Shown here: piece after piece, positions 1-64,000 of the stretch
Layout: the number at the start of each line of letters is the position of its first letter
Numbering within the stretch: position 1 is the first letter of the stretch
Origin: Actinoallomurus bryophytorum
Lineage (GTDB): Bacteria > Actinomycetota > Actinomycetes > Streptosporangiales > Streptosporangiaceae
DNA: 64,000 bases
Assembly (NCBI RefSeq): GCF_006716425.1
Contig: NZ_VFOZ01000003.1
Location: 186,001-250,000 of the forward strand
Reading direction: 5' to 3'
The notes under the pieces: generated by a model
Told to the model about the DNA's origin: nothing
Databases searched by the model: none
The model's input: only the letters and a program-made list of their open reading frames with translations
Program-made: the position numbers and the translations under genes

Positions 1-783
1 GACCTGGTCACCCCCATCGGAAAAGGCCAGCGCGGTCTCATCGTGGCGCCGCCCAAAGCGGGCAAGACCATGATTCTGCAGGCCATCGCAAAGGCCATCC
101 GGACAAATAACCCGGAATGCCACGTAATGATCGTGCTCGTCGACGAACGGCCCGAAGAGGTCACCGACATGCAGCGGTCGGCGGACGCCGAGGTCATCCA
201 CTCCACCTTCGACCGCCCGGCGAGCGAGCACATCGCCCTCGCCGAGCTGGCGATCGAGCGCGCCAAGCGGATCGTCGAGCTCGGCGGCGACGTGGTCGTC
301 ATCCTCGACTCGATCACCCGGCTCGGCCGGGCGTACAACCTCGCGGCTCCCTCGAGCAGCCGCATCCTGGCCGGCGGCGTGGCCGCGACGGCCATCCACC
401 CGCCGCGCCGTTTCCTCGGCGCCGCCCGCAACATCGAGGACGGCGGCTCCCTGACCATCATCGCGTCGGTGCTCGTGGAGACCGGTTCGCGTATGGACGA
501 GGTCTTCTTCGAGGAGTTCAAGGGCACCGGCAACATGGAGCTGCGGCTACGCCGCGACCTCGCCGACAGGCGGATCTTCCCGGCCGTCGACGCCGCGCCC
601 TCCAGCACCCGCCGCGACGACCTGCTCATGTCCTCCATCGAGCTGGAGACCGTGGCCCGGCTGCGCCAGGTGTTGCACTCCCTCGGTCCTCAGGAGGCTC
701 TCGAGCTCCTCACCGGCAAACTCCGCGAGACCTCCTCCAACGCGGAGTTCCTCACCCAGATTCTGCGCGAGTCCGCACGCTGA
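1..783 (+). CDS. rho: Transcription termination factor Rho, C-terminal part (5' end outside window)
   Basis: The frame is open from base 1, so this is the last ~260 residues of a Rho protein, the hexameric RNA-dependent ATPase that ends transcription. The P-loop APPKAGKT is encoded at bases 46-69, followed by the [12 protein letters not shown]-loop region and the R-loop segment ending in [11 protein letters not shown], all diagnostic of Rho. The N-terminal RNA-binding part is outside. The C-terminus departs from the usual actinobacterial Rho ([15 protein letters not shown] in place of the usual alanine/proline-rich helix), and the gene converges on glmS with only 21 bp between stop codons. 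The rpmE-prfA genes that normally follow actinobacterial rho are absent, so this may be a second, divergent copy. Rho identity is secure; paralogue status is inference. Confidence 0.95.
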
Positions 784-804
784 GAGCCCAAGACCGTGCC
801 TGCC

Positions 805-2607
805 TCAGTCGACGGTCACGCTCTTGGCCAGGTTGCGTGGCTTGTCCACGTCATGGCCCAGCGCCACCGCCGCGTGATAGGCGAGTAGCTGCAGCGGGAT
901 CGTCAACAGGATCGGGTCGAGCTCGGGTTCGTTCTTCGGCACCGCGATCGCGTCCTCGCCCGCCACACCGTGGCCGATGGTCACCACCCGGCCGTGCCGG
1001 GCCCTGATCTCCCCGAGCGTCGAGCGGTTCTTGTCCAGGAGTTCGTCGTCCGGGACGATCGCGACCGTCGGAAGCGCGGGACTGACGAGAGCCAGCGGGC
1101 CGTGCTTGAGCTCGCTCGCGGGATACGCCTCCGCGTGGACGTAGGAGACCTCCTTGAGCTTCTGCGCCCCCTCGCGTGCGACCGGCCAGCCGCGGACCCG
1201 CCCCACGAACAGCATGCTGTGATACTTCGCCAGGTCCCCGGCCAGTGCGGCGATCCGGTCCTCCTGCTCCAGGATCTCCCCGATCTGCGCGGGCAGCGCC
1301 CGCAGCCCCTCGGTGATCCGCCGGCCGTCGGCGGGGGACAGGTCATGGATCCGGCCCAGGTGCAGCGCGAGCAGCGCGAACACCACCGCCGTCGACGTGT
1401 ACGCCTTGGTCGAGGCGACCGCGATCTCCGGACCGGCGTGCAGGTAGATCCCGCCGTCGCACTCGCGGGCGATCGCGCTGCCGACGGCGTTGACCACGCC
1501 GAGGACCCGGCCGCCCTTGCGCCGCAGCTCCTGCACCGCGGCGAGCGTGTCGTAGGTCTCGCCGGACTGGCTGACCGCGACGTAGAGCGTGTCCGCCTCG
1601 ACGACCGGGTTGCGGTAGCGGAACTCCGACGCGGGCTCGGCGTCCGCCGGGATCCGGGCCAGCTCCTCGATGAGCTGCGCGCCCACCTGGCCCGCGTAGT
1701 ACGCCGAGCCGCAACCGAGGATCTTCACCCGGCGTATGGCACGTGCCTCGCGGGGGTCCAGGTCCAGCCCGCCCAGGTGGGCCGTGTGGAACCGGGCGTC
1801 GAGCCGTCCCCGCAGCGCACGCTCGACCGCGGCGGGCTGCTCGTGGATCTCCTTGCGCATGAAGTGCGTGTAGCCCTCGGCGTCATAGGCCGCGTCCTCG
1901 GTCTCGATGACCGAGGGCTCCTTGAGCGTGACCTGGGCGTCCAGGGTGAACGTGCGGAACCCGTCGGGCCGGATCGAGGCGAGCTCGCCGTCGTCCAGGT
2001 GCACCACCTGGCGCGTGTAGCGGACCAGCGCGGCGACGTCGGAGGCCGCGAACATCTCCTTCTCCCCGATGCCCAGCACGACCGGGCTGCCGTTGCGGGC
2101 GACGACGAGCACGCCGGGGTGGCGCGCGTCCACCACGGCGATGCCGTACGTGCCGACGATCTGTGACAGCGCCTCGCGTACGGCGTCCTCCAGCTCGTCC
2201 GCGCTCGACCGCGCGATCAGGTGGGGGATGACCTCGCTGTCGGTCTCGGACGCGAACTCCACGCCGTCGGCCGCCAGCTTGGCGCGCAGCTCGTCGGCGT
2301 TCTCGATGATGCCGTTGTGCACGACCGCGACGGTGCCGGCGACGTGCGGGTGCGCGTTCTCGTCGCTCGGCTCGCCGTGCGTCGCCCAGCGGGTGTGGCC
2401 GATCCCCGTGCCGCCCTTGAAGCGCGCGGGCAGGCTCGCCGCCATCGCGGCGACGCGCCCCTCCTTCTTGCGCACCCGCAGGTCACCGGAGCGCCCGGCG
2501 ACGGCGAGGCCGGCCGAGTCGTACCCGCGGTACTCCAGGCGTGCCAGCCCCTCGGTCAGGATCGGGACGGCGTCCCTGTGCCCGGTGTAGGCCACGATTC
2601 CGCACAT
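805..2607 (-). CDS. glmS: Glutamine--fructose-6-phosphate aminotransferase (isomerizing)
   Basis: Makes glucosamine-6-phosphate from fructose-6-phosphate and glutamine, the first step to UDP-GlcNAc and peptidoglycan. The 600-residue length matches the family. The protein starts MCGIVAYTG, so Cys2 becomes the N-terminal nucleophile of the class II glutaminase domain, and RGYDSAG follows at residues 27-33. Two SIS sugar-isomerase domains follow, with SQSGE and ASTKAYTST motifs, and the C-terminus ends KSVTVD as in GlmS proteins. The gene ends 21 bp from the converging rho gene. A small unknown gene lies 25 bp upstream on the same strand and may be co-transcribed. No ribozyme-like leader is visible. 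Confidence 0.97.
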   Translation of the reverse strand: MCGIVAYTGHRDAVPILTEGLARLEYRGYDSAGLAVAGRSGDLRVRKKEGRVAAMAASLPARFKGGTGIGHTRWATHGEPSDENAHPHVAGTVAVVHNGIIENADELRAKLAADGVEFASETDSEVIPHLIARSSADELEDAVREALSQIVGTYGIAVVDARHPGVLVVARNGSPVVLGIGEKEMFAASDVAALVRYTRQVVHLDDGELASIRPDGFRTFTLDAQVTLKEPSVIETEDAAYDAEGYTHFMRKEIHEQPAAVERALRGRLDARFHTAHLGGLDLDPREARAIRRVKILGCGSAYYAGQVGAQLIEELARIPADAEPASEFRYRNPVVEADTLYVAVSQSGETYDTLAAVQELRRKGGRVLGVVNAVGSAIARECDGGIYLHAGPEIAVASTKAYTSTAVVFALLALHLGRIHDLSPADGRRITEGLRALPAQIGEILEQEDRIAALAGDLAKYHSMLFVGRVRGWPVAREGAQKLKEVSYVHAEAYPASELKHGPLALVSPALPTVAIVPDDELLDKNRSTLGEIRARHGRVVTIGHGVAGEDAIAVPKNEPELDPILLTIPLQLLAYHAAVALGHDVDKPRNLAKSVTVD

Positions 2608-2632
2608 GGGGCCTGCCTTTCCTCGTCGATGG

Positions 2633-2902
2633 TCATCCGTACACGATGCGCCGCAGCTGACGGAGCGAGAGCTCCGGAGGAGCGACCCGGCGCTGCGGCA
2701 GCTCGGCCGCGACGCGTTCGAAGATCTGGTCGTTGGTCAGTCCGCGCGCCTTCAGCTCCGCGTGCCGCCGCCGGACGAACTCCTCGGCCGGCTCGGCGAA
2801 GTACGCGAGCACGTCCGCGACCACCCGCGCGGCCTCGCCCGCGCTCAGCGAGGTGGTACGGCTGAGGTGGACGAGGAGATCGTCGTACACGCGGTCGGAC
2901 AT
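2633..2902 (-). CDS. Small conserved-looking protein, function unknown
   Basis: An 89-residue soluble, largely helical protein starting MSDRVYDDLLVHLS. I do not recognise a named family. The frame is open further upstream, but the extension would run through the hairpin at 2941-2968 and has an atypical composition, so the ATG at 2902 is preferred. The protein is rich in Glu/Arg/Ala, has no membrane segment, and ends QLRRIVYG. It lies 25 bp before glmS on the same strand and may be transcribed with it. Codon bias (G/C at third positions) supports real coding. Function is open. Confidence 0.6.
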   Translation of the reverse strand: MSDRVYDDLLVHLSRTTSLSAGEAARVVADVLAYFAEPAEEFVRRRHAELKARGLTNDQIFERVAAELPQRRVAPPELSLRQLRRIVYG

Positions 2903-2940
2903 GCGTTGTGATCCTGCCGGATTCTTGCCCCGAAAGCCAA

Positions 2941-2968
2941 GTTTCCTGCCCGGTATCGGGCAGGAAAC
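2941..2968. terminator. Perfect 12-bp inverted repeat, likely terminator of the SDR gene
   Basis: Arms GTTTCCTGCCCG and CGGGCAGGAAAC are exact complements around a GTAT loop. The hairpin lies between the SDR stop (2994) and the start of the small gene (2902), both on the minus strand. There is no strong U-tract, which is common for actinomycete terminators. It could also be an operator for the small gene-glmS unit. Confidence 0.6.
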
Positions 2969-2993
2969 AGGACTTAGGCCATACGATCTGCGG

Positions 2994-3752
2994 TCAGGCG
3001 GTCGCACCCCCGTCGACGGTCAGTTCGTGACCGACGACGAACGCCGACTCGGGCGAGGCCAGCCACAGGACCGCCGCCGCGACCTCCTCGGTCGCGCCGA
3101 TCCGCCCGGCCGGGATGCGTTCGCCGACGCGAGCCGCGACGTCGGCCTCGCTTTCCCCGGGGCGCATCGACATGGCGGTGGCGATCGGCCCGGGGCTGAC
3201 CACGTTGATCCGTACGCCCTCGGCGATGGCCTCACGCGCGGCCGCCTTGGAGAGCGCGACCACGCCCGCCTTGGTCGCGCCGTACGCGCCGATCCCCGGC
3301 ACCGCGGTGACCCCGATGGAGGCGGTGTTCACGATCACGCCGCCGCCGTTGGCCCGCATGTGCGCGAGTTCGTGCCTGAGCGACAGCCAGACCCCGGTCA
3401 GGTTGGTGCCGACCATCGCGTCCCAGGACGCCTCGTCGATGCCGGTGACCGGGCCACCGTGCAGGACGGCGGCGTTGTTGAACGCGATGTGCAGGCCACC
3501 GTGGCGTTCGACGGTCGTCGCCACGAGCCGGGCCACGTCCTCGGAGCGTGACACGTCGGCCGTCACGGCGCTCGCCGTCCCGCCCTCCTCCTCGATGAGC
3601 TTCACGGTCCGTGCCAGCGGTTCGGCGCCGCGCCCGGACACCACGACGGCGGCGCCCTCACGGGCGAACGCCAGCGCGGTGGCCTGGCCGATGCCGGAGC
3701 CGCCGCCGGTCACGAGCGCGACCTTTCCGGTGAAACGTGCGGTCATTGCCAT
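2994..3752 (-). CDS. SDR-family NAD(P)-dependent oxidoreductase
   Basis: A 252-residue classical short-chain dehydrogenase/reductase. The cofactor motif TGGGSGIG is at residues 15-22, NNA at 92-94, catalytic Ser near 145, and the YxxxK pair at Tyr157/Lys161. The C-terminal half carries the usual PGPI and VDGG motifs. The likely reaction is reversible oxidation of an alcohol or ketone, substrate unknown. A second Met (residue 3) is an equally good start. It lies 10 bp downstream of the MFS transporter gene on the same strand, so tetR-MFS-SDR may form one operon controlled by the TetR protein, with the hairpin at 2941-2968 ending it. Confidence 0.92.
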   Translation of the reverse strand: MAMTARFTGKVALVTGGGSGIGQATALAFAREGAAVVVSGRGAEPLARTVKLIEEEGGTASAVTADVSRSEDVARLVATTVERHGGLHIAFNNAAVLHGGPVTGIDEASWDAMVGTNLTGVWLSLRHELAHMRANGGGVIVNTASIGVTAVPGIGAYGATKAGVVALSKAAAREAIAEGVRINVVSPGPIATAMSMRPGESEADVAARVGERIPAGRIGATEEVAAAVLWLASPESAFVVGHELTVDGGATA

Positions 3753-3762
3753 CTCTCCTTGA

Positions 3763-5073
3763 TCATTTGGTGCCGCGCCGAAGCAGCGCGGTCAGTGCGG
3801 TGAGGACGAAGGCGATCGCGGCGGCCCGCAGCGCGAAGGCGTACCCGGCGGGGACGTCGCGTGAGTGGGCGGCGGCGAGCGAGGTCAGCAGAGTGAGGCC
3901 GGCCGGCGGCCCGATCTCCATGGCGGAGTTCAGCACCCCGCCGGCGAGCCCGGCCTGCTCGGCCGGGACGCCGTCCATGGCGGAGACCGTCGCGGCGGCG
4001 AACGTCGTCCCGGCCCCCAGCGAGAAGACGACCAGCCCGGCGTAGGGCAGGCCGAGGCGTGCGAGCAGGAACAGCCCGGCGGCGGTGACCACCAGCCCGG
4101 CGATCATGACGCGCCGGGCGCCGAGCCGGGCGATGAGCGGCCCGGCGAGTACGCCGGCGGCGGCGAGGGCCGGGGCGGGCAGGAGCAGGACCATCGAGGT
4201 CCGCAGCGGCGACAGTCCGCGTACCTGCTGGAGATAGAGGGCGAGCAGGTAGAACGCGGTCGCCATGGCCGCCGCGGTCAGCGCGGTGGCGATCAGTGGC
4301 AGGGCGCGGCCGCGTACGAAGGGCAGCGGGGTCAGCGGGACGGGGGAGTGGTGCTCCACCAGGCCGAACAGGACGAGGACAGCCAGGCCGATGGCGACCG
4401 CCCAGGCGGAGTGCCCCAGACCGTAGAGCAGCGCGCCGAGGCCGGCGGTCGCGAGGAACGCGCCCGGCCAGTCGATCCGGCCGCCGGACCGCGGAAGGCC
4501 CTCCGGCACCAGGCGCCGTGCCGCGGCGACGGTGACGATCGCGACGGCCAGCGGCAGCAGGAACAGCCATCGCCACGACATCCAGGTCGCCGCCACGCCG
4601 GACAGGACGTTCCCGGCCGTCGCCCCCGAACTGCTCAGCACCCCCCACACGGCCATCGCCCGGCCGTACCGGCGGCGGTCGGGAAGGACGTCGCCGACCA
4701 GCGCCATCGCGGCCGGCGCCGCCAGCGCCGCGCCGACGCCCTCGCCGAGGCGCGCCGCGAGCAGCACGCCGAGCCCCGGGGCCGCCGCCGCGACGGCCGA
4801 GGCGGCGCCGAACACGGTCATGCCGGCGATGAGCGCTCTGCGGGGGCCGAACAGGTCCGCGAGCCGTCCGCCGAGCAGCAGCAGGCCGCCGAAGGACAGG
4901 CCGTACGCGGAGGCGACGAGCACCAGGTCCGGCGGGTCCGCGCCCAGGTCGTGCTGGATCTGGGGCAGCGCGACGGTGATGAGGGTGATGCTCGCGATGA
5001 GCGTGACCTGGACGGTGCCGAGCAGGATGAGCGTCGCTCTTTCTAGACCGATCGTTCTGTTATCAGGGCGCAC
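3763..5073 (-). CDS. MFS transporter (drug-efflux type)
   Basis: A 436-residue polytopic membrane protein with 12 or more hydrophobic helices and the MFS loop motif GGRLADLFGPRR after helix 2, typical of drug/H+ antiporters. The start is the GTG at 5073, which has GAGGAGAAGG upstream. Upstream extension would overlap the tetR gene and has non-coding character. It follows tetR by 37 bp, so the two are probably co-transcribed. A TetR-type half-palindrome (GACCGATCGTTC, 5046-5057) sits inside its first codons. Substrate is unknown; export of a toxic compound sensed by the TetR protein is the natural inference. Confidence 0.9.
   Translation of the reverse strand: MRPDNRTIGLERATLILLGTVQVTLIASITLITVALPQIQHDLGADPPDLVLVASAYGLSFGGLLLLGGRLADLFGPRRALIAGMTVFGAASAVAAAAPGLGVLLAARLGEGVGAALAAPAAMALVGDVLPDRRRYGRAMAVWGVLSSSGATAGNVLSGVAATWMSWRWLFLLPLAVAIVTVAAARRLVPEGLPRSGGRIDWPGAFLATAGLGALLYGLGHSAWAVAIGLAVLVLFGLVEHHSPVPLTPLPFVRGRALPLIATALTAAAMATAFYLLALYLQQVRGLSPLRTSMVLLLPAPALAAAGVLAGPLIARLGARRVMIAGLVVTAAGLFLLARLGLPYAGLVVFSLGAGTTFAAATVSAMDGVPAEQAGLAGGVLNSAMEIGPPAGLTLLTSLAAAHSRDVPAGYAFALRAAAIAFVLTALTALLRRGTK
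5046..5057. promoter_or_regulatory. Second candidate TetR operator, inside start of MFS gene
   Basis: GACCGATCGTTC matches 11 of 12 bases of the perfect palindrome GACCGATCGGTC upstream of tetR (5716-5727). It lies at codons 6-9 of the MFS gene. Two near-identical palindromes 670 bp apart around the same regulator suggest cooperative binding or a block to elongation. This is inference from sequence similarity. Confidence 0.45.
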
Positions 5074-5110
5074 GAAAACCTTCTCCTCGTCGGGGGTCGC
5101 TCGGTCCGGG

Positions 5111-5692
5111 TCAGTCCAGCAGGGACAGGGCCTGCTCGGCCGCGTCGCGGAGGCGCGCGGGGTCAGGGCCGGTGCGGCCGAGCACCTGGATGCCCTGGAG
5201 CAGGACGAGCAGGAAGCGCGCGAGCGCGCGGGGATCCTTGCCGTCCGCAAGCTCGCCCTGGGCGCGTGCCCGGATCAGCGCCGAGGTCAGCGCGGTCTCC
5301 ACGGTGTCCCAGCTCGCCGCGACCAGGCGTGCCGTACGCGGGTCGCGCCCGGCCAGCTCGACCGCGCTGTTGACCACCAGGCAGCCGCGCCGGTGCTCGT
5401 CGCCGATCGACTCCTCGGCGTAGGCGCGGACCAGGGCGCGTACCGCGGGCAGGGCCGGGCCCGGCTGCGACAGCATCTCGACGACGCCGGGGTCGCGGCT
5501 CTGGACGTAGCGCTCGCAGGCCTTGAGGTAGAGATCGTGCTTGCCGCCGAAGGTGGCGTAGATGCTCGCGCGTGCGATGCCCAGGTGCTCGACGAGGTCG
5601 GCCATCGAGGTCGCCTCGTATCCGCGCTCCCAGAACAGCTCCAGCGCCCGCTGGAGCGCCGCGTCGGGATCGAACTGCTTGGTCCGTGCCAC
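5111..5692 (-). CDS. TetR/AcrR-family transcriptional regulator
   Basis: A 193-residue TetR-type repressor. The N-terminal helix-turn-helix spans about residues 8-53 (ATSMADLVEHLGIARASIYATFGGK), followed by an all-helical ligand domain. The start is the GTG at 5692. On its strand, TTGACC (5724-5729), an 18-bp spacer and TAACGT (5700-5705) form a promoter whose start point would fall on or next to the GTG, so the mRNA may be leaderless. A perfect palindrome covers the -35 box, pointing to autoregulation. It precedes the MFS transporter, its likely target. Confidence 0.93.
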   Translation of the reverse strand: MARTKQFDPDAALQRALELFWERGYEATSMADLVEHLGIARASIYATFGGKHDLYLKACERYVQSRDPGVVEMLSQPGPALPAVRALVRAYAEESIGDEHRRGCLVVNSAVELAGRDPRTARLVAASWDTVETALTSALIRARAQGELADGKDPRALARFLLVLLQGIQVLGRTGPDPARLRDAAEQALSLLD

Positions 5693-5715
5693 GTCCCGTA
5701 CGTTAGCTGTATCGA

Positions 5716-5727
5716 GACCGATCGGTC
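5716..5727. promoter_or_regulatory. TetR operator palindrome over the tetR promoter
   Basis: GACCGATCGGTC is a perfect 12-bp palindrome overlapping the predicted -35 box TTGACC of the tetR-MFS promoter. The overlap and the related copy at 5046-5057 support its use as the repressor's binding site. Confidence 0.6.
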
Positions 5728-5729
5728 AA

Positions 5730-6167
5730 TTAATCGACGAGACCGAGATGGACTTTCCCCGCGTCGTCGACGCGCCAGCCCGGGTTGTGGCAGACCTCCC
5801 AGACCACGCCGTTGGGGTCGGCGAAGTGGCCGTGGTAACCGCCGAAGGCGGCGGTCTGCGGGGGCTTGACGAGCGTGCCACCCGCCTCGACCGCACGCCG
5901 TACGGCGGCGTCGACGGCGGTGGGGGAGTCCACGTTGTGCGACAGGGTGAGACCGCCGAGCCGGCCGTCGGCCGGCGTGCCCTCCATGTCGGCGACGAAC
6001 TTGTCCGCCTGGAAGAGCCCGAGGACCAGCGCGGGCGCCACCTGGAAGAAGATGATCTCGCCGGGCACGTCGAGGAGCGCCGTCCAGCCCAGCCCGTCGC
6101 AGTAGAACGCGCGGGCGGCGTCGAGATCGGGCGTCGACAGGGTGAGGAAATGGGCTTGCTGTTTCAT
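5730..6167 (-). CDS. VOC-superfamily (glyoxalase/bleomycin-resistance-like) protein
   Basis: A ~145-residue protein with the paired beta-alpha-beta modules of the vicinal-oxygen-chelate fold: an N-terminal module with LDAARAFYCDGLGW and a C-terminal module with GHFADPNGVVWEV. The DPNG turn and the following Glu are typical of the metal-binding half. Such proteins are dioxygenases, isomerases or small-molecule binding proteins; the substrate cannot be told. ATG at 6167 is chosen; ATG at 6179 is possible. It is divergent from the AraC-like gene at 6203, a pairing that suggests regulation by that protein. Its stop is close to the tetR operator at 5716-5727. Confidence 0.85.
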   Translation of the reverse strand: MKQQAHFLTLSTPDLDAARAFYCDGLGWTALLDVPGEIIFFQVAPALVLGLFQADKFVADMEGTPADGRLGGLTLSHNVDSPTAVDAAVRRAVEAGGTLVKPPQTAAFGGYHGHFADPNGVVWEVCHNPGWRVDDAGKVHLGLVD

Positions 6168-6202
6168 ACGTTGAAGCATGGGCCCACCGGAGGAAGGTTG
6201 TC

Positions 6203-6931
6203 TTGAACGGATCGGACACGGCGCCCCCGTCGGGGGCGTTCTACCGTGAACACCGCCCGGTCCTGCCGCATCCGCTGGTGGAGTGCTCCTGGGAGCAACG
6301 CGTCGACTCCGACGCCTTCGTCCAGCGCGTCCTGCCGGACGCCTGCGCCGATCTGATCGTCTCCACGGCGGGGGAGGCGACCGTCGTCGGGCCGGCGACG
6401 TCGGTTCAGCTGCCCCGCCTTTCCGGCGGGGAACGCCTGCGCGGACTGCGCCTTCGCACCGCCGCCATCGGGCCGGCGCTCGGCCTGCCCGCGTACGAGC
6501 TCCGCGACCTCCAGGTGCCGCTGCGCGACCTGTTCCCGGCTCGCGAGGCGGGCCGGATCGCGGACCAGGTGCGGCGCGGCGAGCTCCCCTCCTTCCTGGA
6601 TCCGGGTGCGCGTGAGCCGCGCGTCGAACGCGCTCTGGGCGGCCTCAGGCGGCGGGCCCGTGTCGGTGACATCGCCGAGGACCTCGGCATGTCGTCGCGG
6701 CACCTGCGCCGCCTGGTCCTGGCGAACACCGGGCTGGAGCCGCGCACTCTGTCGCGCATCGCGCGGTTCCAGTGCTTCCTCGACCTGGCCGACCACACCG
6801 CCGGGCCGTCCCTGGCGGATCTGGCGGCACGTGCCGGATACGCCGACCAGGCCCACCTGGCCCGTGAGGTGCGTGCCCTGTCCGGGCTGACGCCCTCCGC
6901 CCTCCTGGCCGAACGCCGCGGCGCCGCCTGA
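6203..6931 (+). CDS. AraC-family helix-turn-helix regulator with DUF6597-like sensor domain
   Basis: A 242-residue regulator. The N-terminal part (to about residue 140) resembles the small beta-rich sensor domain of DUF6597-type AraC proteins (YREHRPVLPHPLVECSW, then DLIVS and GP motifs). The C-terminal ~90 residues are an AraC DNA-binding domain with two helix-turn-helix units (VGDIAEDLGMSSRHLRRLV and SLADLAARAGYADQAHLARE). The TTG at 6203 is taken as start because GGAGGAAGG lies six to seven bases before it. It is divergent from the VOC gene, its probable target. Confidence 0.88.
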   Translation: MNGSDTAPPSGAFYREHRPVLPHPLVECSWEQRVDSDAFVQRVLPDACADLIVSTAGEATVVGPATSVQLPRLSGGERLRGLRLRTAAIGPALGLPAYELRDLQVPLRDLFPAREAGRIADQVRRGELPSFLDPGAREPRVERALGGLRRRARVGDIAEDLGMSSRHLRRLVLANTGLEPRTLSRIARFQCFLDLADHTAGPSLADLAARAGYADQAHLAREVRALSGLTPSALLAERRGAA

Positions 6932-6937
6932 CCGGGG

Positions 6938-7834
6938 TCAGACCGTCCAGATCTCCGCGACGTACGCGGCGGCGTGCCGCACGAAGCGCGCGATGTCGGG
7001 AGAGGTCGCCGTGCTCGCCCATGCCACGTGGAGGCGGCTGCCGGACAGGCCCTCGGTGGGCACCGCGACGACGCCGGCGGGCGGGGAGTCGCCCACCAGC
7101 GACAGGGGAGCGAAGCCGATCGTGCGCGCCAGCCGCACGTTCGCGGTGAGCTGGCTCATGTCCTGGAGTGCCGGGCCGGGCCGCCAGTCGTGCGGGGCGA
7201 GGTCGGTGCCGGTCCAGTGGGCCGTCTCCGCCTCGGTGGTGCCGGGCCAGGTCGCGATGGTCTCCCCGGCGAGCTCGGCGCGGTCGATGACCGTACGCGA
7301 GGCGAGAGCGTGCCCGGCGGGCAGCAGGGCGACGCGCGGCTCGGTCCACAGCACGTCGCTGTCGAGCCCGCGGTCGTCGAACGGATGGCGCAGGAGCCCC
7401 ACGTCGACCTTGCCGTCGCGTAGCGCGTCGGTCTGCGCCTGCCAGTTGATGACGACGGCCTCCGCCGGCCGCTCTCCCGGATGGCTCGTATTGTAGGCAC
7501 GTACGAGGTGGTCCAGAGCCTCGATCTCGCAGCCGCGTGCGGTCACGCGCAGGCACGGGGCCTCCTGTTCGGCCCGTACCGCCCGCGTCACCGCGGCCCG
7601 TACGAGATCGTCCAGATCGCGTGCCTCGTCGAAGAGCACCCGCCCGGCCGCGGTCGGCCGTACGTCACGGTGGTCGCGGACGAGCAGCGGGACGCCGACG
7701 CTGTGCTCCAGCGCGCTGATCGCACGGGACAGCGCCGGCTGTGTCATGCCCAGCCGGCTCGCGGCCCGGGTGAAGTTGCGTTCCTCGGCCACCGCGACGA
7801 AGTAGCGCAGCTGCCGCAGGTCGATGTCGTTCAC
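6938..7834 (-). CDS. LysR-family transcriptional regulator
   Basis: A 298-residue LysR protein. The winged helix-turn-helix is at about residues 5-62 (LRQLRYFVAVAEERNFTRAA, MTQPALSRAISALE), followed by a two-lobe effector domain. The GTG at 7834 fits the family's usual start just before the first helix; the longer open frame upstream reads through the operator. It is divergent from the epimerase gene at 7959, and a 12-bp inverted repeat containing a T-N11-A LysR box lies between them, so control of that gene and of itself is likely. Confidence 0.93.
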   Translation of the reverse strand: MNDIDLRQLRYFVAVAEERNFTRAASRLGMTQPALSRAISALEHSVGVPLLVRDHRDVRPTAAGRVLFDEARDLDDLVRAAVTRAVRAEQEAPCLRVTARGCEIEALDHLVRAYNTSHPGERPAEAVVINWQAQTDALRDGKVDVGLLRHPFDDRGLDSDVLWTEPRVALLPAGHALASRTVIDRAELAGETIATWPGTTEAETAHWTGTDLAPHDWRPGPALQDMSQLTANVRLARTIGFAPLSLVGDSPPAGVVAVPTEGLSGSRLHVAWASTATSPDIARFVRHAAAYVAEIWTV

Positions 7835-7853
7835 CCCACCACCCTGGCACGGC

Positions 7854-7880
7854 GCACCCATGCCCTGCGGGCATGGGTGC
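7854..7880. promoter_or_regulatory. LysR-type operator (12-bp perfect inverted repeat)
   Basis: Arms GCACCCATGCCC and GGGCATGGGTGC are exact complements around TGC. The core TGCCCTGCGGGCA fits the LysR consensus T-N11-A with inner dyad symmetry. It lies in the 124-bp space between the divergent lysR gene and the epimerase gene. Confidence 0.7.
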
Positions 7881-7958
7881 ATGCCGAACAGGCTTTTCCC
7901 CTTTTCCACGGCCGTCGATCTACTGAGACCCACCTGGTCATTTAGCGAAAGGCATGTC

Positions 7959-8828
7959 GTGCGCGTTTTCATCACCGGTGCCGGCGGTTACGTCGGCGGT
8001 GTCGTCGCCTCCCGTCTGGTCACCGCTGGACACTCGGTCACCGGGCTGGCCCGTACGGAGGAGAGCGAGCGCCGGGTTCGCCGGTCGGGAGCCGGGGCCC
8101 GGCGGGGCGGACTCGAGGACGCGCGGCTCCTGCGGGAGGCCGCCGAGGGGGCGGACGTGGTGGTGCACGCCGCCGTCGACTACACCGATCCCGCCTTCGC
8201 GGCGCAGGAGGAGACGGCTCTCGGCGCGCTGCTCGACGGTGGCGGAGGTAAGCCGCTGATCTACACCAGCAGCACGCTCGTGCTCTCGGACACCGGACCT
8301 GAACCGGTCTCGGAGGACCGGGACGCCGCTGCGGAGACGCTCCAGCCGTTCAAGCGCCGCGGCGAGCAACGGGTGCTGGAGGCCGGGGGCACGGTCGTGC
8401 GGCTGGGCCTCGTCTACGGGCGGAACGGCTCCATGTTGCCGACGGCGCTGCTGTCCTCCGCCCGGACGGACGCTGTCGCCCGTTACGTCGGCAGCGGTGA
8501 GACGCGCTGGTCGGCGGTCCACGTCGACGATGCCGCCGACCTGTTCGCACGTGCCGTGGAGGCGCCCGCGTCCGCCGGGACGCTGGTGCACGCCGTGGAG
8601 GCCGGCGCCGCCTCCTTCCGGGAGATCGCCGAGGCGATCGGGCGCAACGCGGGGGTTCCGGCCGCCGCGATGACGCGGGAGGAGGCCGCCGGCGTGTTCG
8701 GCCCGCTGGCCGGGCAGCTCACGCGCAATCTCTGGGTGGTGCCCACACGGGCCGCCGAGCTCTACGGCTGGCATCCCGCGAGCAAGGGCGTCCTCCACGA
8801 TCTGGAGCACGGCTCCTACCGCGCGTGA
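7959..8828 (+). CDS. NAD-dependent epimerase/dehydratase-family (extended SDR) protein
   Basis: A 289-residue atypical/extended SDR with the N-terminal nucleotide-binding motif FITGAGGYVGG (GxxGxxG). Characteristic later segments are GADVVVHAA and a VHVDDAADLF motif seen in nucleoside-sugar epimerase-like proteins. The usual Tyr-x3-Lys pair is not obvious: the sequence after TSST runs without YxxxK, so it may be an NmrA-like or catalytically altered member. The GTG at 7959 has GAAAGG upstream. It is divergent from and probably controlled by the LysR protein. A strong terminator follows. Confidence 0.88.
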   Translation: MRVFITGAGGYVGGVVASRLVTAGHSVTGLARTEESERRVRRSGAGARRGGLEDARLLREAAEGADVVVHAAVDYTDPAFAAQEETALGALLDGGGGKPLIYTSSTLVLSDTGPEPVSEDRDAAAETLQPFKRRGEQRVLEAGGTVVRLGLVYGRNGSMLPTALLSSARTDAVARYVGSGETRWSAVHVDDAADLFARAVEAPASAGTLVHAVEAGAASFREIAEAIGRNAGVPAAAMTREEAAGVFGPLAGQLTRNLWVVPTRAAELYGWHPASKGVLHDLEHGSYRA

Positions 8829-8832
8829 CGCC

Positions 8833-8865
8833 ACACGGGACCTGCCGCGCCGTGCGGCAGGTCCC
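8833..8865. terminator. Bidirectional terminator between epimerase and YCII genes
   Basis: Perfect 14-bp arms (ACGGGACCTGCCGC / GCGGCAGGTCCCGT) with a 5-base loop lie between two converging genes. Confidence 0.85.
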
Positions 8866-8866
8866 G

Positions 8867-9199
8867 TCACATCTCCTGGCCGGACAGGTCCATGATCGGG
8901 CGTACCTCCACCGCGCCGGAGCCGGCGCCGGGGAGGCGCGCCGCGATCTCGGTCGCGCGCTCGATGCTCTCGCAGTCGACCAGGACGTATCCGGCCAGCT
9001 GGTCCCCGGTGCCGCCGAACGGCCCGTCCGCGATCTCCGGAACACCCCCGCGGACGCGTACGGTCCGGGTGCCCACGGGGTCGGCGAGAGTCTCCCCGCC
9101 GATCAGCTCACCGGACTCGGTGAGCTCCTCGAGCAGGGCCTCGAGCCGCCCGGTCGTCTCCGCGTGTTCCCGGCCGTAGATCCCCACCAGGTACTTCAC
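8867..9199 (-). CDS. YCII-related (DGPF-domain) protein
   Basis: A 110-residue protein of the YCII/DGPF family, a dimeric ferredoxin-like fold often found beside ECF sigma factors or transporters. It begins VKYLVGIYG and has the signature DGPFGG in the middle, followed by the conserved helix SIERATEIAARLP and the C-terminal strand VEVRPIMD. The GTG at 9199 has GAGAGGAG upstream. Biochemical role of the family is poorly known. It lies downstream of the MFS gene at 9292 on the same strand, 92 bp away, and could be co-transcribed with it. Confidence 0.88.
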   Translation of the reverse strand: MKYLVGIYGREHAETTGRLEALLEELTESGELIGGETLADPVGTRTVRVRGGVPEIADGPFGGTGDQLAGYVLVDCESIERATEIAARLPGAGSGAVEVRPIMDLSGQEM

Positions 9200-9291
9200 G
9201 CTCGGCTCCTCTCGTTCGCGGTGCCCGGTGCGGGCGCCACGCGAAAGGGTCGGAGCCGGCGTCCCGGTCTCGACATCGCGGGCCGGTGGGG

Positions 9292-10758
9292 TCACCGCTC
9301 CTCGGTGGCGAGGGCCACGGCGCGGCGGCGGACGACGAAAGGCACCAGGGCCATGGCCAGGCCGCCGACGGCCACGAAGGTCGTGAAGACCAGGCCGGGC
9401 CGGTACTCGTCGAGTACGCCCGCCGCCGTGTGGGCGGGCGTGCCGCCGCTCGAGATGATCGCGGTCGTGATGGCCAGCACGAGCGCCGCGCCGACCTGAC
9501 CGGCGGTCTGCACGAGCCCGGCGGCCAGGCCCTGTTCGTCGTCGCCGACGCCCGCGGTCGCCTGGACGTTGATGGAGGGGAACCCCAGGGCGAAGCCGAC
9601 GCCGAGCAGGATCGCGGTCGGCAGGATCGCCACCACGTACACGGGATGGGTGTCGATCCGCAGGAACAGCACGTAGCCGGCCGACATCGCCGCCAGCCCC
9701 CCGACGATGAACCGGGAGGTGCCGAACCGGTCGATCATCGTGCCGGCGAACGGCGCGCTCAGGGCCACCAGGAGCCCGGTCGGCAGCAGCGCGAGGGCCA
9801 TCTTCAGCGGTGCCCATCCCAGCACGGACTGCAGGTAGAGCGTGACGATGAACTGGAACGCGGTGTAGGAGCCGAACAGCGCGACCATCGCGAGGTTGGC
9901 CCGTATGAGCGTGCCCTTGCGCAGGATGCCGAGCCGGATCAGCGGATGTGCCACGCGGCGCTCGACGTACACGAACGCGACCAGCAGGACGACCACCGCG
10001 GCGAACAGCGAGAGCGTCACCGGGCCGGTCCAGCCCCGTGCGGGAGCCGAGACGAGGCTGTAGACGAGCAGGAGCATGGCGGCCGTCGAGGTGAGCGCGC
10101 CGAGGATGTCGTGGCCGCCCTTGGCGGCCGGCAGGCCGCGGGGGAGCAGCACGTATCCGGCCACGAGCGCGATGAGCGCGACCGGCACGGGCATGAGGAA
10201 CGTCCACCGCCAGCCGATCCCGGTCATCAGGCCGCCGAAGATCAGGCCGGAGGAGTAGCCGCTGGCGCCGAAGACCGTGTAGATCGACAGTGCCTTGTTG
10301 CGCATCCGGCCCTCGGCGAAGGTCGTCGTGATGATCGACAGTCCGGTCGGTGCGGTGAAGGCCGCGCTGACGCCCTTGATGAAACGGGTGGCGATCAGCA
10401 GCGGCCCGGAGTCGACGAGGCCGCCGAGCAGGGACGCGACGGCGAACACCGCCAGGGCGATGAGGAAGACCCGGCGGCGGCCGAGGAGGTCGGCGGTGCG
10501 TCCGCCGAGGAGCAGCAGGCCGCCGTAGCCGAGGACGTAGCCGCTGACGATCCACTGGAGGCTGGACGTCGCCAGGTGGAGCTCGTCGCCGATCGACGGT
10601 AGCGCGACGCCGACCATCGACACGTCCAGTCCGTCGAGGAACAGCACGAGAGAGAGTACGGCGAGGATGCCCCACAGCCGTGCCGGCCAGCGCTGACGCT
10701 GCGGGACATCGGGATGGACAAGGACGGACTCAGGTGTTGCGGTCGTGGTCACCGGCAC
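9292..10758 (-). CDS. MFS transporter, DHA2 (EmrB/QacA-like) drug-efflux type
   Basis: A 488-residue membrane protein with about 14 hydrophobic segments, the length and pattern of 14-helix DHA2 drug/H+ antiporters. Motif A appears after helix 2 as GGRTADLLGRRRV, and the helix-1 region has FLDGLDVSMVGVALPSIG, matching motif D1. The GTG start lies within the divergent control region shared with marR. MarR-type palindromes upstream suggest that the neighbouring repressor controls it in response to a substrate drug. Confidence 0.93.
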   Translation of the reverse strand: MPVTTTATPESVLVHPDVPQRQRWPARLWGILAVLSLVLFLDGLDVSMVGVALPSIGDELHLATSSLQWIVSGYVLGYGGLLLLGGRTADLLGRRRVFLIALAVFAVASLLGGLVDSGPLLIATRFIKGVSAAFTAPTGLSIITTTFAEGRMRNKALSIYTVFGASGYSSGLIFGGLMTGIGWRWTFLMPVPVALIALVAGYVLLPRGLPAAKGGHDILGALTSTAAMLLLVYSLVSAPARGWTGPVTLSLFAAVVVLLVAFVYVERRVAHPLIRLGILRKGTLIRANLAMVALFGSYTAFQFIVTLYLQSVLGWAPLKMALALLPTGLLVALSAPFAGTMIDRFGTSRFIVGGLAAMSAGYVLFLRIDTHPVYVVAILPTAILLGVGFALGFPSINVQATAGVGDDEQGLAAGLVQTAGQVGAALVLAITTAIISSGGTPAHTAAGVLDEYRPGLVFTTFVAVGGLAMALVPFVVRRRAVALATEER

Positions 10759-10774
10759 GAAGTTACATGCACAT

Positions 10775-10800
10775 GCATTGAATGTCCAAGCATTAAATGC
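10775..10800. promoter_or_regulatory. Tandem MarR-type operators GCATTnAATGy
   Basis: Two copies, GCATTGAATGT (10775-10785) and GCATTAAATGC (10790-10800), lie 15 bp apart in the space between the divergent MFS and MarR genes. The second is a perfect palindrome around one central base, and this AT-rich stretch stands out from the surroundings. Placement and form suit MarR dimers binding side by side and repressing both genes. Confidence 0.65.
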
Positions 10801-10837
10801 GCTTGCAACTAATGTGAGGGCATGCTATGGTCCGCGC

Positions 10838-11227
10838 ATGACCGAAGCCGGTGAGGACGCCGTCGTGCGGCGCTGGCGCGAGCTGCTCGCCTCCTACAGC
10901 AACGTCTCGTGTGCCCTGGACCGCGCACTGCAGGACGCGCACGGCATCGGCATGAGCGAGTTCGAGGCGCTCGACCGCCTCGTCGACGCGACCTGTGAGC
11001 AGCGGCGGATGCATGATCTCGCCGGCGACATGTACCTCAGCCAGAGTGCCCTGTCGCGCACGGTGGCCCGGCTCGAGCGGGGCGGCCTCGTCGCGCGCAG
11101 CATGTGCGACGACGACCGCCGGGCGATCTTCGTGACGCTCACCGACGCGGGCCGCGAGCGTCACGAGCAGGCGCGCCGCACGCAACGTGCGGTGCTGGCC
11201 GAGCATCTCGCGGCGGAGACGGTCTGA
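10838..11227 (+). CDS. MarR-family transcriptional regulator
   Basis: A 129-residue MarR protein, slightly short for the family. The winged helix domain includes MHDLAGDMYLSQSALSRTVARLERGGLVAR and the wing DDRRAIFVTLTDAG. The start ATG at 10838 begins MTEAGEDAV; upstream reading would cross the operator. It is divergent from the MFS transporter and presumably represses it and itself through the tandem palindromes at 10775-10800. Confidence 0.92.
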   Translation: MTEAGEDAVVRRWRELLASYSNVSCALDRALQDAHGIGMSEFEALDRLVDATCEQRRMHDLAGDMYLSQSALSRTVARLERGGLVARSMCDDDRRAIFVTLTDAGRERHEQARRTQRAVLAEHLAAETV

Positions 11228-11450
11228 CTCCGCGACACCGCACCGCCGCTTTTCCGCATGCCCGTCCCGGCCGCCGTTCGCGGCCGGGAACACCCCGCCT
11301 GTTGCCGGCCTGTGTCTCGGCCGCCGTGAAGATCCGCAGGTCAGGGTAGTAGTGAGCGGCTTGTAGCACAGCGGTAACAAGCGGGACCCAGGCCCGAAAC
11401 GCCCCGTCGTAAAGATCGTGGTCAAGTCGTCGTCGGGGAGAGGTGAACAG

Positions 11451-11666
11451 ATGACCGGCCGTGTCGTCATGGAGGCGTGCGGATCCGCTGCCGGCTTCGC
11501 CGGTGTGGCCCGAGGCAACCTTACTTTGTCAAGGCGCCCGGCTCGTACGGTCCTGATCGAACCCCGCACCACCTCCTTCATCGACGGCCTTGGCCCTCCA
11601 CGCGACGCCACGGCGCCTGTGACCGGCGCGCCGGTGCGAAAACGCGTGGAGGTGGCCGAGCAGTGA
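11451..11666 (+). CDS. Small ORF overlapping the start of the HemD-wHTH gene
   Basis: A 71-codon frame starting ATG at 11451 with a strong ribosome site (GGGGAGAGGTG) 6-7 bases ahead. Its TGA overlaps the GTG of the next gene (GTGA, 11663-11666), the layout of translational coupling. I recognise no family; the product begins MTGRVVMEACGSAAG and has no membrane segment. It may be a genuine small protein or a leader peptide controlling the downstream regulator. A CTTACTTTGTCAAGGCG stretch inside it (11519-11535) resembles the left end of the repeat at 22021 and 29399. Confidence 0.4.
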   Translation: MTGRVVMEACGSAAGFAGVARGNLTLSRRPARTVLIEPRTTSFIDGLGPPRDATAPVTGAPVRKRVEVAEQ

Positions 11667-12847
11667 ACGACGAGCCGCTGGCCGGGTTCACGGTCGGGGT
11701 CACGGCCGCCCGCCGTCGCGAGGAGCTGTCGGCGCTGCTGGAACGCAAGGGCGCCCGCGTCGTGTACGCCCCGGCGATCCGCCTGGTGCCGCTCGCCGAC
11801 GACGTCGAGCTGCTCGACGCGACACGCGAGCTGCTGTCCCGGCCCGTCGACGACGTGATCATCACGGCGGGTGTCGGGTTCCGCGCCTGGCTGGAGACGG
11901 TCGAGGGCTGGGGTCTGCACGAGCGACTGGTCAAGCTGCTGGGCGATGCCCGGATCCTGACCCGCGGACCGCGGGCCCGGGGAGCCGTGCGTGCCGCGGG
12001 GATGGCCGAGGCATGGTCGCCGGCATCGGAGAGCTGGGAGGAGATCCTGCGGCACCTGCTGGAGGAGGACCTCACCGGGCGCCGGATCGCCATCCAGCTG
12101 TACGGCGAGCCGACGCCGCACCTGACGAATACCCTGCGGCGCGCCGGCGCCGAGGTGGTGGAGATCCCCGTCTACCGCTGGGCGCGTACCGACGATCCGA
12201 CGCCGCTGCGCCGCCTCCTCGGGCAGGCGGTGGCCGGCACCGTGGACGCGATCACGTTCACCAGTGCCCCTGCGGTGGCCGCGATGATGGCGGTCGCGGC
12301 GGAGGACAACCTGGAAGCGATGCTGCTGGACGCACTGCGCACCCATGTCGTGGCCGCCTGCGTGGGGCCGGTGACCGCCGCGCCGCTGCAGGAGAGGGGA
12401 GTGGTGCCGATCAGCCCGGAGCGCGCGCGGCTGAGCGCGCTCGTACGTGCTCTGGCGGTGGAGCTGCCGGCCCGTCGCGCGAGCCGCGTCGCCGTGCACG
12501 GCCATGCCCTGGAGCTTCGCGGGCACGCCGTGGTCCTCGACGGGCAGCTGAAGCCGATCGCCCCCGCGCCGATGGCGATCCTGCGGGCGCTCGCCCGCCG
12601 TCCCGGGCATGTGGTCTCTCGCGCCGAGCTGACCAGCGTGCTCCCCAGCCGCGGTCTACCCGGCGGCCCGCCGAGCCGGCAGCGGCCGGACGAGCACGCG
12701 GTGGAGATGGCGGTGGCGCGGCTGCGCCGTGGCCTGGGCCGGGGCGGTCTCGTGGAGACCGTGGTCAAGCGCGGCTACCGGCTGGCGTGTGATCCACTGT
12801 TCACCGAGAGCCTCCCGGACCGGCCGCCGCTGGCCGAGCCCCTCTGA
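11663..12847 (+). CDS. Uroporphyrinogen-III synthase domain fused to winged-helix DNA-binding domain
   Basis: A 394-residue two-domain protein. Residues ~5-255 match the HemD fold (LAGFTVGVTAARRREELSALLERKGA at the N-terminus; DAITFTSAPAV and VVAACVGPVTA later). Residues ~285-385 are an OmpR/PhoB-type winged helix (ILRALARRPGHVVSRAELTSV; VEMAVARLRRGL; VKRGYRL). Such fusions, exemplified by mycobacterial Rv0260c, are known in actinobacteria, often near nitrate/nitrite genes, and may use the HemD part as a sensor instead of an enzyme. No haem genes adjoin. The GTG start overlaps the stop of the small ORF upstream. Confidence 0.88.
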   Translation: MNDEPLAGFTVGVTAARRREELSALLERKGARVVYAPAIRLVPLADDVELLDATRELLSRPVDDVIITAGVGFRAWLETVEGWGLHERLVKLLGDARILTRGPRARGAVRAAGMAEAWSPASESWEEILRHLLEEDLTGRRIAIQLYGEPTPHLTNTLRRAGAEVVEIPVYRWARTDDPTPLRRLLGQAVAGTVDAITFTSAPAVAAMMAVAAEDNLEAMLLDALRTHVVAACVGPVTAAPLQERGVVPISPERARLSALVRALAVELPARRASRVAVHGHALELRGHAVVLDGQLKPIAPAPMAILRALARRPGHVVSRAELTSVLPSRGLPGGPPSRQRPDEHAVEMAVARLRRGLGRGGLVETVVKRGYRLACDPLFTESLPDRPPLAEPL

Positions 12848-12880
12848 CCGGGGCGGTGGCGCGGGAAGAAGGGACGGACA

Positions 12881-12917
12881 GGCCGCGACCCTCGTCCGCA
12901 GGGGGATGGTCGCGGCC
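12881..12917. terminator. Candidate terminator hairpin
   Basis: GGCCGCGACC (12881-12890) and GGTCGCGGCC (12908-12917) are exact complements around a 17-base loop, between the converging HemD-wHTH and AraC genes. Confidence 0.5.
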
Positions 12918-12925
12918 GGCTACGG

Positions 12926-13375
12926 CTACTCCGGCGGCGGGTTCGTGGCCGGTGCCCGCCGGTTCCTGACCGGCCGGGTCACCTGTTTCGCGACGCAGGA
13001 CGGGATCCCCGCGGTCGCGCGCGCCGCGTCGTCACGGTAGGTGCTGGGCGGCATGCCGACCAGTTCGGTGAAGCGGGTGCTGAAGGTGCCGAGTGACGAG
13101 CAGCCGACCGCGAAACAGACCTCGGTGACGCTGAGGTCGCCCCGGCGCAGCAGCGCCATCGCACGCTCGATCCGCCGCGTCATCAGATAGGAGTACGGCG
13201 ACTCGCCGTAGGCGAGCCGGAACCGGCGGCTGAGGTGCCCGGCCGACATGTGCGCGCCACGGGCGAGCGCCTCGACGTCCAGCGGTCGCGCGTACTCCCG
13301 GTCGATCCGGTCGCGGACGCGGCGCAACCGCGCGAGGTCGCTCAGGTGCTGCGCCGTGGCGGGTGTACTGGTCAC
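12926..13375 (-). CDS. AraC-family helix-turn-helix regulator (stand-alone DNA-binding domain)
   Basis: A 149-residue protein consisting almost only of an AraC DNA-binding domain. The first helix-turn-helix is LDVEALARGAHMSAGHLSRRF, the second LSVTEVCFAVGCSSLGTFSTRFTELVGMPPSTYR. There is no N-terminal sensor domain, and a short basic Pro-rich tail ends the protein. GTG start at 13375. In many actinobacteria this short AraC type sits with a VOC protein gene; here a VOC gene lies 2.6 kb upstream on the same strand with the UvrA-like gene between. Confidence 0.9.
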   Translation of the reverse strand: MTSTPATAQHLSDLARLRRVRDRIDREYARPLDVEALARGAHMSAGHLSRRFRLAYGESPYSYLMTRRIERAMALLRRGDLSVTEVCFAVGCSSLGTFSTRFTELVGMPPSTYRDDAARATAGIPSCVAKQVTRPVRNRRAPATNPPPE

Positions 13376-13436
13376 CTGCGAAATCGTGCCATGACCTGCC
13401 GGCGTTGCCTACCGCTGCCGGGCCGTCCCCATCTCA

Positions 13437-15827
<2,391 letters not shown>

Positions 15828-15934
15828 CGTGTCTCCATCTGTGGGGCGGGGCCGCCTGGCTCGATCTGACCAGCCAGAGTACGTCCGGTTCTGCGGCGGT
15901 ACGGCATGACCGGCGCACATGGGCCGAAACCGGT

Positions 15935-15965
15935 GGCCCCGCTCCCGCGCCGCGGGAGCGGGGCC
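15935..15965 (-). terminator. Terminator after the VOC gene
   Basis: Perfect 14-bp arms (GGCCCCGCTCCCGC / GCGGGAGCGGGGCC) around a 3-base loop lie just 3' of the VOC gene stop at 15971 and before the UvrA-like gene on the same strand. Confidence 0.8.
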
Positions 15966-15970
15966 TTCGC

Positions 15971-16327
15971 TCACCCGTCCTGGAGCAGTCCGAGCACGTT
16001 GCCGTCGGGGTCGGTGACGGTGGCCACCAGGCGGCCGCCACCGACATCGCGCGCGGGCTCCTTCAGGGTGGCACCCGCGGCGATCACCTCGGCCAGCTTC
16101 GCCTCGATGTCCGGCACGTGCCAGTAGGCCACCGGTGAGGTGACGTCCTGCGGCCCGCGGCCCGGGACCAGCCCGATGTGCTGGCCCTCGGCCTCGAAGC
16201 CGACGTAATAGGACTCGTCGGCCTGCGGCGGCACGCCGAGCAGGGCGGCGTACACCGCCTTGGCCTTCGCCAGGTCGGAGACGGGATGCAGCACGGTCTT
16301 GATTCCCTGGGTGGAAGATCCGGTCAT
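15971..16327 (-). CDS. VOC-superfamily (glyoxalase-like) protein
   Basis: A 118-residue single-domain VOC protein. KTVLHPVSDLAKAKAVYAALLG opens the first beta-alpha-beta module, and LVATVTDPDGNVLGLLQ closes the second, the standard end of this fold. ATG at 16327 is chosen over the GTG at 16333 because AGGAG lies five bases before it. The substrate is unknown. A strong terminator follows directly. The short AraC regulator at 12926 is the type often paired with such genes. Confidence 0.9.
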   Translation of the reverse strand: MTGSSTQGIKTVLHPVSDLAKAKAVYAALLGVPPQADESYYVGFEAEGQHIGLVPGRGPQDVTSPVAYWHVPDIEAKLAEVIAAGATLKEPARDVGGGRLVATVTDPDGNVLGLLQDG

Positions 16328-16504
16328 GGTCACTCCTGAAGTCGTGGGTCCGGGGGGAACCGTCCGGTTCGAGCGCGGACGAAAAGTTCCACGGCGACCA
16401 CGCTAGCTGCGGCTTCGTGACCGGCGCTTCTCGATTCCTGACCGGTCAGGCCGCCCGCTCCGCCACGCACGACCCCGTACGTCGCGGCCGCCGGATACTC
16501 CCGG

Positions 16505-16981
16505 TCATCCGGACCGGCCGGGCCGGTAGCCGCCGCCGGGCTGCCGGGTGATGACGCCCAGGCGGTTGGCGGTGTTGATGAGGGCGATGAGTGACACCAG
16601 GGCGAAGAGCTGCTCCTCGTCGTAGTGCTCGGCGGCGACCGCCCAGGCCTCGTCCGTGACACCACCGGCGGCGTCGGCGATGCGGGTGCCCTGCTCGGTC
16701 AGCTCCAGGGCGGCGCGCTCGGCGCCGGTGAAGACCGTGGACTCCCGCCAGGCCGCGACCAGGTTGACGCGCACCGCGGTCTCCCCGGCGTGCGCGGCGT
16801 CTTTGGTGTGGAGGTCGGTGCAGAAGCCGCAGCCGTTGATCTGGCTCGCGCGGAGCACCACCAGGTGCCGGGTCGCGGCCGGCAGTGTCGAGTCCGCGAT
16901 GACCACCTTGCTCGCCGAGGCGAGGTGCCGCATGAACTTCGCGGTGACGGGGCTGCCGGACAGGTCCAGTCGAGCATTCAT
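16505..16981 (-). CDS. Carboxymuconolactone decarboxylase-family (AhpD-like) protein
   Basis: A 158-residue all-helical CMD-domain protein. The AhpD-type active-site motif C-G-F-C-x3-H (Cys51, Cys54, His58) suggests thiol-based peroxide or disulfide chemistry. AAGGAG lies six bases before the ATG at 16981. It is divergent from the ECF sigma gene at 17195: this CMD-sigma pairing defines ECF41 loci, where the sigma factor transcribes the partner gene. A matching promoter, TGTCACG-N16-CATC, lies 37-63 bases upstream of its start on its strand. Confidence 0.93.
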   Translation of the reverse strand: MNARLDLSGSPVTAKFMRHLASASKVVIADSTLPAATRHLVVLRASQINGCGFCTDLHTKDAAHAGETAVRVNLVAAWRESTVFTGAERAALELTEQGTRIADAAGGVTDEAWAVAAEHYDEEQLFALVSLIALINTANRLGVITRQPGGGYRPGRSG

Positions 16982-17017
16982 TGCGCACTCCTTGCTGGGG
17001 AAACCGGTCGAACACCA

Positions 17018-17044
17018 GATGCCGGCGGCCCGGCCCTCGTGACA
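17018..17044 (-). promoter_or_regulatory. ECF41-type promoter for the CMD gene
   Basis: On the minus strand TGTCACG (17044-17038), 16 bases, then CATC (17021-17018). The described ECF41 consensus is TGTCACA-N16-CGTC, so the spacer is exact with one mismatch in each box. The start point would fall about 30 bases ahead of the CMD start codon. Confidence 0.65.
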
Positions 17045-17124
17045 CCGCGCCCACGTGACGTGCGCCATAGCCGGCCGGCGTCCGGTGTCGATCGTTCTCC
17101 GATTCCTTCTCTTCGCGGCGGTGG

Positions 17125-17151
17125 TGTCACAGAACGGCGGGACCTGGTGTC
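17125..17151 (+). promoter_or_regulatory. ECF41-type promoter for the sigma gene (autoregulation)
   Basis: TGTCACA (17125-17131), exactly 16 bases, then TGTC (17148-17151), against ECF41 consensus TGTCACA-N16-CGTC. It faces the sigma gene, so both divergent genes have matching promoters and the sigma factor should activate itself. Confidence 0.65.
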
Positions 17152-17194
17152 TTATGCACGTGAGTCGAGAGCGCAGAGAGGTCGTGATGGGGGC

Positions 17195-18103
17195 ATGAGC
17201 GAGCCCATGAGCGAGGACGGCCGCCCGGATCCCGCCACGGAGGCGTTCGTCGCCTACCGCAACCTGCTGTTCACCATCGCCTACGAGATGCTCGGCTCTG
17301 CCGCGGACGCCGAGGACGTCCTGCAGGAGACCTGGCTTCGGTGGGCGGGCGTCGATCTCGGCGCGGTGCGGGACCGGCGCGCGTACCTGGTCCGGATCAC
17401 GACCCGGCAGGCGCTCACCCGGCTGCGTACGCTCGGCCGGCGCAGGGAGTCCTACGTCGGGCCCTGGCTCCCCGAGCCGCTGCTGACCGCGCCCGACGTG
17501 GCCGAGGACGTCGAGCTGGCCGACAGCGTCTCGATGGCGATGTTGCTGGTGCTGGAGACGCTCACGCCGACCGAACGGGCGGTGTTCGTGCTGCGCGAGG
17601 TGTTCGACCTGAAGTACTACGAGATCGCGGAGGCCGTCGGCAAGAGCCCGGCCGCGGTCCGCCAGATCGCCCACCGGGCGCGGGCACACGTGGCCGCGCG
17701 CCGACCGCGGGGGACCGTCTCGCCGGCCGAGATGCGAGGTGCGCTCCAGGCGTTCCAGCGGGCGGTCGAGACGGGTGACCTGCAGAGCCTGCTCGACATC
17801 CTCGCACCGGACGTCGTCGCCCTGACCGACGGCGGCGGGGTCAAGCGGGCCCGGCTGCGGCCCATCGTGGGCGCCGCCAAGGTGGCCCGCGTCTTCACCG
17901 CCGGCGCGGTGAAGGCCGGCGCCGGGATGTCGTTCGAGCCGGCGCAGGTCAACGGCGGTCCGGCCCTGGTCGTACGGCTCGACGGGGAGATCGACGGCGT
18001 CGTGGCGATGCGGGTCGAGGGCGGCCTGGTCACCGGGCTCTACCTGGTGCGCAATCCCGAGAAGCTGTCGCGTGTGGAGCGTGAGACGGCCGTGAGCCGC
18101 TGA
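17195..18103 (+). CDS. ECF41-family RNA polymerase sigma factor (SigJ-like)
   Basis: A 302-residue extracytoplasmic-function sigma factor. Region 2 covers roughly residues 15-85 (YEMLGSAADAEDVLQETWLRW) and region 4 residues 115-165 (LTPTERAVFVLREVFDLKYYEIAEAVG). The C-terminal extension of about 110 residues is SnoaL-like. The ECF41 hallmarks WLPEP (linker), DGGG and NPEKL are all present; in this group the extension replaces an anti-sigma factor. It is divergent from its CMD partner. ATG at 17195 is chosen, with a second in-frame ATG four codons later. Confidence 0.95.
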   Translation: MSEPMSEDGRPDPATEAFVAYRNLLFTIAYEMLGSAADAEDVLQETWLRWAGVDLGAVRDRRAYLVRITTRQALTRLRTLGRRRESYVGPWLPEPLLTAPDVAEDVELADSVSMAMLLVLETLTPTERAVFVLREVFDLKYYEIAEAVGKSPAAVRQIAHRARAHVAARRPRGTVSPAEMRGALQAFQRAVETGDLQSLLDILAPDVVALTDGGGVKRARLRPIVGAAKVARVFTAGAVKAGAGMSFEPAQVNGGPALVVRLDGEIDGVVAMRVEGGLVTGLYLVRNPEKLSRVERETAVSR

Positions 18104-18139
18104 GCCCCCTGAGGCGTCAAGACGGGCCGTCGGCCGCAT

Positions 18140-18179
18140 ACGAAAGAGGGCCCCGCCGTACGGCGGGGCCCTCTTTCGT
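18140..18179. terminator. Strong bidirectional terminator between ECF41 and hrdB genes
   Basis: Perfect 19-bp arms flank a TA loop (ACGAAAGAGGGCCCCGCCG and its complement), with T-rich outer ends (CTTTCGTT) on both strands. It separates the converging sigma genes. Confidence 0.92.
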
Positions 18180-18187
18180 TCGGTCGA

Positions 18188-19600
18188 TCAGCTGGCGAAG
18201 TCGAGCAGCGGCTGGGCGTTGCTCGGGTGCCGCAGCTTGGACAGCGACTCCTTCTCCAGCTGGCGGATCCGCTCCCGGGTCAGGCCCAGGTGCTTGCCGA
18301 TCTCGTCCAGCGTGCGCGGCGTGCCGTCGTACAGGCCGAAGCGCATCGCCATGATCTTCTCTTCGCGGGCCGACAGCACGCCGAGCGCACGGCGCAGCTG
18401 GTCGGCCATGAGCTGCCGGTCGACGAGCTCGGAGGCCTCGGGCGTGTCGGTGTCCTCGATGAGGTCACCGATCCGGGTCTCGCCGTCCTCGCCGATCGTG
18501 GAGTCCAGGCTGATCGGCTGGCGGCTGGTGCGGAGCAGTTCCTGGACCTGCGCGGGGCTCTTGTCGAGCTCCACGCCCAGCTCCTCGGGAGTCGGCTCGC
18601 GGCCGAGACGCTGGTGCATCTCCCGCTCGACGCGGCTCAGCTTGCTCAGCATCTCCAGGACGTGCACCGGGAGCCGGATCGTACGGGCCGAGTCGGCGAA
18701 CCCCCGCTGGATGGCCTGGCGGATCCACCACATGGCGTACGTGGAGAACTTGTAGCCCTTGGTGTAGTCGAACTTCTCGACCGCGCGGATCAGGCCGAGG
18801 TTGCCCTCCTGCACGACGTCGAGCAGCGACAGGCCGCGGTCGGCGTACTTCTTGGCGACCGAGACGACGAGCCGGAGGTTGGCCTCCAGCATGTGAGCCT
18901 TGGCCCGCTGGCCGTCCTCGGCGACGAGGCGCAGGTCCGCACGGGCACGTGCGGACAGCCTGCCGCCGCTCTCCAGCTTGTGCTCGGCGTAGAGCCCGGC
19001 CTCGATGCGCTTGGCGAGGTCGACCTCCTGAGCCGCGGTGAGCAGCTGGCGCCGGCCGATGGCCTTCAGGTACGTGTGCACGGAGTCGCCCATGACCGAT
19101 GACTGGTCATCGAGATCCGTCGGGGCGTCCACCTCGAAGTCGTCGGCCTCGACCGGGGTCACCGGTTCGGTCACGGCCTCGTTCCCGGCCGGTCCGCGAT
19201 CGGTGCGCCGCTCTGCCGGCTGCTCTGCCGGCTCGGCGGTCTCGGCCTTGCCGGACCTGGCGGTACGAGTGGTCCTCGTCGCCGTCTTGGACCGGGCCGG
19301 CTTCGCCTTGGACGGGGCGGGCTTGGCGGGCGGAGCCTTCTTGACAGTGCCCGTACCCTTTTTCTTGGTGGACGTGGCCTGCTGCTTCTCGGCGGTCTTG
19401 TCCTCGCTGGCCAGCCGGACTCCGGCATCGGTCAGCTCGCGGATGATGGAGCGGCCCTGCGCGGGGGTGATACCGACTTCCTGAAAGGCCTTCCGCACCT
19501 CGTCAAGCGAGAGGTGCCCCTGGGAATGGCCACGGTCGAGAAGCTCCTCGAGAGGCGTCGTGGTCGGCGCTGCGGTCGCAGCAGCGGCGTTTCGCGACAT
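18188..19600 (-). CDS. hrdB: Principal RNA polymerase sigma factor (HrdB/SigA/RpoD)
   Basis: A 470-residue group 1 sigma factor. Residues ~15-75 are the region 1.1-like domain, then a Lys/Ala/Pro-rich linker typical of actinomycete HrdB proteins. Region 1.2 (DSVHTYLKAIGR), region 2 (LRLVVSVAKKYADRGLSLLDVVQEG, then FDYTKGYKFSTYAMWWIRQAI), region 3 and region 4.2 (LDEIGKHLGLTRERIRQLEK) follow in order. AGGGAGGTG precedes the ATG. It directs housekeeping transcription. A sigma-R-like promoter 70-100 bases upstream suggests oxidative/thiol-stress input, as shown for hrdB of Streptomyces. Confidence 0.97.
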   Translation of the reverse strand: MSRNAAAATAAPTTTPLEELLDRGHSQGHLSLDEVRKAFQEVGITPAQGRSIIRELTDAGVRLASEDKTAEKQQATSTKKKGTGTVKKAPPAKPAPSKAKPARSKTATRTTRTARSGKAETAEPAEQPAERRTDRGPAGNEAVTEPVTPVEADDFEVDAPTDLDDQSSVMGDSVHTYLKAIGRRQLLTAAQEVDLAKRIEAGLYAEHKLESGGRLSARARADLRLVAEDGQRAKAHMLEANLRLVVSVAKKYADRGLSLLDVVQEGNLGLIRAVEKFDYTKGYKFSTYAMWWIRQAIQRGFADSARTIRLPVHVLEMLSKLSRVEREMHQRLGREPTPEELGVELDKSPAQVQELLRTSRQPISLDSTIGEDGETRIGDLIEDTDTPEASELVDRQLMADQLRRALGVLSAREEKIMAMRFGLYDGTPRTLDEIGKHLGLTRERIRQLEKESLSKLRHPSNAQPLLDFAS

Positions 19601-19671
19601 GAGGACACCTCCCTCCCTTCGTATCTTGGCGGCATGGGACGTGTGTCATGGCAAATGCGCGCACTATCCGA

Positions 19672-19699
19672 AACGCGCAGTTGTGTCTGGGTTGTTCCC
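19672..19699 (-). promoter_or_regulatory. Sigma-R-like promoter of hrdB
   Basis: On the minus strand GGGAAC (19699-19694), 18 bases, CGTT (19675-19672), close to the sigma-R pattern GGGAAT-N18-CGTT. It lies 72-99 bases upstream of the hrdB ATG. In Streptomyces coelicolor one hrdB promoter is sigma-R dependent, so the position makes sense; the activity here is inferred. Confidence 0.6.
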
Positions 19700-19856
19700 G
19701 CACGGCGGAATCTTTCACGTGCCCGGGGGCGGCTCCACCGTAAAGTCTGACGTTTCCGGCCGCCGTGCACTGCGCCGTTCTGACCGGTGACAACGTCCGC
19801 GGACGCCGTCACGTCCGGTCCCGGCACCCTGGTCATCGCGGCCCGCCGGTCGCTCT

Positions 19857-19883
19857 GTGTGACAAGGGCCACTCTTGTCACAC
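19857..19883. terminator. Inverted repeat between the ridA-like gene and hrdB (terminator or operator)
   Basis: GTGTGACAAG and CTTGTCACAC are exact 10-bp complements with a 7-base loop, 57 bases past the stop of the RidA gene on the same strand. The ~340-bp space between the hrdB start and the RidA stop otherwise holds the hrdB promoter region and no gene. No U-tract, so an operator upstream of hrdB is an alternative. Confidence 0.5.
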
Positions 19884-19939
19884 CCGCACGCGCACACCGG
19901 CCCCACCGCGCTCGCGGTCCCCACGGGCCGGCACCCGCC

Positions 19940-20422
19940 TCAGCCGTCGATCTCCACCTCGGCCTCGATCTCGACCGGGATGGAGAACGGCAGCTCCGCC
20001 ATCCCGACCGCCGACCGGGCATGGCTGCCCGCGTCCGGTCCCCACAGCCGCAGGATCAGGTCCGAGAAACCGTTGATCACCGTCGGCGTCGCCGTGAAGC
20101 CCGGTGCGGTGTTGATCATCCCGAAGACCCGGAGCCACGCCGTGACCCGGTCCAGGTCGCCGAGCTCGCGCCGGAGACTGGACAGGATCGCCAGCGCGGT
20201 GAGGCGCGACGCCTCATAGGCCTGCTCCGGCGTGACCTGGTCGCCGACCTTGCCGAGCGGACCGGCCAGGGACCCGTCGGGGAGCAGCGGGCCGTGCCCG
20301 GAGACGAAGGCGCGCCCGCCCCGCACGCGTACCCAGGGGAAGGGCAGCACGGCACCGGGCGGCAGGCGCATCGGCTCGGGGAGGACGAGGCCGAGCTCGG
20401 CCAGCGTGTTCTCGATCAGCAC
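19940..20422 (-). CDS. RidA/YjgF-family (endoribonuclease L-PSP-like) protein
   Basis: A 160-residue RidA-superfamily protein, slightly long for the group. Recognisable parts are the strand AFVSGHGPLLPDGS, the VTPEQAYEASRLTALAILSSL helix, and LRVFGMINTAPGFTATPTVINGFSDLI, with a C-terminal LPFSIPVEIEAEVEI strand. Canonical RidA hydrolyses reactive enamine/imine intermediates using a C-terminal Arg, which is not evident here, so the activity may differ. The GTG at 20422 is preceded by TAGGAG, which also contains the stop of the lipoprotein gene, so menE, the lipoprotein gene and this gene probably form one operon. Confidence 0.87.
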   Translation of the reverse strand: MLIENTLAELGLVLPEPMRLPPGAVLPFPWVRVRGGRAFVSGHGPLLPDGSLAGPLGKVGDQVTPEQAYEASRLTALAILSSLRRELGDLDRVTAWLRVFGMINTAPGFTATPTVINGFSDLILRLWGPDAGSHARSAVGMAELPFSIPVEIEAEVEIDG

Positions 20423-20430
20423 CTGGTCTC

Positions 20431-20817
20431 CTACGGACGCGACTGGATCACGGTCGACCTGAGCGTGCAGGTCGTGACCGTACGCCGAGTCTGGCAGGTC
20501 CAGTGGTCGACGACGGCCAGACCGGCCGTGCCCTCGGCGGGGACGGCGGGGTCGTTGTACTTGCCGAGGACGCGCAACGCCGTCGCGCAGGTCGTACGGC
20601 CCCGCACGACGACCACGCGCGCCGACGAGCCGGCGATCGTGGTGATCTTCCCGCAGATCTCGCCGGGGCGCGCCGCGTGCGGTCTGCCGGTGGGCGACGG
20701 CGACGGTTTCGGGATCACCAGGGGAGGGCCGGAGGGCCGCTGCTTCGGATGCCCACCGGCCGAGCATGCCGCCAGCCCGAGCAGTGCCAGCACGGCCAGT
20801 CCACGACGTACGACCAC
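20431..20817 (-). CDS. Small putative lipoprotein
   Basis: A 128-residue secreted lipoprotein. The N-terminus is VVVRRGLAVLALLGLAAC: two Arg, a hydrophobic stretch and a lipobox LAAC with Cys18 as lipid site. A Pro/Ser/Lys-rich linker follows (PKPSPSPTG), then a ~80-residue domain with several Cys (GEICGKITTIAG, TTCATAL, WTCQTRRTVTTC) that probably form disulfides outside the cell. I recognise no named family. GTG at 20817 begins 15 bp after the menE stop; ridA follows 8 bp later, so the three genes are likely one transcript. Confidence 0.75.
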   Translation of the reverse strand: MVVRRGLAVLALLGLAACSAGGHPKQRPSGPPLVIPKPSPSPTGRPHAARPGEICGKITTIAGSSARVVVVRGRTTCATALRVLGKYNDPAVPAEGTAGLAVVDHWTCQTRRTVTTCTLRSTVIQSRP

Positions 20818-20831
20818 GACGAGGGATTCTC

Positions 20832-21962
20832 TCAGAACCGGCCACGCAGCCGGACCCGGTCCGGCTTTCCCGATGCCAGCAGCGGAATCTCGGCGACGAG
20901 CTCCACGGCGCGGGGAGCGGCGTGGGCGGGCAGGGTCGCACGGACGTGGTCGCGCAGTTCCGCGAGCGTGACCGAGCCGACCACGACCGCGGTGACCAGC
21001 TCGCCCCACTCGGGGTCGGGCCGTCCGACCACGACCACGTCCTCGACGGCCGGATGAGTGCGCAGGACGTGTTCGACCTCGCCGGCGACGACCTTCTCGC
21101 CGCCGGTGTTGATGACGTCGTCGGCCCGTCCCCGCACGCGCAGGGTCCCGTTCTCGACCACGCCGAGGTCGCCGGTGACGAACCAGCCCCCGTCCATGAC
21201 CGCGGCGGTCAGGTCCGGCCGCAGCCGGTAGCCGCCGAACAGGACCGGCCCGGCGAGCCGGATCCGCCCGTCGTCGCCCACGACGGCGGAGACGCCGTCG
21301 AGTGGCACGCCGTCGTACACACAGCCGCCGCACGTCTCGCTCATGCCGTACGTCGTCAGGATCCGCCCGCCGTCGGCCCGCGCGGCCGCCAGCAGGTCCG
21401 GGGGAGCGGCGGCACCGCCCAGCAGGATCGAGGAGAACGCCGACAGGTCGTGGCCGAGCATGCGGCGCAGCTGCGTCGGGACCACCGAGATGTGCTCGAC
21501 GCCGCTGGACAGCGCGGCCTCGGCGGAGAAGCGCTCGTGGATGACCGGTGTCGTGCCCGCGAGGATCGACCGGGTGAGCACCTGGACGCCCGCGATGTGG
21601 TCGGTGGGCAGGCAGCACAGCCAGCGGTCACCGGGGGCGGCGCCGACACGCCGGAGCGTCGCCGCCGCGGAGGAGGTCAGCGCCTCGGCGGACAGCTCGA
21701 CGATCTTCGGCTGCCCGGTCGAGCCCGAGGTCGAGATCAGGACCGCGGCGTCGGCAGGGCGTCCGGCGCCGAGGGAGTCCGTACCGGCGGCGGTCTCCAC
21801 CGCGGCCGGAGCGAGCGCGTCGACGATCGAGCGCAGCGCCGGCTCGGGCAGCCCGGGGGAGAGGGGGCAGATCGCGGGGCCGCTGCCGTCGAGGGCGGCC
21901 TCCAGGCGGCGGGCGAGGAGAGGGCCCGGCGGCAGGACGACGGCGTGAAGGGTTCGGCTCAT
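20832..21962 (-). CDS. menE: o-Succinylbenzoate--CoA ligase
   Basis: An ANL-superfamily ligase of 376 residues, the short length typical of actinobacterial MenE. The P-loop STSGSTGQPK, the TTYGMSET adenylate motif, the GDLG and RADDVINTGGEKV motifs of the hinge region and the C-terminal lysine motif (ASGKPDRV) are all present. It activates o-succinylbenzoate to its CoA thioester, the substrate of MenB, and it is divergent from menB-menC-menD. The ATG at 21962 begins MSRTLHAV. The intergenic 183 bp contains one copy of the ~85-bp repeat. Confidence 0.93.
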   Translation of the reverse strand: MSRTLHAVVLPPGPLLARRLEAALDGSGPAICPLSPGLPEPALRSIVDALAPAAVETAAGTDSLGAGRPADAAVLISTSGSTGQPKIVELSAEALTSSAAATLRRVGAAPGDRWLCCLPTDHIAGVQVLTRSILAGTTPVIHERFSAEAALSSGVEHISVVPTQLRRMLGHDLSAFSSILLGGAAAPPDLLAAARADGGRILTTYGMSETCGGCVYDGVPLDGVSAVVGDDGRIRLAGPVLFGGYRLRPDLTAAVMDGGWFVTGDLGVVENGTLRVRGRADDVINTGGEKVVAGEVEHVLRTHPAVEDVVVVGRPDPEWGELVTAVVVGSVTLAELRDHVRATLPAHAAPRAVELVAEIPLLASGKPDRVRLRGRF

Positions 21963-22020
21963 GGCAGTCGCCAGGCTAATCGAGGCCGGTTCCGCGGGTT
22001 GAACCAGGTGATCCAAGATC

Positions 22021-22108
22021 GAACTTACTATGTAAAGGCGGGCGGCCGGTTCGCTCCCCCCTCGTCTCTTACAGAGCCCCCTCTTCGCCAAGGCAGGCGG
22101 CCGACCGC
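22021..22108. repeat. Copy A of an ~85-bp intergenic repeat (menE-menB space)
   Basis: The left end (22021-22042) is identical over 22 bp to 29399-29420 and includes AACTTACTATGTAAAGGCGG with the dyad TTAC-TAT-GTAA. The right end (AAGGCAGGCGGCCGACCGC, to 22108) is similar to 29465-29483, while the middle differs. Left and right ends also resemble each other (AAAGGCGGGCGGCCGG versus CAAGGCAGGCGGCCGA). The AT-rich palindrome may be a regulator binding site; the element lies between divergent men genes. Confidence 0.6.
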
Positions 22109-22145
22109 TTGAATGGCAGGGCGCCGACGGCAGGAGAGGACAGGC

Positions 22146-23045
22146 ATGGTCTCGGAGTTGTTCGACCCGGACGCGTGGCGGGCGGTGGAGGGCTTCGACC
22201 TCACCGACATCACCTACCACCGGGCCACCGATCACGGCACCGTACGTATCGCGTTCAACCGGCCCGAGGTCCGCAACGCGTTCCGCCCGCACACCGTGGA
22301 CGAGCTCTACCGGGTGCTGGACCACGCACGGATGTCCAGTGACGTCGGCTGCGTGCTGCTCACCGGCAACGGGCCCTCGCCCAAGGACGGAGGGTGGGCG
22401 TTCTGCTCCGGTGGCGACCAGCGGATCCGTGGCCGGGACGGCTATCGCTACGCCGAGGGAGAGACGGCCGCGACGATCGACCCGGCGCGTTCGGGGCGGC
22501 TGCACATCCTGGAGGTCCAGCGGCTGATCCGGGTCATGCCCAAGGTCGTCGTCTGCGTCGTACCCGGCTGGGCGGCGGGAGGAGGCCACAGCCTGCACGT
22601 CGTGGCCGACCTCACGCTGGCGAGCCGCGAGCACGCGCGCTTCAAGCAGACCGACGCCGACGTCGCCAGCTTCGACGGCGGTTTCGGGTCGGCGTACCTG
22701 GCGCGGCAGGTCGGGCAGAAGTTCGCGCGGGAGATCTTCTTCCTGGGGGAGACCTACGACGCCGAGGCGGCGCACCGGATGGGCATGGTCAACGCCGTCG
22801 TCCCGCACGCCGAGCTCGAGCGTACGGCCCTGGAGTGGGGGCGAAAGATCAACGGCAAGAGCCCGGCGGCGCAGCGGATGCTGAAGTTCGCCTTTAACAT
22901 GATCGACGACGGACTGGTCGGTCAGCAGGTCTTCGCCGGTGAGGCGACCCGGCTGGCGTACATGACCGACGAGGCCGCCGAGGGCCGGGACGCGTTCCTC
23001 GAGAAGCGCGATCCGGATTGGTCCCGTTTCCCCTGGTACTACTGA
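22146..23045 (+). CDS. menB: 1,4-Dihydroxy-2-naphthoyl-CoA synthase
   Basis: A 299-residue crotonase-fold enzyme that cyclises o-succinylbenzoyl-CoA in menaquinone synthesis. Family marks are IAFNRPEVRNAFRPHTVDEL, the WAFCSGGDQRIRG oxyanion segment, GWAAGGGHSLHVVADL, the DADVASFDGGFGSAYLARQVG stretch found in MenB, and the C-terminal RDPDWSRFPWYY ending. Length agrees with actinobacterial MenB (~300-310). GGAGAGGAC precedes the ATG. menC and menD follow on the same strand. Confidence 0.97.
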   Translation: MVSELFDPDAWRAVEGFDLTDITYHRATDHGTVRIAFNRPEVRNAFRPHTVDELYRVLDHARMSSDVGCVLLTGNGPSPKDGGWAFCSGGDQRIRGRDGYRYAEGETAATIDPARSGRLHILEVQRLIRVMPKVVVCVVPGWAAGGGHSLHVVADLTLASREHARFKQTDADVASFDGGFGSAYLARQVGQKFAREIFFLGETYDAEAAHRMGMVNAVVPHAELERTALEWGRKINGKSPAAQRMLKFAFNMIDDGLVGQQVFAGEATRLAYMTDEAAEGRDAFLEKRDPDWSRFPWYY

Positions 23046-23122
23046 CATCCGGTGCGCGGGTCATCGGCGTGCGGTCGTAGGGTTGGGCGAACGTGAGGGA
23101 TACGGATTAAGGGGTCAGGCCA

Positions 23123-24070
23123 TTGCGGGTGTTCGCCATCCCGATGCGCACGCGGTTTCGCGGCGTCACTCGAAGAGAGGGAGCGCTCGTGCGTGGCTCG
23201 GCCGGGTGGGGGGAGTTCTCCCCGTTCCCCGAGTACGGCCCGGCCGAGTGCGCCCGCTGGCTGGCCGCCGCATGCGAAGCGGCCGATGAGGGCTGGCCCG
23301 AGCCGCTGCGGACGCGCATTCCGGTCAACGTGACGGTGCCGGCGGTCGGCGCGGACGCCGCCCACGCGATCACGCGCGGATCCGGATGCCGTACGGCGAA
23401 GGTGAAGGTGGCCGAGCCCGGGCAGGACGAGGCGGACGACATCGCGCGCGTCGAGGCGGTACGCGACGCGCTGGGACCCGGCGGCCGGGTGCGGGTCGAC
23501 GCCAACGGCGCCTGGGACCCCGACACCGCCGTACGGATGATCACGGCTCTGGGCGAGCTGGAGTACGCCGAGCAGCCGTGCGCGACGCTGGAGGAGCTGG
23601 CCGAGGTGCGCAGGAGGGTGGACACCCCGATCGCGGCCGATGAGTCGATCCGCCGGGCCGAGGACCCGCTCCGGGTGCGCGCGGCCGACGCCGCCGACAT
23701 CGTCGTGCTGAAGGTCCAGCCGCTCGGCGGAGTGCGGGCGGCACTCGCGGTGGCGGAGGCGTGCGGGCTGCCCGTGGTCGTCTCCAGCGCCGTGGAGACG
23801 TCGGTGGGGCTCGCGGCAGGACTGGCGCTGGCCGCCGCGCTGCCGGAGCTGCCCTACGCCTGCGGGCTCGGCACGCTGTCCCTGCTGGAGGGCGACGTCG
23901 TACGTGAGCCGCTGGCAGCGGTGGACGGTGCGATCGAGGTACGCCGCCCGGAGGTCGACGAGGACTCCCTGGGCCGCTACGAGGTGGAAGATGACGGCTG
24001 GCTGCGGCGGGCCGCGGAGGCGCGGTCCGTCCTGGACGCGCGACGTGCTGAGCGTGGGGTGGTGTTGTGA
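23123..24070 (+). CDS. menC: o-Succinylbenzoate synthase
   Basis: A 315-residue enolase-superfamily dehydratase. The catalytic Lys-x-Lys pair (AKVKVAEPG) and the metal ligands Asp (RVRVDANGAWD), Glu (EYAEQPC) and Asp (IAADESIRR) appear in order, with a Lys acid/base in VLKVQPLGG. It makes o-succinylbenzoate from SHCHC. The start is the TTG at 23123 with AAGGGG upstream; a GTG two codons later is possible. Its TGA overlaps the GTG of menD by four bases, so the two are translationally coupled. Confidence 0.94.
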   Translation: MRVFAIPMRTRFRGVTRREGALVRGSAGWGEFSPFPEYGPAECARWLAAACEAADEGWPEPLRTRIPVNVTVPAVGADAAHAITRGSGCRTAKVKVAEPGQDEADDIARVEAVRDALGPGGRVRVDANGAWDPDTAVRMITALGELEYAEQPCATLEELAEVRRRVDTPIAADESIRRAEDPLRVRAADAADIVVLKVQPLGGVRAALAVAEACGLPVVVSSAVETSVGLAAGLALAAALPELPYACGLGTLSLLEGDVVREPLAAVDGAIEVRRPEVDEDSLGRYEVEDDGWLRRAAEARSVLDARRAERGVVL

Positions 24071-25728
24071 ATCCGGCGACCGCTCTGGCGACCGTCCTGG
24101 TGGACGAGCTGGTGCGCTGTGGCCTGACCGATGTGGTGCTGGCGCCCGGGTCGCGGTCCGCGCCGTTGGCGCTCGCGTTCTACGAGCAGTCCAAGATCCG
24201 CATGCACGTGCGGATCGACGAGCGGTCGGCGGCGTTCCTGGCGCTCGGCATGGCCAAGCGAAGCGGCCGGCCGGTGGTCGTGGTGTGCACGTCGGGCACC
24301 GCGGCGGCCAACTTCCATCCGGCGGTCGTGGAGGCGCACGAGTCCGGGGTGCCGCTGCTGGTGCTGACCGCGGACCGGCCGCCGGAGCTGCGCGAGACGG
24401 GCGCGAACCAGACGATCGACCAGATCAAGCTGTACGGCTCGGCGGTGCGGTGGAGCTGTGAGGTCGGCACTCCCGAGGAGCGGCCGGGCATGGTCGCGTA
24501 CTGGCGTTCGCTCCTGAGCCGCGCGTGGCATCTCGCGATGGGCCCGGACCCGGGCCCGGTCCACCTGAACCTCCCCTTCCGCGAGCCGCTGACCCCTGAC
24601 GGGGACGAGTCGTGGTGCGAGCCGCTGGACGGTGACGCGACGGGTGCGTGGACGAGGGTGCGGGCGGCGACACCCGGTTCGGTGCTGCACGTGCCGGCGA
24701 CGCGGCGCGGGGTGCTCGTGGTCGGCGACGGGGCGGTCAACGTCAAGCGCTACGTCGCGGCGGCGTCGATGGCCGGCTGGCCGGTGCTGGCGGAGCCCAA
24801 CGGCAACGCCCGCTACGGCGACCACGCCCTGTCGGCGCACCATTTCCTGTTGAGCGTGCCGGAGTTCGTGGAGCGGCACCGGCCCGAGGTCGTGGTGACG
24901 CTCGGCAAACCGGGACTGTCGCGCCCGCTGCTGTCCTACCTGCGGCGCGCCGAAGAGCACGTCGTGGTCACGCCGTCGCTCTCGCGCTGGCCGGACCCGG
25001 TGCGCTCGGCCACGCAGGTGGCCCAGGAGGCGGAGATCCCGGTCGTGTCGGGTGATGACGCGTGGCTGAAGGGCTGGCGCACAGCGGACCTGGTCGCGCG
25101 CCGCGCGGTGGACGCGGTGCTCGACGAGTCCGGTGAGCTGTCCGAGCCGCGGCTGGCCCGTGACCTGGTGTCGGCGATGCCGGGCGGGTCGCTGCTGCTG
25201 GCCGCGGCGAGCATGCCGATCCGTGACCTGGACCAGACGATGCATCCGCGGCGGGGCATCCGCATTCTGGCCAGCCGCGGGGCGAGCGGTATCGACGGTC
25301 TGGTGTCGACGGCGATCGGTGCCGCGCTCGCGCACGGCAACCGGGCGTACGCGCTGCTGGGCGACCTGGCGTTCCTGCACGACCAGAACGGTCTGGTCAT
25401 CGGACCCCAGGACCGCCGGCCCGACCTGGCCCTGGTGGTGATCAACAACTCCGGTGGCGGGATCTTCTCGCTGTTGCCGCAGTCGGCGTTCCCCGAGCCC
25501 TTCGAGCGGGTCTTCGGCACACCGCATGACGTCGACATCGCCTCGCTGGCGGCGGCGCACGCCCTGCCGTACACACGGCTGGAGTCGATGGACGGGCTGG
25601 CCAAGGTCATGGCGGGCGAGGGGCTGCGGATCGTGGAGGCCCGCACGGACCGCGCGGTCAACGCGGCGCTGCACGCACGGATGCGGGAGGCCGGGCAGGA
25701 CGCGGTACGCGCGTCGCTGCGGCTGTGA
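24067..25728 (+). CDS. menD: SEPHCHC synthase (2-succinyl-5-enolpyruvyl-6-hydroxy-3-cyclohexene-1-carboxylate synthase)
   Basis: A 553-residue thiamine-diphosphate enzyme that joins isochorismate with 2-oxoglutarate. VLAPGSRSAPLALAF at the N-terminus is the MenD signature; DERSAAFLALGMAK, the catalytic-site Glu segment, and the C-terminal ThDP-binding region with the GDLAFLHDQNGL and NNSGGGIF motifs follow. The GTG start overlaps the menC stop (GTGA). With menB, menC, menE here and menF 15 kb away, most of the OSB menaquinone pathway is in this window; menH, menA and the methyltransferase are not. Confidence 0.97.
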   Translation: MNPATALATVLVDELVRCGLTDVVLAPGSRSAPLALAFYEQSKIRMHVRIDERSAAFLALGMAKRSGRPVVVVCTSGTAAANFHPAVVEAHESGVPLLVLTADRPPELRETGANQTIDQIKLYGSAVRWSCEVGTPEERPGMVAYWRSLLSRAWHLAMGPDPGPVHLNLPFREPLTPDGDESWCEPLDGDATGAWTRVRAATPGSVLHVPATRRGVLVVGDGAVNVKRYVAAASMAGWPVLAEPNGNARYGDHALSAHHFLLSVPEFVERHRPEVVVTLGKPGLSRPLLSYLRRAEEHVVVTPSLSRWPDPVRSATQVAQEAEIPVVSGDDAWLKGWRTADLVARRAVDAVLDESGELSEPRLARDLVSAMPGGSLLLAAASMPIRDLDQTMHPRRGIRILASRGASGIDGLVSTAIGAALAHGNRAYALLGDLAFLHDQNGLVIGPQDRRPDLALVVINNSGGGIFSLLPQSAFPEPFERVFGTPHDVDIASLAAAHALPYTRLESMDGLAKVMAGEGLRIVEARTDRAVNAALHARMREAGQDAVRASLRL

Positions 25729-25742
25729 CTCAGGCGATCCCG

Positions 25743-25777
25743 GCGTCGTGAGCGTCGCCGGCGGCGGCTCACGACGC
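25743..25777. terminator. Terminator hairpin between converging menD and glxA-like genes
   Basis: GCGTCGTGAGC (25743-25753) and GCTCACGACGC (25767-25777) are exact 11-bp complements around a 13-base loop. The right arm includes the last codons and stop of the GlxA-like gene. Confidence 0.7.
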
Positions 25778-26680
25778 GCGGGCGCGGAGGCGGCGTAGCA
25801 TTCGGGCGTCCTCGAAGCCCACCTCGCGGGCCGCGGCCTCCACCATCGTTCCATGGTCGATCAGGTGCTGGGCGCGTTCCAGCCGCAGTATCTGCTGGTA
25901 ACGCAGGGGGGTGAGCCCGCCCGTGGCACGGCTGAACAGCCGGGTCAAGGTGCGTTGGCTGACGCCGACGCAGGCGGCGAGGTACGCCAGCGGCAGTGGC
26001 TCGGCGAGCCGCTCGTCGATGAGGTCCTGGACACGGTGAACGGCGTCATCCAGATGAGCGCGGTGCCGCAGCATGACGCTGGCCTGCGGTTCATGCCCGT
26101 TACGGCGGGTGTAGATGACCATGTCCCGCGCTACCTGGGCGGCGAGCGCCGGGCCGTGCCGGACGGCCAGCAGATGCAGCGCCAGGTCGATGCCACTGGC
26201 GACTCCCGCCGAGGTCACCACCCGGTCATCGACGGTGAACAGCACGTCCCGCACCACCGTCGCCCGGGGATAGCGGGCCGCCAGCTCATCCTGGTGGTGA
26301 TGGTGCGTGGTGCACCGGCGTCCATCCAGCAGTCCGGCCTGGCCCAGCGCCTCCGCTCCCGCGCACACGCTGGCGACGGTGCCCCCGGCGGCGTGGTGAG
26401 CGCGCAACCGCTCCACATCGGCTGGGCTCAGCCGCGGCCCGCCACGCAGTGTGGGCGCTTGCCAGCCCGGCACCACGACCAGGTCGCCGGGGCCCAGAGA
26501 CGGCCACTGGACGTGCGTGGTCAGCGGCAGGCCCTGGGCACTGCGCACCTGCTCCCGCTCGGCGACATAGCTGAGCCGGTAGGCGTGCCCGAAGTCTGCT
26601 GCCGTCCCGAACGCCTGGGCCGGTCCGGCCACGTCGAGCAGGTGAACTCCGGGCAGCAGGACGAACACGACATGGCTCAC
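25769..26680 (-). CDS. GlxA-family regulator (DJ-1/PfpI sensor plus AraC DNA-binding domain)
   Basis: A 303-residue regulator. The N-terminal ~180 residues have the DJ-1/PfpI fold (VVFVLLPGVHLLDVAGPAQAF; the nucleophile-elbow region TVASVCAGAEAL with a Cys; VVTSAGVASGIDLAL). The last ~100 are an AraC DNA-binding domain (LAYLAACVGVSQRTLTRLF, EAAAREVGFEDARMLRRLR). It is unusually short at the C-terminus, ending right after the second helix-turn-helix. The GTG start overlaps the isochorismatase stop by four bases (GTGA), so enzyme and regulator are co-translated. Confidence 0.92.
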   Translation of the reverse strand: MSHVVFVLLPGVHLLDVAGPAQAFGTAADFGHAYRLSYVAEREQVRSAQGLPLTTHVQWPSLGPGDLVVVPGWQAPTLRGGPRLSPADVERLRAHHAAGGTVASVCAGAEALGQAGLLDGRRCTTHHHHQDELAARYPRATVVRDVLFTVDDRVVTSAGVASGIDLALHLLAVRHGPALAAQVARDMVIYTRRNGHEPQASVMLRHRAHLDDAVHRVQDLIDERLAEPLPLAYLAACVGVSQRTLTRLFSRATGGLTPLRYQQILRLERAQHLIDHGTMVEAAAREVGFEDARMLRRLRARAS

Positions 26681-27228
26681 GCCTCGGATGTTCCCAGCTC
26701 CGCTTCCAGCTCGGCCACCGTGGCGATCCGAGCGAACCGGTCACGCAGGACGACCTCCGTACGCTCGATGATCGCCTCGGCGCTGAGCCCGCCGTACGGG
26801 CTGGTCGTGGTGGCATCGGTCACGAAGACGACCTGGTACCCGAGGTCACTGCCGACCCGGGTCGTGGTCTCCACACACTGCTCGGTGCGGATGCCGCAGA
26901 CCACCAGCTCGCGCACGCCCGCCTCGGTCAACAACTGTTGCAGGTTGGTGGTGGTGAAGGCGTTGTGGGAGGTCTTGTGGAGTACCCGTTCGCCGGGCAT
27001 GGGCTGTTCCAGTTCCTCGAGCAGCCGGACGTGGCCCTGGGCCGGGTCGAACACACTCTGGCTGCCAGGCTCGGTGTGAAGCACCCAGACCACCAGGTCG
27101 CCGTTGGCACGGGCAAGGCGGACCAGCCGGTTGACGGGCTCCGCGATCTTCGGGTCGGCGATCTGCTCCCAGCTCGGGCGGGCCCGAAACGACTCCTGGA
27201 CATCGATCACGATCAGCGCTCGGTTCAT
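26677..27228 (-). CDS. Isochorismatase-family cysteine hydrolase
   Basis: A 183-residue alpha/beta hydrolase of the isochorismatase/nicotinamidase group. The catalytic triad Asp9 (IVIDVQ), Lys85 (VLHKTSHNAF) and Cys118 (IRTEQCVETT) is complete. Substrate is uncertain: a nicotinamide- or amide-hydrolase role is at least as likely as isochorismate cleavage, and there is no siderophore gene nearby. GGAG lies just before the ATG at 27228. Its stop overlaps the start of the GlxA regulator gene, a pair that recurs in this regulator family. Confidence 0.92.
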   Translation of the reverse strand: MNRALIVIDVQESFRARPSWEQIADPKIAEPVNRLVRLARANGDLVVWVLHTEPGSQSVFDPAQGHVRLLEELEQPMPGERVLHKTSHNAFTTTNLQQLLTEAGVRELVVCGIRTEQCVETTTRVGSDLGYQVVFVTDATTTSPYGGLSAEAIIERTEVVLRDRFARIATVAELEAELGTSEA

Positions 27229-27298
27229 GGTCTCCAGTCTGACCAGGACGAGCACCGGGCCGACAGGCCTGATCCAGGCCCATTGCGGAACGATCCGG

Positions 27299-28405
27299 TC
27301 AGCCCGCCGTGACTTCGGCAATTTTGATGTCGTGAGTGTCACCGGCGGCGGCGAACTCCAGGAGGCGCGCGGCCTCGGCGGTGACGGCGCCGGGGTCGGG
27401 CAGTGATGCGAACGGCTCGATGGTCAGGGTGGCGGTGCCGCGGGCGCGGGTGAGCTTCCAGGTGCCGTGGACGAAGCCGTCCACCAGGAACGCCGGGCGT
27501 GGTGAGTCGTTGGGGGTGGCCAGCCGGTCGCGGTGGCCGCCGGGCAGTACGCGGGTGCGGTCGGCGTGGGACCGCAGCAGGTTGTCGTACTCGGGCAGGA
27601 AGCGCGGCGGGGCCGGTGTGCCGGGGTCGGGGCGTGGCGCGTCCGGCAGGTCGAACACCTCGTTGCCGTGCTCGTCGTGGAAGACGCGCAGCCGGGGACG
27701 GAGCCCGTCGACGACCTCGCGGAGCCGCGTCAGGCCGGACCAGACCTGGATGTCACGGGGCGTCGCCGGGCCATAACCGGCGAGGTAACGCAGGACCAGG
27801 TCGTCGAGCGCGGGCGCGGGGTCGAGGCGGCCTCCGAGCCAGGTCTCGGCCGAGGTGTGGGTGGCCTGTCCGCCGTGGCCCCAGAGGCCGCGAGGCGGCA
27901 CCTGCACGAGCGGGACGAGGGCGCGGATCACGTGGGCGAGGTCGGCGGGGGCGTGGCCGGGCCAGCGTTCGGTGAGCGCGGCGCCGAGCTCACCGAAGGT
28001 GCGGGGGCGTTCGTCGACCAGCTCGCGGCCGGCGGCGGCGATCGCGTGCAGGTCGAGGCCGGTGAGCCGGCGGCCGGCACCGCTCCGCAGCGCACGGTCC
28101 AGGAGGGGCTGGAGCAGGGGCCGTAGGGTGCGGCAGTCGGCGGCGGTAACGAGGTGGATGGTGCCGCGCATCAGCGCGATCCGTACGACCTGCCGGCCGG
28201 TGATCAGGCCGGCGAGGTCGTCGGGGCGGAAGTCGCGCAGCCGCGTCCACAGCCCTACGTAGGGGGCGAGCGGTGCCTGCGCCTGCATGCCGACGAGGCG
28301 TTCGACGGCCTGGAGGGCGGTGTGCCCGGCCGGGCGCAGGAGCGACTGGCGTTCGAACAGGGCGCGGTTGAGGGCGTACCGGTCGAGCACGTCAGCGGGG
28401 GACAC
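27299..28405 (-). CDS. AlkZ-like DNA glycosylase homologue (HTH_42 winged-helix protein)
   Basis: A 368-residue protein of the HTH_42/AlkZ superfamily, DNA glycosylases with tandem winged-helix domains that excise bulky or crosslinked bases. The opening LNRALFERQ and VGMQAQAPLAPYVGLW match the family; Gln41-Ala-Gln43 corresponds to the Q-phi-Q motif of AlkZ types (YcaQ/AlkX have Q-phi-D). LMRGTIHLV and the C-terminal DGFVHGTWKL strand are also characteristic. AlkZ proteins often protect producers of DNA-damaging antibiotics, but no such cluster is visible here. GTG start 6 bp after the phosphatase stop: co-transcription is likely. Confidence 0.85.
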   Translation of the reverse strand: MSPADVLDRYALNRALFERQSLLRPAGHTALQAVERLVGMQAQAPLAPYVGLWTRLRDFRPDDLAGLITGRQVVRIALMRGTIHLVTAADCRTLRPLLQPLLDRALRSGAGRRLTGLDLHAIAAAGRELVDERPRTFGELGAALTERWPGHAPADLAHVIRALVPLVQVPPRGLWGHGGQATHTSAETWLGGRLDPAPALDDLVLRYLAGYGPATPRDIQVWSGLTRLREVVDGLRPRLRVFHDEHGNEVFDLPDAPRPDPGTPAPPRFLPEYDNLLRSHADRTRVLPGGHRDRLATPNDSPRPAFLVDGFVHGTWKLTRARGTATLTIEPFASLPDPGAVTAEAARLLEFAAAGDTHDIKIAEVTAG

Positions 28406-28411
28406 GGGCGG

Positions 28412-29215
28412 TCAGGCGAGCAGCGCGGTCCGGAGCGCGGTGGTGTCGTCGTCGGTCCAGCCGTGGCGCCGCAGCCAGCCGAGCGGGCCGCCGTCGCGCT
28501 CGTCGAGGACGCTGAGGAACTTCTCCATCGTGTACGGGTGCGGCAGGTGGGTGTCGGCGGGCCGCGAGTCGAGGTCCTGGGCGTAGGTGGGGCTGGAGCG
28601 GAGCCGGGCGAGGATGGCCTCGATCCGCTCGCCGGTCGCGGCGTAGTCGGCGACGATCCGTTCGCGGGGCACGCCGACGACGTGCAGGGCGAGGGCGATG
28701 ACGACGCCGGTGCGGTCCTTGCCCGCGGCGCAGTGCACGATCGAGGTCCCCTGGGACATGACGCGCAGCGCGGAGACGACGGAGTCGGGCCGGTCGGCGA
28801 GGTAGCCGAGGTAGTGGCCGACGCTGCGCTCGCTCTCGTGGCCGCCCTCTTCCGGGCGATCCTGCCAGGGGAGGATCTTGTCGGTGTCGATGCCGTTGCC
28901 TTCAACGGAGGTGTCGGCGTCGACGTCGGTCAGGCCGCCGCCTTCGGCGAACAGGGACAGGCGGTGGACGGTCACCTCGGGTTCGCGGGTGAGCGGGCCG
29001 GGCCCTTCGAGCTCGACCTCGGTGTCGCTGCGCAGATCGATGACGTGCCGCACGCCGATCTCGGACACGAGGAGGTCGACGTCCGCCGCGGTGAGCCCTT
29101 GGAGGTTGTCCGAGCGCAGCAGCAGGCCGGTACGGATGGTGTCACCGCCGGCCGTGGCGAGGCCGCCCAGGTCGCGGACGTTGACGGCGCCGTCGAGTTC
29201 GATCCATCGAGTCAT
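28412..29215 (-). CDS. Tyrosine-protein phosphatase (DSP-like, secreted-type PTP family)
   Basis: A 267-residue phosphatase of the bacterial Tyr/Ser protein phosphatase family (PF13350 type). The N-terminal AVNVRDLGG motif, RSDNLQGLT, and the P-loop HCAAGKDRTG with Cys162 as nucleophile are present; LRSDTEVELEGP matches the general-acid region. Acts on phosphotyrosine or possibly phosphoinositides. The ATG at 29215 is used, though an earlier ATG at 29245 is possible. It precedes the AlkZ-like gene by 6 bp. Upstream is a 314-bp non-coding space holding a repeat copy. Confidence 0.9.
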   Translation of the reverse strand: MTRWIELDGAVNVRDLGGLATAGGDTIRTGLLLRSDNLQGLTAADVDLLVSEIGVRHVIDLRSDTEVELEGPGPLTREPEVTVHRLSLFAEGGGLTDVDADTSVEGNGIDTDKILPWQDRPEEGGHESERSVGHYLGYLADRPDSVVSALRVMSQGTSIVHCAAGKDRTGVVIALALHVVGVPRERIVADYAATGERIEAILARLRSSPTYAQDLDSRPADTHLPHPYTMEKFLSVLDERDGGPLGWLRRHGWTDDDTTALRTALLA

Positions 29216-29529
29216 GCTGCCGACCCTATCTGGGGGAGATGTCATCTCCTGGGCGGATTCAGGCCGTGGCAATGACCGGTGGGCGGGCCGCGGATGTCGG
29301 GCTTCTCAAGATCCACGGTGGCCGGGGAGGGCATGACCGGCGGTGGAGAATCCGGCCGGGTCGATCGAAGACGGTGCCGCTCCGCGTGGTTTGAGCATGA
29401 ACTTACTATGTAAAGGCGGGTGCTTAAATGACTTCACATCAGCCCTCTTAAAAAAGTCCACCACCAGGCAGACAGCCGTCCGCGCGGTGTACCGGTGCGG
29501 CCGCGACGCACGTGCGAGCGCCGCGGTGA
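29216..29529. other. 314-bp intergenic region with repeat copy B and an A-rich stretch
   Basis: No credible coding frame on either strand. It holds repeat copy B (29399-29483) and a low-GC stretch (about 29395-29465) that includes six consecutive A (TTAAAAAAG), unusual in this genome. The promoter of the phosphatase gene must lie here, and the 3' end of the nitrilase-like transcript probably does too. Confidence 0.7.
29399..29483. repeat. Copy B of the ~85-bp intergenic repeat
   Basis: The first 22 bp (29399-29420) are identical to 22021-22042; a CCCTCTT block and the right end (CAGGCAGACAGCCGTCCGC, to 29483) also match copy A with a few changes. Overall length is 85 bp against 88. The centre is much more AT-rich than copy A. 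See the finding for possible roles. Confidence 0.6.
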
Positions 29530-30534
29530 CTAGAAGGTGCTGCGGTCATCGCTCCGCGGGTCTCGGACGAAGTGCGGGTCGTAAACGCCGGCACGCGCCG
29601 TGCGTCGCCAAGGGCGGGCCTTGGTGAGGGCGACTTCGACGCTCTCCGTGCTGTGGTCGAGGTCGGCGACCGCAAGGGAAGGCGTCCCGTCCCGTGGACA
29701 CCGGGCGAGCCATTCCCCGCCTGGACCGATCACTCCTGACGGCGTGATCGTGCTGTGCTGTGTGGGCACAGAGAAGCCGATCCAGTAGCCGTTGGCCGCT
29801 GCGTGCCCCTGAGCCTCGGTGGCGAAGATCGCGCCGTCGTCCGGCGCCCCTCCCGTGGAGGAGAACAGGACACAGTCGACGTCGAGCCGCTCGTAGGCGC
29901 CGAACAGCTCCGGGAAGTGGACCTCCATGCCGAGCGAGCACCCGAACCGCACACCGTCGACCTCGAACGTGACGGGGCCGGAGCCGGGTGCGTACATGTA
30001 CGAGATCTTTGTCTTCGACAGCAGGCGTTCGTCGTAGCGGGTCGCCACGGTCCCCTCGTCGGAGATGACGTACAGGCTGTTGTGGGGGCGGTGTGGCGGA
30101 GTCAGGCGATGCACCGAGCCGAGGGCGGTCCAGAGCCTGAGTTCGCGGGCGAGCTCTGCCGTTGCGTTCAGCTCCTGCCGCAGGGCGTCCCACGCGAACC
30201 GGTCCCAGTCCGCCGGGCCGACCGTGTCCGGCCCGGTGGCGGACATGATCCGCTTGTGCGGGGAGCAGGTGGCGCCCTCCGGGAAGTGCACGACCCGCGC
30301 GCCGGCCTTGTGTGCGTCGCGCATCAAGCGGCGCACCTCACGTCCGCTCTCGCGCAGTTCGTCGCCGCTGCGCGGGTCGTGCTGGACGTTGGTCTGCGCG
30401 ACGGCGAGCCGCAGGGGTTTCGCCTCCGGCCGGCCGTCAGCCGGACGGAAGTGCTGGAGGGCGGCGGTGTAGGACTGCCCGGTCTTGGCGGCACGGGCAC
30501 GTACGAGGCGTTTGAGATTGGTGTTCGCTGTCAT
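29530..30534 (-). CDS. Nitrilase-superfamily protein with altered active site and extra N-terminal helical domain
   Basis: A 334-residue carbon-nitrogen hydrolase homologue. Residues 1-30 (TANTNLKRLVRARAAKTGQSYTAAL, abbreviated here) form a basic helical segment like those on small ribbon-helix-helix or toxin-related proteins. Residues 41-320 have the nitrilase fold: Glu86 in HFPEG, Lys174/176 in LLSKTK, and VHFPEL after the nucleophile site. The nucleophile position itself is Gly202 (SLGMEVHFPEL where family members have ICxE); Cys199 lies three residues earlier. It may be inactive, a binding protein, or use a shifted Cys. The ATG at 30534 has a promoter about 150 bp upstream. Confidence 0.85.
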   Translation of the reverse strand: MTANTNLKRLVRARAAKTGQSYTAALQHFRPADGRPEAKPLRLAVAQTNVQHDPRSGDELRESGREVRRLMRDAHKAGARVVHFPEGATCSPHKRIMSATGPDTVGPADWDRFAWDALRQELNATAELARELRLWTALGSVHRLTPPHRPHNSLYVISDEGTVATRYDERLLSKTKISYMYAPGSGPVTFEVDGVRFGCSLGMEVHFPELFGAYERLDVDCVLFSSTGGAPDDGAIFATEAQGHAAANGYWIGFSVPTQHSTITPSGVIGPGGEWLARCPRDGTPSLAVADLDHSTESVEVALTKARPWRRTARAGVYDPHFVRDPRSDDRSTF

Positions 30535-30689
30535 CTGTGGCCTTCCGCATCTCGACCGGAGCCCCCCAGCGACCACGCCCGAGACGATCGGACCACGACA
30601 GCGGCCTGAGACAACAGCCCCTTTGCCTCCGTTGAAGACCGTGCTGGGGGACGGCCGGGGGAGGTTCGGCGTAGGCCACGCCGACGCCG

Positions 30690-30718
30690 ATGATGCCGTG
30701 GTGACCGGTTCTCGTCAA
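30690..30718 (-). promoter_or_regulatory. Predicted sigma-70 promoter of the nitrilase-like gene
   Basis: On the minus strand TTGACG (30718-30713), 17 bases, CATCAT (30695-30690). Transcription from it would give a ~150-base 5' leader before the ATG at 30534. No other gene lies between. Confidence 0.45.
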
Positions 30719-30750
30719 ACAACCGGGTGTTGGCCTCGACTCGCTGAGAT

Positions 30751-31482
30751 CTACGACTCGAGTAGGGCTCTCGCACGCTGGGCGGCCAGTGCGGCGAGCG
30801 GTTCCATCGGTTCGGATCCGGCCGCCGGGGGCAGCGGTGGTGGGGGAGGGAGTGGCCGTGGCGGGAGCGCGTACGCCTCGGCGGCGGGAGTTCCGAGGGG
30901 CGGGGTGCGGTGCTGGAGCTCCTCCAGCAGCTCGCGCCGGCCGCGCCCGCGCAGCAACAGCAGCACGAACGGGTCCTCGTCCAGCAGCCATGACGCTTGG
31001 TAGCACAGCGCGGCGGCGTGCTTGCAGGGGTGCCCCCAGTCGGGGCAGGCGCAGTCGGGCTCGAGGTCGCCGATGCCGGGCAGCAGGGGCACGCCCGCGT
31101 CCTCGGCGGCGGTGGCGAGGTCACGGGGCATCTCGTCGTCGAGCAGTGCCGCGATGTGCCCTGACCGGGCGGCGATCTCGTCCAGGAGGCGTTCCCACTG
31201 GGTGTTCGTGAGCCGTTCGACGTGGATGACGGCCTGGTGGGGCAGGTCGTGGTCGTCCTGGACGAGTGCGGCGATGCGGCCTGGGCTGATGGTGATCGGG
31301 CCGACGCGTCCGGCTCGGGCGTACGCACGGCCCCTGGTCAGCAGGGCCTGGTCGAGTGAGGTGTCCTCGATCGCCCTGATCCAGGCGTGGCCCCACCATG
31401 ACCGGGCGAACCGTCGGCTCGCGCGCTGCCGGGCGAAGGCGGGGAAGCCGCGGATCCGGTCCTGCCGGCCGTCCGCGGTCAT
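30751..31482 (-). CDS. SWIM zinc-finger protein
   Basis: A 243-residue protein with a SWIM zinc finger (CACPDWGHPCKHAAALCY, pattern CxC...CxH) in the middle and a Pro-rich segment near the C-terminus (PPRPLPPPPPLPP). The N-terminal WWGHAWIRAIED motif is typical of actinobacterial SWIM proteins encoded beside SNF2 helicases. The ATG overlaps the helicase stop (ATGA), so the two are translationally coupled. SWIM domains bind DNA or proteins; a partner role for the helicase is inferred. Confidence 0.9.
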   Translation of the reverse strand: MTADGRQDRIRGFPAFARQRASRRFARSWWGHAWIRAIEDTSLDQALLTRGRAYARAGRVGPITISPGRIAALVQDDHDLPHQAVIHVERLTNTQWERLLDEIAARSGHIAALLDDEMPRDLATAAEDAGVPLLPGIGDLEPDCACPDWGHPCKHAAALCYQASWLLDEDPFVLLLLRGRGRRELLEELQHRTPPLGTPAAEAYALPPRPLPPPPPLPPAAGSEPMEPLAALAAQRARALLES

Positions 31483-34181
31483 CGGGGGTCCTCGCGCAGC
31501 GCGACGAGGTCGGCCAGTTCGTCGTCGGACAGCTCGGACAGCGCCGCCTCGCCGGAGCCGAGCACGGTCTCGGCGAGGTCGCGTTTGCGCCGGAGCATGC
31601 CTGCGATCCGGTCCTCGATGGTGCCTTCGGCGATCAGCCGGTGGACCTGGACGGCCCGGGTCTGGCCGATGCGGTGGGCGCGGTCGGTGGCCTGGTCCTC
31701 GACGGCCGGGTTCCACCAGCGGTCGTAGTGGATGACGTGGTCGGCGCGGGTGAGGTTGAGCCCGGTGCCGGCCGCGCGCAGTGACAACAGCAGGACGGGG
31801 ATGTCGCCGTCCTGGAAGCGGCGCACGATCTCCTCACGTCGCGGTACGGGTGTGCCGCCGTGCAGCAGGGTGGCGGGCAGGCCGCGGTGGGTGAGGTGGC
31901 CTTCGATGAGGCGTGCCATGGCGACGTACTGGGTGAAGATCAGTACGGTGCCGTCCTCGGTGCGGATCGTGTCCAGGAGCTCATCGAGCAGGTCGAGCTT
32001 GCCCGAGCGGCCCGCGAGAAGAGAGCCGGTCTCCTTGAGGTAGTGCGCGGGATGGTTGCAGATCTGCTTCAGGGCGGTGATCAGTTTCATGACGAGTCCC
32101 CGTCTGGCCATGCCGGTGCCGGCCCTGATCCGGGTCATGGTCTGGCGTACGGCGGCCTCGTACAGTCCGGCCTGTTCGCGGGTGAGTGAGACGGGCCGGT
32201 CGGTCTCGGTCTTGGGTGGCAGTTCGGGCGCGATTCCAGGGTCGGACTTGAGACGGCGCAGCAGGAAGGGCCGGATCAGCCGGGACAGGCGTTCGGGCGT
32301 GGCGGTGTCACCGGCCTCGATGGGCTCGGCCCAGCGGGCCGCGAACGCGGTGCGGGTGCCGAGCAGGCCCGGTGTGGTCCAGTCGAGTACGGCCCACAGT
32401 TCGGACAGGTTGTTCTCGACGGGTGTGCCGGTGAGCGCGACCCGTGCGGCGGCGGGGATGGTGCGCAGCGCCCTGGCGGTGCCCGAGGCGGGGTTCTTGA
32501 CGTGTTGTGCCTCGTCGGCGACGAGAAGACCCCAGCGGTGGGCGGCCAGGCGTGCGGCGTCGAGCCGCATCGTGGCGTATGTGGTGAGCACGAATCCCTC
32601 GTCGGTGAGTTCCCGGTGGCCGCCGTGGAAGCGTCGTACGGGCGTGCCGGGGGCGAAGCGTTCGATCTCCCGCTGCCAGTTGCCGAGCAGCGATGTGGGG
32701 CACACGACGAGTGTCGGCCCGTACGCCGCGGCGCGGCGGTGCAGGTGGAGGGCGATCAACGTGATCGTCTTGCCGAGGCCCATCTGGTCGGCGAGGCAGC
32801 CGCCCAGCCCGAGTGAGGTCATGCGGGCGAGCCAGCCGAGGCCGCGCAGCTGGTAGTCGCGCAGGGGCGCGGTCAGCTCGGCGGGCTGGCGGACCGGATC
32901 GGCGGCGGGTTCGGCGATGCGCTCGCGCAGCGCGGCGAGCCTGCCGCGGGCGGCGACCTCGACGCGGGTGCCGTCGACCTCGATCGTGCCGGCCAGCGCG
33001 GCGCCGAGAGCGTCGATCGCGGTGATCGGTTTCTGGGTGCGCTCGCGTGCCCGGTGTGCGAGCTCGGGGTCGAGCAGGACCCACTGGTCGCGGAGCCGTA
33101 CGACCGGGCGGTGCGCGCCGGCGAGCAGGTCCATCTCGGCGCCGGTGAGGGGTTCGCCGCCGAGCGTGAGCCGCCAGTCGAAGCTCAGGAGCCGATCGTC
33201 GTCGAACAGGCCGCTGTCGTGGGCGCCGGGGAGGGTCTCGCGGTCGCCGAGGACCGCCATCGAGGTCAGGTTCCGCGCGAGCTCGCGCGGCCAGTGCACC
33301 TGGACGCCTTCGGCGCCGAGCCGCCGAGCCGCGTCGCCGAGCAGGGCGGAGGTCTCCTCGTCGGTGAGGGAGAGCGTGTCGGGCAGCGGCCGGCGCAAGA
33401 GTCGCTCGAGTGGCGGCCACGCCCTTGCCGCGCGGCGTACGGCGAGGGTCACCTCGAGCCGGGCGCGTGGCCCGAACCCGTGGACGTCGCCGGCCCACAG
33501 GGTCGCGGCGTCGGCGATCTCGGCACCGCGGTGGACCTGCACCACGAGGCGCAGGTCCCCGGTGGCCGGGTCGATCAGCTCGGCGCGCAGCGAGATCCGC
33601 AGCGCGCCCTCTTCGGTACGGGTGGCCGCCGGCGGCGGGCCGAGGGGCGGCCGGCCGGGTGCGCGGGGCATCTCGTCGGCGACGGCGTCCAGGAACGCGC
33701 GGACGAGGCCGGCGGGGTCGGGCAGGTCGAGGGTTCCGGGCAGGGGAGTGGCACGTGCCTCGGGCGGCAGGGCCGCGGCGAGCGCGGCGAGGTGTTCGAG
33801 GTCGGCGGCGTCCAGTGGTCCGGCGTGCCAGACGCCGTGGCCGTCCGTGGACGTGAGCGGGCGGATCCGGCCTCGTGCCACGAGGTCCAGCGCGGCGAGC
33901 GCGGCCGCTGCCCAGAACGCCGTCGCGGGATGCGCGGTGGTGTGCCGGGCTCGCAGCAGGATCGGCAGCGCCGCGCCGGGCGGCATCCGCAGGGCCGGGA
34001 CGGTGACACGGGTGATCGAGCCGTCGCGGGGGACGGCGACCGTGATCTCACCGGGTTCGCCGTGGTGCGGCGCGGGCGGGCGGGCGCCGTGTGGGTCCCA
34101 GAAGGCCAGCCGTCCGTCACGCGGGGGGTCGGCGGGTTCGAAGACGGCGGCGCACCGCATTAGCCGAGCCTCGGTGCTCAT
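31479..34181 (-). CDS. SNF2-family DEAD/DEAH-box helicase
   Basis: A 900-residue Swi2/Snf2 ATPase. The first ~450 residues are a family-specific N-terminal region (SNF2 helicase-associated type). The motor follows: motif I DQMGLGKT, motif II DEAQ, motif III LTGTPVENNLSELW, then motifs IV-VI (LLHGGT, SLRAAGTGLNLTRADHVIHYDRWWNP, DRAHRIGQ). It translocates on double-stranded DNA and may remodel protein-DNA complexes, like mycobacterial HelZ-type proteins. The ATG overlaps the permease stop, and its stop overlaps the SWIM gene start. ATG seven codons later (34160) is an alternative start. Confidence 0.94.
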   Translation of the reverse strand: MSTEARLMRCAAVFEPADPPRDGRLAFWDPHGARPPAPHHGEPGEITVAVPRDGSITRVTVPALRMPPGAALPILLRARHTTAHPATAFWAAAALAALDLVARGRIRPLTSTDGHGVWHAGPLDAADLEHLAALAAALPPEARATPLPGTLDLPDPAGLVRAFLDAVADEMPRAPGRPPLGPPPAATRTEEGALRISLRAELIDPATGDLRLVVQVHRGAEIADAATLWAGDVHGFGPRARLEVTLAVRRAARAWPPLERLLRRPLPDTLSLTDEETSALLGDAARRLGAEGVQVHWPRELARNLTSMAVLGDRETLPGAHDSGLFDDDRLLSFDWRLTLGGEPLTGAEMDLLAGAHRPVVRLRDQWVLLDPELAHRARERTQKPITAIDALGAALAGTIEVDGTRVEVAARGRLAALRERIAEPAADPVRQPAELTAPLRDYQLRGLGWLARMTSLGLGGCLADQMGLGKTITLIALHLHRRAAAYGPTLVVCPTSLLGNWQREIERFAPGTPVRRFHGGHRELTDEGFVLTTYATMRLDAARLAAHRWGLLVADEAQHVKNPASGTARALRTIPAAARVALTGTPVENNLSELWAVLDWTTPGLLGTRTAFAARWAEPIEAGDTATPERLSRLIRPFLLRRLKSDPGIAPELPPKTETDRPVSLTREQAGLYEAAVRQTMTRIRAGTGMARRGLVMKLITALKQICNHPAHYLKETGSLLAGRSGKLDLLDELLDTIRTEDGTVLIFTQYVAMARLIEGHLTHRGLPATLLHGGTPVPRREEIVRRFQDGDIPVLLLSLRAAGTGLNLTRADHVIHYDRWWNPAVEDQATDRAHRIGQTRAVQVHRLIAEGTIEDRIAGMLRRKRDLAETVLGSGEAALSELSDDELADLVALREDPR

Positions 34182-34978
34182 CGGCCCAGCCGCCGGTAGC
34201 GGCGGACCGACAGGGGCAGGAACACCGCGGTGATCAGCAGCGGCCACGCCACGGCCAGTGGCAGTGCGTGCCGGGCCGGCCAGGTGTCCTCGGCCCAGCC
34301 GGGGTTGCCGAACAGCTCTCGTGCCGCCGAGACCGTGGCCGACAGGGGGTTCCAGCCGGCGATCGCGCCGAGCCAGCCGGGCATCGTGGCGGGCGCCGCG
34401 AAGATGTCGGACAGGAAGCCCAGTGGCCAGACGAGCACCTGTACGGCGACGACCGACTCGGGGCCGGTGGCGGTGAGGCCGAGGTAGATGCCGGCCCACA
34501 GCAGCGCGAAGCGCAGCAGGAGCAGCAGCGCGACCGCGGCCAGTGCCCGCCCGGCGCCGTGGTGCCAGTGCCAGCCGACCGCCAGACCGCAGGCGATCAT
34601 GACGGCGAGACCGAGCGCGGCGTGCAGCATGTCGGCGGCGCAGCGTCCGGTGACGACGGCGGAGGAGGCCATCGGCAGGGACCGGAACCGGTCGGTGATG
34701 CCCTTGGCCGCGTCGGTGGCGATGCCGGTGAAGGTGGTCTCGAGGCCGAAGACCATCGTCATGGCGTACATGCCGGGCAGGAGGAACTCCCGGTAGTCTC
34801 CGCCGCCGGGCACCAGCATCGCGCCGCCGAACAGGTAGCCGAACATCAGCACGGTCATGACGGGGAACAGCAGCCCGAGGACGACCTGGGCGGGCCGGCG
34901 TGCCCAGTGCATGAGCGTGCGGTGGGTGAGGGTCCAGCCGTCGGTCACTGCCGTCAGGCGAGGCGGTGCGGCGGTCAT
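34178..34978 (-). CDS. ABC-2 type transporter permease (DrrB-like)
   Basis: A 266-residue integral membrane protein with six hydrophobic segments, the ABC-2 permease form. GYLFGGAMLVPGGGDYREFLLPGMYAM and the RELFGNP segment near the end are typical of DrrB-family exporters. It starts ATGA-overlapping with the ATPase gene and ends ATGA-overlapping with the helicase gene, so all four genes of this unit are likely co-translated. Exports an unknown substrate with the ATPase encoded upstream. Confidence 0.92.
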   Translation of the reverse strand: MTAAPPRLTAVTDGWTLTHRTLMHWARRPAQVVLGLLFPVMTVLMFGYLFGGAMLVPGGGDYREFLLPGMYAMTMVFGLETTFTGIATDAAKGITDRFRSLPMASSAVVTGRCAADMLHAALGLAVMIACGLAVGWHWHHGAGRALAAVALLLLLRFALLWAGIYLGLTATGPESVVAVQVLVWPLGFLSDIFAAPATMPGWLGAIAGWNPLSATVSAARELFGNPGWAEDTWPARHALPLAVAWPLLITAVFLPLSVRRYRRLGR

Positions 34979-35940
34979 GCGCTCACCCCGGTCGTGGTGT
35001 CGGCGGGATGGCCGGTGAGGTGGAGGAAGACCTCGTCGAGGGTGGGCCGGCGCAGCGCGATGTCCTCGGCGGCGATGCCGGCGTCCTCCAGTGCGCGCGC
35101 GGTGCCGATCAGTGCGGAGACGCGGTCGTGTACGGGTACGCTCACGCGGCGGGCGGCGCGGTCGATCGCCGGTTCGGCGCCGCTCACCCGGCCGAGGATG
35201 CCGGCGGCCGCGGTGATCCGTGCGGCGTCGCGGACGACGATGTCGAGGCGGTCGGCGCCGAGCCGGGACTTCAGGCGTTCGGGTGCCCCTTCGGCGGCGA
35301 CGCGCCCGTGGTCGATCACCGAGACGGTGTCGGCGAGCTGGTCGGCCTCGTCGAGGTACTGGGTGGTGAGCAGGACGGTGGTGCCGTCGCGGACCAGCGC
35401 GCGTACGGCGTCCCAGACTTCGGCGCGTGCGCGCGGGTCCAGGCCGGTGGTGGGTTCGTCCAGGAACAGCACGGCCGGGGCCATGATGAGGGTCGCGGCC
35501 AGGTCCAGCCGGCGGCGCATGCCGCCGGAGTAGGTCTTGACCTGCCGGTTCGCCGCCTCGGTGAGCGCGAACCGGTCCAAGAGCTCGTCCGCGCGAGTGC
35601 GGGCGGCGCGGGCGCCGAGGTGGTGCAGGCGGCCGAAGACCCGTAGGTTCTGCCGGCCGCTGAGGACCTCGTCGACGGCCGTGTGCTGGCCGAGCAGGCC
35701 GATCCGGCGGCGGACCTCGGCGGGGTGGCGGGCCACGTCGATTCCGGCGACCTCGGCGTTGCCGCCGTCGTGGCGCAGCAGGGTGGCCAGGATCCGGATC
35801 ACGGTGGTCTTCCCGGCGCCGTTGGGGCCGAGCAGGCCGCGTACGGTTCCCGGCGGCACGGTCAGGTCGAGGCCGTCGAGTGCGGCGGTGCCGCCGTATC
35901 GCTTGCGCAGTCCTTCGGTGCGGATCGCCGCGTCGCCCAT
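34975..35940 (-). CDS. ABC transporter ATP-binding protein (DrrA-like exporter)
   Basis: A 321-residue ATPase: Walker A GPNGAGKTT, Q-loop GLLGQHTAV, signature YSGGM, Walker B VLFLDEPTTGLDP, and the switch His segment TTQYLDEADQL. The ~100-residue C-terminal extension ending PTLDEVFLHLTG is diagnostic of the DrrA group of drug exporters. TAGGGAG precedes the ATG at 35940. It is divergent from a TetR gene, with tandem operators between, and starts the unit with the permease, SNF2 and SWIM genes. Confidence 0.95.
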   Translation of the reverse strand: MGDAAIRTEGLRKRYGGTAALDGLDLTVPPGTVRGLLGPNGAGKTTVIRILATLLRHDGGNAEVAGIDVARHPAEVRRRIGLLGQHTAVDEVLSGRQNLRVFGRLHHLGARAARTRADELLDRFALTEAANRQVKTYSGGMRRRLDLAATLIMAPAVLFLDEPTTGLDPRARAEVWDAVRALVRDGTTVLLTTQYLDEADQLADTVSVIDHGRVAAEGAPERLKSRLGADRLDIVVRDAARITAAAGILGRVSGAEPAIDRAARRVSVPVHDRVSALIGTARALEDAGIAAEDIALRRPTLDEVFLHLTGHPADTTTGVSA

Positions 35941-35953
35941 GCCGCTCCCTAAT

Positions 35954-36006
35954 GCCGTACGCCGTACGCCGTACAGAGTCCAACAATAACGTACACCGTA
36001 CGGAGT
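35954..36006. promoter_or_regulatory. Tandem TetR operators between ABC unit and tetR
   Basis: Two direct 17-bp repeats, CGTACGCCGTACAGAGT (35963-35979) and CGTACACCGTACGGAGT (35990-36006), differ at two positions and lie 27 bp apart. The heptamer GCCGTAC is repeated three times in tandem at 35954-35974. The stretch fills most of the space between the divergent exporter and TetR genes, so repressor binding should shut off both. Confidence 0.7.
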
Positions 36007-36049
36007 TCGAACCGGGATGGCGTGCGGGCGAGTACTGCAAAATGGCGGG

Positions 36050-36823
36050 GTGACGACGGAGTACAGCGGTAGCGGCGACCCGGTGCGCAGCATGGAGCTG
36101 CTGTGGGGAGGCCGCGCGACCGGGACGGCCGGGCCGCGGCGCGGCCCGAGGCCACGCCTGACGGTCGAGGGGATCACCCGGGCCGCGGTCGAGGTCGCCG
36201 ACGCCGAGGGCCTGACGGCGCTGTCCATGCGGCACGTCGCCGAACGCCTGGGTGTCGCCGCGATGTCGCTCTACACCTACGTGCCGGGCAAGGCCGAGCT
36301 GCTGGACCTGATGCTGGACTCGGTCAGCGGCGAGACCGCGCGCCCCGGCCAGGTGGCCGGCGGCTGGCGGGGCCGGCTGGAGCAGGTCGCACGGGAGAAC
36401 TGGGCGCTGTACCGCAGGCATCCCTGGCTGGTGCACATGGCGGCCGCGCGGCCGGGACTGGGGCCGAACATGCTGGCCAAGTACGACTACGAGCTCGGCG
36501 CGGTCGAGGGCATCGGGCTGACCGACGTGGAGATGGACTCCGTGCTCACGCTGGTGCTGGGCCACGTGACCGGCGCGGCGCGCGGGCTGGTCGACGCGCA
36601 GGAGGCCGAGCGGCGTACCGGGATGACCGACCTGCAGTGGTGGGAGGCGCACGCGCCGCTGCTGGAGAAGGTCTTCGACGCGGAACGCCACCCGACCGCG
36701 GCGCGGGTGGGCGCGGCGGCCGGGGCCGCGCACGAGGCGGCCTACGACCCGGAGTACGCCTTCGAGTTCGGCCTGCGCCGCGTCCTGGACGGGATCGGCG
36801 TCCTCATCGGCTCACGCGCCTGA
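36050..36823 (+). CDS. TetR/AcrR-family regulator with TetR-C-like domain
   Basis: A 257-residue TetR protein of the longer type that has a short extension before the helix-turn-helix. The HTH (LTVEGITRAAVEVADAEGLTALSMRHVAERLGVAAMSLYTYV, abbreviated) spans about residues 38-85, followed by the TetR_C_1-like ligand domain. The GTG at 36050 is preferred (GGCGGG directly ahead); an ATG at 36017 is possible. It is divergent from the DrrAB-like exporter and is the likely repressor acting on the tandem operators. Confidence 0.92.
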   Translation: MTTEYSGSGDPVRSMELLWGGRATGTAGPRRGPRPRLTVEGITRAAVEVADAEGLTALSMRHVAERLGVAAMSLYTYVPGKAELLDLMLDSVSGETARPGQVAGGWRGRLEQVARENWALYRRHPWLVHMAAARPGLGPNMLAKYDYELGAVEGIGLTDVEMDSVLTLVLGHVTGAARGLVDAQEAERRTGMTDLQWWEAHAPLLEKVFDAERHPTAARVGAAAGAAHEAAYDPEYAFEFGLRRVLDGIGVLIGSRA

Positions 36824-36832
36824 GGGGGTCCG

Positions 36833-37690
36833 TCAGGTGCGCGTCGCCGCGGTGTCGTGCCGGTGCTGGGGGCCGAGCACACGCAGCATGTCCAGCGCGT
36901 CGGTGCCGCCGGGCGGCGGGGTGAAGACCCGCAGTCGCTGGTCCGTGGCGGGCGTCGCCAGCACTTCGCAGTCGAACTCGATCCTGCCGAGCTCGGGATG
37001 CACGAGCCGGTACGGGTGCGACCTGCGCACCGCGACCTCGTGGCGGTCCCAGAGTGCCGCGAACTCGGCGCTGGCCGCGCGGAGCCGCGTGACGAGTGCG
37101 CGTGACGCCGCGTCGTTCCCGCGGTGGGTCACCGCGGCGCGCAGGTCGGCGACCAGCTGCCGGGCCTGCTCCTCGTGCTCTTCGGCGGCGAAGTGGTTTC
37201 GCACGTCCGGCTCGGTGAACCAGCGCAGCACGATGTTGCGGTCCTCCCGTGCCACCGTGCACACGCACCCGAACAACGCCTGCGCCATGTCGTTGTGCGC
37301 CAGCAGGTCGCCCAGGTCGCTCAGGACCTGCACCGGGACGCTGTCCAGCCGATCGAGGACGTACAGCATGCTCGGCCGCAGGTACTCCCCGGCCCGTGCC
37401 CCCTCCGGCGGGCGGTGCCCGGCGAGGAGGTACAGGTGGTCGCGCTCGTCGGTGGTCAGCCGCAGCGCGCTCGTCAGCGCGGCCAGCATCTGGACCGAGG
37501 GCTGCGGGCTCCTGGCCTGCTCGAGCCGCATGTAATAGTCGGCCGACATCGCGGCGAGCGCCGCGACCTCCTCGCGGCGCAGTCCCGGAGTACGCCGCCT
37601 CGGCCCCTCGACCAGTCCGACGTCCCGTGGAGTCAGCCGCGCACGGGCGCGGCGCAGGAAGTCGGCGAGGTCGTCGCGGTTCATCCCCAT
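36833..37690 (-). CDS. XRE-type helix-turn-helix regulator (MmyB-like ligand domain)
   Basis: A 285-residue regulator. Residues ~6-80 form a Cro/C1-type HTH (RRRTPGLRREEVAALAAMSADYYMRLEQARSPQPS in essence), and the rest matches the MmyB/PAS-like ligand domain (DNMAQALFG-type motif, RWFTEPDVRNHF, HPELGRIEFDCEVL). The start is uncertain: ATG at 37690 would be leaderless from a -10 box TATCAC seven bases upstream; ATG at 37684 also fits. It is divergent from the quinone oxidoreductase gene, the target this family usually controls. Confidence 0.92.
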   Translation of the reverse strand: MGMNRDDLADFLRRARARLTPRDVGLVEGPRRRTPGLRREEVAALAAMSADYYMRLEQARSPQPSVQMLAALTSALRLTTDERDHLYLLAGHRPPEGARAGEYLRPSMLYVLDRLDSVPVQVLSDLGDLLAHNDMAQALFGCVCTVAREDRNIVLRWFTEPDVRNHFAAEEHEEQARQLVADLRAAVTHRGNDAASRALVTRLRAASAEFAALWDRHEVAVRRSHPYRLVHPELGRIEFDCEVLATPATDQRLRVFTPPPGGTDALDMLRVLGPQHRHDTAATRT

Positions 37691-37697
37691 GTCGCTA

Positions 37698-37707
37698 GTG
37701 ATATCAC
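37698..37707. promoter_or_regulatory. GTGATATCAC palindrome over the XRE gene promoter
   Basis: A perfect 10-bp palindrome that includes the predicted -10 hexamer TATCAC of the XRE gene (minus strand, 37703-37698). Its position eight bases before the ATG suggests autorepression by the regulator. Confidence 0.45.
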
Positions 37708-37845
37708 CGTTCGTCCCCTGGATCCTCGGACCGCCGATCCTAGGGAGACCGCTCCGTTCCTGAGCCGCCGGCGGGACGGCAGGGTCGAGGTGTGGCCATC
37801 CGAGGCCCATCCGAACTCCGAACGAGGAAGAGCGGTGATCACGCG

Positions 37846-38763
37846 ATGAAGGCGGTGCGGTTCCACGAGTACGGCGGGATCGATGTCCTGCGGGTGGAGG
37901 AGGTGGAGCGTCCGGTGCCCGGCCCTGGGCAGGTGCTGGTCGAGGTCCGCGCGGCCGGGATCCAGCCCGGTGAGGTCCATATCCGCGCCGGCGAGCTGCA
38001 CGAGCGCTGGCCGGCGACGTTCCCCTCCGGTCAGGGCAGCGATCTGGCCGGCGTCGTGGTGGAGCTCGGCCCGCATGTGCGCGGCGCCAGAGTGGGAGAC
38101 GAGGTCCTGGGCTTCACCCACGCACGGGCGAGCCACGCGGAGTACGTCGTGGTGAACGACGTGAACCTGACCCCGCGTCCGGAGGGCCTGTCCTGGGACG
38201 CGGCCGGGTCGTTGTACGTGGCCGGCACGACCGCGTACGCCACCGTGTTCGCGGCCGACCCCGGACCGGGCGACACGGTCGTCGTGTCCGGTGCGGCGGG
38301 CGGCGTCGGGTCCCTCGCGGTGCAGCTCGCGCGGCGGCGCGGCGCCACGGTGATCGGGCTGGCGAGCACGCCGAATCACGCCTGGTTGAAGGAGCACGGC
38401 GTCGTCCCGGTCGAGTACGGGGAGGGCGTGGCCGGACGGATCCGGCAGGCCTCGGGCGGGACCGTCGACGCGTTCATCGACACGGTCGGCAACGGCTACG
38501 TGGAGCTGGCGGTGGAGCTGGGCGTACGACCGGCGCGGATCGACACGATCCGCGACTGGCAGGCCGCGGCCAAGGTCGGTGCGCGGACCGACGGAGAAGG
38601 CGCGGCGGCCTGCGCGGTCGTGCTCGGCGAGCTGGCCCGGCTCGCCGCACGCGGGGACCTCGAGGTGCCGATCGCCCGCACCTACCCGTTGGAGCGGGTG
38701 CGGGACGCGTTCGGCGAGCTGGAGCGGGGACACACCCACGGCAAAATCGTGCTCCGCCCTTAG
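37846..38763 (+). CDS. Zinc-independent medium-chain dehydrogenase (quinone oxidoreductase-like)
   Basis: A 305-residue MDR enzyme of the NADPH:quinone reductase type. MKAVRFHEYGG, PGPGQVLVEVRAAGIQPGE and the Rossmann motif VVSGAAGGVGSLAVQLA are typical, and the zinc ligands of alcohol dehydrogenases are missing. The end HGKIVLRP is the usual terminus. It reduces quinones or enones with NADPH. The divergent XRE/MmyB regulator probably controls it. The ATG at 37846 follows a GAGGAAG motif. Confidence 0.92.
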   Translation: MKAVRFHEYGGIDVLRVEEVERPVPGPGQVLVEVRAAGIQPGEVHIRAGELHERWPATFPSGQGSDLAGVVVELGPHVRGARVGDEVLGFTHARASHAEYVVVNDVNLTPRPEGLSWDAAGSLYVAGTTAYATVFAADPGPGDTVVVSGAAGGVGSLAVQLARRRGATVIGLASTPNHAWLKEHGVVPVEYGEGVAGRIRQASGGTVDAFIDTVGNGYVELAVELGVRPARIDTIRDWQAAAKVGARTDGEGAAACAVVLGELARLAARGDLEVPIARTYPLERVRDAFGELERGHTHGKIVLRP

Positions 38764-38790
38764 GACCTGTCCCGAAGTCCTCGGTATCGG

Positions 38791-38880
38791 CATGGAGCCC
38801 ACCCGCATGGAGCCCACCCGCATGGAGCCCACCCGCATGGAGCCCACCCGCATGGAGCCCACCCGCATGGAGCCCACCCG
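38791..38880. repeat. Six perfect copies of a 15-bp tandem repeat (minisatellite)
   Basis: CATGGAGCCCACCCG is repeated six times without a change, between the quinone oxidoreductase stop (38763) and bioB. On the plus strand the frame from 38792 reads MEPTR x6 and runs to a stop at 38938 (48 codons); on the minus strand the units read MRVGS or GLHAG. Each unit contains GGAG ten bases before the next ATG. Exact identity of all copies implies recent expansion or turnover. Whether the 48-codon frame is translated is unknown. Confidence 0.95.
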
Positions 38881-38958
38881 CCCGGGGGGTGCCATCCCAC
38901 TCACATTGTCCAGCCGGAACAGCTGCGGGTGGAAGTAGAGCGAGATTCTGTGGATAAC

Positions 38959-38992
38959 CCCGGGGGTGGCGCCACCCAGGCGCCACCCCGGG
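38959..38992. terminator. Terminator hairpin 3' of bioB
   Basis: CCCGGGGGTGGCGCC and GGCGCCACCCCGGG pair around ACCCA with one bulged G. The 347-bp gap between the oxidoreductase and bioB stops also holds the minisatellite and a 13-bp direct repeat GCGCCACACGGCA at 38995 and 39014. It can serve both converging transcripts. Confidence 0.65.
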
Positions 38993-39110
38993 CCGCGCCA
39001 CACGGCACAGGGGGCGCCACACGGCAACAGCATGACCAGGAGAAAGACCCTAGGCGTCCCGCCAGAGGGGGGTACTGCGGGGGCCCGTACGGGGTCCGGG
39101 CCTGCGGCCG

Positions 39111-40199
39111 TCAGGTGTTGGCCGGCAGGTCGGTGCCCGCGCCGCGGCGGCGGAGGGTGACCAGGTCCTGGCGGGCGTCGGGGAGGGTCTGCTCGTCGGC
39201 CCCCTCGACGACGAAGCCGGCGTCGGCGATCATCTGCAGGTCGTCGGCTCCGGGCTGGCCTTCGCTGGTGAGGTAGTCGCCCAGGAAGATCGAGTTGGCC
39301 AGGTGCAGGGCCAGCGGCTGGAGCGTTCGCAGGTGGATCTCCCGGCCGCCCGCCAGCCGTACCTCCACGTCCGGGAAGACGAACCGGAACATCGCCAGGA
39401 TGCGCAGGCACCGCTGCGGGGTCAGATCCCACCGGCCGGCCAGGGGTGTGCCCTCGAAGGGGATCAGGAAGTTCACCGGCACCGAGTCGGGGTCCAGCTC
39501 ACGCAGGGCGAACGCGACGTCCACGATGTCCTCGTCGGTCTCGCCCATTCCGAAGATCGCGCCCGAGCACGGGGACAGCCCGGCCTGCTTGGCCTCGTTC
39601 ACCGTCCGTACCCGGTCCTCGAAGCCGTGGGTCGAGCAGATCTGCCCGTAGTTCTCCTCGCTGGTGTTGAGGTTGTGGTTGTAGGCGTCGGCGCCCGCCT
39701 CGCGTAGCCGTTCGGCCTGGCCCGGCTTGAGCAGGCCCAGGCAGACGCACACCTCGACCTCGGGTGCCGTGCCTTTGATCGCGGCGACGGTGTCCGCCAC
39801 CCGGCTGATGTCGCGGTCGGCGGGCCCGCGTCCGCTGGCCACCAGGCACACGCGCTTGGCTCCCGCCGCGATCGCCCGTTCGGCGTTGCCGGCGGCCTCT
39901 TCCGTGCCGATCCAGGAGTACTTCAGGATCTCGGAGGTGGAGCCGAGCCGCTGGGAACAGTAGCCGCAGTCCTCCGGGCACAGGCCGCTCTTCATGTTGA
40001 CCAGGTGGTTCAGCTTCACCCGCCGGCCGAAGAACCGGCGGCGTACGCGGGAGGCGGCCCCGACCACCTCGAGGATGTCGTCGTCATCGGTCTCCAGGAC
40101 CGCGAGAGCCTCCTCGCGGGTCGGCGGTCGCCGCAGCAACGCCTTGGCCGACAACGACCCGAGCAGCTCTTCCACACCAGACTCCGTCATGGAGACCAT
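39111..40199 (-). CDS. bioB: Biotin synthase (radical SAM)
   Basis: A 362-residue radical SAM enzyme that inserts sulfur into dethiobiotin. The cluster motif CPEDCGYC (Cys74, Cys78, Cys81) binds the [4Fe-4S]-SAM centre; [25 protein letters not shown] and the LAGGRE segment with its conserved Arg match BioB. No other biotin gene adjoins. ATG at 40199 is used; the ATG three codons later is equally possible. It follows menF on the same strand after 105 bp, and the direct repeat GTGATC(C)TTGT occurs twice in that gap. Confidence 0.96.
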
Positions 40200-40304
40200 C
40201 GTGCGGAACGGCCGGCGGACTGCACAAGGATCACCGCGACAAGATCACTCGCAGGCACTTTGTACGCCGGCGAGGATGGAAGGCGGGCGCGCGCCGTGGG
40301 TGTC

Positions 40305-41531
40305 TCAGCCGTCGATGGCGTAGCGCATGGCACGGAACTTGCTCTGCGCCTCGGCCAGCTCGGCGGCCGGGTCGGAGCCGGCGACGATGCCGCCGCCGGC
40401 GTACAGGCGGGCGCGGGCGCCCTCGATCTGGGCGCAGCGCAGCGCGATGCCCCACTCGCCGTCGCCGCGTGCGTCGATCCAGCCGACCGGTCCGGCGTAG
40501 CGGCCGCGTTCCATCGTCTCGAGTTCGCGGATCAGGTCCAGGGCGCTGTCGGTCGGGGTGCCGCCGACCGCGGGCGTGGGGTGCAGGGCGGCCACGACGT
40601 CCAGTACGGAGCGTTCTTCGGCCAGGCGGCCGCGTACGGGCGTGGCCAGGTGGATGACGTTGGACAGGCGCAGCAGCTCGGGCTCGTCGGGCATGGTCAG
40701 CTCGTGGCACAGCGGCGCGAGCGCGTCACGGACCATGTCGGCGGCGTAGGAGTGCTCCTCGCGGTCCTTGGCCGAGGCGAACAGGGTCGTGGCCAGGGAT
40801 TCGTCGGCGGAGTCACGGGCGATGGTGCCGGCCAGGACGAGGGACTCGACCTCGCCGCCCATGCGGCGTACGAGCAGCTCGGGGGTCGCGCCGACCAGCC
40901 CGGCGCAGGCGAAGGTGTAGCAGGAGGGGAAGCGGTCCGCGAGGCGGCGCAGCAGGACGCGCGTGTCGATGGGCGCGTCGGCGGTCGCGAGCAGGTCCTG
41001 GGCGAGTACGACCTTGGACAGGTGCCCCGCGCGGATGCGTTCGACGGCGGCGGCCACGGCGCGCATGTGGTGCGGCGCGTCGACCTCGCCGTCGGACCAG
41101 CGGATGCCGGAGGGGGCGACCGGGCGGCGCAGCAGCGCCAGCGACTCGGAGTGCTCGCCGATCGTGGTGTACCAGGAGCGGCCGTCGCGGTGTCCCAGGA
41201 CGACACGCGGCACGATGAGGACCGACTCGCCGGCCTTGGCGTCGAAGGAGAAGCTGCCGAAGGCGACGGGCCCTGAGCCGGGGACGCCCAGCGGGTCCTC
41301 GACGGTGGCGGTGCCCAGAACCGAGGCGAGCCATTCGCGGGCGCGGACGAAGCGGTCCTCGCCGCCGGGCAGGACGAGGCGTGCGGCCTCGCCCCAGCCG
41401 ACGAGGCCCTCGCCGTGCCGGACCCAGGCCAGCGCCTCGGAGTGCGGAAGGCGCGCCACCAGGTCCTCGGGCGCGGAGACGGCGGTGGTCCGGACGACGA
41501 GCCGGTCGGAAACTCCCACAGCGACGTTCAC
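40305..41531 (-). CDS. menF: Isochorismate synthase
   Basis: A 408-residue chorismate-utilising enzyme that makes isochorismate for MenD (24.0-25.7 kb). Signature segments are KVVLAQDLLATA, PSCYTFACAG, LAGTIARD, HLATPVRG, LHPTPAVGGTP and GRYAGPVGWIDARGDGEWGIALR; SKVVLAQ holds the general-base Lys position. There is no siderophore locus, so the menaquinone role is favoured. The GTG at 41531 lies eight bases after a -10 box, so the mRNA may be leaderless or nearly so. Confidence 0.92.
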   Translation of the reverse strand: MNVAVGVSDRLVVRTTAVSAPEDLVARLPHSEALAWVRHGEGLVGWGEAARLVLPGGEDRFVRAREWLASVLGTATVEDPLGVPGSGPVAFGSFSFDAKAGESVLIVPRVVLGHRDGRSWYTTIGEHSESLALLRRPVAPSGIRWSDGEVDAPHHMRAVAAAVERIRAGHLSKVVLAQDLLATADAPIDTRVLLRRLADRFPSCYTFACAGLVGATPELLVRRMGGEVESLVLAGTIARDSADESLATTLFASAKDREEHSYAADMVRDALAPLCHELTMPDEPELLRLSNVIHLATPVRGRLAEERSVLDVVAALHPTPAVGGTPTDSALDLIRELETMERGRYAGPVGWIDARGDGEWGIALRCAQIEGARARLYAGGGIVAGSDPAAELAEAQSKFRAMRYAIDG

Positions 41532-41539
41532 AACGAACC

Positions 41540-41567
41540 ACTGTACGGGAAAATTGAACCTGTTCAA
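41540..41567 (-). promoter_or_regulatory. menF promoter with overlapping palindrome
   Basis: On the minus strand TTGAAC (41567-41562), 16 bases, TACAGT (41545-41540), eight bases before the GTG start. The -35 box is part of a perfect 14-bp palindrome TTGAACCTGTTCAA (41554-41567), a likely repressor site that would block polymerase. Confidence 0.65.
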
Positions 41568-41700
41568 ACAGGGGGGCCGGTTGCGCCTGGCGGGGCCGGA
41601 GTTGCCTTTCCGACCTGCGCTGATACCGCCGTTCTCCGGATCCTAGCGTGCGTTCGGGCGACAGGCCCGGCAGGTCGTGACATATCCACTTGTTCGTGGA

Positions 41701-41735
41701 ACTCTCTAGATATATCGTTAACGTATCTAGAGAGT
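41701..41735. promoter_or_regulatory. Operator of the PadR-ABC operon (12-bp perfect inverted repeat)
   Basis: Arms ACTCTCTAGATA (41701-41712) and TATCTAGAGAGT (41724-41735) flank TATCGTTAACG, itself with a GTTAAC dyad. A promoter TTGTTC (41690-41695), 17 bases, TATCGT (41713-41718) runs into it, so the dyad covers the -10 box. This AT-rich island lies 18 bp ahead of the PadR start and is well placed for autorepression. Confidence 0.75.
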
Positions 41736-41752
41736 CGTCAGAGGAGTGGACA

Positions 41753-42372
41753 ATGGACAGCTGGCCACCGGGCCCCCCGGATCTCGCCGCGTTCTTCGCC
41801 ATGGGCGGGCCGCCTCAACGCCCCGGGCCGCCGGGTCCGTACGGGGAAGGCCCGCCCCCACGGCCCGGCCCGCCCACCTTCTTCAGGCTGGGTCCCCCGC
41901 CGGCCGGCGCGGCGCCGAAGGTCAAGAAGGGCGACGTGCGCGCGGCCGCCCTGGCGCTGCTCACCGAGGGCCCGCGCAACGGCTACCAGATCATCCAGGA
42001 GATCAGCGAGCGCAGCCACGGGATCTGGCGACCCAGCCCCGGCTCGGTCTATCCGGCGTTGCAGCAGCTGGAGGACGAAGGGCTGGTACGGGCCGAGGAG
42101 GACGGCGGGCGCCGTACGTACCGGCTGACCGATCAGGGCCGCGCCCACGTGGCCGACAACCGTGAGGCGCTCGCCGAGCCCTGGGCGGCGGTGGCCGGTT
42201 CGGTCACCGAGGAGATGGTCGACCTGCAGACGCTGTTCGGGCAGGTCGGCATGGCGCTGCGGCAGGTCGCCGAGGCGGGCACGCACGCCCAGCACGAGCA
42301 CGCGCGGCGCATCCTGGCCGAGACACGGCGCTCGCTGTACCGGCTGCTCGCCGAAGATCCTGAGGGGGACGA

Positions 42373-42376
<4 letters not shown>
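41753..42376 (+). CDS. PadR-family transcriptional regulator
   Basis: A 207-residue PadR repressor. A Pro/Gly-rich N-terminal tail (about 60 residues) precedes the winged helix (VRAAALALLTEGPRNGYQII, RPSPGSVYPALQQLEDEGLV), and a helical C-terminal part allows dimerisation. GAGGAG lies six bases before the ATG. The stop overlaps the TTG start of the ABC ATPase gene (TTGA), so regulator, ATPase and permease are one operon repressed by the PadR protein itself until an inducing drug binds. Confidence 0.93.
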
Positions 42377-43353
<977 letters not shown>

Positions 43354-43356
43354 GCG

Positions 43357-44226
43357 ATGGCGACCGATCTGCAACCCGTCATCGAGACCGCCCCGGTCCG
43401 CGTCGCGCGGCACACCCTGGGCCACGACCTCGGGGCGATCAAGATCGTCCTGCACCGTGAGCTGCTGCGCTTCTTCTACGACCGCACCAGGATGATCTCC
43501 CAGCTGGTCCAGCCGGTGTTGTACCTGCTCGTCCTGGGCACCGGCCTGGGGTCGCTGGTGTCGGGCGGCGGGAACGTGAACCTGAAGACGTTCATCTTCC
43601 CCGGCGTCATCGCGATGTCGGTGCTGTTCACCGGGATGTTCTCGGCCGGCTCGATCGTGTGGGACCGGGAGTTCGGGTTCTTGCGGGAGATGCTCGTCGC
43701 GCCGGTCAGCCGCACCTCGATCGTGGTCGGCAAGGTCCTCGGCGGCGCGGTCGTCGCCACGGCCCAGGGCGTGGTGATCCTCGCGCTGGCCGGTCTGGCC
43801 GGAGTGCCCTACGACCCGGTCATGCTCGTCCTGCTGGTGTTCCTGATGTTCGTCGGGGCGTTCACGATCACGGCGTTCGGGGTGGTGCTCGCCGCGCGGA
43901 TCAAGAGGATGCAGTCCTTCTTCGGCGTCATGCAGATGGCGATGATGCCGATGATGTTCCTGTCCGGCGCGCTGTTCCCGCTGTCGGGCCTGCCGGGCTG
44001 GCTGAGCCTCCTGACCCGGATCAACCCGCTGACCTACGCGGTGGACCCGCTGCGCCACGTGGTGTTCACGCACATCCACGCGAGCGCGCGGCTCAAGGCG
44101 AGGTTCAACCCCGGCGTCACGTGGTTCGGCTGGCACGTGCCGATCCTGCTGGAGGTCGCCCTGGTCATCGTCCTGGGCGCCGGTCTGCTCGCCGTGGCGA
44201 TCGCGCAGTTCCGCCGTACCGACTGA
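43357..44226 (+). CDS. ABC-2 type transporter permease
   Basis: A 289-residue membrane protein with six hydrophobic segments. LGTGLGSLVSG, FLREMLVAPVSRTSIVVGK and LSGALFPLSGLPGWL are characteristic of DrrB/ABC-2 exporters. It is the partner of the ATPase encoded just upstream and the last gene of the PadR operon, ending four bases from the converging ADH gene. Confidence 0.94.
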   Translation: MATDLQPVIETAPVRVARHTLGHDLGAIKIVLHRELLRFFYDRTRMISQLVQPVLYLLVLGTGLGSLVSGGGNVNLKTFIFPGVIAMSVLFTGMFSAGSIVWDREFGFLREMLVAPVSRTSIVVGKVLGGAVVATAQGVVILALAGLAGVPYDPVMLVLLVFLMFVGAFTITAFGVVLAARIKRMQSFFGVMQMAMMPMMFLSGALFPLSGLPGWLSLLTRINPLTYAVDPLRHVVFTHIHASARLKARFNPGVTWFGWHVPILLEVALVIVLGAGLLAVAIAQFRRTD

Positions 44227-44230
44227 GCGG

Positions 44231-45259
44231 TCAGCCCGGGTGGATCACGGTCACGCCGGTGGACGGGGCGGTGCCCATCGCCGCCAGCGCCGCCGGGGCC
44301 TGGTCGAGGCCGATGGTCCGGGTGATGAGCCGGTCCGGCCGCAGAGTCCCGGCGACGACCAGGTCCATCATCGGGCGGTACGCGTGGGCGGGCATGCCGT
44401 GGCTGCCGAGCACGGCCAGCTCGAAGGCGATGACCCGGCCCATCGGCAGGCCGGTCAGCTCCTCCGGCAGCAGGCCGACCTGGACGTGCCGGCCGCGGCG
44501 GCGCAGGCACGCGATGGAGTCGGCGCAGGTCGGCGCGCTGCCGAGGGCGTCGAGGGAGACGTGCGCGCCTCCTCCGGTGATCTCGAGGATCGCCTCGGGG
44601 ACACCGTCGGGTCCCCTCACGGTGGCCGATGCCCCGGACGCGCGGGCCAGCTCCAGGGCGCCGGGGGACAGGTCGACCGCCACGACGCGTGCGCCGGCCG
44701 CAGCCGCGATCATCACCGCGGACAGGCCGACGCCGCCGCAGCCGTGCACGGCCACCCACTCGCCCGGCGCGACCCGGCCGTGCGCGGTGACGGCGCGGAA
44801 CGCGGTGGCGAAGCGGCAGCCGAGCGCGGCCGCCGCCGCGAAGTCCATCTCCCCGGGCAGCGCCACCAGGTTGACGTCGGCGTTCTCGATCGCGACGTAC
44901 TCGGCGAACGACCCCCAGTGCGTGAACCCGGGCTGGGTCTGGCGCTCACAGACCTGCTGGTCACCGGCGGCGCAGGCCGCGCATCGCCCGCACGCGCAGA
45001 CGAACGGGACCGTCACCCGGTCCCCGGCACGCCACGCGGCGACGCCCGGTCCTGTCGCCTCGATCACCCCGGCCAGCTCGTGCCCGGGAACGTGTGGCAG
45101 CGTGATGTCGGCGTCGTGCCCCATCCAGCCGTGCCAGTCGCTGCGGCACAGGCCGGTCGCGCCGACCCGGATCACCACCCCGCCCGGCGGCGGGACCGGA
45201 TCGGGCACCTCACGTAGCCGCGGCTCACGCCCGAACGCCTCATAGACCACCGCTCGCAC
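44231..45259 (-). CDS. Zinc-dependent alcohol dehydrogenase
   Basis: A 342-residue medium-chain dehydrogenase. Catalytic zinc ligands are Cys38 and His60-Glu61 (GHE); the structural zinc site is Cys90, Cys93, Cys96 and Cys104. The NAD(P)-binding motif appears as [12 protein letters not shown]. Oxidises an alcohol or reduces an aldehyde; the actual substrate is unknown. The start is GTG at 45259, with GGGAGGAG ahead. It ends four bases from the ABC permease on the other strand. Confidence 0.94.
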
Positions 45260-45299
45260 CCGGCCGCTCCTCCCGTGTCCGGGCGTCACCGTACCCGGG

Positions 45300-45725
45300 T
45301 CAGGTGTAGTAGCCCTCGACCGGGACGCGCGCCTCCTCGTACAGGGCCGGGCCCTCCTGGGCTACGCCGGGCCATCCGGGGCCGGGTTTGAGGCCGGTGA
45401 GCTGCTCGTTGGACAGGGCGAACACGACGCGCCCCAGGCCGGAGCGTTCGATGGCGCCCGCGCACATCTGACACGGCTGGCAGCTGGTGAACATCGTGGT
45501 GGCGGCCGCGGTGGCGGGGTCGAGCTCGCGGGCCGCCCACCGTGCCAGTTTCAGCTCGGGGTGCGCGCTGATGTCGGCGTCGGTGATGGTCGTGTTGCGT
45601 TCCTCGGCGAGGACGCCGCCGTCCGGTCCGGCCAGCAGCGACCCGAAAGGCGGGTTGCCGCCCGCGCGCGCCGCGGCGGCCAGCTCGATGGCCCTGCGAA
45701 GGAGGGCCCGCTCGTCGGTCGTCAT
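45300..45725 (-). CDS. Nucleoside/guanine deaminase-like protein (CDA fold)
   Basis: A 141-residue zinc deaminase. Zinc ligand and proton shuttle are His55-Pro-Glu57, and Pro84-Cys85-x2-Cys88 completes the site. Such proteins deaminate guanine, cytosine or related compounds, or tRNA adenosine; at 141 residues with PFGSLL near residue 26 it looks like a small-molecule deaminase. The ATG at 45725 has GGAG upstream, within the 3' end of the LLM gene, which ends 2 bp earlier, so these two genes are co-transcribed. Confidence 0.92.
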
Positions 45726-45727
45726 GA

Positions 45728-46576
45728 TCACTCCGATTTCGTGGGGAGGGCGGCGGCGACGGCCGCCAGCGCCCGCCATGCCTGCCGCGGGTGGTGGGTC
45801 TCTTCGGGGTCACCGCCGAAGGGGTCGAGGACGACGGTGCCGGCGCCGAGCCGCCTCAGCCGGTCGATGTCGTCGAGGATCTGCTCGATCGTGCCCTGGC
45901 CGGCGAGCCGGCCGGGGTCCTCGATGGGTGAGGGGGACAGCCTCAGGGCGATGCGCGGCGCCAGGCCCGGCACCGGCCGTCCCTGCGCGTCCGCGGCGGC
46001 CTCGAGCCGCTCCAGCGCGTCCCGCAGCCAGGGGAGGGTGAACCGCAGCGGGTGCCACGCCTCGCCGAACCGCACCGCCCGGCGCAGGCCCGCGTCGCTG
46101 TTGCCGCCGACCCAGATCGGTATCGGCCCGTGGCCGTAGTCCGCCTCGTCCTCCCAGGCCGCGCGCATGGCCCGCAGGGCCTCGTCGGTCAGTTCGCCGC
46201 GCCGGCCGAACGGGACGCCGAGCGCCGCGAACTCCTGCCGGGCCCAGCCGACGCCCACCCCCAGGACGAGCCGCCCGCCGCTGAGCTGGTGGAGGTTGGC
46301 GGCCATCCGTGCCATCAGCAGCGGATGCCGGTACGGCAGGATGAGCACCGTCGTCCCGAGCCGGACCCGGTGGGTGATGCCGGCCAGCCAGGACAGTGTC
46401 GTGAACGGCTCATAGAACGGCGCGGGGTACTGCCTCGCGACGTCGGGCGTGACCGCGAGGTGGTCGGAGACCATCAGCAGGTCGAACCCCAGGCCCTCGA
46501 CGGTCTGCGCCCAGTCGCGCAGCATGCCGGGGTCGGTGCCGGGCCCGAAGTTGGGGACGTTGACGCCTGTTCGCAT
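45728..46576 (-). CDS. LLM-class F420-dependent oxidoreductase
   Basis: A 282-residue luciferase-like monooxygenase-fold protein. MRTGVNVPNFGPGTDPGMLRDWAQ opens the barrel; LLMVSDHLAV, LSGGRLVLGVGVGW and PIPIWVGGNS are the typical F420-binding-class motifs. It likely uses F420H2 or oxidised F420; the substrate is unknown. The deaminase gene follows within 2 bp. The divergent Lrp gene starts 93 bp from it. Confidence 0.92.
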   Translation of the reverse strand: MRTGVNVPNFGPGTDPGMLRDWAQTVEGLGFDLLMVSDHLAVTPDVARQYPAPFYEPFTTLSWLAGITHRVRLGTTVLILPYRHPLLMARMAANLHQLSGGRLVLGVGVGWARQEFAALGVPFGRRGELTDEALRAMRAAWEDEADYGHGPIPIWVGGNSDAGLRRAVRFGEAWHPLRFTLPWLRDALERLEAAADAQGRPVPGLAPRIALRLSPSPIEDPGRLAGQGTIEQILDDIDRLRRLGAGTVVLDPFGGDPEETHHPRQAWRALAAVAAALPTKSE

Positions 46577-46657
46577 CGCCTCAGGCTATCCAGGCGCTCC
46601 CGGCCGCCGGAAGGGATTCCTCCCCGCGTACGGGCTGTCCCGCCGTGGATCCGCCGG

Positions 46658-46663
46658 TATATT
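46658..46663 (+). promoter_or_regulatory. -10 box of leaderless lrp-like mRNA
   Basis: TATATT ends seven bases before the A of the ATG at 46670, so transcription should start at the first base of the start codon. The -35 match is weak. No ribosome-binding site is present ahead of this gene. Confidence 0.5.
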
Positions 46664-46669
46664 CGCCGG

Positions 46670-47125
46670 ATGGCCGAGACTCTTGACGCGACCGACTGGG
46701 CGATCCTGGCCGAGGTCCAGCGGGACGGGCGCGTCCCGCTGACCGAGCTCGGCCGGCGGGTGAACCTCAGCGCGTCCGCGACGACCGAGCGGCTGCGGCG
46801 GCTGGAGTCGGCCGGGGTCATCACCGGCTACCGGGCCGAGGTGGACCTGGGCCGGGCCGGGTTCCCGGTGCTCGCGGTCGTCCGCCTGAAGTATCCCGGC
46901 AGCCACCACCAGCCCCTGCACCGGCTGCTCGGCGAACGGCCGGAGATCCTGGAGTGCCTGCGGACCACCGGCGATGACTGTTACACGCTCAAGGTCGCCG
47001 CGGAGTCCATGGGTCACCTGGAGAAGGTCATCGACGAGCTGGCCCAGTTCGGGAGCACCACCACCAACATCGTCTACAGCCAGACCCTGCCCTTCCGCGG
47101 CCCCCAGGCGCCCGCCGGGACCTGA
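46670..47125 (+). CDS. Lrp/AsnC-family transcriptional regulator
   Basis: A 151-residue Lrp-type regulator: N-terminal HTH (AILAEVQRDGRVPLTELGRRVNLSASATTERLRRLE, abbreviated) and a RAM ligand domain with VRLKYPGSHH, CLRTTGDDCYTLKVAAESM and TTNIVYSQTL. It lacks a Shine-Dalgarno site, consistent with a leaderless transcript. It may control the divergent LLM-deaminase pair or respond to an amino acid. Strong family assignment; ligand unknown. Confidence 0.94.
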   Translation: MAETLDATDWAILAEVQRDGRVPLTELGRRVNLSASATTERLRRLESAGVITGYRAEVDLGRAGFPVLAVVRLKYPGSHHQPLHRLLGERPEILECLRTTGDDCYTLKVAAESMGHLEKVIDELAQFGSTTTNIVYSQTLPFRGPQAPAGT

Positions 47126-47191
47126 GGCCCCGCCGCCGGGAGACGCGTGCCTGCCGGGCCGGACGCGGGCCGGGGCGCTACGGTCGGATGT

Positions 47192-48103
47192 GTGCGATTC
47201 GCCATCTCGATCCCGCAGCTCATCGCCGACGGCGCCTTCGACCCCGCGGCCTTCCGCCACCACCTCGCGCGCGCCGAGGCGCTCGGCTTCGAAAGCGCCT
47301 GGACACAGGAACAGGTCCTGGGCGCGGCCCCCACTCTGGGGCCGATCGAGACCCTGACGTACGCGGCCGCGTGCACGGAGCGGCTGCGGCTGGGCTGCGC
47401 GGTGTTCGTCACTCCGCTGCACGTCCCGGTCCACCTGGCCAAGAGCGTCGCCACGCTGGACCAGCTCAGCCGTGGCCGCCTCGAGATCGGGGTGGGGACC
47501 GGAGGGCGCGGCCGGATGTTCTCCGCGTTCGGCGTCGGCCCCGGCGGCCTGGTCGCCCGGTTCAACGAAGGACTGCGGCTGATGAAGGCGTGCTGGACCG
47601 AGCCCCGCATCACCTTCGAGGGCCGCTTCTGGCAGCTCGAGGACGCGGCGATGGAACCCAAACCGTTCCAGAAGCCCTACCCGCCGCTGTGGTTCGGCGG
47701 CAACCACCCGGACGCCCTGCGCCGGGCCGTGCGGCACGGCGACGGATTCTTCGGCGCCGGGTCCACCGAGACCGGGCGGTTCGCCGAGCAGGTGCGGCTC
47801 GTACGGGAGGCGCTCGCCGAGGAGGGCCGCGACCCCGGCGGCTTCGGCATCGCCAAGCGCGTCTACATCGCCGTCGACGACGACGGGGCACGCGCCCGGC
47901 GCGACATCGACGCCGCGCTCGAACGGCTCTACGGCAGGACGGGCCTGGCCCCGGTCGCGGTCGCCGGCACACCGGAGGCGTGTGCGCGAGGACTGCGGGA
48001 GGTCGCCGACGCGGGCGCGCAGATGATCCTGCTCAACCCGCTGTCCGAGGAGACCACGCAGATGGAGCGGCTGGCCGCCGACGTCCTGCCCCGGCTGTCC
48101 TGA
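47192..48103 (+). CDS. LLM-class (F420- or FMN-dependent) oxidoreductase
   Basis: A 303-residue luciferase-like protein. RFAISIPQLIADGAFDPAAFRHHL starts the barrel; ESAWTQEQVL, LSRGRLEIGVGTGG and PPLWFGGNHPDALRRA are the class motifs. The start GTG at 47192 follows a TACGGT -10-like box by seven bases, so this too may be leaderless. Substrate unknown. It differs clearly from the LLM protein at 45728 and lies just downstream of the Lrp gene. Confidence 0.9.
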   Translation: MRFAISIPQLIADGAFDPAAFRHHLARAEALGFESAWTQEQVLGAAPTLGPIETLTYAAACTERLRLGCAVFVTPLHVPVHLAKSVATLDQLSRGRLEIGVGTGGRGRMFSAFGVGPGGLVARFNEGLRLMKACWTEPRITFEGRFWQLEDAAMEPKPFQKPYPPLWFGGNHPDALRRAVRHGDGFFGAGSTETGRFAEQVRLVREALAEEGRDPGGFGIAKRVYIAVDDDGARARRDIDAALERLYGRTGLAPVAVAGTPEACARGLREVADAGAQMILLNPLSEETTQMERLAADVLPRLS

Positions 48104-48193
48104 GCCGGGCGTACGCACTGGTGGCTTCGGTCGGGTGATCACAGTGCGGCGACGGCCGGAACACCGACTTACTCCGACACCTGCCCGACCTGG

Positions 48194-48233
48194 ACTATAT
48201 GCCTTGACGGGTATATATCTGCCGGGCTATGTT
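48194..48233 (+). promoter_or_regulatory. Promoter and candidate operator of the arsR-like gene
   Basis: TTGACG (48204-48209), 18 bases, TATGTT (48228-48233); the GTG at 48241 lies eight bases after it, fitting a leaderless start. The -35 region is embedded in the imperfect dyad ACTATATGCC-TTGAC-GGGTATATAT (48194-48217), a plausible ArsR site. Confidence 0.6.
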
Positions 48234-48240
48234 CGCGGGC

Positions 48241-48576
48241 GTGGCAACGACATTCGACGTACTCGCCGAGCCGGCCCGGCGGCGGATCCTGGATCTGCTG
48301 CTGGAACGCCCCCGGCCGGTGGCGGAGCTGACCGAGGCCCTGGGCCTCACCCAGCCCGGCACCTCCAAGCACCTGCGAGTGCTACGCGAGGCCGGGCTGG
48401 TCCGCGTACGCGCCGAGGCGCAGCGGCGCTGGTACGAGCTGCGGCCCGAGCCGCTGGCCGAGATCGACGCGTGGCTGCGGCCCTACCGGCGGCTGTGGTC
48501 GGACGCGCTCGACGCCCTCGAACACCACCTGGACACCATGCCCGGCACGGCGCCGGACCGTACGGAGGACTCGTGA
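48241..48576 (+). CDS. ArsR-family transcriptional regulator
   Basis: A 111-residue winged-helix repressor: VATTFDVLAEPARRRILDLL, LTEALGLTQPGTSKHLRVLREAGLVRV and the C-terminal helix WLRPYRRLW. It has no metal-binding Cys motif, so it is of the non-metal ArsR type that controls activator-of-Hsp90-like genes. The GTG at 48241 is chosen because the family normally begins just before the first helix. Its TGA overlaps the GTG of the SRPBCC gene (GTGA). Confidence 0.94.
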   Translation: MATTFDVLAEPARRRILDLLLERPRPVAELTEALGLTQPGTSKHLRVLREAGLVRVRAEAQRRWYELRPEPLAEIDAWLRPYRRLWSDALDALEHHLDTMPGTAPDRTEDS

Positions 48577-49517
48577 ACGGAAGCCTGCACACCGTCGGCG
48601 GACGCAACGTCCTGAGGTTCGAACGCCGACTCGCGCATCCGGTCGAGAAGGTCTGGCGGGCGATCACGGACCCGGCCGAGATGGCGCACTGGTTCCCGGC
48701 CATCGTCGAGATGGACTTCCGCGTCGGCGGGAGGATCACCTTCGCCTTTCCCGGCGCCGAGATGGACGCCGCCGAGGGGTCGATCACCGAGCTCGATCCG
48801 CCGCGCGTCTTCGCCTTCAGCTGGAACGGCGACCCGCTGCGCATGGAGCTGCGCCCGGACGGGGAGGGCAGCGTGCTGACCTTCACCCACACCTTCGAGG
48901 ACCGCCCGATGGCCGGCAGCTTCGCGACCGGCTGGGAGACCTGCCTCGGGGCGCTGGAGAAGATCCTGTCCGGCCCGGCCACGGAAGGGATGCTCAGGCC
49001 CGAGCGGTACGCCGAGCGGCACGACGCCTACGTGGCGGCGTTCGGGCTCGGCGAGGGGACCGTGGCCGATGACGAGCAGGGCTTCACGGTCCGGTTCGAA
49101 CGGATGATCCCCCACCCGGTGGAGGACGTATGGCCCGCGCTCGCGGGCGCGGGGGAGTCCGGCGGGCCCTCGGTGGGCGGGCCGCCGCCGGTGAGAGCCA
49201 CCAACGGGTACGTCTCGGCGGGCGTGCTGACCGCGGTCGAGCCGGGGGCCGTCCTGGACTACGGATGGCTCGACGGCGGTGAGCCGGCCGGCCGGGTCCG
49301 CTGGGAGCTGACCGGCGGCCATCCCGCCGGCACCCGTGTCGTGCTCACCCAGAGCGGACCGGCACGGCTCGCCGATCAGCGCGCGACCGCGCTCGCCGCC
49401 TGGCACACCCACCTGGAGGTGTTCGCCGACCACCTGCGCGGCATCGACCACTGCCCGTGGCCCAAGGCGCGAACCGAGGAGCTCAGGGAGCACTACGCCG
49501 AGACGATCGCCAGGTAG
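48573..49517 (+). CDS. Tandem SRPBCC (AHSA1-like) protein
   Basis: A 314-residue protein with two SRPBCC/AHSA1 domains in tandem: residues ~10-145 (RRLAHPVEKVWRAITDPAEMAHWFP; FSWNGDPLRMEL) and ~170-310 (RMIPHPVEDVWPALA; AVLDYGWLDG). Single-domain versions are the usual partner of ArsR genes; here the gene appears duplicated and fused. The fold has a deep pocket for lipids or polyketides, role unknown. It is coupled to arsR by GTGA and overlaps the converging spermidine-synthase-like gene by 25 bp. Confidence 0.9.
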   Translation: MNGSLHTVGGRNVLRFERRLAHPVEKVWRAITDPAEMAHWFPAIVEMDFRVGGRITFAFPGAEMDAAEGSITELDPPRVFAFSWNGDPLRMELRPDGEGSVLTFTHTFEDRPMAGSFATGWETCLGALEKILSGPATEGMLRPERYAERHDAYVAAFGLGEGTVADDEQGFTVRFERMIPHPVEDVWPALAGAGESGGPSVGGPPPVRATNGYVSAGVLTAVEPGAVLDYGWLDGGEPAGRVRWELTGGHPAGTRVVLTQSGPARLADQRATALAAWHTHLEVFADHLRGIDHCPWPKARTEELREHYAETIAR

Positions 49518-50164
49518 ACCACGTCGGGTTCGCCCCGGGCGACCTGGACCGGATGCGCCGTGACGCCGGTGAACCGCTCCCGCAGCCGCGCCTCGAAGGC
49601 GGGCGCGGCGCCGGCGCTCCAGACGGCCAGGACGCCACCGGGGCGCAGGCGCCCGGCCAGCAGGTCCAGGCCCGCCGGCGCGTACAGGGCGGCGTTGCCG
49701 TCGGTGACCGTCCACTCGGGGCCGTTGTCGATGTCCAGGCACAGCACGTCATAGGCGCCGGGCGTCGCGGACAGCCATTCGAGCAGGTCGGTGCGTTCGA
49801 TCCGCACCCGGGGATCGGCGAGGGCACCGCCGGAGAAGGGGCGCAGGTGCGTGGCGTGCCAGCCGATGACCGCCGGCTCGCGTTCGACCACGGTCACCGT
49901 ACGGGTGGTCGGCGAGCGCAGCGCCTCGGCGAGAGAGAAGCCCACTCCGAGGCCGCCGATGAGGACGTCGGCGGGCCGTGCGACGCGCTCCAGCGCGGCG
50001 CGGACCAAAAGCCGCTCGGACTCACCGGCGCGGGTGTCCATGAGGAAGACGCCGTTGCTGATGATCTCGAAGTGCCGTCCGTCGCTCCGCAGCACCAGCT
50101 CGCCGTTCTCACCGGCGCACCGCTCATAGACCTCCACGTAGCGTGAGCCTAGTGCCGCCGTCAC
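49493..50164 (-). CDS. Spermidine-synthase-like SAM-dependent protein
   Basis: A ~223-residue Rossmann-fold protein like the spermidine synthase-like proteins of actinobacteria. VLIGGLGVGFSLAEAL is the SAM-binding glycine motif; TVTVVEREPAVIGW gives the acidic residue for the ribose; DVLCLDIDNGPEW is the acidic motif near the active site. Canonical spermidine synthases have GGGDG and conserved Asp for the polyamine, which are altered, so the activity may be methyl transfer or none. GTG at 50164 overlaps the upstream radical SAM stop; GTG at 50137 is an alternative start. Confidence 0.85.
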   Translation of the reverse strand: MTAALGSRYVEVYERCAGENGELVLRSDGRHFEIISNGVFLMDTRAGESERLLVRAALERVARPADVLIGGLGVGFSLAEALRSPTTRTVTVVEREPAVIGWHATHLRPFSGGALADPRVRIERTDLLEWLSATPGAYDVLCLDIDNGPEWTVTDGNAALYAPAGLDLLAGRLRPGGVLAVWSAGAAPAFEARLRERFTGVTAHPVQVARGEPDVVYLAIVSA

Positions 50165-51171
50165 AGCAGGGGCAGCTGCTCGGCGGCCGGCCGCGGGGGA
50201 GCCGGCGGGGGAGGGACGATGCGCGGGCGCCGCGGGTTGCGGTGGTCGCCGATGCCGTATTCGTTGGCCAGCTCCGCGACCTTGGCCGAGATGCGCCGCT
50301 GGTAGTCCTTTGGCGCGTAGGCGCCACGCCCGTACAGGCGCTCGTACGGGGCCACCAGCTCGGGGCGGGCCTCGCGCAGCCAGTCCATGAACCACTCGCG
50401 GGCGCCCGGACGCAGGTGCAACACGATGGCCGACACGGAGGTGGCGCCCGCCTCGGCGATGCGCCGGACCGCCGACTCCAGCTGGCGCGGGGTGTCGCTG
50501 AGGTAGGGCACGATCGGCCCCATCAGGACGCCGCAGCCGATGCCGTGCTCGCCGAGCGTCGCGCAGACCTCCAGGCGTTTGAGCGGGCTCGGCGTGCCCG
50601 GCTCGATCAGCCGCCACAGCTCCTTGTCCACGAAGCCGACCGACACGGCGGCGCCGACCTCGGTGCGTTCGGCCGCCTCCTCCAGCAAGGGCAGGTCACG
50701 CAGGATCAGCGAGCCCTTGGTGAGGATGGAGAAGGGGTTCGCCGCGTCGCGCAGCGCCTCGATGATCCCGGGCATCAGCCGGTAGCGGCCCTCGGCGCGC
50801 TGGTAGCAGTCGACGTTGGTGCCCATCGCGATGTGCTCGCCCGCCCACCGGGGCGCGGCCAGCTCGCGGCGGACCAGCTCGGGGGCGTTGACCTTCACCA
50901 CGATCTGGGAGTCGAAGTCGCGGCCCGCGTCGAAGTCGAGGTAGGTGTGGGTCTTGCGGGCGAAGCAGTAACGGCACGCGTGGCTGCAGCCGCGATAGGG
51001 GTTGATCGTCCAGGTGAAGGGCACGCGGGAGGCGCCGGGCACCTTGTTGATGATCGACTTGGCCCGTATCTCGTGGAAGGTGATCCCGCGGAACTCCGGG
51101 GTGTCGACCGTGACCGGCTGCCCGAACAGGCCCGGTTCCTGACCATCGAGTGACAACGCGTCCCAACGCAT
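50161..51171 (-). CDS. Rv2578c-family radical SAM protein
   Basis: A 336-residue radical SAM protein. The cluster motif is Cys62-x3-Cys66-x2-Cys69 (CSHACRYC), in the NPYRGCSHACRYCFAR setting that characterises Rv2578c/Spl-like proteins. VKVNAPELVRREL and GTNVDCYQRAEG are other marks. Function of the family is not known; relatives are photoproduct-lyase-like. The ATG at 51171 has GAGGGA just ahead. It is coupled to the spermidine-synthase-like gene (GTGA). Confidence 0.92.
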   Translation of the reverse strand: MRWDALSLDGQEPGLFGQPVTVDTPEFRGITFHEIRAKSIINKVPGASRVPFTWTINPYRGCSHACRYCFARKTHTYLDFDAGRDFDSQIVVKVNAPELVRRELAAPRWAGEHIAMGTNVDCYQRAEGRYRLMPGIIEALRDAANPFSILTKGSLILRDLPLLEEAAERTEVGAAVSVGFVDKELWRLIEPGTPSPLKRLEVCATLGEHGIGCGVLMGPIVPYLSDTPRQLESAVRRIAEAGATSVSAIVLHLRPGAREWFMDWLREARPELVAPYERLYGRGAYAPKDYQRRISAKVAELANEYGIGDHRNPRRPRIVPPPPAPPRPAAEQLPLL

Positions 51172-51275
51172 TCCCTCATGGTAGAACATGTGTTCGATCA
51201 CCTTGCGGTGAACCCTCCGCGGGCGTGCCCCGTATGCCTCCAGGAGAGATCAGCCCGTACCCGGAAGGCCGCGCG

Positions 51276-51686
51276 ATGACCACACTGCCGAAGACCGTCA
51301 GCACGCCGTTGCTCCGCACCGACTTCTCCGACGAGACGGCGTGGGAGGCCCTCCTCGCGGCGATCGCGACGCCGAACGAGGACGGGTTCATGGCGTACGT
51401 GGACTCCGTCGAGGACCCCGCGCACCGTGACCTGACCCTCGAGCAGGTCCTCGCGCTGGTGCCGGCAGAGTGCGAGCATCCGATCCTCATCGTGGCGGAC
51501 CACGTCGCCCTCACCTCGCCGGAGATGCCGCTGCTGGTCATCGACCTGTGGGACGAGCGCGGGCGCGTGCTCCGCGTCGTCGTCGAGGAGCTGTCGAGTA
51601 TCGAGAACAACCTGTCGATCTCCAACATGGACTTCGACGACTTCACCGCGGCCGCCGACGAGCACGGCGTCTTCCGCGGATTCTGA
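51276..51686 (+). CDS. DUF6924-family protein
   Basis: A 136-residue soluble protein. LLRTDFSDETAWEALLAA, GFMAYVDSVEDPAHRDLTLEQVLALV and HPILIVADHVAL are characteristic of the actinobacterial DUF6924 domain; the acidic C-terminus ends NMDFDDFTAAADEHGVFRGF. The role of the family is unknown. GGAAGG lies before the ATG. The stop converges on the protease gene with 3 bp between. Confidence 0.87.
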   Translation: MTTLPKTVSTPLLRTDFSDETAWEALLAAIATPNEDGFMAYVDSVEDPAHRDLTLEQVLALVPAECEHPILIVADHVALTSPEMPLLVIDLWDERGRVLRVVVEELSSIENNLSISNMDFDDFTAAADEHGVFRGF

Positions 51687-51689
51687 CCC

Positions 51690-52775
51690 TCAGCCCGGTC
51701 CGGGCAGGCGTTCGAGGGCGCGGGCCAGGTCGCGTGGGGTGACGATGCCGACGAGGCGCTCGCCCTCGAAGACGAGCAGCCGGCCGTGGGCCAGCTTGGG
51801 CACCAGGTCGGCCAGCGACGTCTGCGCGCCGGTGCGCTCGGCGTCCTCCACGACCGCGCCGATCGGTGCTCCGGGCTCCTGGCCGCGGATCCGCTCGGCG
51901 GTCACGATGCCGCGTACGACGCCGTCCTCGAGCAGGGGATAGGCGGTGTGGCGGTGGCGGGGGAGCATCTCGCGCAGGAACTCAGCCGCCGTCATCGAGC
52001 CGGGCACGGTGAACGGGTCGGGCGTCATGACCCGGCCGATCGTGATGCCGTCCAGGCGGGCCTGCACGCGTGCCTGGCCGGCCTCCAGGCTCGCGGCCGC
52101 GATCAGGAACCAGCCGATGAGGATCAGCCACAGGCCGCTGAAGGTCCACAGCGACAGGTAGAAGCCCGCCACCATCGCGATCCAGCCGAAGCCGCGGCCG
52201 GCCAGCGCGGTGCGCAGCGTCGCCTGCGTACGGTCGCCGGACAGGCGCCACAGCAGGGCATGGACGAGCCGGCCGCCGTCCAGCGGCGCCGCCGGGATGA
52301 CGTTGAACAGGGCGAGCACGACGTTGATCGCGGCCAGCCACGCGATGCAGCCGGCGACCATGCCGTTCATCCCTGCGACCAGGAGCACCGCCGACGCGCC
52401 GGCCAGCAGCATGCCCAGCAGTAGACTGACCAGCGGCCCCGAGCCCGCGATACGGAGTTCGGCGCCGGGGCTCTCCGGCTCGCCCTCGAACCTCGCCACG
52501 CCGCCCAGCAGCCACAAGGTGATGCCTTCGACGGTCAACCCGTTGCGCCGTGCGACGATGGCGTGCGCCAGCTCGTGCGCGAGCAGCGACGCGAGGAACG
52601 CCGCGGCGGTGAACAGCCCGCCGAGGATGTACATGACCGGGTGCAGTCCCTTGTAGGACTGCGGCAGGCGCTCGGCCCCCAGACCGTACGCGAGAAGGGT
52701 GAAGACGACGAGAACGGTCCAGTTGACGCCGACGCGCACGCCGACGATCCGGCCGAGCCGGAAGGTGTCGTTCAT
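51690..52775 (-). CDS. Site-2 (M50) metalloprotease with CBS domains (Rip3-like)
   Basis: A 361-residue intramembrane zinc protease. Six or so membrane segments surround the active site His67-Glu68-x2-His71 and the third ligand in N158-x2-P161-x4-D166 (NVIPAAPLDGG). The C-terminal ~130 residues hold two CBS domains (IGRVMTPDPFTV, LLVFEGERLVGIVTPRDL) that probably sense adenine nucleotides. This architecture is that of mycobacterial Rip3. It is divergent from the GHL10 lipoprotein gene; substrates are unknown (anti-sigma factors in related enzymes). Confidence 0.93.
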   Translation of the reverse strand: MNDTFRLGRIVGVRVGVNWTVLVVFTLLAYGLGAERLPQSYKGLHPVMYILGGLFTAAAFLASLLAHELAHAIVARRNGLTVEGITLWLLGGVARFEGEPESPGAELRIAGSGPLVSLLLGMLLAGASAVLLVAGMNGMVAGCIAWLAAINVVLALFNVIPAAPLDGGRLVHALLWRLSGDRTQATLRTALAGRGFGWIAMVAGFYLSLWTFSGLWLILIGWFLIAAASLEAGQARVQARLDGITIGRVMTPDPFTVPGSMTAAEFLREMLPRHRHTAYPLLEDGVVRGIVTAERIRGQEPGAPIGAVVEDAERTGAQTSLADLVPKLAHGRLLVFEGERLVGIVTPRDLARALERLPGPG

Positions 52776-52854
52776 CCGCCGCCGCCCTGTGAGAGTGCCT
52801 CTCCTGAACCGATACCCGGATGTGCGCCGGGACTCTCCGGCAGAATGCCATCTC

Positions 52855-54426
52855 ATGGGCGGGTCTCGGGGGCGAAGCACGGCCGTGGCGGCGATCGCTT
52901 TGATCGTCGCCGCCGGATGCGGGGGGTGCGCGGGCAGACACGACTCGCCGCCGGCGTCGGCCGCGGGCCTCCCGGCGGCCGAATGCGGCCAGACCGTTTC
53001 GGCGCACGCGACCACGCGGCGGACACGCGCGATGTGGATCACAACGGTCAACAACGGCGACTGGCCGAACAAGGCGGGCCTTCCCGCGGCCAAGCAGCAG
53101 GGGCAGTACCGCCACCTGCTCGACGTGGCGCAGAAGCTGAACTTCAACACCGTCTACGTCCAGATCCGCCCGGCCGCCGACGCGTTCTACCCCTCCCGTC
53201 TCGAGCCCTGGTCGCAGTACCTCACCGGAAAACAGGGCGGCGACCCGGGCTATGACCCGCTGCGTTTCCTCGTCGACGAGGCGCACAAGCGCGGGCTGGA
53301 GTTCCACGCCTGGTTCAACCCCTACCGGGCGAGCGCGCAGGCCGACCGGAACAGGCTCGCGCCGAACAGCCAGGCGCGGCTGCATCCGGACTGGGTGCAC
53401 CGCTACGGCGGCGCGCTGTGGTTCGACCCGGGGCTGCCGCAGGTACGCGACCTGGTCGGCAAGGTCGTCCTCGACGTCGTCAACCGCTATGACGTCGACG
53501 GCGTGCACCTGGACGACTACTTCTACCCCTATCCGCTACCGGGCCAGGCGTTCCCCGACAGCGCCACGTTCAAGAAGTACGGCAAGGGTTATGCGAACAT
53601 CGGCGACTGGCGGCGCCACAACGTCGACGCGCTCGTCCAGGGCCTGCACACCCAGATCCACCAGGCCAAGCCCGCGGTGCGTTTCGGCATCAGCCCGTTC
53701 GGGGTCTGGCGCAACAAGAGCAAGGACCCGGCCGGTTCGGCCACGGCCGCCCTGCAGAGCTACGACGACATCTACGCCGACAGCCGCAAGTGGGTGCGCA
53801 GCGGCTGGGTCGACTACATCGCGCCGCAGCTGTACTGGCCCGTCGGGTTCAAGGCCGCCGACTACCGGACCCTGGTGGCGTGGTGGTCCAAGCAGGTCGC
53901 GGGCACGCACGTCCAGCTCGTGATCGGGCAGGCGGCCTACCAGGTCGGGCAGCCCGGAGCCTGGAAGGACCCGGCCGAGCTGTCCCGCCACGTCGGGATC
54001 GACGCCAAGTACCCCCAGGTCGGCGGGGAGGCGTTCTTCAGCGCCCGCGACCTGGCCCAGGACCGGCACGGTTTCGCCTCACGGCTACTGCGCGACCACT
54101 ACTCCCGCCCGGCGCTGCCCCCCGTCGCGGCGAGCACCGGTTCCCCGCCCTCCGCCCCGGCCCATCTGAAGGCCAAGGACGGCGAACTGACCTGGAAGGG
54201 CTCGGGCGCGGCCGCGTACGCGATCTACCGCACCCCGGCGAAGGGACCGGCCTGCATCGCGCCCGACGGCCGGTTCCTCGTCAAGGTCGTCGGCGGCGAC
54301 GTGCACAAGACCTCCGACAAGACCGCCAAGCCGGCGCACTCCTACACCTACTACGTCACCGCCCTGGACCGGCAACACCGCGAGAGCCCCACCACCCACG
54401 GCGCGAACGTGACCAAGGGCCACTGA
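52855..54426 (+). CDS. GHL10-family (DUF187-like) glycoside hydrolase-like lipoprotein
   Basis: A 523-residue exported protein. The N-terminus has Arg residues, a hydrophobic stretch and a probable lipobox ending at Cys22 (VAAGC). Residues ~75-400 are the glycosyl hydrolase-like 10 barrel (MWITTVNNGDW, LNFNTVYVQIRPAADAFYPS, HAWFNPYRA, DVDGVHLDDYFYPYP, SPFGVWRN, PQLYWPVGF) and the last ~90 residues are an Fn3-like beta domain. Related proteins act on cell-wall or polysaccharide substrates; the substrate here is unknown. It is divergent from the M50 protease. Confidence 0.92.
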   Translation: MGGSRGRSTAVAAIALIVAAGCGGCAGRHDSPPASAAGLPAAECGQTVSAHATTRRTRAMWITTVNNGDWPNKAGLPAAKQQGQYRHLLDVAQKLNFNTVYVQIRPAADAFYPSRLEPWSQYLTGKQGGDPGYDPLRFLVDEAHKRGLEFHAWFNPYRASAQADRNRLAPNSQARLHPDWVHRYGGALWFDPGLPQVRDLVGKVVLDVVNRYDVDGVHLDDYFYPYPLPGQAFPDSATFKKYGKGYANIGDWRRHNVDALVQGLHTQIHQAKPAVRFGISPFGVWRNKSKDPAGSATAALQSYDDIYADSRKWVRSGWVDYIAPQLYWPVGFKAADYRTLVAWWSKQVAGTHVQLVIGQAAYQVGQPGAWKDPAELSRHVGIDAKYPQVGGEAFFSARDLAQDRHGFASRLLRDHYSRPALPPVAASTGSPPSAPAHLKAKDGELTWKGSGAAAYAIYRTPAKGPACIAPDGRFLVKVVGGDVHKTSDKTAKPAHSYTYYVTALDRQHRESPTTHGANVTKGH

Positions 54427-54459
54427 CCCGCCCCGGCGTTCGGAGGACCGGGCCGGCGG

Positions 54460-55059
54460 TCAGCCGCCGAGGGCACGCTTCTGCGGATGGATCGTCTCGC
54501 CGCGGGCCAGCATTTCGACGAACTGGGTGATGCGGCGGGCTCGGGTCTCGGCGCGTTTGGCGTTCGCGACTCGATAGAGGACGGCGTAGCGGTTCTGGGA
54601 CGTGAGGATGTCGAACATCGCCTGCGCCCTGGGTTCCGCGACCAACGCGGCGGCCAGGTCGGACGGCATCTCGATGCCGGCCTGTCCCGCGTAGGCCGCC
54701 TCCCAGCGGCCGTCGGCCTTGGCCCGCTCGACCTCGGTCATTCCGGCCGGGTGCATCCGGCCCTCGCCGACCAGGCGGGTGATGATGGCGACGTTACGCG
54801 CTGACCATGGACTTCGTATCCCACGGGGAGTGAAGCGCCGACAGTAGGTGATCTCATCCCGGCGTCGTAGCCGGCCATCGATCCAGCCATGGCACAGGGC
54901 TTCATCGAGCGCCTGGTCGTAGGTGAGGCTGGTGGGTTCGGTCGTGTTCTGCTTGGCGAGGACCAGCCACACTCCCGCGGAGCCGTCGTGGTGCTCGCCG
55001 AGCCACTCCCGCCAGGCCCGGATATCGGTGACGGTCAGTTCCGCCAGTTCGTCGCTCAC
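54460..55059 (-). CDS. YdeI/OmpD-associated-family protein
   Basis: A 199-residue soluble protein of the YdeI/OmpD-associated family. WREWLGEHHDGSAGVWLVLAKQ, LTYDQALDEALCHGWIDGRLRR, RRFTPRGIRSPWSARN and the C-terminal AKRAETRARRITQFVEMLARGE are the family signature segments. Some members affect antimicrobial resistance, but the biochemical role is unknown. The GTG start overlaps the stop of the ABM gene (GTGA), so the two are co-translated. Confidence 0.92.
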   Translation of the reverse strand: MSDELAELTVTDIRAWREWLGEHHDGSAGVWLVLAKQNTTEPTSLTYDQALDEALCHGWIDGRLRRRDEITYCRRFTPRGIRSPWSARNVAIITRLVGEGRMHPAGMTEVERAKADGRWEAAYAGQAGIEMPSDLAAALVAEPRAQAMFDILTSQNRYAVLYRVANAKRAETRARRITQFVEMLARGETIHPQKRALGG

Positions 55060-55433
55060 CCGGCATCGGCGAGGCCGACCCCGCCGTGTGGGACGACATC
55101 GATGCGCTGCGGTTCGTCGCCGAGCATCGCCAGCACGTCGGTGATGCTCACTGCCGTGGACGTGGCGGCGCGGGCCGCCTCGAGTGCGGCGTTCGCGCTG
55201 GCCTCGTCGGCCCACACTTCGACGACGTACACGATGTCCGGACTGGTCTGATCCTGGTTGATCAGATAAATCTCACAGCCGGGGAACTCTCGCAGGCCGA
55301 TCGCGACGGTGAGCAGGGCGGCCGCCAGCTCGTTCCCTCGTCCGGGGTGTGCCTTCATGGTCATCAACCGGCCTACGCGGGATCCGGTGGTCGCCGTCGT
55401 CATGGACTCTTCGGTCGAGGAGTTCTCGGTCAT
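55056..55433 (-). CDS. ABM-domain protein (putative quinol monooxygenase)
   Basis: A 125-residue antibiotic-biosynthesis-monooxygenase-fold protein. The dimeric alpha-beta sandwich is seen from LMTMKAHPGRGNELAAALL, CEIYLINQDQTSPDIVYVVEVWADEAS. Such proteins can oxidise quinols or aromatic compounds without a cofactor, or degrade haem. ATG at 55433 is used; ATG at 55403 is an alternative. It is divergent from the WYL regulator with an inverted repeat between, and coupled to the YdeI-like gene. Confidence 0.82.
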   Translation of the reverse strand: MTENSSTEESMTTATTGSRVGRLMTMKAHPGRGNELAAALLTVAIGLREFPGCEIYLINQDQTSPDIVYVVEVWADEASANAALEAARAATSTAVSITDVLAMLGDEPQRIDVVPHGGVGLADAG

Positions 55434-55450
55434 GTCGGGCAACGCTAGGG

Positions 55451-55481
55451 GATGACCCGGTCAGAAACGGTCCTGGTCATC
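55451..55481. promoter_or_regulatory. Inverted repeat between ABM and WYL genes
   Basis: GATGACC (55451-55457) and GGTCATC (55475-55481) are exact complements separated by 17 bases, in the 58-bp divergent space. A likely site for the WYL regulator. Confidence 0.45.
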
Positions 55482-55491
55482 GAGCACACTG

Positions 55492-56448
55492 GTGGCCGTG
55501 GTCAACACCTCGGCCCGGCTGCTGCAACTGCTGTCTTCGCTGTCGACACGACGGTCCTGGACATGCGCCGATCTGGCCGCGCGGCTGGAGGTCACCGAGC
55601 GGACGGTTCGCCGTGACATCGCCCGGCTGCGTGAACTCGGCTACGGCATCGAATCGGAGATGGGCCCGTGGGGTGGCTACCACCTCGGGTCAGGAACCAG
55701 CATTCCGCCGCTGATCCTCGATGACGAGGAAGCGCTGGCGGTGGCCGTCGGGCTGCGCACCGCCGCGCTCAGCGGAGTCTCCGGCAGCGACCAGGCAGCC
55801 CTGTCGGCGCTGCTGAAGCTGCGCCAGGTCCTACCGGCCCGGATCGCTCGCCGACTCGGCGAACTGGACACCGCGTTCACCCACACCGCGCGGCCGGACG
55901 ACGGCCAGATCTCCCCCGCACTGCTGCTCGACCTGGCCACAGCGTGCCGACGCGGCGAACGCACCCGGCTGACCTACCGCGACCGGACCGGAACGACGTC
56001 CACCCGGCGAGTGGACCCCTACCGCCTCGTCTACACCGGCCGCCGCTGGTACCTCGTCGCCCACGATGTGGAACGGCAGGACTGGCGCACCTTCCGCGCC
56101 GACCGCATCATCGACGCCACGACCACGGGGGAGCCGACCGACCTGCCCGACGCGCCGGATCCGGCGCAAATGGTCAACACAGGCATCGCGCTGGGCCCGT
56201 ACCCGGTGCGCGTGACCATCCGCCTCGCCGTGCCGGCCGAAGAGGCCCTCGCGCTGGTGCCGCCGACGGTCGGGGTCCACCGTCCGGACGGCGATGACGC
56301 CACGATCATCGACATCGGCGGGCCGGACGTCGACGGCCTGGCACGCTACCTGCTCACCCTCGGCCGGCCACTACGGATACTGCACCCCGATGAGGTCCGC
56401 CAGGCGTTCCTCGCCCGCACACGGCAACTCCTCCAGGACAACCAATGA
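55492..56448 (+). CDS. HTH/WYL-domain regulator (YafY type)
   Basis: A 318-residue protein: N-terminal DeoR-like winged helix (LLQLLSSLSTRRSWTCADLAARLEVTERTVRRDI, abbreviated), central WYL domain with RRVDPYRLVYTGRRWYLVAHD, and the C-terminal WCX-like region. WYL domains often sense ligands or nucleic acids. GTG at 55492 is taken; another in-frame GTG is at 55498. It is divergent from the ABM-YdeI pair, which it probably controls. Confidence 0.93.
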   Translation: MAVVNTSARLLQLLSSLSTRRSWTCADLAARLEVTERTVRRDIARLRELGYGIESEMGPWGGYHLGSGTSIPPLILDDEEALAVAVGLRTAALSGVSGSDQAALSALLKLRQVLPARIARRLGELDTAFTHTARPDDGQISPALLLDLATACRRGERTRLTYRDRTGTTSTRRVDPYRLVYTGRRWYLVAHDVERQDWRTFRADRIIDATTTGEPTDLPDAPDPAQMVNTGIALGPYPVRVTIRLAVPAEEALALVPPTVGVHRPDGDDATIIDIGGPDVDGLARYLLTLGRPLRILHPDEVRQAFLARTRQLLQDNQ

Positions 56449-56525
56449 CCGGATGGCCTCCGAGCCACCAGGGCGGCGGGCGATGTCGCCGGCCGGGGCG
56501 GGTGGCTGTGGATCCGAGCGGCCGA

Positions 56526-56547
56526 TTTGCTGCACACTGATGGCAAA
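56526..56547. promoter_or_regulatory. Candidate operator B (before the GntR-SBP gene)
   Basis: A 22-bp dyad beginning TTTGCTGCAC and ending TGGCAAA lies 23-44 bases before the ATG at 56570. It shares TTTGC, an inner CA, ATG and CAAA at the same spacing with the 22-bp dyad at 58081-58102 before the binding-protein gene, indicating a common regulator, most simply the GntR fusion itself. Confidence 0.6.
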
Positions 56548-56569
56548 ACCACGCCGACCGAGGACAGTC

Positions 56570-57997
56570 ATGGAGCCCGCGCCAACCCTTCCGGCGTACT
56601 ACCGGCTCAAGCGGCGTCTGCTCGCCGACATCGAGGCCGGGCACTACGGCACCGGCGGGAGGCTGCCGACCGAACACGAACTGTGCGCCGCGTACGGCCT
56701 GAGCCGCACGCCCGTGGCGCGGGCGCTGTCGGAGCTGGCGGCCGAGGGCGTCGTGGTGCGGCACCGGCGGCGCGGCACCTTCGTCGACCCCGGCTGGATG
56801 GCCGCGCTGCGGGCCGCCCCGCAGGTGTCGGTCATGGCCACCGACGGCCAGTGGGCCGGGCAGCTGCGCGAGGCGATGGGCAACGAGCTCCGGCTGAAGA
56901 TCACGACGGCGCCCTTGGGGGAGCTGCGGGCGATGTTCCGCCGCGCCATCGCCGAAGGACGCGGACCCGACTTCGCCATCGTCGACTCGGTCTGGGTGGC
57001 CGAGTTCGCCGAGTCGCACATGCTCACCCCGATCGGTGAGCTGGACCCCGCGTGGGCCGCCGAGCACGACGCCGACTTCGTCCCGCCGTTCGTGGACGCC
57101 TACCGCTTCGAGGGCCAGGGCGCCGTCGCCGTTCACGCGCCGGCCGACGTCACCGGCCTGTGGTACGACCGTGCGGCGCTGGGGGAGACCCCGGCGCCGC
57201 ACACCTGGCGCGACCTGCGCGCCCTCGGCCGTACGCTCGCGGCGGGCACCTCGCGTGACCGCCACGCGCTGGTGCTGCCCGGCGGCCCGGCGGCGGGGGA
57301 GACCGCGACGTACGCGCTGGTGGCACTGCTGGTCGCGAACGGCGCGACCGTGTTCACCCCCGACGCGGTGACCCTCGACGGTCCCGCCGCCGTCGAGACG
57401 CTGAGGTTCCTGCGGCGCCTCGTGGACGACGGGGTGCTGCCGGCCGAGGTGGTCACCTACGACAAGGACCGCTCCGCGCGGATGCTCGCCGCCGGCCGCG
57501 CCGCGATGTTCGTCGGCGCCAGCTACCAGGCCGAGACGCTCGCCGAGGAGACCGGCACTCCGCTGGCGAACGTCTCCGAACGGTTCGGGTTCGTGCCGAT
57601 CCCGGCCGGGCCGCACGGGCCGCCCGGAATCCTGTGCGGGGGGATGGTCTACTGCGTGCCGCGGCAGGCCCGCCATCCCGAGCTGGCGATGCGGCTGCTG
57701 CGCGCGGCGACCGCGCCAAGGTGGCTGGCCGAGGTCTGCAGCGAGACCGGCCAGCTGCCGCCCCGCCGCAGCGTGATCGACGCCCTCGCGCCGGTCTCGC
57801 CGTTCCACGCCGAGACGGCGGCGCTGCTCGAACACGCCGTCGTGCGGCCCGCCGCGCCGGCCTACGCCCTGGTGTCGGCGCAGCTGCAGACCATGCTGGA
57901 GGGCGTGCTGACCCGCAGGTGGAGTCCGTCGGCCGCGGTGACGCTGACCGCCGACCGGATCAGCGCGATCACCGGCCGTCCCATCGTGCGCTCCTGA
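56570..57997 (+). CDS. GntR DNA-binding domain fused to a solute-binding-protein domain (one-component sugar regulator)
   Basis: A 475-residue two-domain protein. Residues 1-75 are a GntR winged helix (YYRLKRRLLADIEAGHYGTGG, LPTEHELCAAYGLSRTPVARALSELAAEGVV). Residues ~85-475 have the family 1 extracellular solute-binding fold (DFAIVDSVWVAEFAESHMLTP, ADVTGLWYDRAALGE, AAMFVGASYQAETLA) but no signal peptide or lipobox, so the whole protein stays in the cytoplasm. It replaces the usual UTRA or LacI-type ligand domain. GAGG precedes the ATG. It lies directly before the importer operon and the paired dyads suggest that it represses itself and the operon until sugar binds. Confidence 0.88.
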   Translation: MEPAPTLPAYYRLKRRLLADIEAGHYGTGGRLPTEHELCAAYGLSRTPVARALSELAAEGVVVRHRRRGTFVDPGWMAALRAAPQVSVMATDGQWAGQLREAMGNELRLKITTAPLGELRAMFRRAIAEGRGPDFAIVDSVWVAEFAESHMLTPIGELDPAWAAEHDADFVPPFVDAYRFEGQGAVAVHAPADVTGLWYDRAALGETPAPHTWRDLRALGRTLAAGTSRDRHALVLPGGPAAGETATYALVALLVANGATVFTPDAVTLDGPAAVETLRFLRRLVDDGVLPAEVVTYDKDRSARMLAAGRAAMFVGASYQAETLAEETGTPLANVSERFGFVPIPAGPHGPPGILCGGMVYCVPRQARHPELAMRLLRAATAPRWLAEVCSETGQLPPRRSVIDALAPVSPFHAETAALLEHAVVRPAAPAYALVSAQLQTMLEGVLTRRWSPSAAVTLTADRISAITGRPIVRS

Positions 57998-58053
57998 CAC
58001 GCGAGGCACACGTACCCCGGAAGTAAGGCATTCGTCACCTCTGCCGCTACGTC

Positions 58054-58082
58054 TTGACGCCGTTCGCCCGCCCTTCCACATT
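58054..58082 (+). promoter_or_regulatory. Promoter of the sugar importer operon
   Basis: TTGACG (58054-58059), 17 bases, CACATT (58077-58082), directly followed by and overlapping the dyad at 58081-58102, which would cover the transcription start point. It lies about 40 bases before the binding-protein ATG. Confidence 0.6.
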
Positions 58083-58102
58083 TGCCACAACGCAATGCCA
58101 AA
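58081..58102. promoter_or_regulatory. Candidate operator A (sugar importer operon)
   Basis: A 22-bp imperfect palindrome beginning TTTGCCAC and ending ATGCCAAA; with one flanking base on each side it reads ATTTG...CAAAT. The match to the dyad before the GntR-SBP gene supports one regulator for both. Confidence 0.6.
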
Positions 58103-58120
58103 TTCGCGGAGGTGCTGCGC

Positions 58121-59470
58121 ATGCGGCGGCAATGGGCTCTCGTGATGACAGCGGTGACGCTCGCGGCGGGGTTGAGCGCCTGCGGTGACAGCGGATCCTC
58201 GGACGGCAAGACGATCAAGGTCGCGTACCAGAAGTTCGGGAACTTCATCGGTGCCGACGAGCTCTTCAAGAAGATCAAGCCGGTCTTCGAACAGCAGAAC
58301 CCCGGGGTGAAGCTCAAGCTCATCCCGGTGGAGGCCGACGAGAACTCCTACTACACCAAGCTCGGCCTGATGCGGCGCTCGAAGGCCACCGCGCCGGACG
58401 TCGCCTACGAGGACACCTTCTTCGTCAACTCCGACGCCCAGGCCAAGTTCCTCATGCCCCTGGACTCCAAGCTGAGCGCCTGGTCGGACTGGGGCCAGTT
58501 CGTCGACGCGGCCAAGGCGGCCGGCAAGGCCGGCGACGGCCACACCTACGGCGTGCCGATGGGCACCGACACCCGCGGCCTCTGGTACAACAAAAAGATC
58601 TTCGCCAAGGCGGGCCTGCCCGCCGACTGGCAGCCCAAGAGCTGGAACGACGTCCTCACCGCGGCGCGCCAGATCAAGGCCAAGGTCCCCGGCGTCATCC
58701 CGCTCAACGTCTACGCCGGCAAGGGCGTCGGCGAGGCGTCGGCGATGCAGGGCTTCGAGATGCTGCTGTACGGCACGGCGAACAAGCTCTACAACGACCA
58801 GACGAAGAAGTGGGTCGCGCCGAGCCGTGGCATGAACGACTCGATGAACCTCCTCAAGACGATCTTCTCCGAGAAGCTGGGCCCGACGCCGCAGCAGGCG
58901 CTCGACGCGCACTGGAGCGACAACGTCCAGGGCCAGGAACTGCCGGAGGGCAAGCTGGCCATCGACCTGGACGGCTCGTGGCTGCCCCAGGCGTGGATCC
59001 CCGGCGGCGCCTCGGCCTGGCCCGAGTGGTCCAAGACGCTCGGCACCACGCCGATGCCCACCCAGAACGGGCAGGCGCCCGGCAAGGTGTCGCTGTCGGG
59101 CGGCTGGCTGCTGTCGGTCGGCGCCAACACCAAGAACCCCGACGCCGCGTGGAAGCTCGTCCAGCTGGCCATGAACAAGGAGAACGCCCTGTTCTTCTAC
59201 CTCAAGGCCACGCAGGTCTCGGTACGTAACGACGTCACCAGCGAACCGGCCTACCTGCAGGGCAACCCGACGCAGAAGTTCTGGACCGACCTGGTGTCGG
59301 TGACCCAGTACCGGCCCGCCTACAGCGTCTATCCGCAGATCTCCAACCAGCTCCAGGCGGCCACCGAGTCCGTGGTCACGGGCCAGGCCGCACCGGAGAA
59401 GGCCACCAACGACCTGGCCGGCCAGATCAAACGGCTCGCCGGACCGGACAAGGTCGAAGGGGCTCCCTGA
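58121..59470 (+). CDS. ABC sugar transporter solute-binding lipoprotein
   Basis: A 449-residue family 1 solute-binding protein. The signal peptide MRRQWALVMTAVTLAAGLSAC ends at a lipobox LSAC with Cys21. The mature part has PDVAYEDTFFVNSDAQAKFL, YGVPMGTDTRGLWYNKKIF and a C-terminal region with YSVYPQISNQ. GGAGG lies nine bases before the ATG. It captures a sugar or oligosaccharide outside the membrane and delivers it to the two permeases. Its last codon overlaps the permease ATG by one base. Confidence 0.94.
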   Translation: MRRQWALVMTAVTLAAGLSACGDSGSSDGKTIKVAYQKFGNFIGADELFKKIKPVFEQQNPGVKLKLIPVEADENSYYTKLGLMRRSKATAPDVAYEDTFFVNSDAQAKFLMPLDSKLSAWSDWGQFVDAAKAAGKAGDGHTYGVPMGTDTRGLWYNKKIFAKAGLPADWQPKSWNDVLTAARQIKAKVPGVIPLNVYAGKGVGEASAMQGFEMLLYGTANKLYNDQTKKWVAPSRGMNDSMNLLKTIFSEKLGPTPQQALDAHWSDNVQGQELPEGKLAIDLDGSWLPQAWIPGGASAWPEWSKTLGTTPMPTQNGQAPGKVSLSGGWLLSVGANTKNPDAAWKLVQLAMNKENALFFYLKATQVSVRNDVTSEPAYLQGNPTQKFWTDLVSVTQYRPAYSVYPQISNQLQAATESVVTGQAAPEKATNDLAGQIKRLAGPDKVEGAP

Positions 59471-60396
59471 TGGTCGCGGTGGGCCTCCCGGAGCCCACCC
59501 GCGCCGCCGCCCGCCGCCCGCGCAACGTGCGCGGGCGGCGGGCGGCCGGCCGGATCCTGCCGCTGGTGCCCGCCCTGGCCCTGCTGGCGCTGTTCTTCCT
59601 CGGCCCGATCCTGTGGTGCGTCTACGCGTCCTTCACCGACGTCGCCCTGACCGGCGCCACCGCGAGCACGCCGCACCTGGTGGGGCTGCGCAACTACCGG
59701 CAGATGCTCCACGACCCGCAGTTCCGCCAGTCGCTGTGGCTGACCGTGGTGTTCGTCCTCGGCTCCGCGGTGATCGGCCAGAACGTCGGCGGCATGGTCC
59801 TGGCGCTGCTGATGAAGTCGCGCCGCCGCATCGCCCGCGCCGTCGTCGGCGCGATCGTGGTCGGCGCGTGGGTGACGCCGGAGCTGGTCGCGGGGTTCGT
59901 CTGGTACGCGTTCCTGTCCGATGACGGCACCCTCAACGCGATCCTGCACGCCGTGGGCCTGCACGGAAAGAGCTGGCTGTACGCCACGCCGCTGCTGGCG
60001 GTGACCCTGGCCAACATCTGGCGCGGCACCGCGTTCTCCATGCTCGTCTACTCCGCGGCGCTGTCGAACGTGCCCGACGATCTGCTGGAGGCCGCCGCGG
60101 TCGACGGCGCCTCGGCCTTCGCCCGGCTGCGGCACATCACCCTGCCGCTCATGCGCCGGGCGGTCATGACCAACCTGATGACGATCACGCTGCAGACCCT
60201 GGCGGTGTTCACCCTGATCTTCGTGATGACCGGCGGCGGGCCCGGGACCAAGACCCAGACGCTGCCGGTCTACATGTACCAGTCGGCGTTCAAGTTCTAC
60301 CAGCTCGGGTACGGCGCCGCGCTGGCCATCGTGCTGCTCGCCGTCGGTGGCGTCTTCTCCGTCGTCTACCTGCGGATGATGCGGGAGGACGTATGA
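59470..60396 (+). CDS. ABC sugar transporter permease (MalF/UgpA type)
   Basis: A 308-residue permease with six membrane segments. The EAA loop is EAAAVDGASAFARLRHITLPLM, where the ATPase docks; the first helix PALALLALFFLGPILWCVYASF is typical of the MalF-like class. It overlaps the binding-protein stop (TGATG) and the next permease start (ATGA), so the three are strictly coupled. Because no ATPase gene follows, a shared MsiK-like ATPase elsewhere is expected, as in Streptomyces sugar importers. Confidence 0.94.
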   Translation: MVAVGLPEPTRAAARRPRNVRGRRAAGRILPLVPALALLALFFLGPILWCVYASFTDVALTGATASTPHLVGLRNYRQMLHDPQFRQSLWLTVVFVLGSAVIGQNVGGMVLALLMKSRRRIARAVVGAIVVGAWVTPELVAGFVWYAFLSDDGTLNAILHAVGLHGKSWLYATPLLAVTLANIWRGTAFSMLVYSAALSNVPDDLLEAAAVDGASAFARLRHITLPLMRRAVMTNLMTITLQTLAVFTLIFVMTGGGPGTKTQTLPVYMYQSAFKFYQLGYGAALAIVLLAVGGVFSVVYLRMMREDV

Positions 60397-61256
60397 CGAC
60401 GGCCACCCGCAGCGCGCCGCGCCTGTCCACGACGGCCCCGCGCCGCCGTAGCGCCGCGGCGGCCGCCTACCTCGTGCTCGGGCTGATCGCGCTGGCGTTC
60501 CTGGTCCCGTTCGCGTGGCTGTTCCTGTCCTCGGTCTCCGAACACGCGACTCTGGACACCTCGGTCCCGGACCACCTGACGTTGCGCAACTTCGCCGACG
60601 TGCTCACCGGCGACAACCTGCACGCGCTGGTCAACAGCCTGGTGCTGTCGCTCGGGTCGGCCGTGCTGACCCTGGTGCTCGCGGCGCCGGCCGCCTACCC
60701 GCTGTCGCGCTACACCCGAAGGTTCGGCCGTCCGATCCTCCTCATCCTGCTGTTCGCGACCGGCCTGCCCATCACCGCGATCCTCGTCCCGGTGTACGGG
60801 CTGTTCGTCCAGCTCGACCTGCTCGACTCCATCCCCGCGACGATCCTGTTCCTCACCGCGACCGGGCTGCCGATGGCGATCTGGCTGATGAAGAACTTCA
60901 TGGACGAGGTGCCGATCTCCCTGGAGGAGGCGGCCTGGGTGGACGGCGCCTCCGGCCTGCGGGCGCTGCTGCGGATCGTTCTGCCGCTCATGCTGCCCGG
61001 CACCGCGGTGGTCTTCACGTTCACGTTCGCGCTGACGTGGGGGAACTTCTTCGTGCCGTTCATCCTGCTGGTCGACCCCGCCAAGCAGCCGGCCTCGGTC
61101 GTCATCTTCCAGTACTTCGGCCTGCACGGGACGGCCTCCTACGGCCTGCTGGCCGCCTTCTCGATCCTGTACTCGATGCCCGTGGTCGTCCTGTACACGG
61201 TGGTCCAGCGTGTGCTCGGAAACGCCTTCGCGCTGTCCGGAGCCGTCAAGGGCTGA
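60393..61256 (+). CDS. ABC sugar transporter permease (MalG/UgpE type)
   Basis: A 287-residue permease with six membrane segments and the EAA loop EEAAWVDGASGLRALLRIVLPLM. WLFLSSVSEHATLDTSVP matches the MalG-like start, and MAIWLMKNFMDEVP precedes the EAA loop as usual. It starts in the last four bases of the preceding gene (ATGA). It is the last gene of the importer operon. Confidence 0.94.
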   Translation: MTTATRSAPRLSTTAPRRRSAAAAAYLVLGLIALAFLVPFAWLFLSSVSEHATLDTSVPDHLTLRNFADVLTGDNLHALVNSLVLSLGSAVLTLVLAAPAAYPLSRYTRRFGRPILLILLFATGLPITAILVPVYGLFVQLDLLDSIPATILFLTATGLPMAIWLMKNFMDEVPISLEEAAWVDGASGLRALLRIVLPLMLPGTAVVFTFTFALTWGNFFVPFILLVDPAKQPASVVIFQYFGLHGTASYGLLAAFSILYSMPVVVLYTVVQRVLGNAFALSGAVKG

Positions 61257-61422
61257 GCCGGGGGAGCGCGCGGTCACCCGTCCGGTACGGCGCCGGAGGG
61301 GCTCTTGGCGTACGCGTGGTGCGGCCGCCCGGCTAGGCGGGGCGCTTCGTGCGTCCGCGCCGTACGAAAACGACCTGTATCAAGGTAGTTCCCGAAGGTT
61401 TCCCCTAGGAGGCAAAGAGGGG

Positions 61423-61443
61423 ATGATTCGAGGAAATGTGTGA
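61423..61443 (+). CDS. Possible hexapeptide leader (MIRGNV) before the DUF3040 gene
   Basis: A six-codon frame ATG...TGA preceded by AGGAGG at 61407-61412. The sequence TCCCCT (61401-61406) can pair with AGGGGA (61418-61423), placing AGGAGG in the loop and the ATG next to the stem. Seventeen bases after its stop the DUF3040 gene begins. It may be a translation-controlling leader or chance. Confidence 0.25.
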   Translation: MIRGNV

Positions 61444-61460
61444 CCCCCTGGAGGTGCGGC

Positions 61461-61664
61461 ATGGCGCTCTCGATGGAAGAGGAGCGGATCCTCACAGAGA
61501 TCGCATCTCAACTAGGACAGGAGGATCCGGCGCTGGCCGGCCGCCTGGCCGGCTTTGGGCGCCTTCGCAGGCGCCGGCGCATCAGGTCCATCGCGGCGGT
61601 CGTCGTCGCGATCCTCGTGATCGCCTCCCTGGTGGGAGCCGCCTTCGTGACGATCCCCACCTGA
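61461..61664 (+). CDS. DUF3040-family small membrane protein
   Basis: A 67-residue protein. MALSMEEERILTEIASQLGQEDPALAGRLAGFG is the DUF3040 signature, then a basic stretch (RRRRRIR) and one C-terminal membrane helix (IAAVVVAILVIASLVGAAFV). It would sit in the cytoplasmic membrane with its N-terminus inside. Function of this actinobacterial family is unknown. GGAGG lies before the ATG at 61461. It follows the importer operon after 204 bp and probably has its own promoter. Confidence 0.9.
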   Translation: MALSMEEERILTEIASQLGQEDPALAGRLAGFGRLRRRRRIRSIAAVVVAILVIASLVGAAFVTIPT

Positions 61665-61675
61665 CAGACGTGAGC

Positions 61676-61703
61676 GCCCCCGCCGGGTGACTCCGGCGAG
61701 GGC
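61676..61703. terminator. Candidate terminator after the DUF3040 gene
   Basis: GCCCCCGCCGG (61676-61686) and CCGGCGAGGGC (61693-61703) pair with one mismatch around GTGACT. Confidence 0.5.
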
Positions 61704-62082
61704 GGCACGCCAAGGGCCCGGTGTGGTGGTCGCCTCTCGGCGAAATGCACAACGCGGCTCCTGCTCCGGCCGAGGCCGGACGGTATTCCACGAAGGCGAT
61801 AGGTGAGGCCCGGGGACACATGCCACACCGGCACCTCAAGCCTAACTTGCCTCTCACAGTGGATATTCCTGCTCCGTCGCCCCGCCGGTCCCCTCCGTCA
61901 CATGGGACCCAGGAGCAATAACGCCGGGGCGGACCACCGATGGCCTTCGCGGCCGGCCCACCGGTTTTCACCACGTATGCAGGCCGGGCGGTTCTCCGAC
62001 CTGCCGGATCCCGTTGAGCCGATGTTCAGGATCATCGTGTTGACTGACCTGGTCACCCGCTGTCGAGACCAAGGTCCCCGCC
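61704..62082. other. ~380-bp intergenic region without a supported gene
   Basis: I see no frame with a good ribosome site and coding bias. TTGACT at 62040-62045 may be a -35 box for the acyltransferase gene, but no good -10 follows. The base composition is a little lower in GC than the flanks. Confidence 0.5.
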
Positions 62083-63219
62083 TTGACCACCACCGCCACG
62101 GCCGACGCGATGCCGGCCGCCGTTTCACCGGCCCCGCCGCGCCCGGGCGCGCGCGACCCCTATTTCGACAACGCCAAGTTCCTCGCGGTCGTCCTCGTCG
62201 TCATCGGCCACGCCTGGGAGCCGCTGCGGGGGGCGGACGTCGGCGGACGGGTGCTGGAGGCCGCGCAGACGTTCGTCTACGCGTTCCATCTTCCCGTCTT
62301 CATCGTGATGTGCGGCTACTTCTCGCGCGGGTTCACCGCCGGACAAGACCGTACGCGCAAGCTGGTCGGCGGGATCATCGTCCCGTACGTGATCTTCAGT
62401 GCCGCCTATCCGCTGTGGGCCGGGCTCCTGTCGGGCAACCACGTCGGCTGGGACCCTCTCGAGCCGTACTACCTGACCTGGTTCATGCCGGCCCTGCTGC
62501 TGTGGCGGCTGTCCACGCCGCTGTGGAAGCAGATCCGCTACCCGATCACCGCGGCGCTGGTGATCTCGATGCTCGCCGGGTTCGACACGCTGCCGAGCAT
62601 GCTGAACGCCGCCCAGGTGCTGTCGTTCCTGCCGTTCTTCGTCGTCGGTCTCACGCTGCGCCCGCACCACTTCGCGTTCCTGCGGCGCCGCGTGATGCGG
62701 ATCGTCGGCGCGGCGCTGCTGGTCCTGGGCGGCGGGGCCGCCTACGCCCTCGCGATGACCGTCGACCCCGAATGGGTGCACTGGCGGCGCAGTTTCGTCC
62801 AGCTCGGCGTCGGCGCGCCCGCCGGTGTGGGGTTCCGGCTGCTCGCCCTGGCCGCGGCGGTGGCGCTGACCATCGGCTTCCTGGCCGTGGTGCCGGGCAG
62901 GCGCACCTGGTTCACGCGCTTCGGGTCGGCGAGCATGTACGTCTACCTGCTGCACGGGTTCGCCACCCTGTTCCTGTCCTACCAGGGCTGGTACTACCGG
63001 ATCAGCGGCGCCGAGGTCGTGCTCGTGACCATCGGCTGTGTGGCACTGGCGGTGCTGCTTTCCAGCGGCGCCGCGCGCACGGCGTTCCGCTGGGCGGTCG
63101 AGCCTCACCTGAACTGGCTGTTCACCCCCAGGGTCCCCGAGCCCGCCGCCGTGGCCGGGCCACGGCCGGACGGCCGCACCCGGGGTGACTCCGGCGATCA
63201 GCGGACGATGAGGGCCTGA
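62083..63219 (+). CDS. Acyltransferase-3-family membrane protein
   Basis: A 378-residue protein with about ten membrane helices. RDPYFDNAKFLAVVLVVIGHAWEPL has the family's conserved His/Arg segment near the N-terminus, and FHLPVFIVMCGYFSRGF and YLTWFMPALLLWRLS match related OafA/YrhL- and fucose-4-O-acetylase-type proteins. It transfers an acyl group (often acetyl) to a sugar or lipid, acceptor unknown. The TTG at 62083 (AAGG upstream) is the taken start. It overlaps the converging NERD gene by 22 bp. Confidence 0.88.
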   Translation: MTTTATADAMPAAVSPAPPRPGARDPYFDNAKFLAVVLVVIGHAWEPLRGADVGGRVLEAAQTFVYAFHLPVFIVMCGYFSRGFTAGQDRTRKLVGGIIVPYVIFSAAYPLWAGLLSGNHVGWDPLEPYYLTWFMPALLLWRLSTPLWKQIRYPITAALVISMLAGFDTLPSMLNAAQVLSFLPFFVVGLTLRPHHFAFLRRRVMRIVGAALLVLGGGAAYALAMTVDPEWVHWRRSFVQLGVGAPAGVGFRLLALAAAVALTIGFLAVVPGRRTWFTRFGSASMYVYLLHGFATLFLSYQGWYYRISGAEVVLVTIGCVALAVLLSSGAARTAFRWAVEPHLNWLFTPRVPEPAAVAGPRPDGRTRGDSGDQRTMRA

Positions 63220-63953
63220 CGGCTGATGGGCAGGCGCGTCGCCGCGTCGAAGATGGCGGCGACCTGTTCGGGCGTGTAGCGGGCGCGACGGTTGCGGATC
63301 CACCCGGAGAGGCGGTGGGCGCGCAGAATGGTGACGCCCTCGGCGCCGACGTGACCGCGGCGAAGGTCGCCACCCCACACGATCGCCACCGGCTCGACGG
63401 CGATGTCGTCGCCGAGGCGCTCCCGCAGCATTTCGGCGGTTTTATCGGCCATCTCGCGCAATTCGGCGGCCACCTTACCGCCCGGCCGATCATCGATATA
63501 TAGGGTCCCTCGGTATTGTGCTATTTCGGTCTCCGGAGGAACTGCCCTGTTATCGACGAGCATCACGCCGGTGCTGCCGATGACCAAATGGTCGATCTGG
63601 CCGCGGCCCGGGACGCTCCGGCCGTGCAGCACCTTGTATCCCCGCCATTCGAGGGCCAGCCGCAGGACCCGTGCCGTCCGGCGCTCTCCCCGCTGCCCCT
63701 TGCGCCACACGCTCGAGGCCAGGCGCTGACGCCAGTGCCACAGAGCGTCGATGCCGGCGGCCAGCGCGGCGGCGAGCAGCCCGAACCAGAAGGCGACCGC
63801 CACGGTCCCGAGGATCAGCGCGGCCGCGGCGATGCCACCGCGGATCTGGAGCCGGCGCCGCAGGCCCTGTGCCCACAGCTGCTCGTGCACGGACTGCGGA
63901 GACCCGCCGACGAGCGCGGGGTTCTCCTGGACATAGATCGACTTACCGAACAT
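63198..63953 (-). CDS. NERD-domain (nuclease-related) membrane-anchored protein
   Basis: A 251-residue protein. A membrane segment lies at about residues 38-70 (GGIAAAALILGTVAVAFWFGLLAAALAAG). The NERD domain follows (GERRTARVLRLALEWRGYKVLHG, QIDHLVIGSTGVMLVDNR), with the conserved Asp in IDHLVIG; the usual PD-(D/E)xK-type lysine in VDNRAV is replaced by Arg (the family normally has a Lys here), so activity is uncertain. The C-terminal part ends with a short helical domain (YTPEQVAAIFDAATRLP). Confidence 0.87.
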   Translation of the reverse strand: MFGKSIYVQENPALVGGSPQSVHEQLWAQGLRRRLQIRGGIAAAALILGTVAVAFWFGLLAAALAAGIDALWHWRQRLASSVWRKGQRGERRTARVLRLALEWRGYKVLHGRSVPGRGQIDHLVIGSTGVMLVDNRAVPPETEIAQYRGTLYIDDRPGGKVAAELREMADKTAEMLRERLGDDIAVEPVAIVWGGDLRRGHVGAEGVTILRAHRLSGWIRNRRARYTPEQVAAIFDAATRLPISRQALIVR

Positions 63954-64000
63954 TTTCAGCAGCCTTTCCGCGACGGCGCCCTCATTGTTACTTGTTTCGC

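Follow-up and report, generated by a model that had tools for sequence, protein, structure and literature searches.

A GntR regulator with a solute-binding sensor domain beside a putative sugar importer operon in Actinoallomurus bryophytorum

The fusion gene and its neighbours

The window analysed here is a 64,000-nucleotide stretch of the Actinoallomurus bryophytorum genome (contig NZ_VFOZ01000003.1, positions 186,001 to 250,000). Within it, a single open reading frame of 475 amino acids (56570..57997, + strand), supported by domain matches, predicted fold and full-length orthologues, encodes a GntR regulator fused to a solute-binding protein (SBP) domain. Residues 10–72 (56597..56785, +) form a winged-helix GntR domain of the HutC/YvoA type (PF00392, E 3e-20, 71.9 bits versus a cut-off of 27; matches to YvoA and DasR), and residues 109–384 of the same frame match PF01547 (SBP_bac_1, E 2e-25); past residue 100, SBP families (SBP_bac_1 and SBP_bac_8) are the sole Pfam matches. 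A preliminary description, made from the sequence alone, had read the protein as a GntR winged helix joined to a full, cytoplasmic family 1 solute-binding fold without a signal peptide, and had proposed structure prediction as a check. The predicted structure (pLDDT 91) bears this reading out. The C-terminal half adopts a mixed alpha/beta SBP fold, and model residues 83–470 (56816..57979, +), which include the conserved pocket-region residues described below, align with MalE3 (6dtr) at Z 41.7 and r.m.s.d. 2.9 over 372 residues, with both lobes of the SBP_bac_1 fold complete in the model.

The modelled sensor resembles the family 1 SBPs MalE3, TMBP, GacH and SmoF in its complete fold (Z about 39–42, 20–25% identity), but these are secreted receptors without a DNA-binding domain, whereas the fusion has neither a signal peptide nor a lipid anchor; because its frame opens with the winged helix, there is no space for a signal peptide. 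The winged helix most closely resembles those of the HutC subfamily (HutC, YvoA/NagR, DasR and Escherichia coli MngR, which governs mannosylglycerate use), whose members carry a UTRA (chorismate-lyase-like) effector domain where the fusion has a solute-binding fold instead. No UTRA domain matched the fusion in Pfam at E 0.1, and the match to the NCBIfam HutC model is confined to the winged helix. The Pfam scan also returned no LacI-type (GalR/LacI) effector domain, the hallmark of the AraR subfamily, and no FCD/FadR all-helical C-terminal domain, the predicted fold being that of an alpha/beta SBP.

Downstream on the + strand lie a secreted solute-binding lipoprotein (58121..59470; lipoprotein signal LSAC, Pfam) and two BPD_transp_1 permeases identified by Pfam, the first (59470..60396) overlapping the SBP stop by 1 bp at its start and the second (60393..61256) overlapping the first through ATGA. 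This is the gene content of a CUT1 sugar ABC importer. The separate lipoprotein and the permeases had been recognized in the preliminary description, which had also remarked on the missing ATPase gene and expected a shared MsiK-like ATPase. We likewise find no ATPase gene after the permeases in the operon, and a lone UgpC/MsiK-like ATPase encoded elsewhere in the genome (C1:2550970) is a candidate partner.

Predicted operators and promoters

Two 22-bp dyads, supported by motif statistics and by comparison with relatives, precede these genes. Operator 1, TTTGCTGCACACTGATGGCAAA (56526..56547), lies 22 bp ahead of the ATG of the fusion gene, and operator 2, TTTGCCACAACGCAATGCCAAA (58081..58102), precedes the importer operon. 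Their similarity, already noted from the sequence, is unlikely to be fortuitous: the pattern TTTGC-N12-GCAAA with at most one mismatch occurs at 2 sites in the window versus 0.20 expected, and none of 100 shuffles reached two. The extended palindrome has one site at one mismatch and three at two mismatches in the 9.47-Mb genome, and the window dyads are two of these only four sites; at three mismatches, sites are no commoner than those of a control pattern. A further two-mismatch site (C1:6184661) adjoins a phosphotransferase-like gene to which we saw no link, and we took it as chance.

Operator 2 covers the -10/+1 region of the predicted importer promoter, which consists of a candidate -35, TTGACG (58054..58059, +), and a candidate -10, CACATT (58077-58082, +), a poor match. 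The earlier placement of this dyad on a predicted start point draws support from the TTGACG, which lies 27 bp upstream of the dyad and is conserved in all seven Actinoallomurus-group loci, whereas a generic sigma-70 scan found no promoter.

The GntR–SBP fusion is an old family, present in at least four bacterial phyla. A search for such fusions and their neighbours, which had been proposed for other actinomycetes, reached beyond them and gave 34 fusion loci in our collection, from Actinomycetota, Chloroflexota, Spirochaetota and Bipolaricaulota. Permease genes lie within 23 of the 34, versus none of 45 control GntR loci.

Many of these loci retain such operators. Operator 1 is identical in L027, L028 and L032, and its position holds perfect palindromes (TTTGTCGTCTGTGGACGACAAA) in L029 and L030 and an imperfect one (TTTGTCGCTGGCGGACGACAAA) in L055; the counterpart of operator 2 before the SBP gene in the latter three loci has perfect palindromic half-sites, TTTGCCACAGCACAGTGGCAAA. 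Operator sites also occur before the SBP gene of the Arthrobacter locus L044 (TTTGTCACTACGCAGTGACAAA) and in the region separating the divergently transcribed fusion and hydrolase genes of L126 (TTTGTCACAAAGACATGACAAA). More widely, many relatives carry a related palindrome, TTTGYCAY-N6-RTGRCAAA, ahead of a transporter gene, a hydrolase gene or the fusion gene. Members of the GntR family bind, as dimers, palindromes with GT...AC half-sites. The conserved bases of the palindrome here, TTTGYC-N10-GRCAAA, are far from its centre, as in YtrA (PMC4494728). With up to two mismatches, TTTGCCAY-N6-RTGGCAAA has 13 sites in 413 kb of fusion loci and no site in the control loci (593 kb), the majority of which belong to different phyla or different actinobacterial families; a looser core motif has two perfect matches in control loci as well. 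No recognizable operator was found in the fusion loci L034–L037, L041, L049, L051 and L054, and therefore the motif has drifted there or the targets differ.

The position of the operator relative to the promoter also recurs. TTGAC(G/A)-N16-18 is followed by an operator on the -10 in the window genus, L044 and L126, and by one just past the -10 in L031 and L127; in L056, TTGACA-N17-TATAAT is followed after 8 bp by an operator-like sequence. An operator on the -10/+1 of such predicted TTGAC promoters is repressor geometry. Because the dyads are rare genome-wide and the related palindrome recurs at promoters in relatives, the predicted control of the importer by the fusion through a common operator is well supported at the sequence level, and the fusion gene is probably autoregulated through operator 1.

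A proposed mechanism and its alternatives

We consider it likely that the fusion is a one-component, sugar-responsive repressor of its own gene and of the SBP–permease operon, with an SBP fold as its sensor. The N-terminal winged helix, probably as a dimer, would bind the 22-bp palindrome before both transcription units and block RNA polymerase at -10/+1. The cytoplasmic family 1 half would close on an imported glycoside, and lobe closure would disturb the register of the two winged helices, which would be spaced for half-sites 14 bp apart, and release the operators, such that the importer would be produced once its substrate, or a closely related compound, is present in the cytoplasm. A separate MsiK-like ATPase would supply ATP hydrolysis to the importer.

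Genes near related fusions point to a glycoside as the most likely effector, either an alpha-mannoside or one of the mannosyl- or glucosyl-glycerate type. They include a glucosylglycerate hydrolase in L044 (675 bits versus a cut-off of 550), a glycerate kinase, GH38 alpha-mannosidases in L029, L030, L031, L055 and L056, a GH125 alpha-mannosidase in L036 and a mannose-6-phosphate-isomerase-like region in L037. The suggestion draws on relatives because GH38 genes are absent from the window genome and the importer operon contains no enzyme gene.

An alternative is that the main targets are catabolic or compatible-solute genes (alpha-mannosidase, glucosylglycerate hydrolase, glycosyltransferase), with the importer a secondary and exchangeable target that need not carry the effector. 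Sites adjoin a hydrolase in L039, L040 and L126, a glycosyltransferase and an unknown gene occupy the place beside the fusion in L041 and L046, and the partner SBPs, members of several unrelated groups, are exchanged across lineages that all keep the fusion. The two best-supported operators of the window genome nevertheless flank the regulator and the importer, and we regard this alternative as unlikely. The fusion might instead be an activator that acts on the same dyads and needs ligand to bind or activate, the ligand-bound protein inducing the importer. Although GntR proteins include activators, the operator lies over -10/+1 and not upstream of the -35 in several separate lineages, which makes activation improbable.

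It is very improbable that the SBP domain has ceased to bind ligand and persists as a dimerization or scaffold module, with regulation answering something else. Solved alpha-glycoside receptors carry tryptophans for aromatic stacking near positions 317 and 359, and the alignment shows the fusion to be without them. Other pocket-region residues are, however, almost invariant in the sequence alignment of 35 fusions (D139 in 35, E244 in 34, Y319 in 33 and R399 in 32), and all four are kept in a secreted spirochaete homologue, so that the acidic and arginine residues are common to a presumably functional receptor. That two genes were joined by an error of annotation or assembly is refuted: dozens of independent assemblies, spread over several phyla, carry the fused frame, and nothing was found in favour of such an error. 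Conservation of the frame across 33 aligned homologues runs from 31 to 92% identity. The operator and promoter layout makes the repressor model directly testable.

Known systems and the possible origin of the sensor

The AraR subfamily combines a GntR winged helix with a GalR/LacI-type C-terminal sugar sensor (PMC4494728). Like the fusion, AraR thus joins the winged helix to a periplasmic-binding-protein-like sensor and, as proposed for the fusion, controls sugar uptake and use, but its sensor has the type I fold, whereas that of the fusion is type II, of the ABC importer family (SBP_bac_1). Btr/YbbB of Bacillus, encoded beside feuA, belongs to the AraC family of regulators and carries a FeuA-like substrate-binding domain (PMC3896406). 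It too is a one-component regulator, and its sensor and the SBP of its importer are of one type; it differs in its AraC DNA-binding domain and its siderophore-type SBP, of another fold class and ligand. SgrR of Escherichia coli likewise joins a cytoplasmic DNA-binding domain to an SBP-type ligand domain, but its winged helix belongs to another family, its ligand domain is of the SBP_bac_5 type and no CUT1 importer adjoins it. The pairing of GntR with SBP_bac_1 is that of neither SgrR nor Btr.

If the model is correct, the fusion would add a further effector-domain class to the six listed for the GntR family (PMC4494728), and one binding fold could be compared as cytoplasmic sensor and extracellular receptor within one locus. 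A DNA-binding domain with a full SBP could also serve as a template for sugar biosensors. We found no description of a GntR–SBP regulator in the open-access literature; such absence is no proof, but the design seems undescribed as a family.

The preliminary description had supposed that the transporter's own receptor was recruited as the sensor, and had proposed a comparison of the two pockets. The importer lipoprotein of the window is rejected as the source: it is about 20–22% identical to the fusion sensor and distant from it in the tree, and the pocket-region positions 319 and 359 differ in the sequence alignment (Y/M in the fusion versus W/W in the lipoprotein). At the family level the idea is valid, because the secreted SBP of one spirochaete locus is 54% identical to the sensor domain of the fusion; the spirochaete pair lies at 2762-4084 and 6974-8473 of L056. 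That the same sugar is sensed inside and captured outside is plausible. In the tree, the secreted spirochaete protein branches within the fusions, so that a sensor domain may have been re-exported as a transport receptor; a constraint that made the fusions one clade without this protein was not quite rejected (p-AU 0.066). We tentatively raise the possibility, which we hold to be somewhat doubtful, that GntR–SBP proteins are a separate and so far undescribed subfamily of GntR regulators with exchangeable sensor and receptor, of which the spirochaete re-export would be one instance, and that the modules may move both ways. The Acetothermia locus L108, which we first read as a secreted relative, proved to hold a second fusion.

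Architecture and distribution of the GntR–solute-binding fusion

The regulator gene at 56570–57997 encodes a single 475-amino-acid protein in one frame. As the preliminary description had read it, a GntR winged helix (residues 10–72; Pfam PF00392, E = 3e-20) is joined to a family 1 solute-binding domain (residues 109–384; PF01547, E = 2e-25), and a signal peptide is absent. Sequence searches identified YvoA/DasR as solved relatives of the winged helix and MalE3, SmoF, TMBP and GacH as those of the C-terminal part. Structure prediction could have shown no binding-protein fold; that outcome did not arise, because an AlphaFold2 model built from an alignment of 34 fusions (mean pLDDT 91.2, pTM 0.86) predicts a complete two-lobe receptor directly after the winged helix. 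Residues 83–470 of the model match T. maritima MalE3 (Z = 41.7, rmsd 2.9 over 372 residues), and Foldseek aligns the C-terminal part with 6dtq (E = 3.5e-25, TM 0.81 by target length).

One-component regulators with sensors of the solute-binding protein (SBP) type are already known as a kind, SgrR being one. Another is Btr/YbbB, which is of the AraC type, carries a FeuA-like domain and adjoins feuA (PMC3896406). The GntR subfamilies distinguished by C-terminal domain are FadR, HutC, MocR, YtrA, AraR and PlmA (PMC4494728); none has the type II solute-binding domain of the fusion, and AraR, the closest in idea, has a LacI-type sensor fold. Because literature searches yielded no GntR–SBP regulator, the combination of GntR with SBP_bac_1, as a family that spans phyla together with its operator, appears to be new.

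The search for such fusions in other actinomycetes returned full-length orthologues at each level: with the window's own genome counted, the genus has them in 7 of 8 genomes, the family in 11 of 251, the class in 3 of 395 and the phylum in 4 of 198. The 34 fusion loci that came from scanning GTDB genomes (L027–L060, with L042 interrupted by a contig end and L060 the most divergent) carry the names Actinoallomurus, Actinomadura, Nonomuraea, Phytoactinopolyspora, Arthrobacter, Acidimicrobiia, Solirubrobacterales, Anaerolineae, Spirochaetes and Acetothermia. Two further fusions came from Chloroflexota, where a wide gap in search score separates fusions (at least 510 bits) from ordinary SBPs (at most 169 bits). 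This is an ancient family, rare and patchily distributed. One Acetothermia genome has two different fusions (L123, G808:C79; L058, G808:C65), one of which precedes an SBP gene and permease genes of its own. Upstream of the window's fusion lies a 575-amino-acid lipoprotein ORF (52699–54426); in L027, L028 and L032, ORFs sharing its N-terminal sequence KTTRTVQLTPTRT precede the fusion, and synteny is thus retained in part of the genus.

Candidate operators and promoter geometry

The similar dyads noted before the fusion gene (56526–56547) and the importer operon (58081–58102) are matched by no other pair in the window, and they account for two of only four sites with up to two mismatches in the 9.47-Mb genome. 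Three further species of the genus (L029, L030 and L055) have TTTGCCACAGCACAGTGGCAAA as the importer site, with perfectly matching 8-bp half-sites, and the regulator site in L029 and L030 is TTTGTCGTCTGTGGACGACAAA. Related palindromes occur at matching places beyond the genus: TTTGTCATCGCCTGATGGCAAA in Actinomadura alba (L031), TTTGCCATCGTGGGATGGCAAA in Nonomuraea (L033), TTTGTCACTACGCAGTGACAAA before the SBP gene in Arthrobacter (L044) and TTTGTCACAAAGACATGACAAA in L126, where it separates the divergently oriented fusion and glucosylglycerate-hydrolase-like genes. TTTGCCAY-N6-RTGGCAAA, with up to two mismatches, has 13 sites in 413 kb of fusion loci and none in 593 kb of control GntR loci. 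The looser core TTTGYC-N10-GRCAAA, with up to one mismatch, occurs in 16 of 42 fusion loci, leaving some without a site, versus 4 of 45 control loci. By these sequence comparisons, the candidate operator is conserved.

The predicted placement of the importer dyad on the start point is supported: a TTGAC(G/A) box lies 26–28 bp ahead of the operator in the genus, L044 and L126, and the operator therefore starts within the −10 element or at its edge. The window promoter escaped a generic scan on account of its poor −10 (CACATT). The spirochaete locus L056 has a textbook TTGACA-N17-TATAAT promoter with an operator-like sequence 8 bp downstream, a layout that L031 and L127 resemble. A protein bound at these positions would prevent initiation, and the fusion is probably a repressor.

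Origin of the sensor and a candidate shared ATPase

Recruitment of the transporter's own receptor as the sensor does not hold for this operon, whose SBP (58121–59470) is 20–22% identical to the sensor; partner SBPs vary from lineage to lineage. The sensor is, on sequence grounds, a relative of importer receptors, though not of the one that serves this importer. The broader idea of receptor recruitment is supported by L056, because its secreted SBP (L056:2762–4084) and the sensor half of the locus's own fusion (L056:6974–8473) share 54% identity; this SBP is about 35% identical to the sensors of other fusions. The pocket-region residues D139, E244, Y319 and R399, near-invariant among fusions, are retained in this SBP. 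A tree that takes the closest ordinary SBPs as outgroup places all fusions and the L056 SBP in a single, fully supported group. The SBP's position inside the fusions, as sister to the adjoining one (support 94/86), suggests re-export of a regulator domain for use as a receptor; a fusion-only clade was not rejected in a topology test (p-AU 0.066).

A shared MsiK-like ATPase had been expected. Among the many UgpC/MsiK-like ATPases of the window's genome, the one at C1:2550970 has no adjoining permease, as expected for a shared ATPase, and is a candidate to serve the importer.

Neighbouring enzymes and the likely effector

Permeases are present in 23 of 34 fusion loci versus 0 of 45 control loci, the controls being drawn from other taxa. 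Because of the enzymes that neighbour fusions in relatives, the effector is likely to be an α-mannoside or a mannosyl- or glucosyl-glycerate, the most economical reading. A GH38 α-mannosidase lies in the loci of three Actinoallomurus species, Actinomadura alba, one other family member and the spirochaete, and a GH125 in L036. L044 encodes a glucosylglycerate hydrolase (675 bits against the NCBI curated cut-off of 550), accompanied by a glycerate kinase and an ATPase. In L125 and L126 the fusion is divergent from a hydrolase, an SBP, two permeases and an ATPase, with a glycerate kinase additionally in L125. In L037, an MGH1-like hydrolase adjoins a ROK kinase and a 560-amino-acid protein (4049–5731; also in L050) that has no Pfam match and resembles mannose-6-phosphate isomerase at residues 217–426. 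A protein of about 620 amino acids (L041:3836–5704, reverse strand; also in L046 and L047), with no match in Pfam, NCBIfam or PDB, is conserved next to the fusion and a mannosylglucosylglycerate-synthase-like glycosyltransferase.

The window's own importer operon has no enzyme gene, and GH38 was not found in its genome; MGH1-like hydrolases are encoded elsewhere in it. One such gene, of the glucosylglycerate/mannosylglycerate hydrolase-like kind, and a UgpC-type ATPase gene are about 6 kb apart (G000:C1:361594–362736 and 368832–369896), possibly a separate glycosylglycerate locus without the operator.
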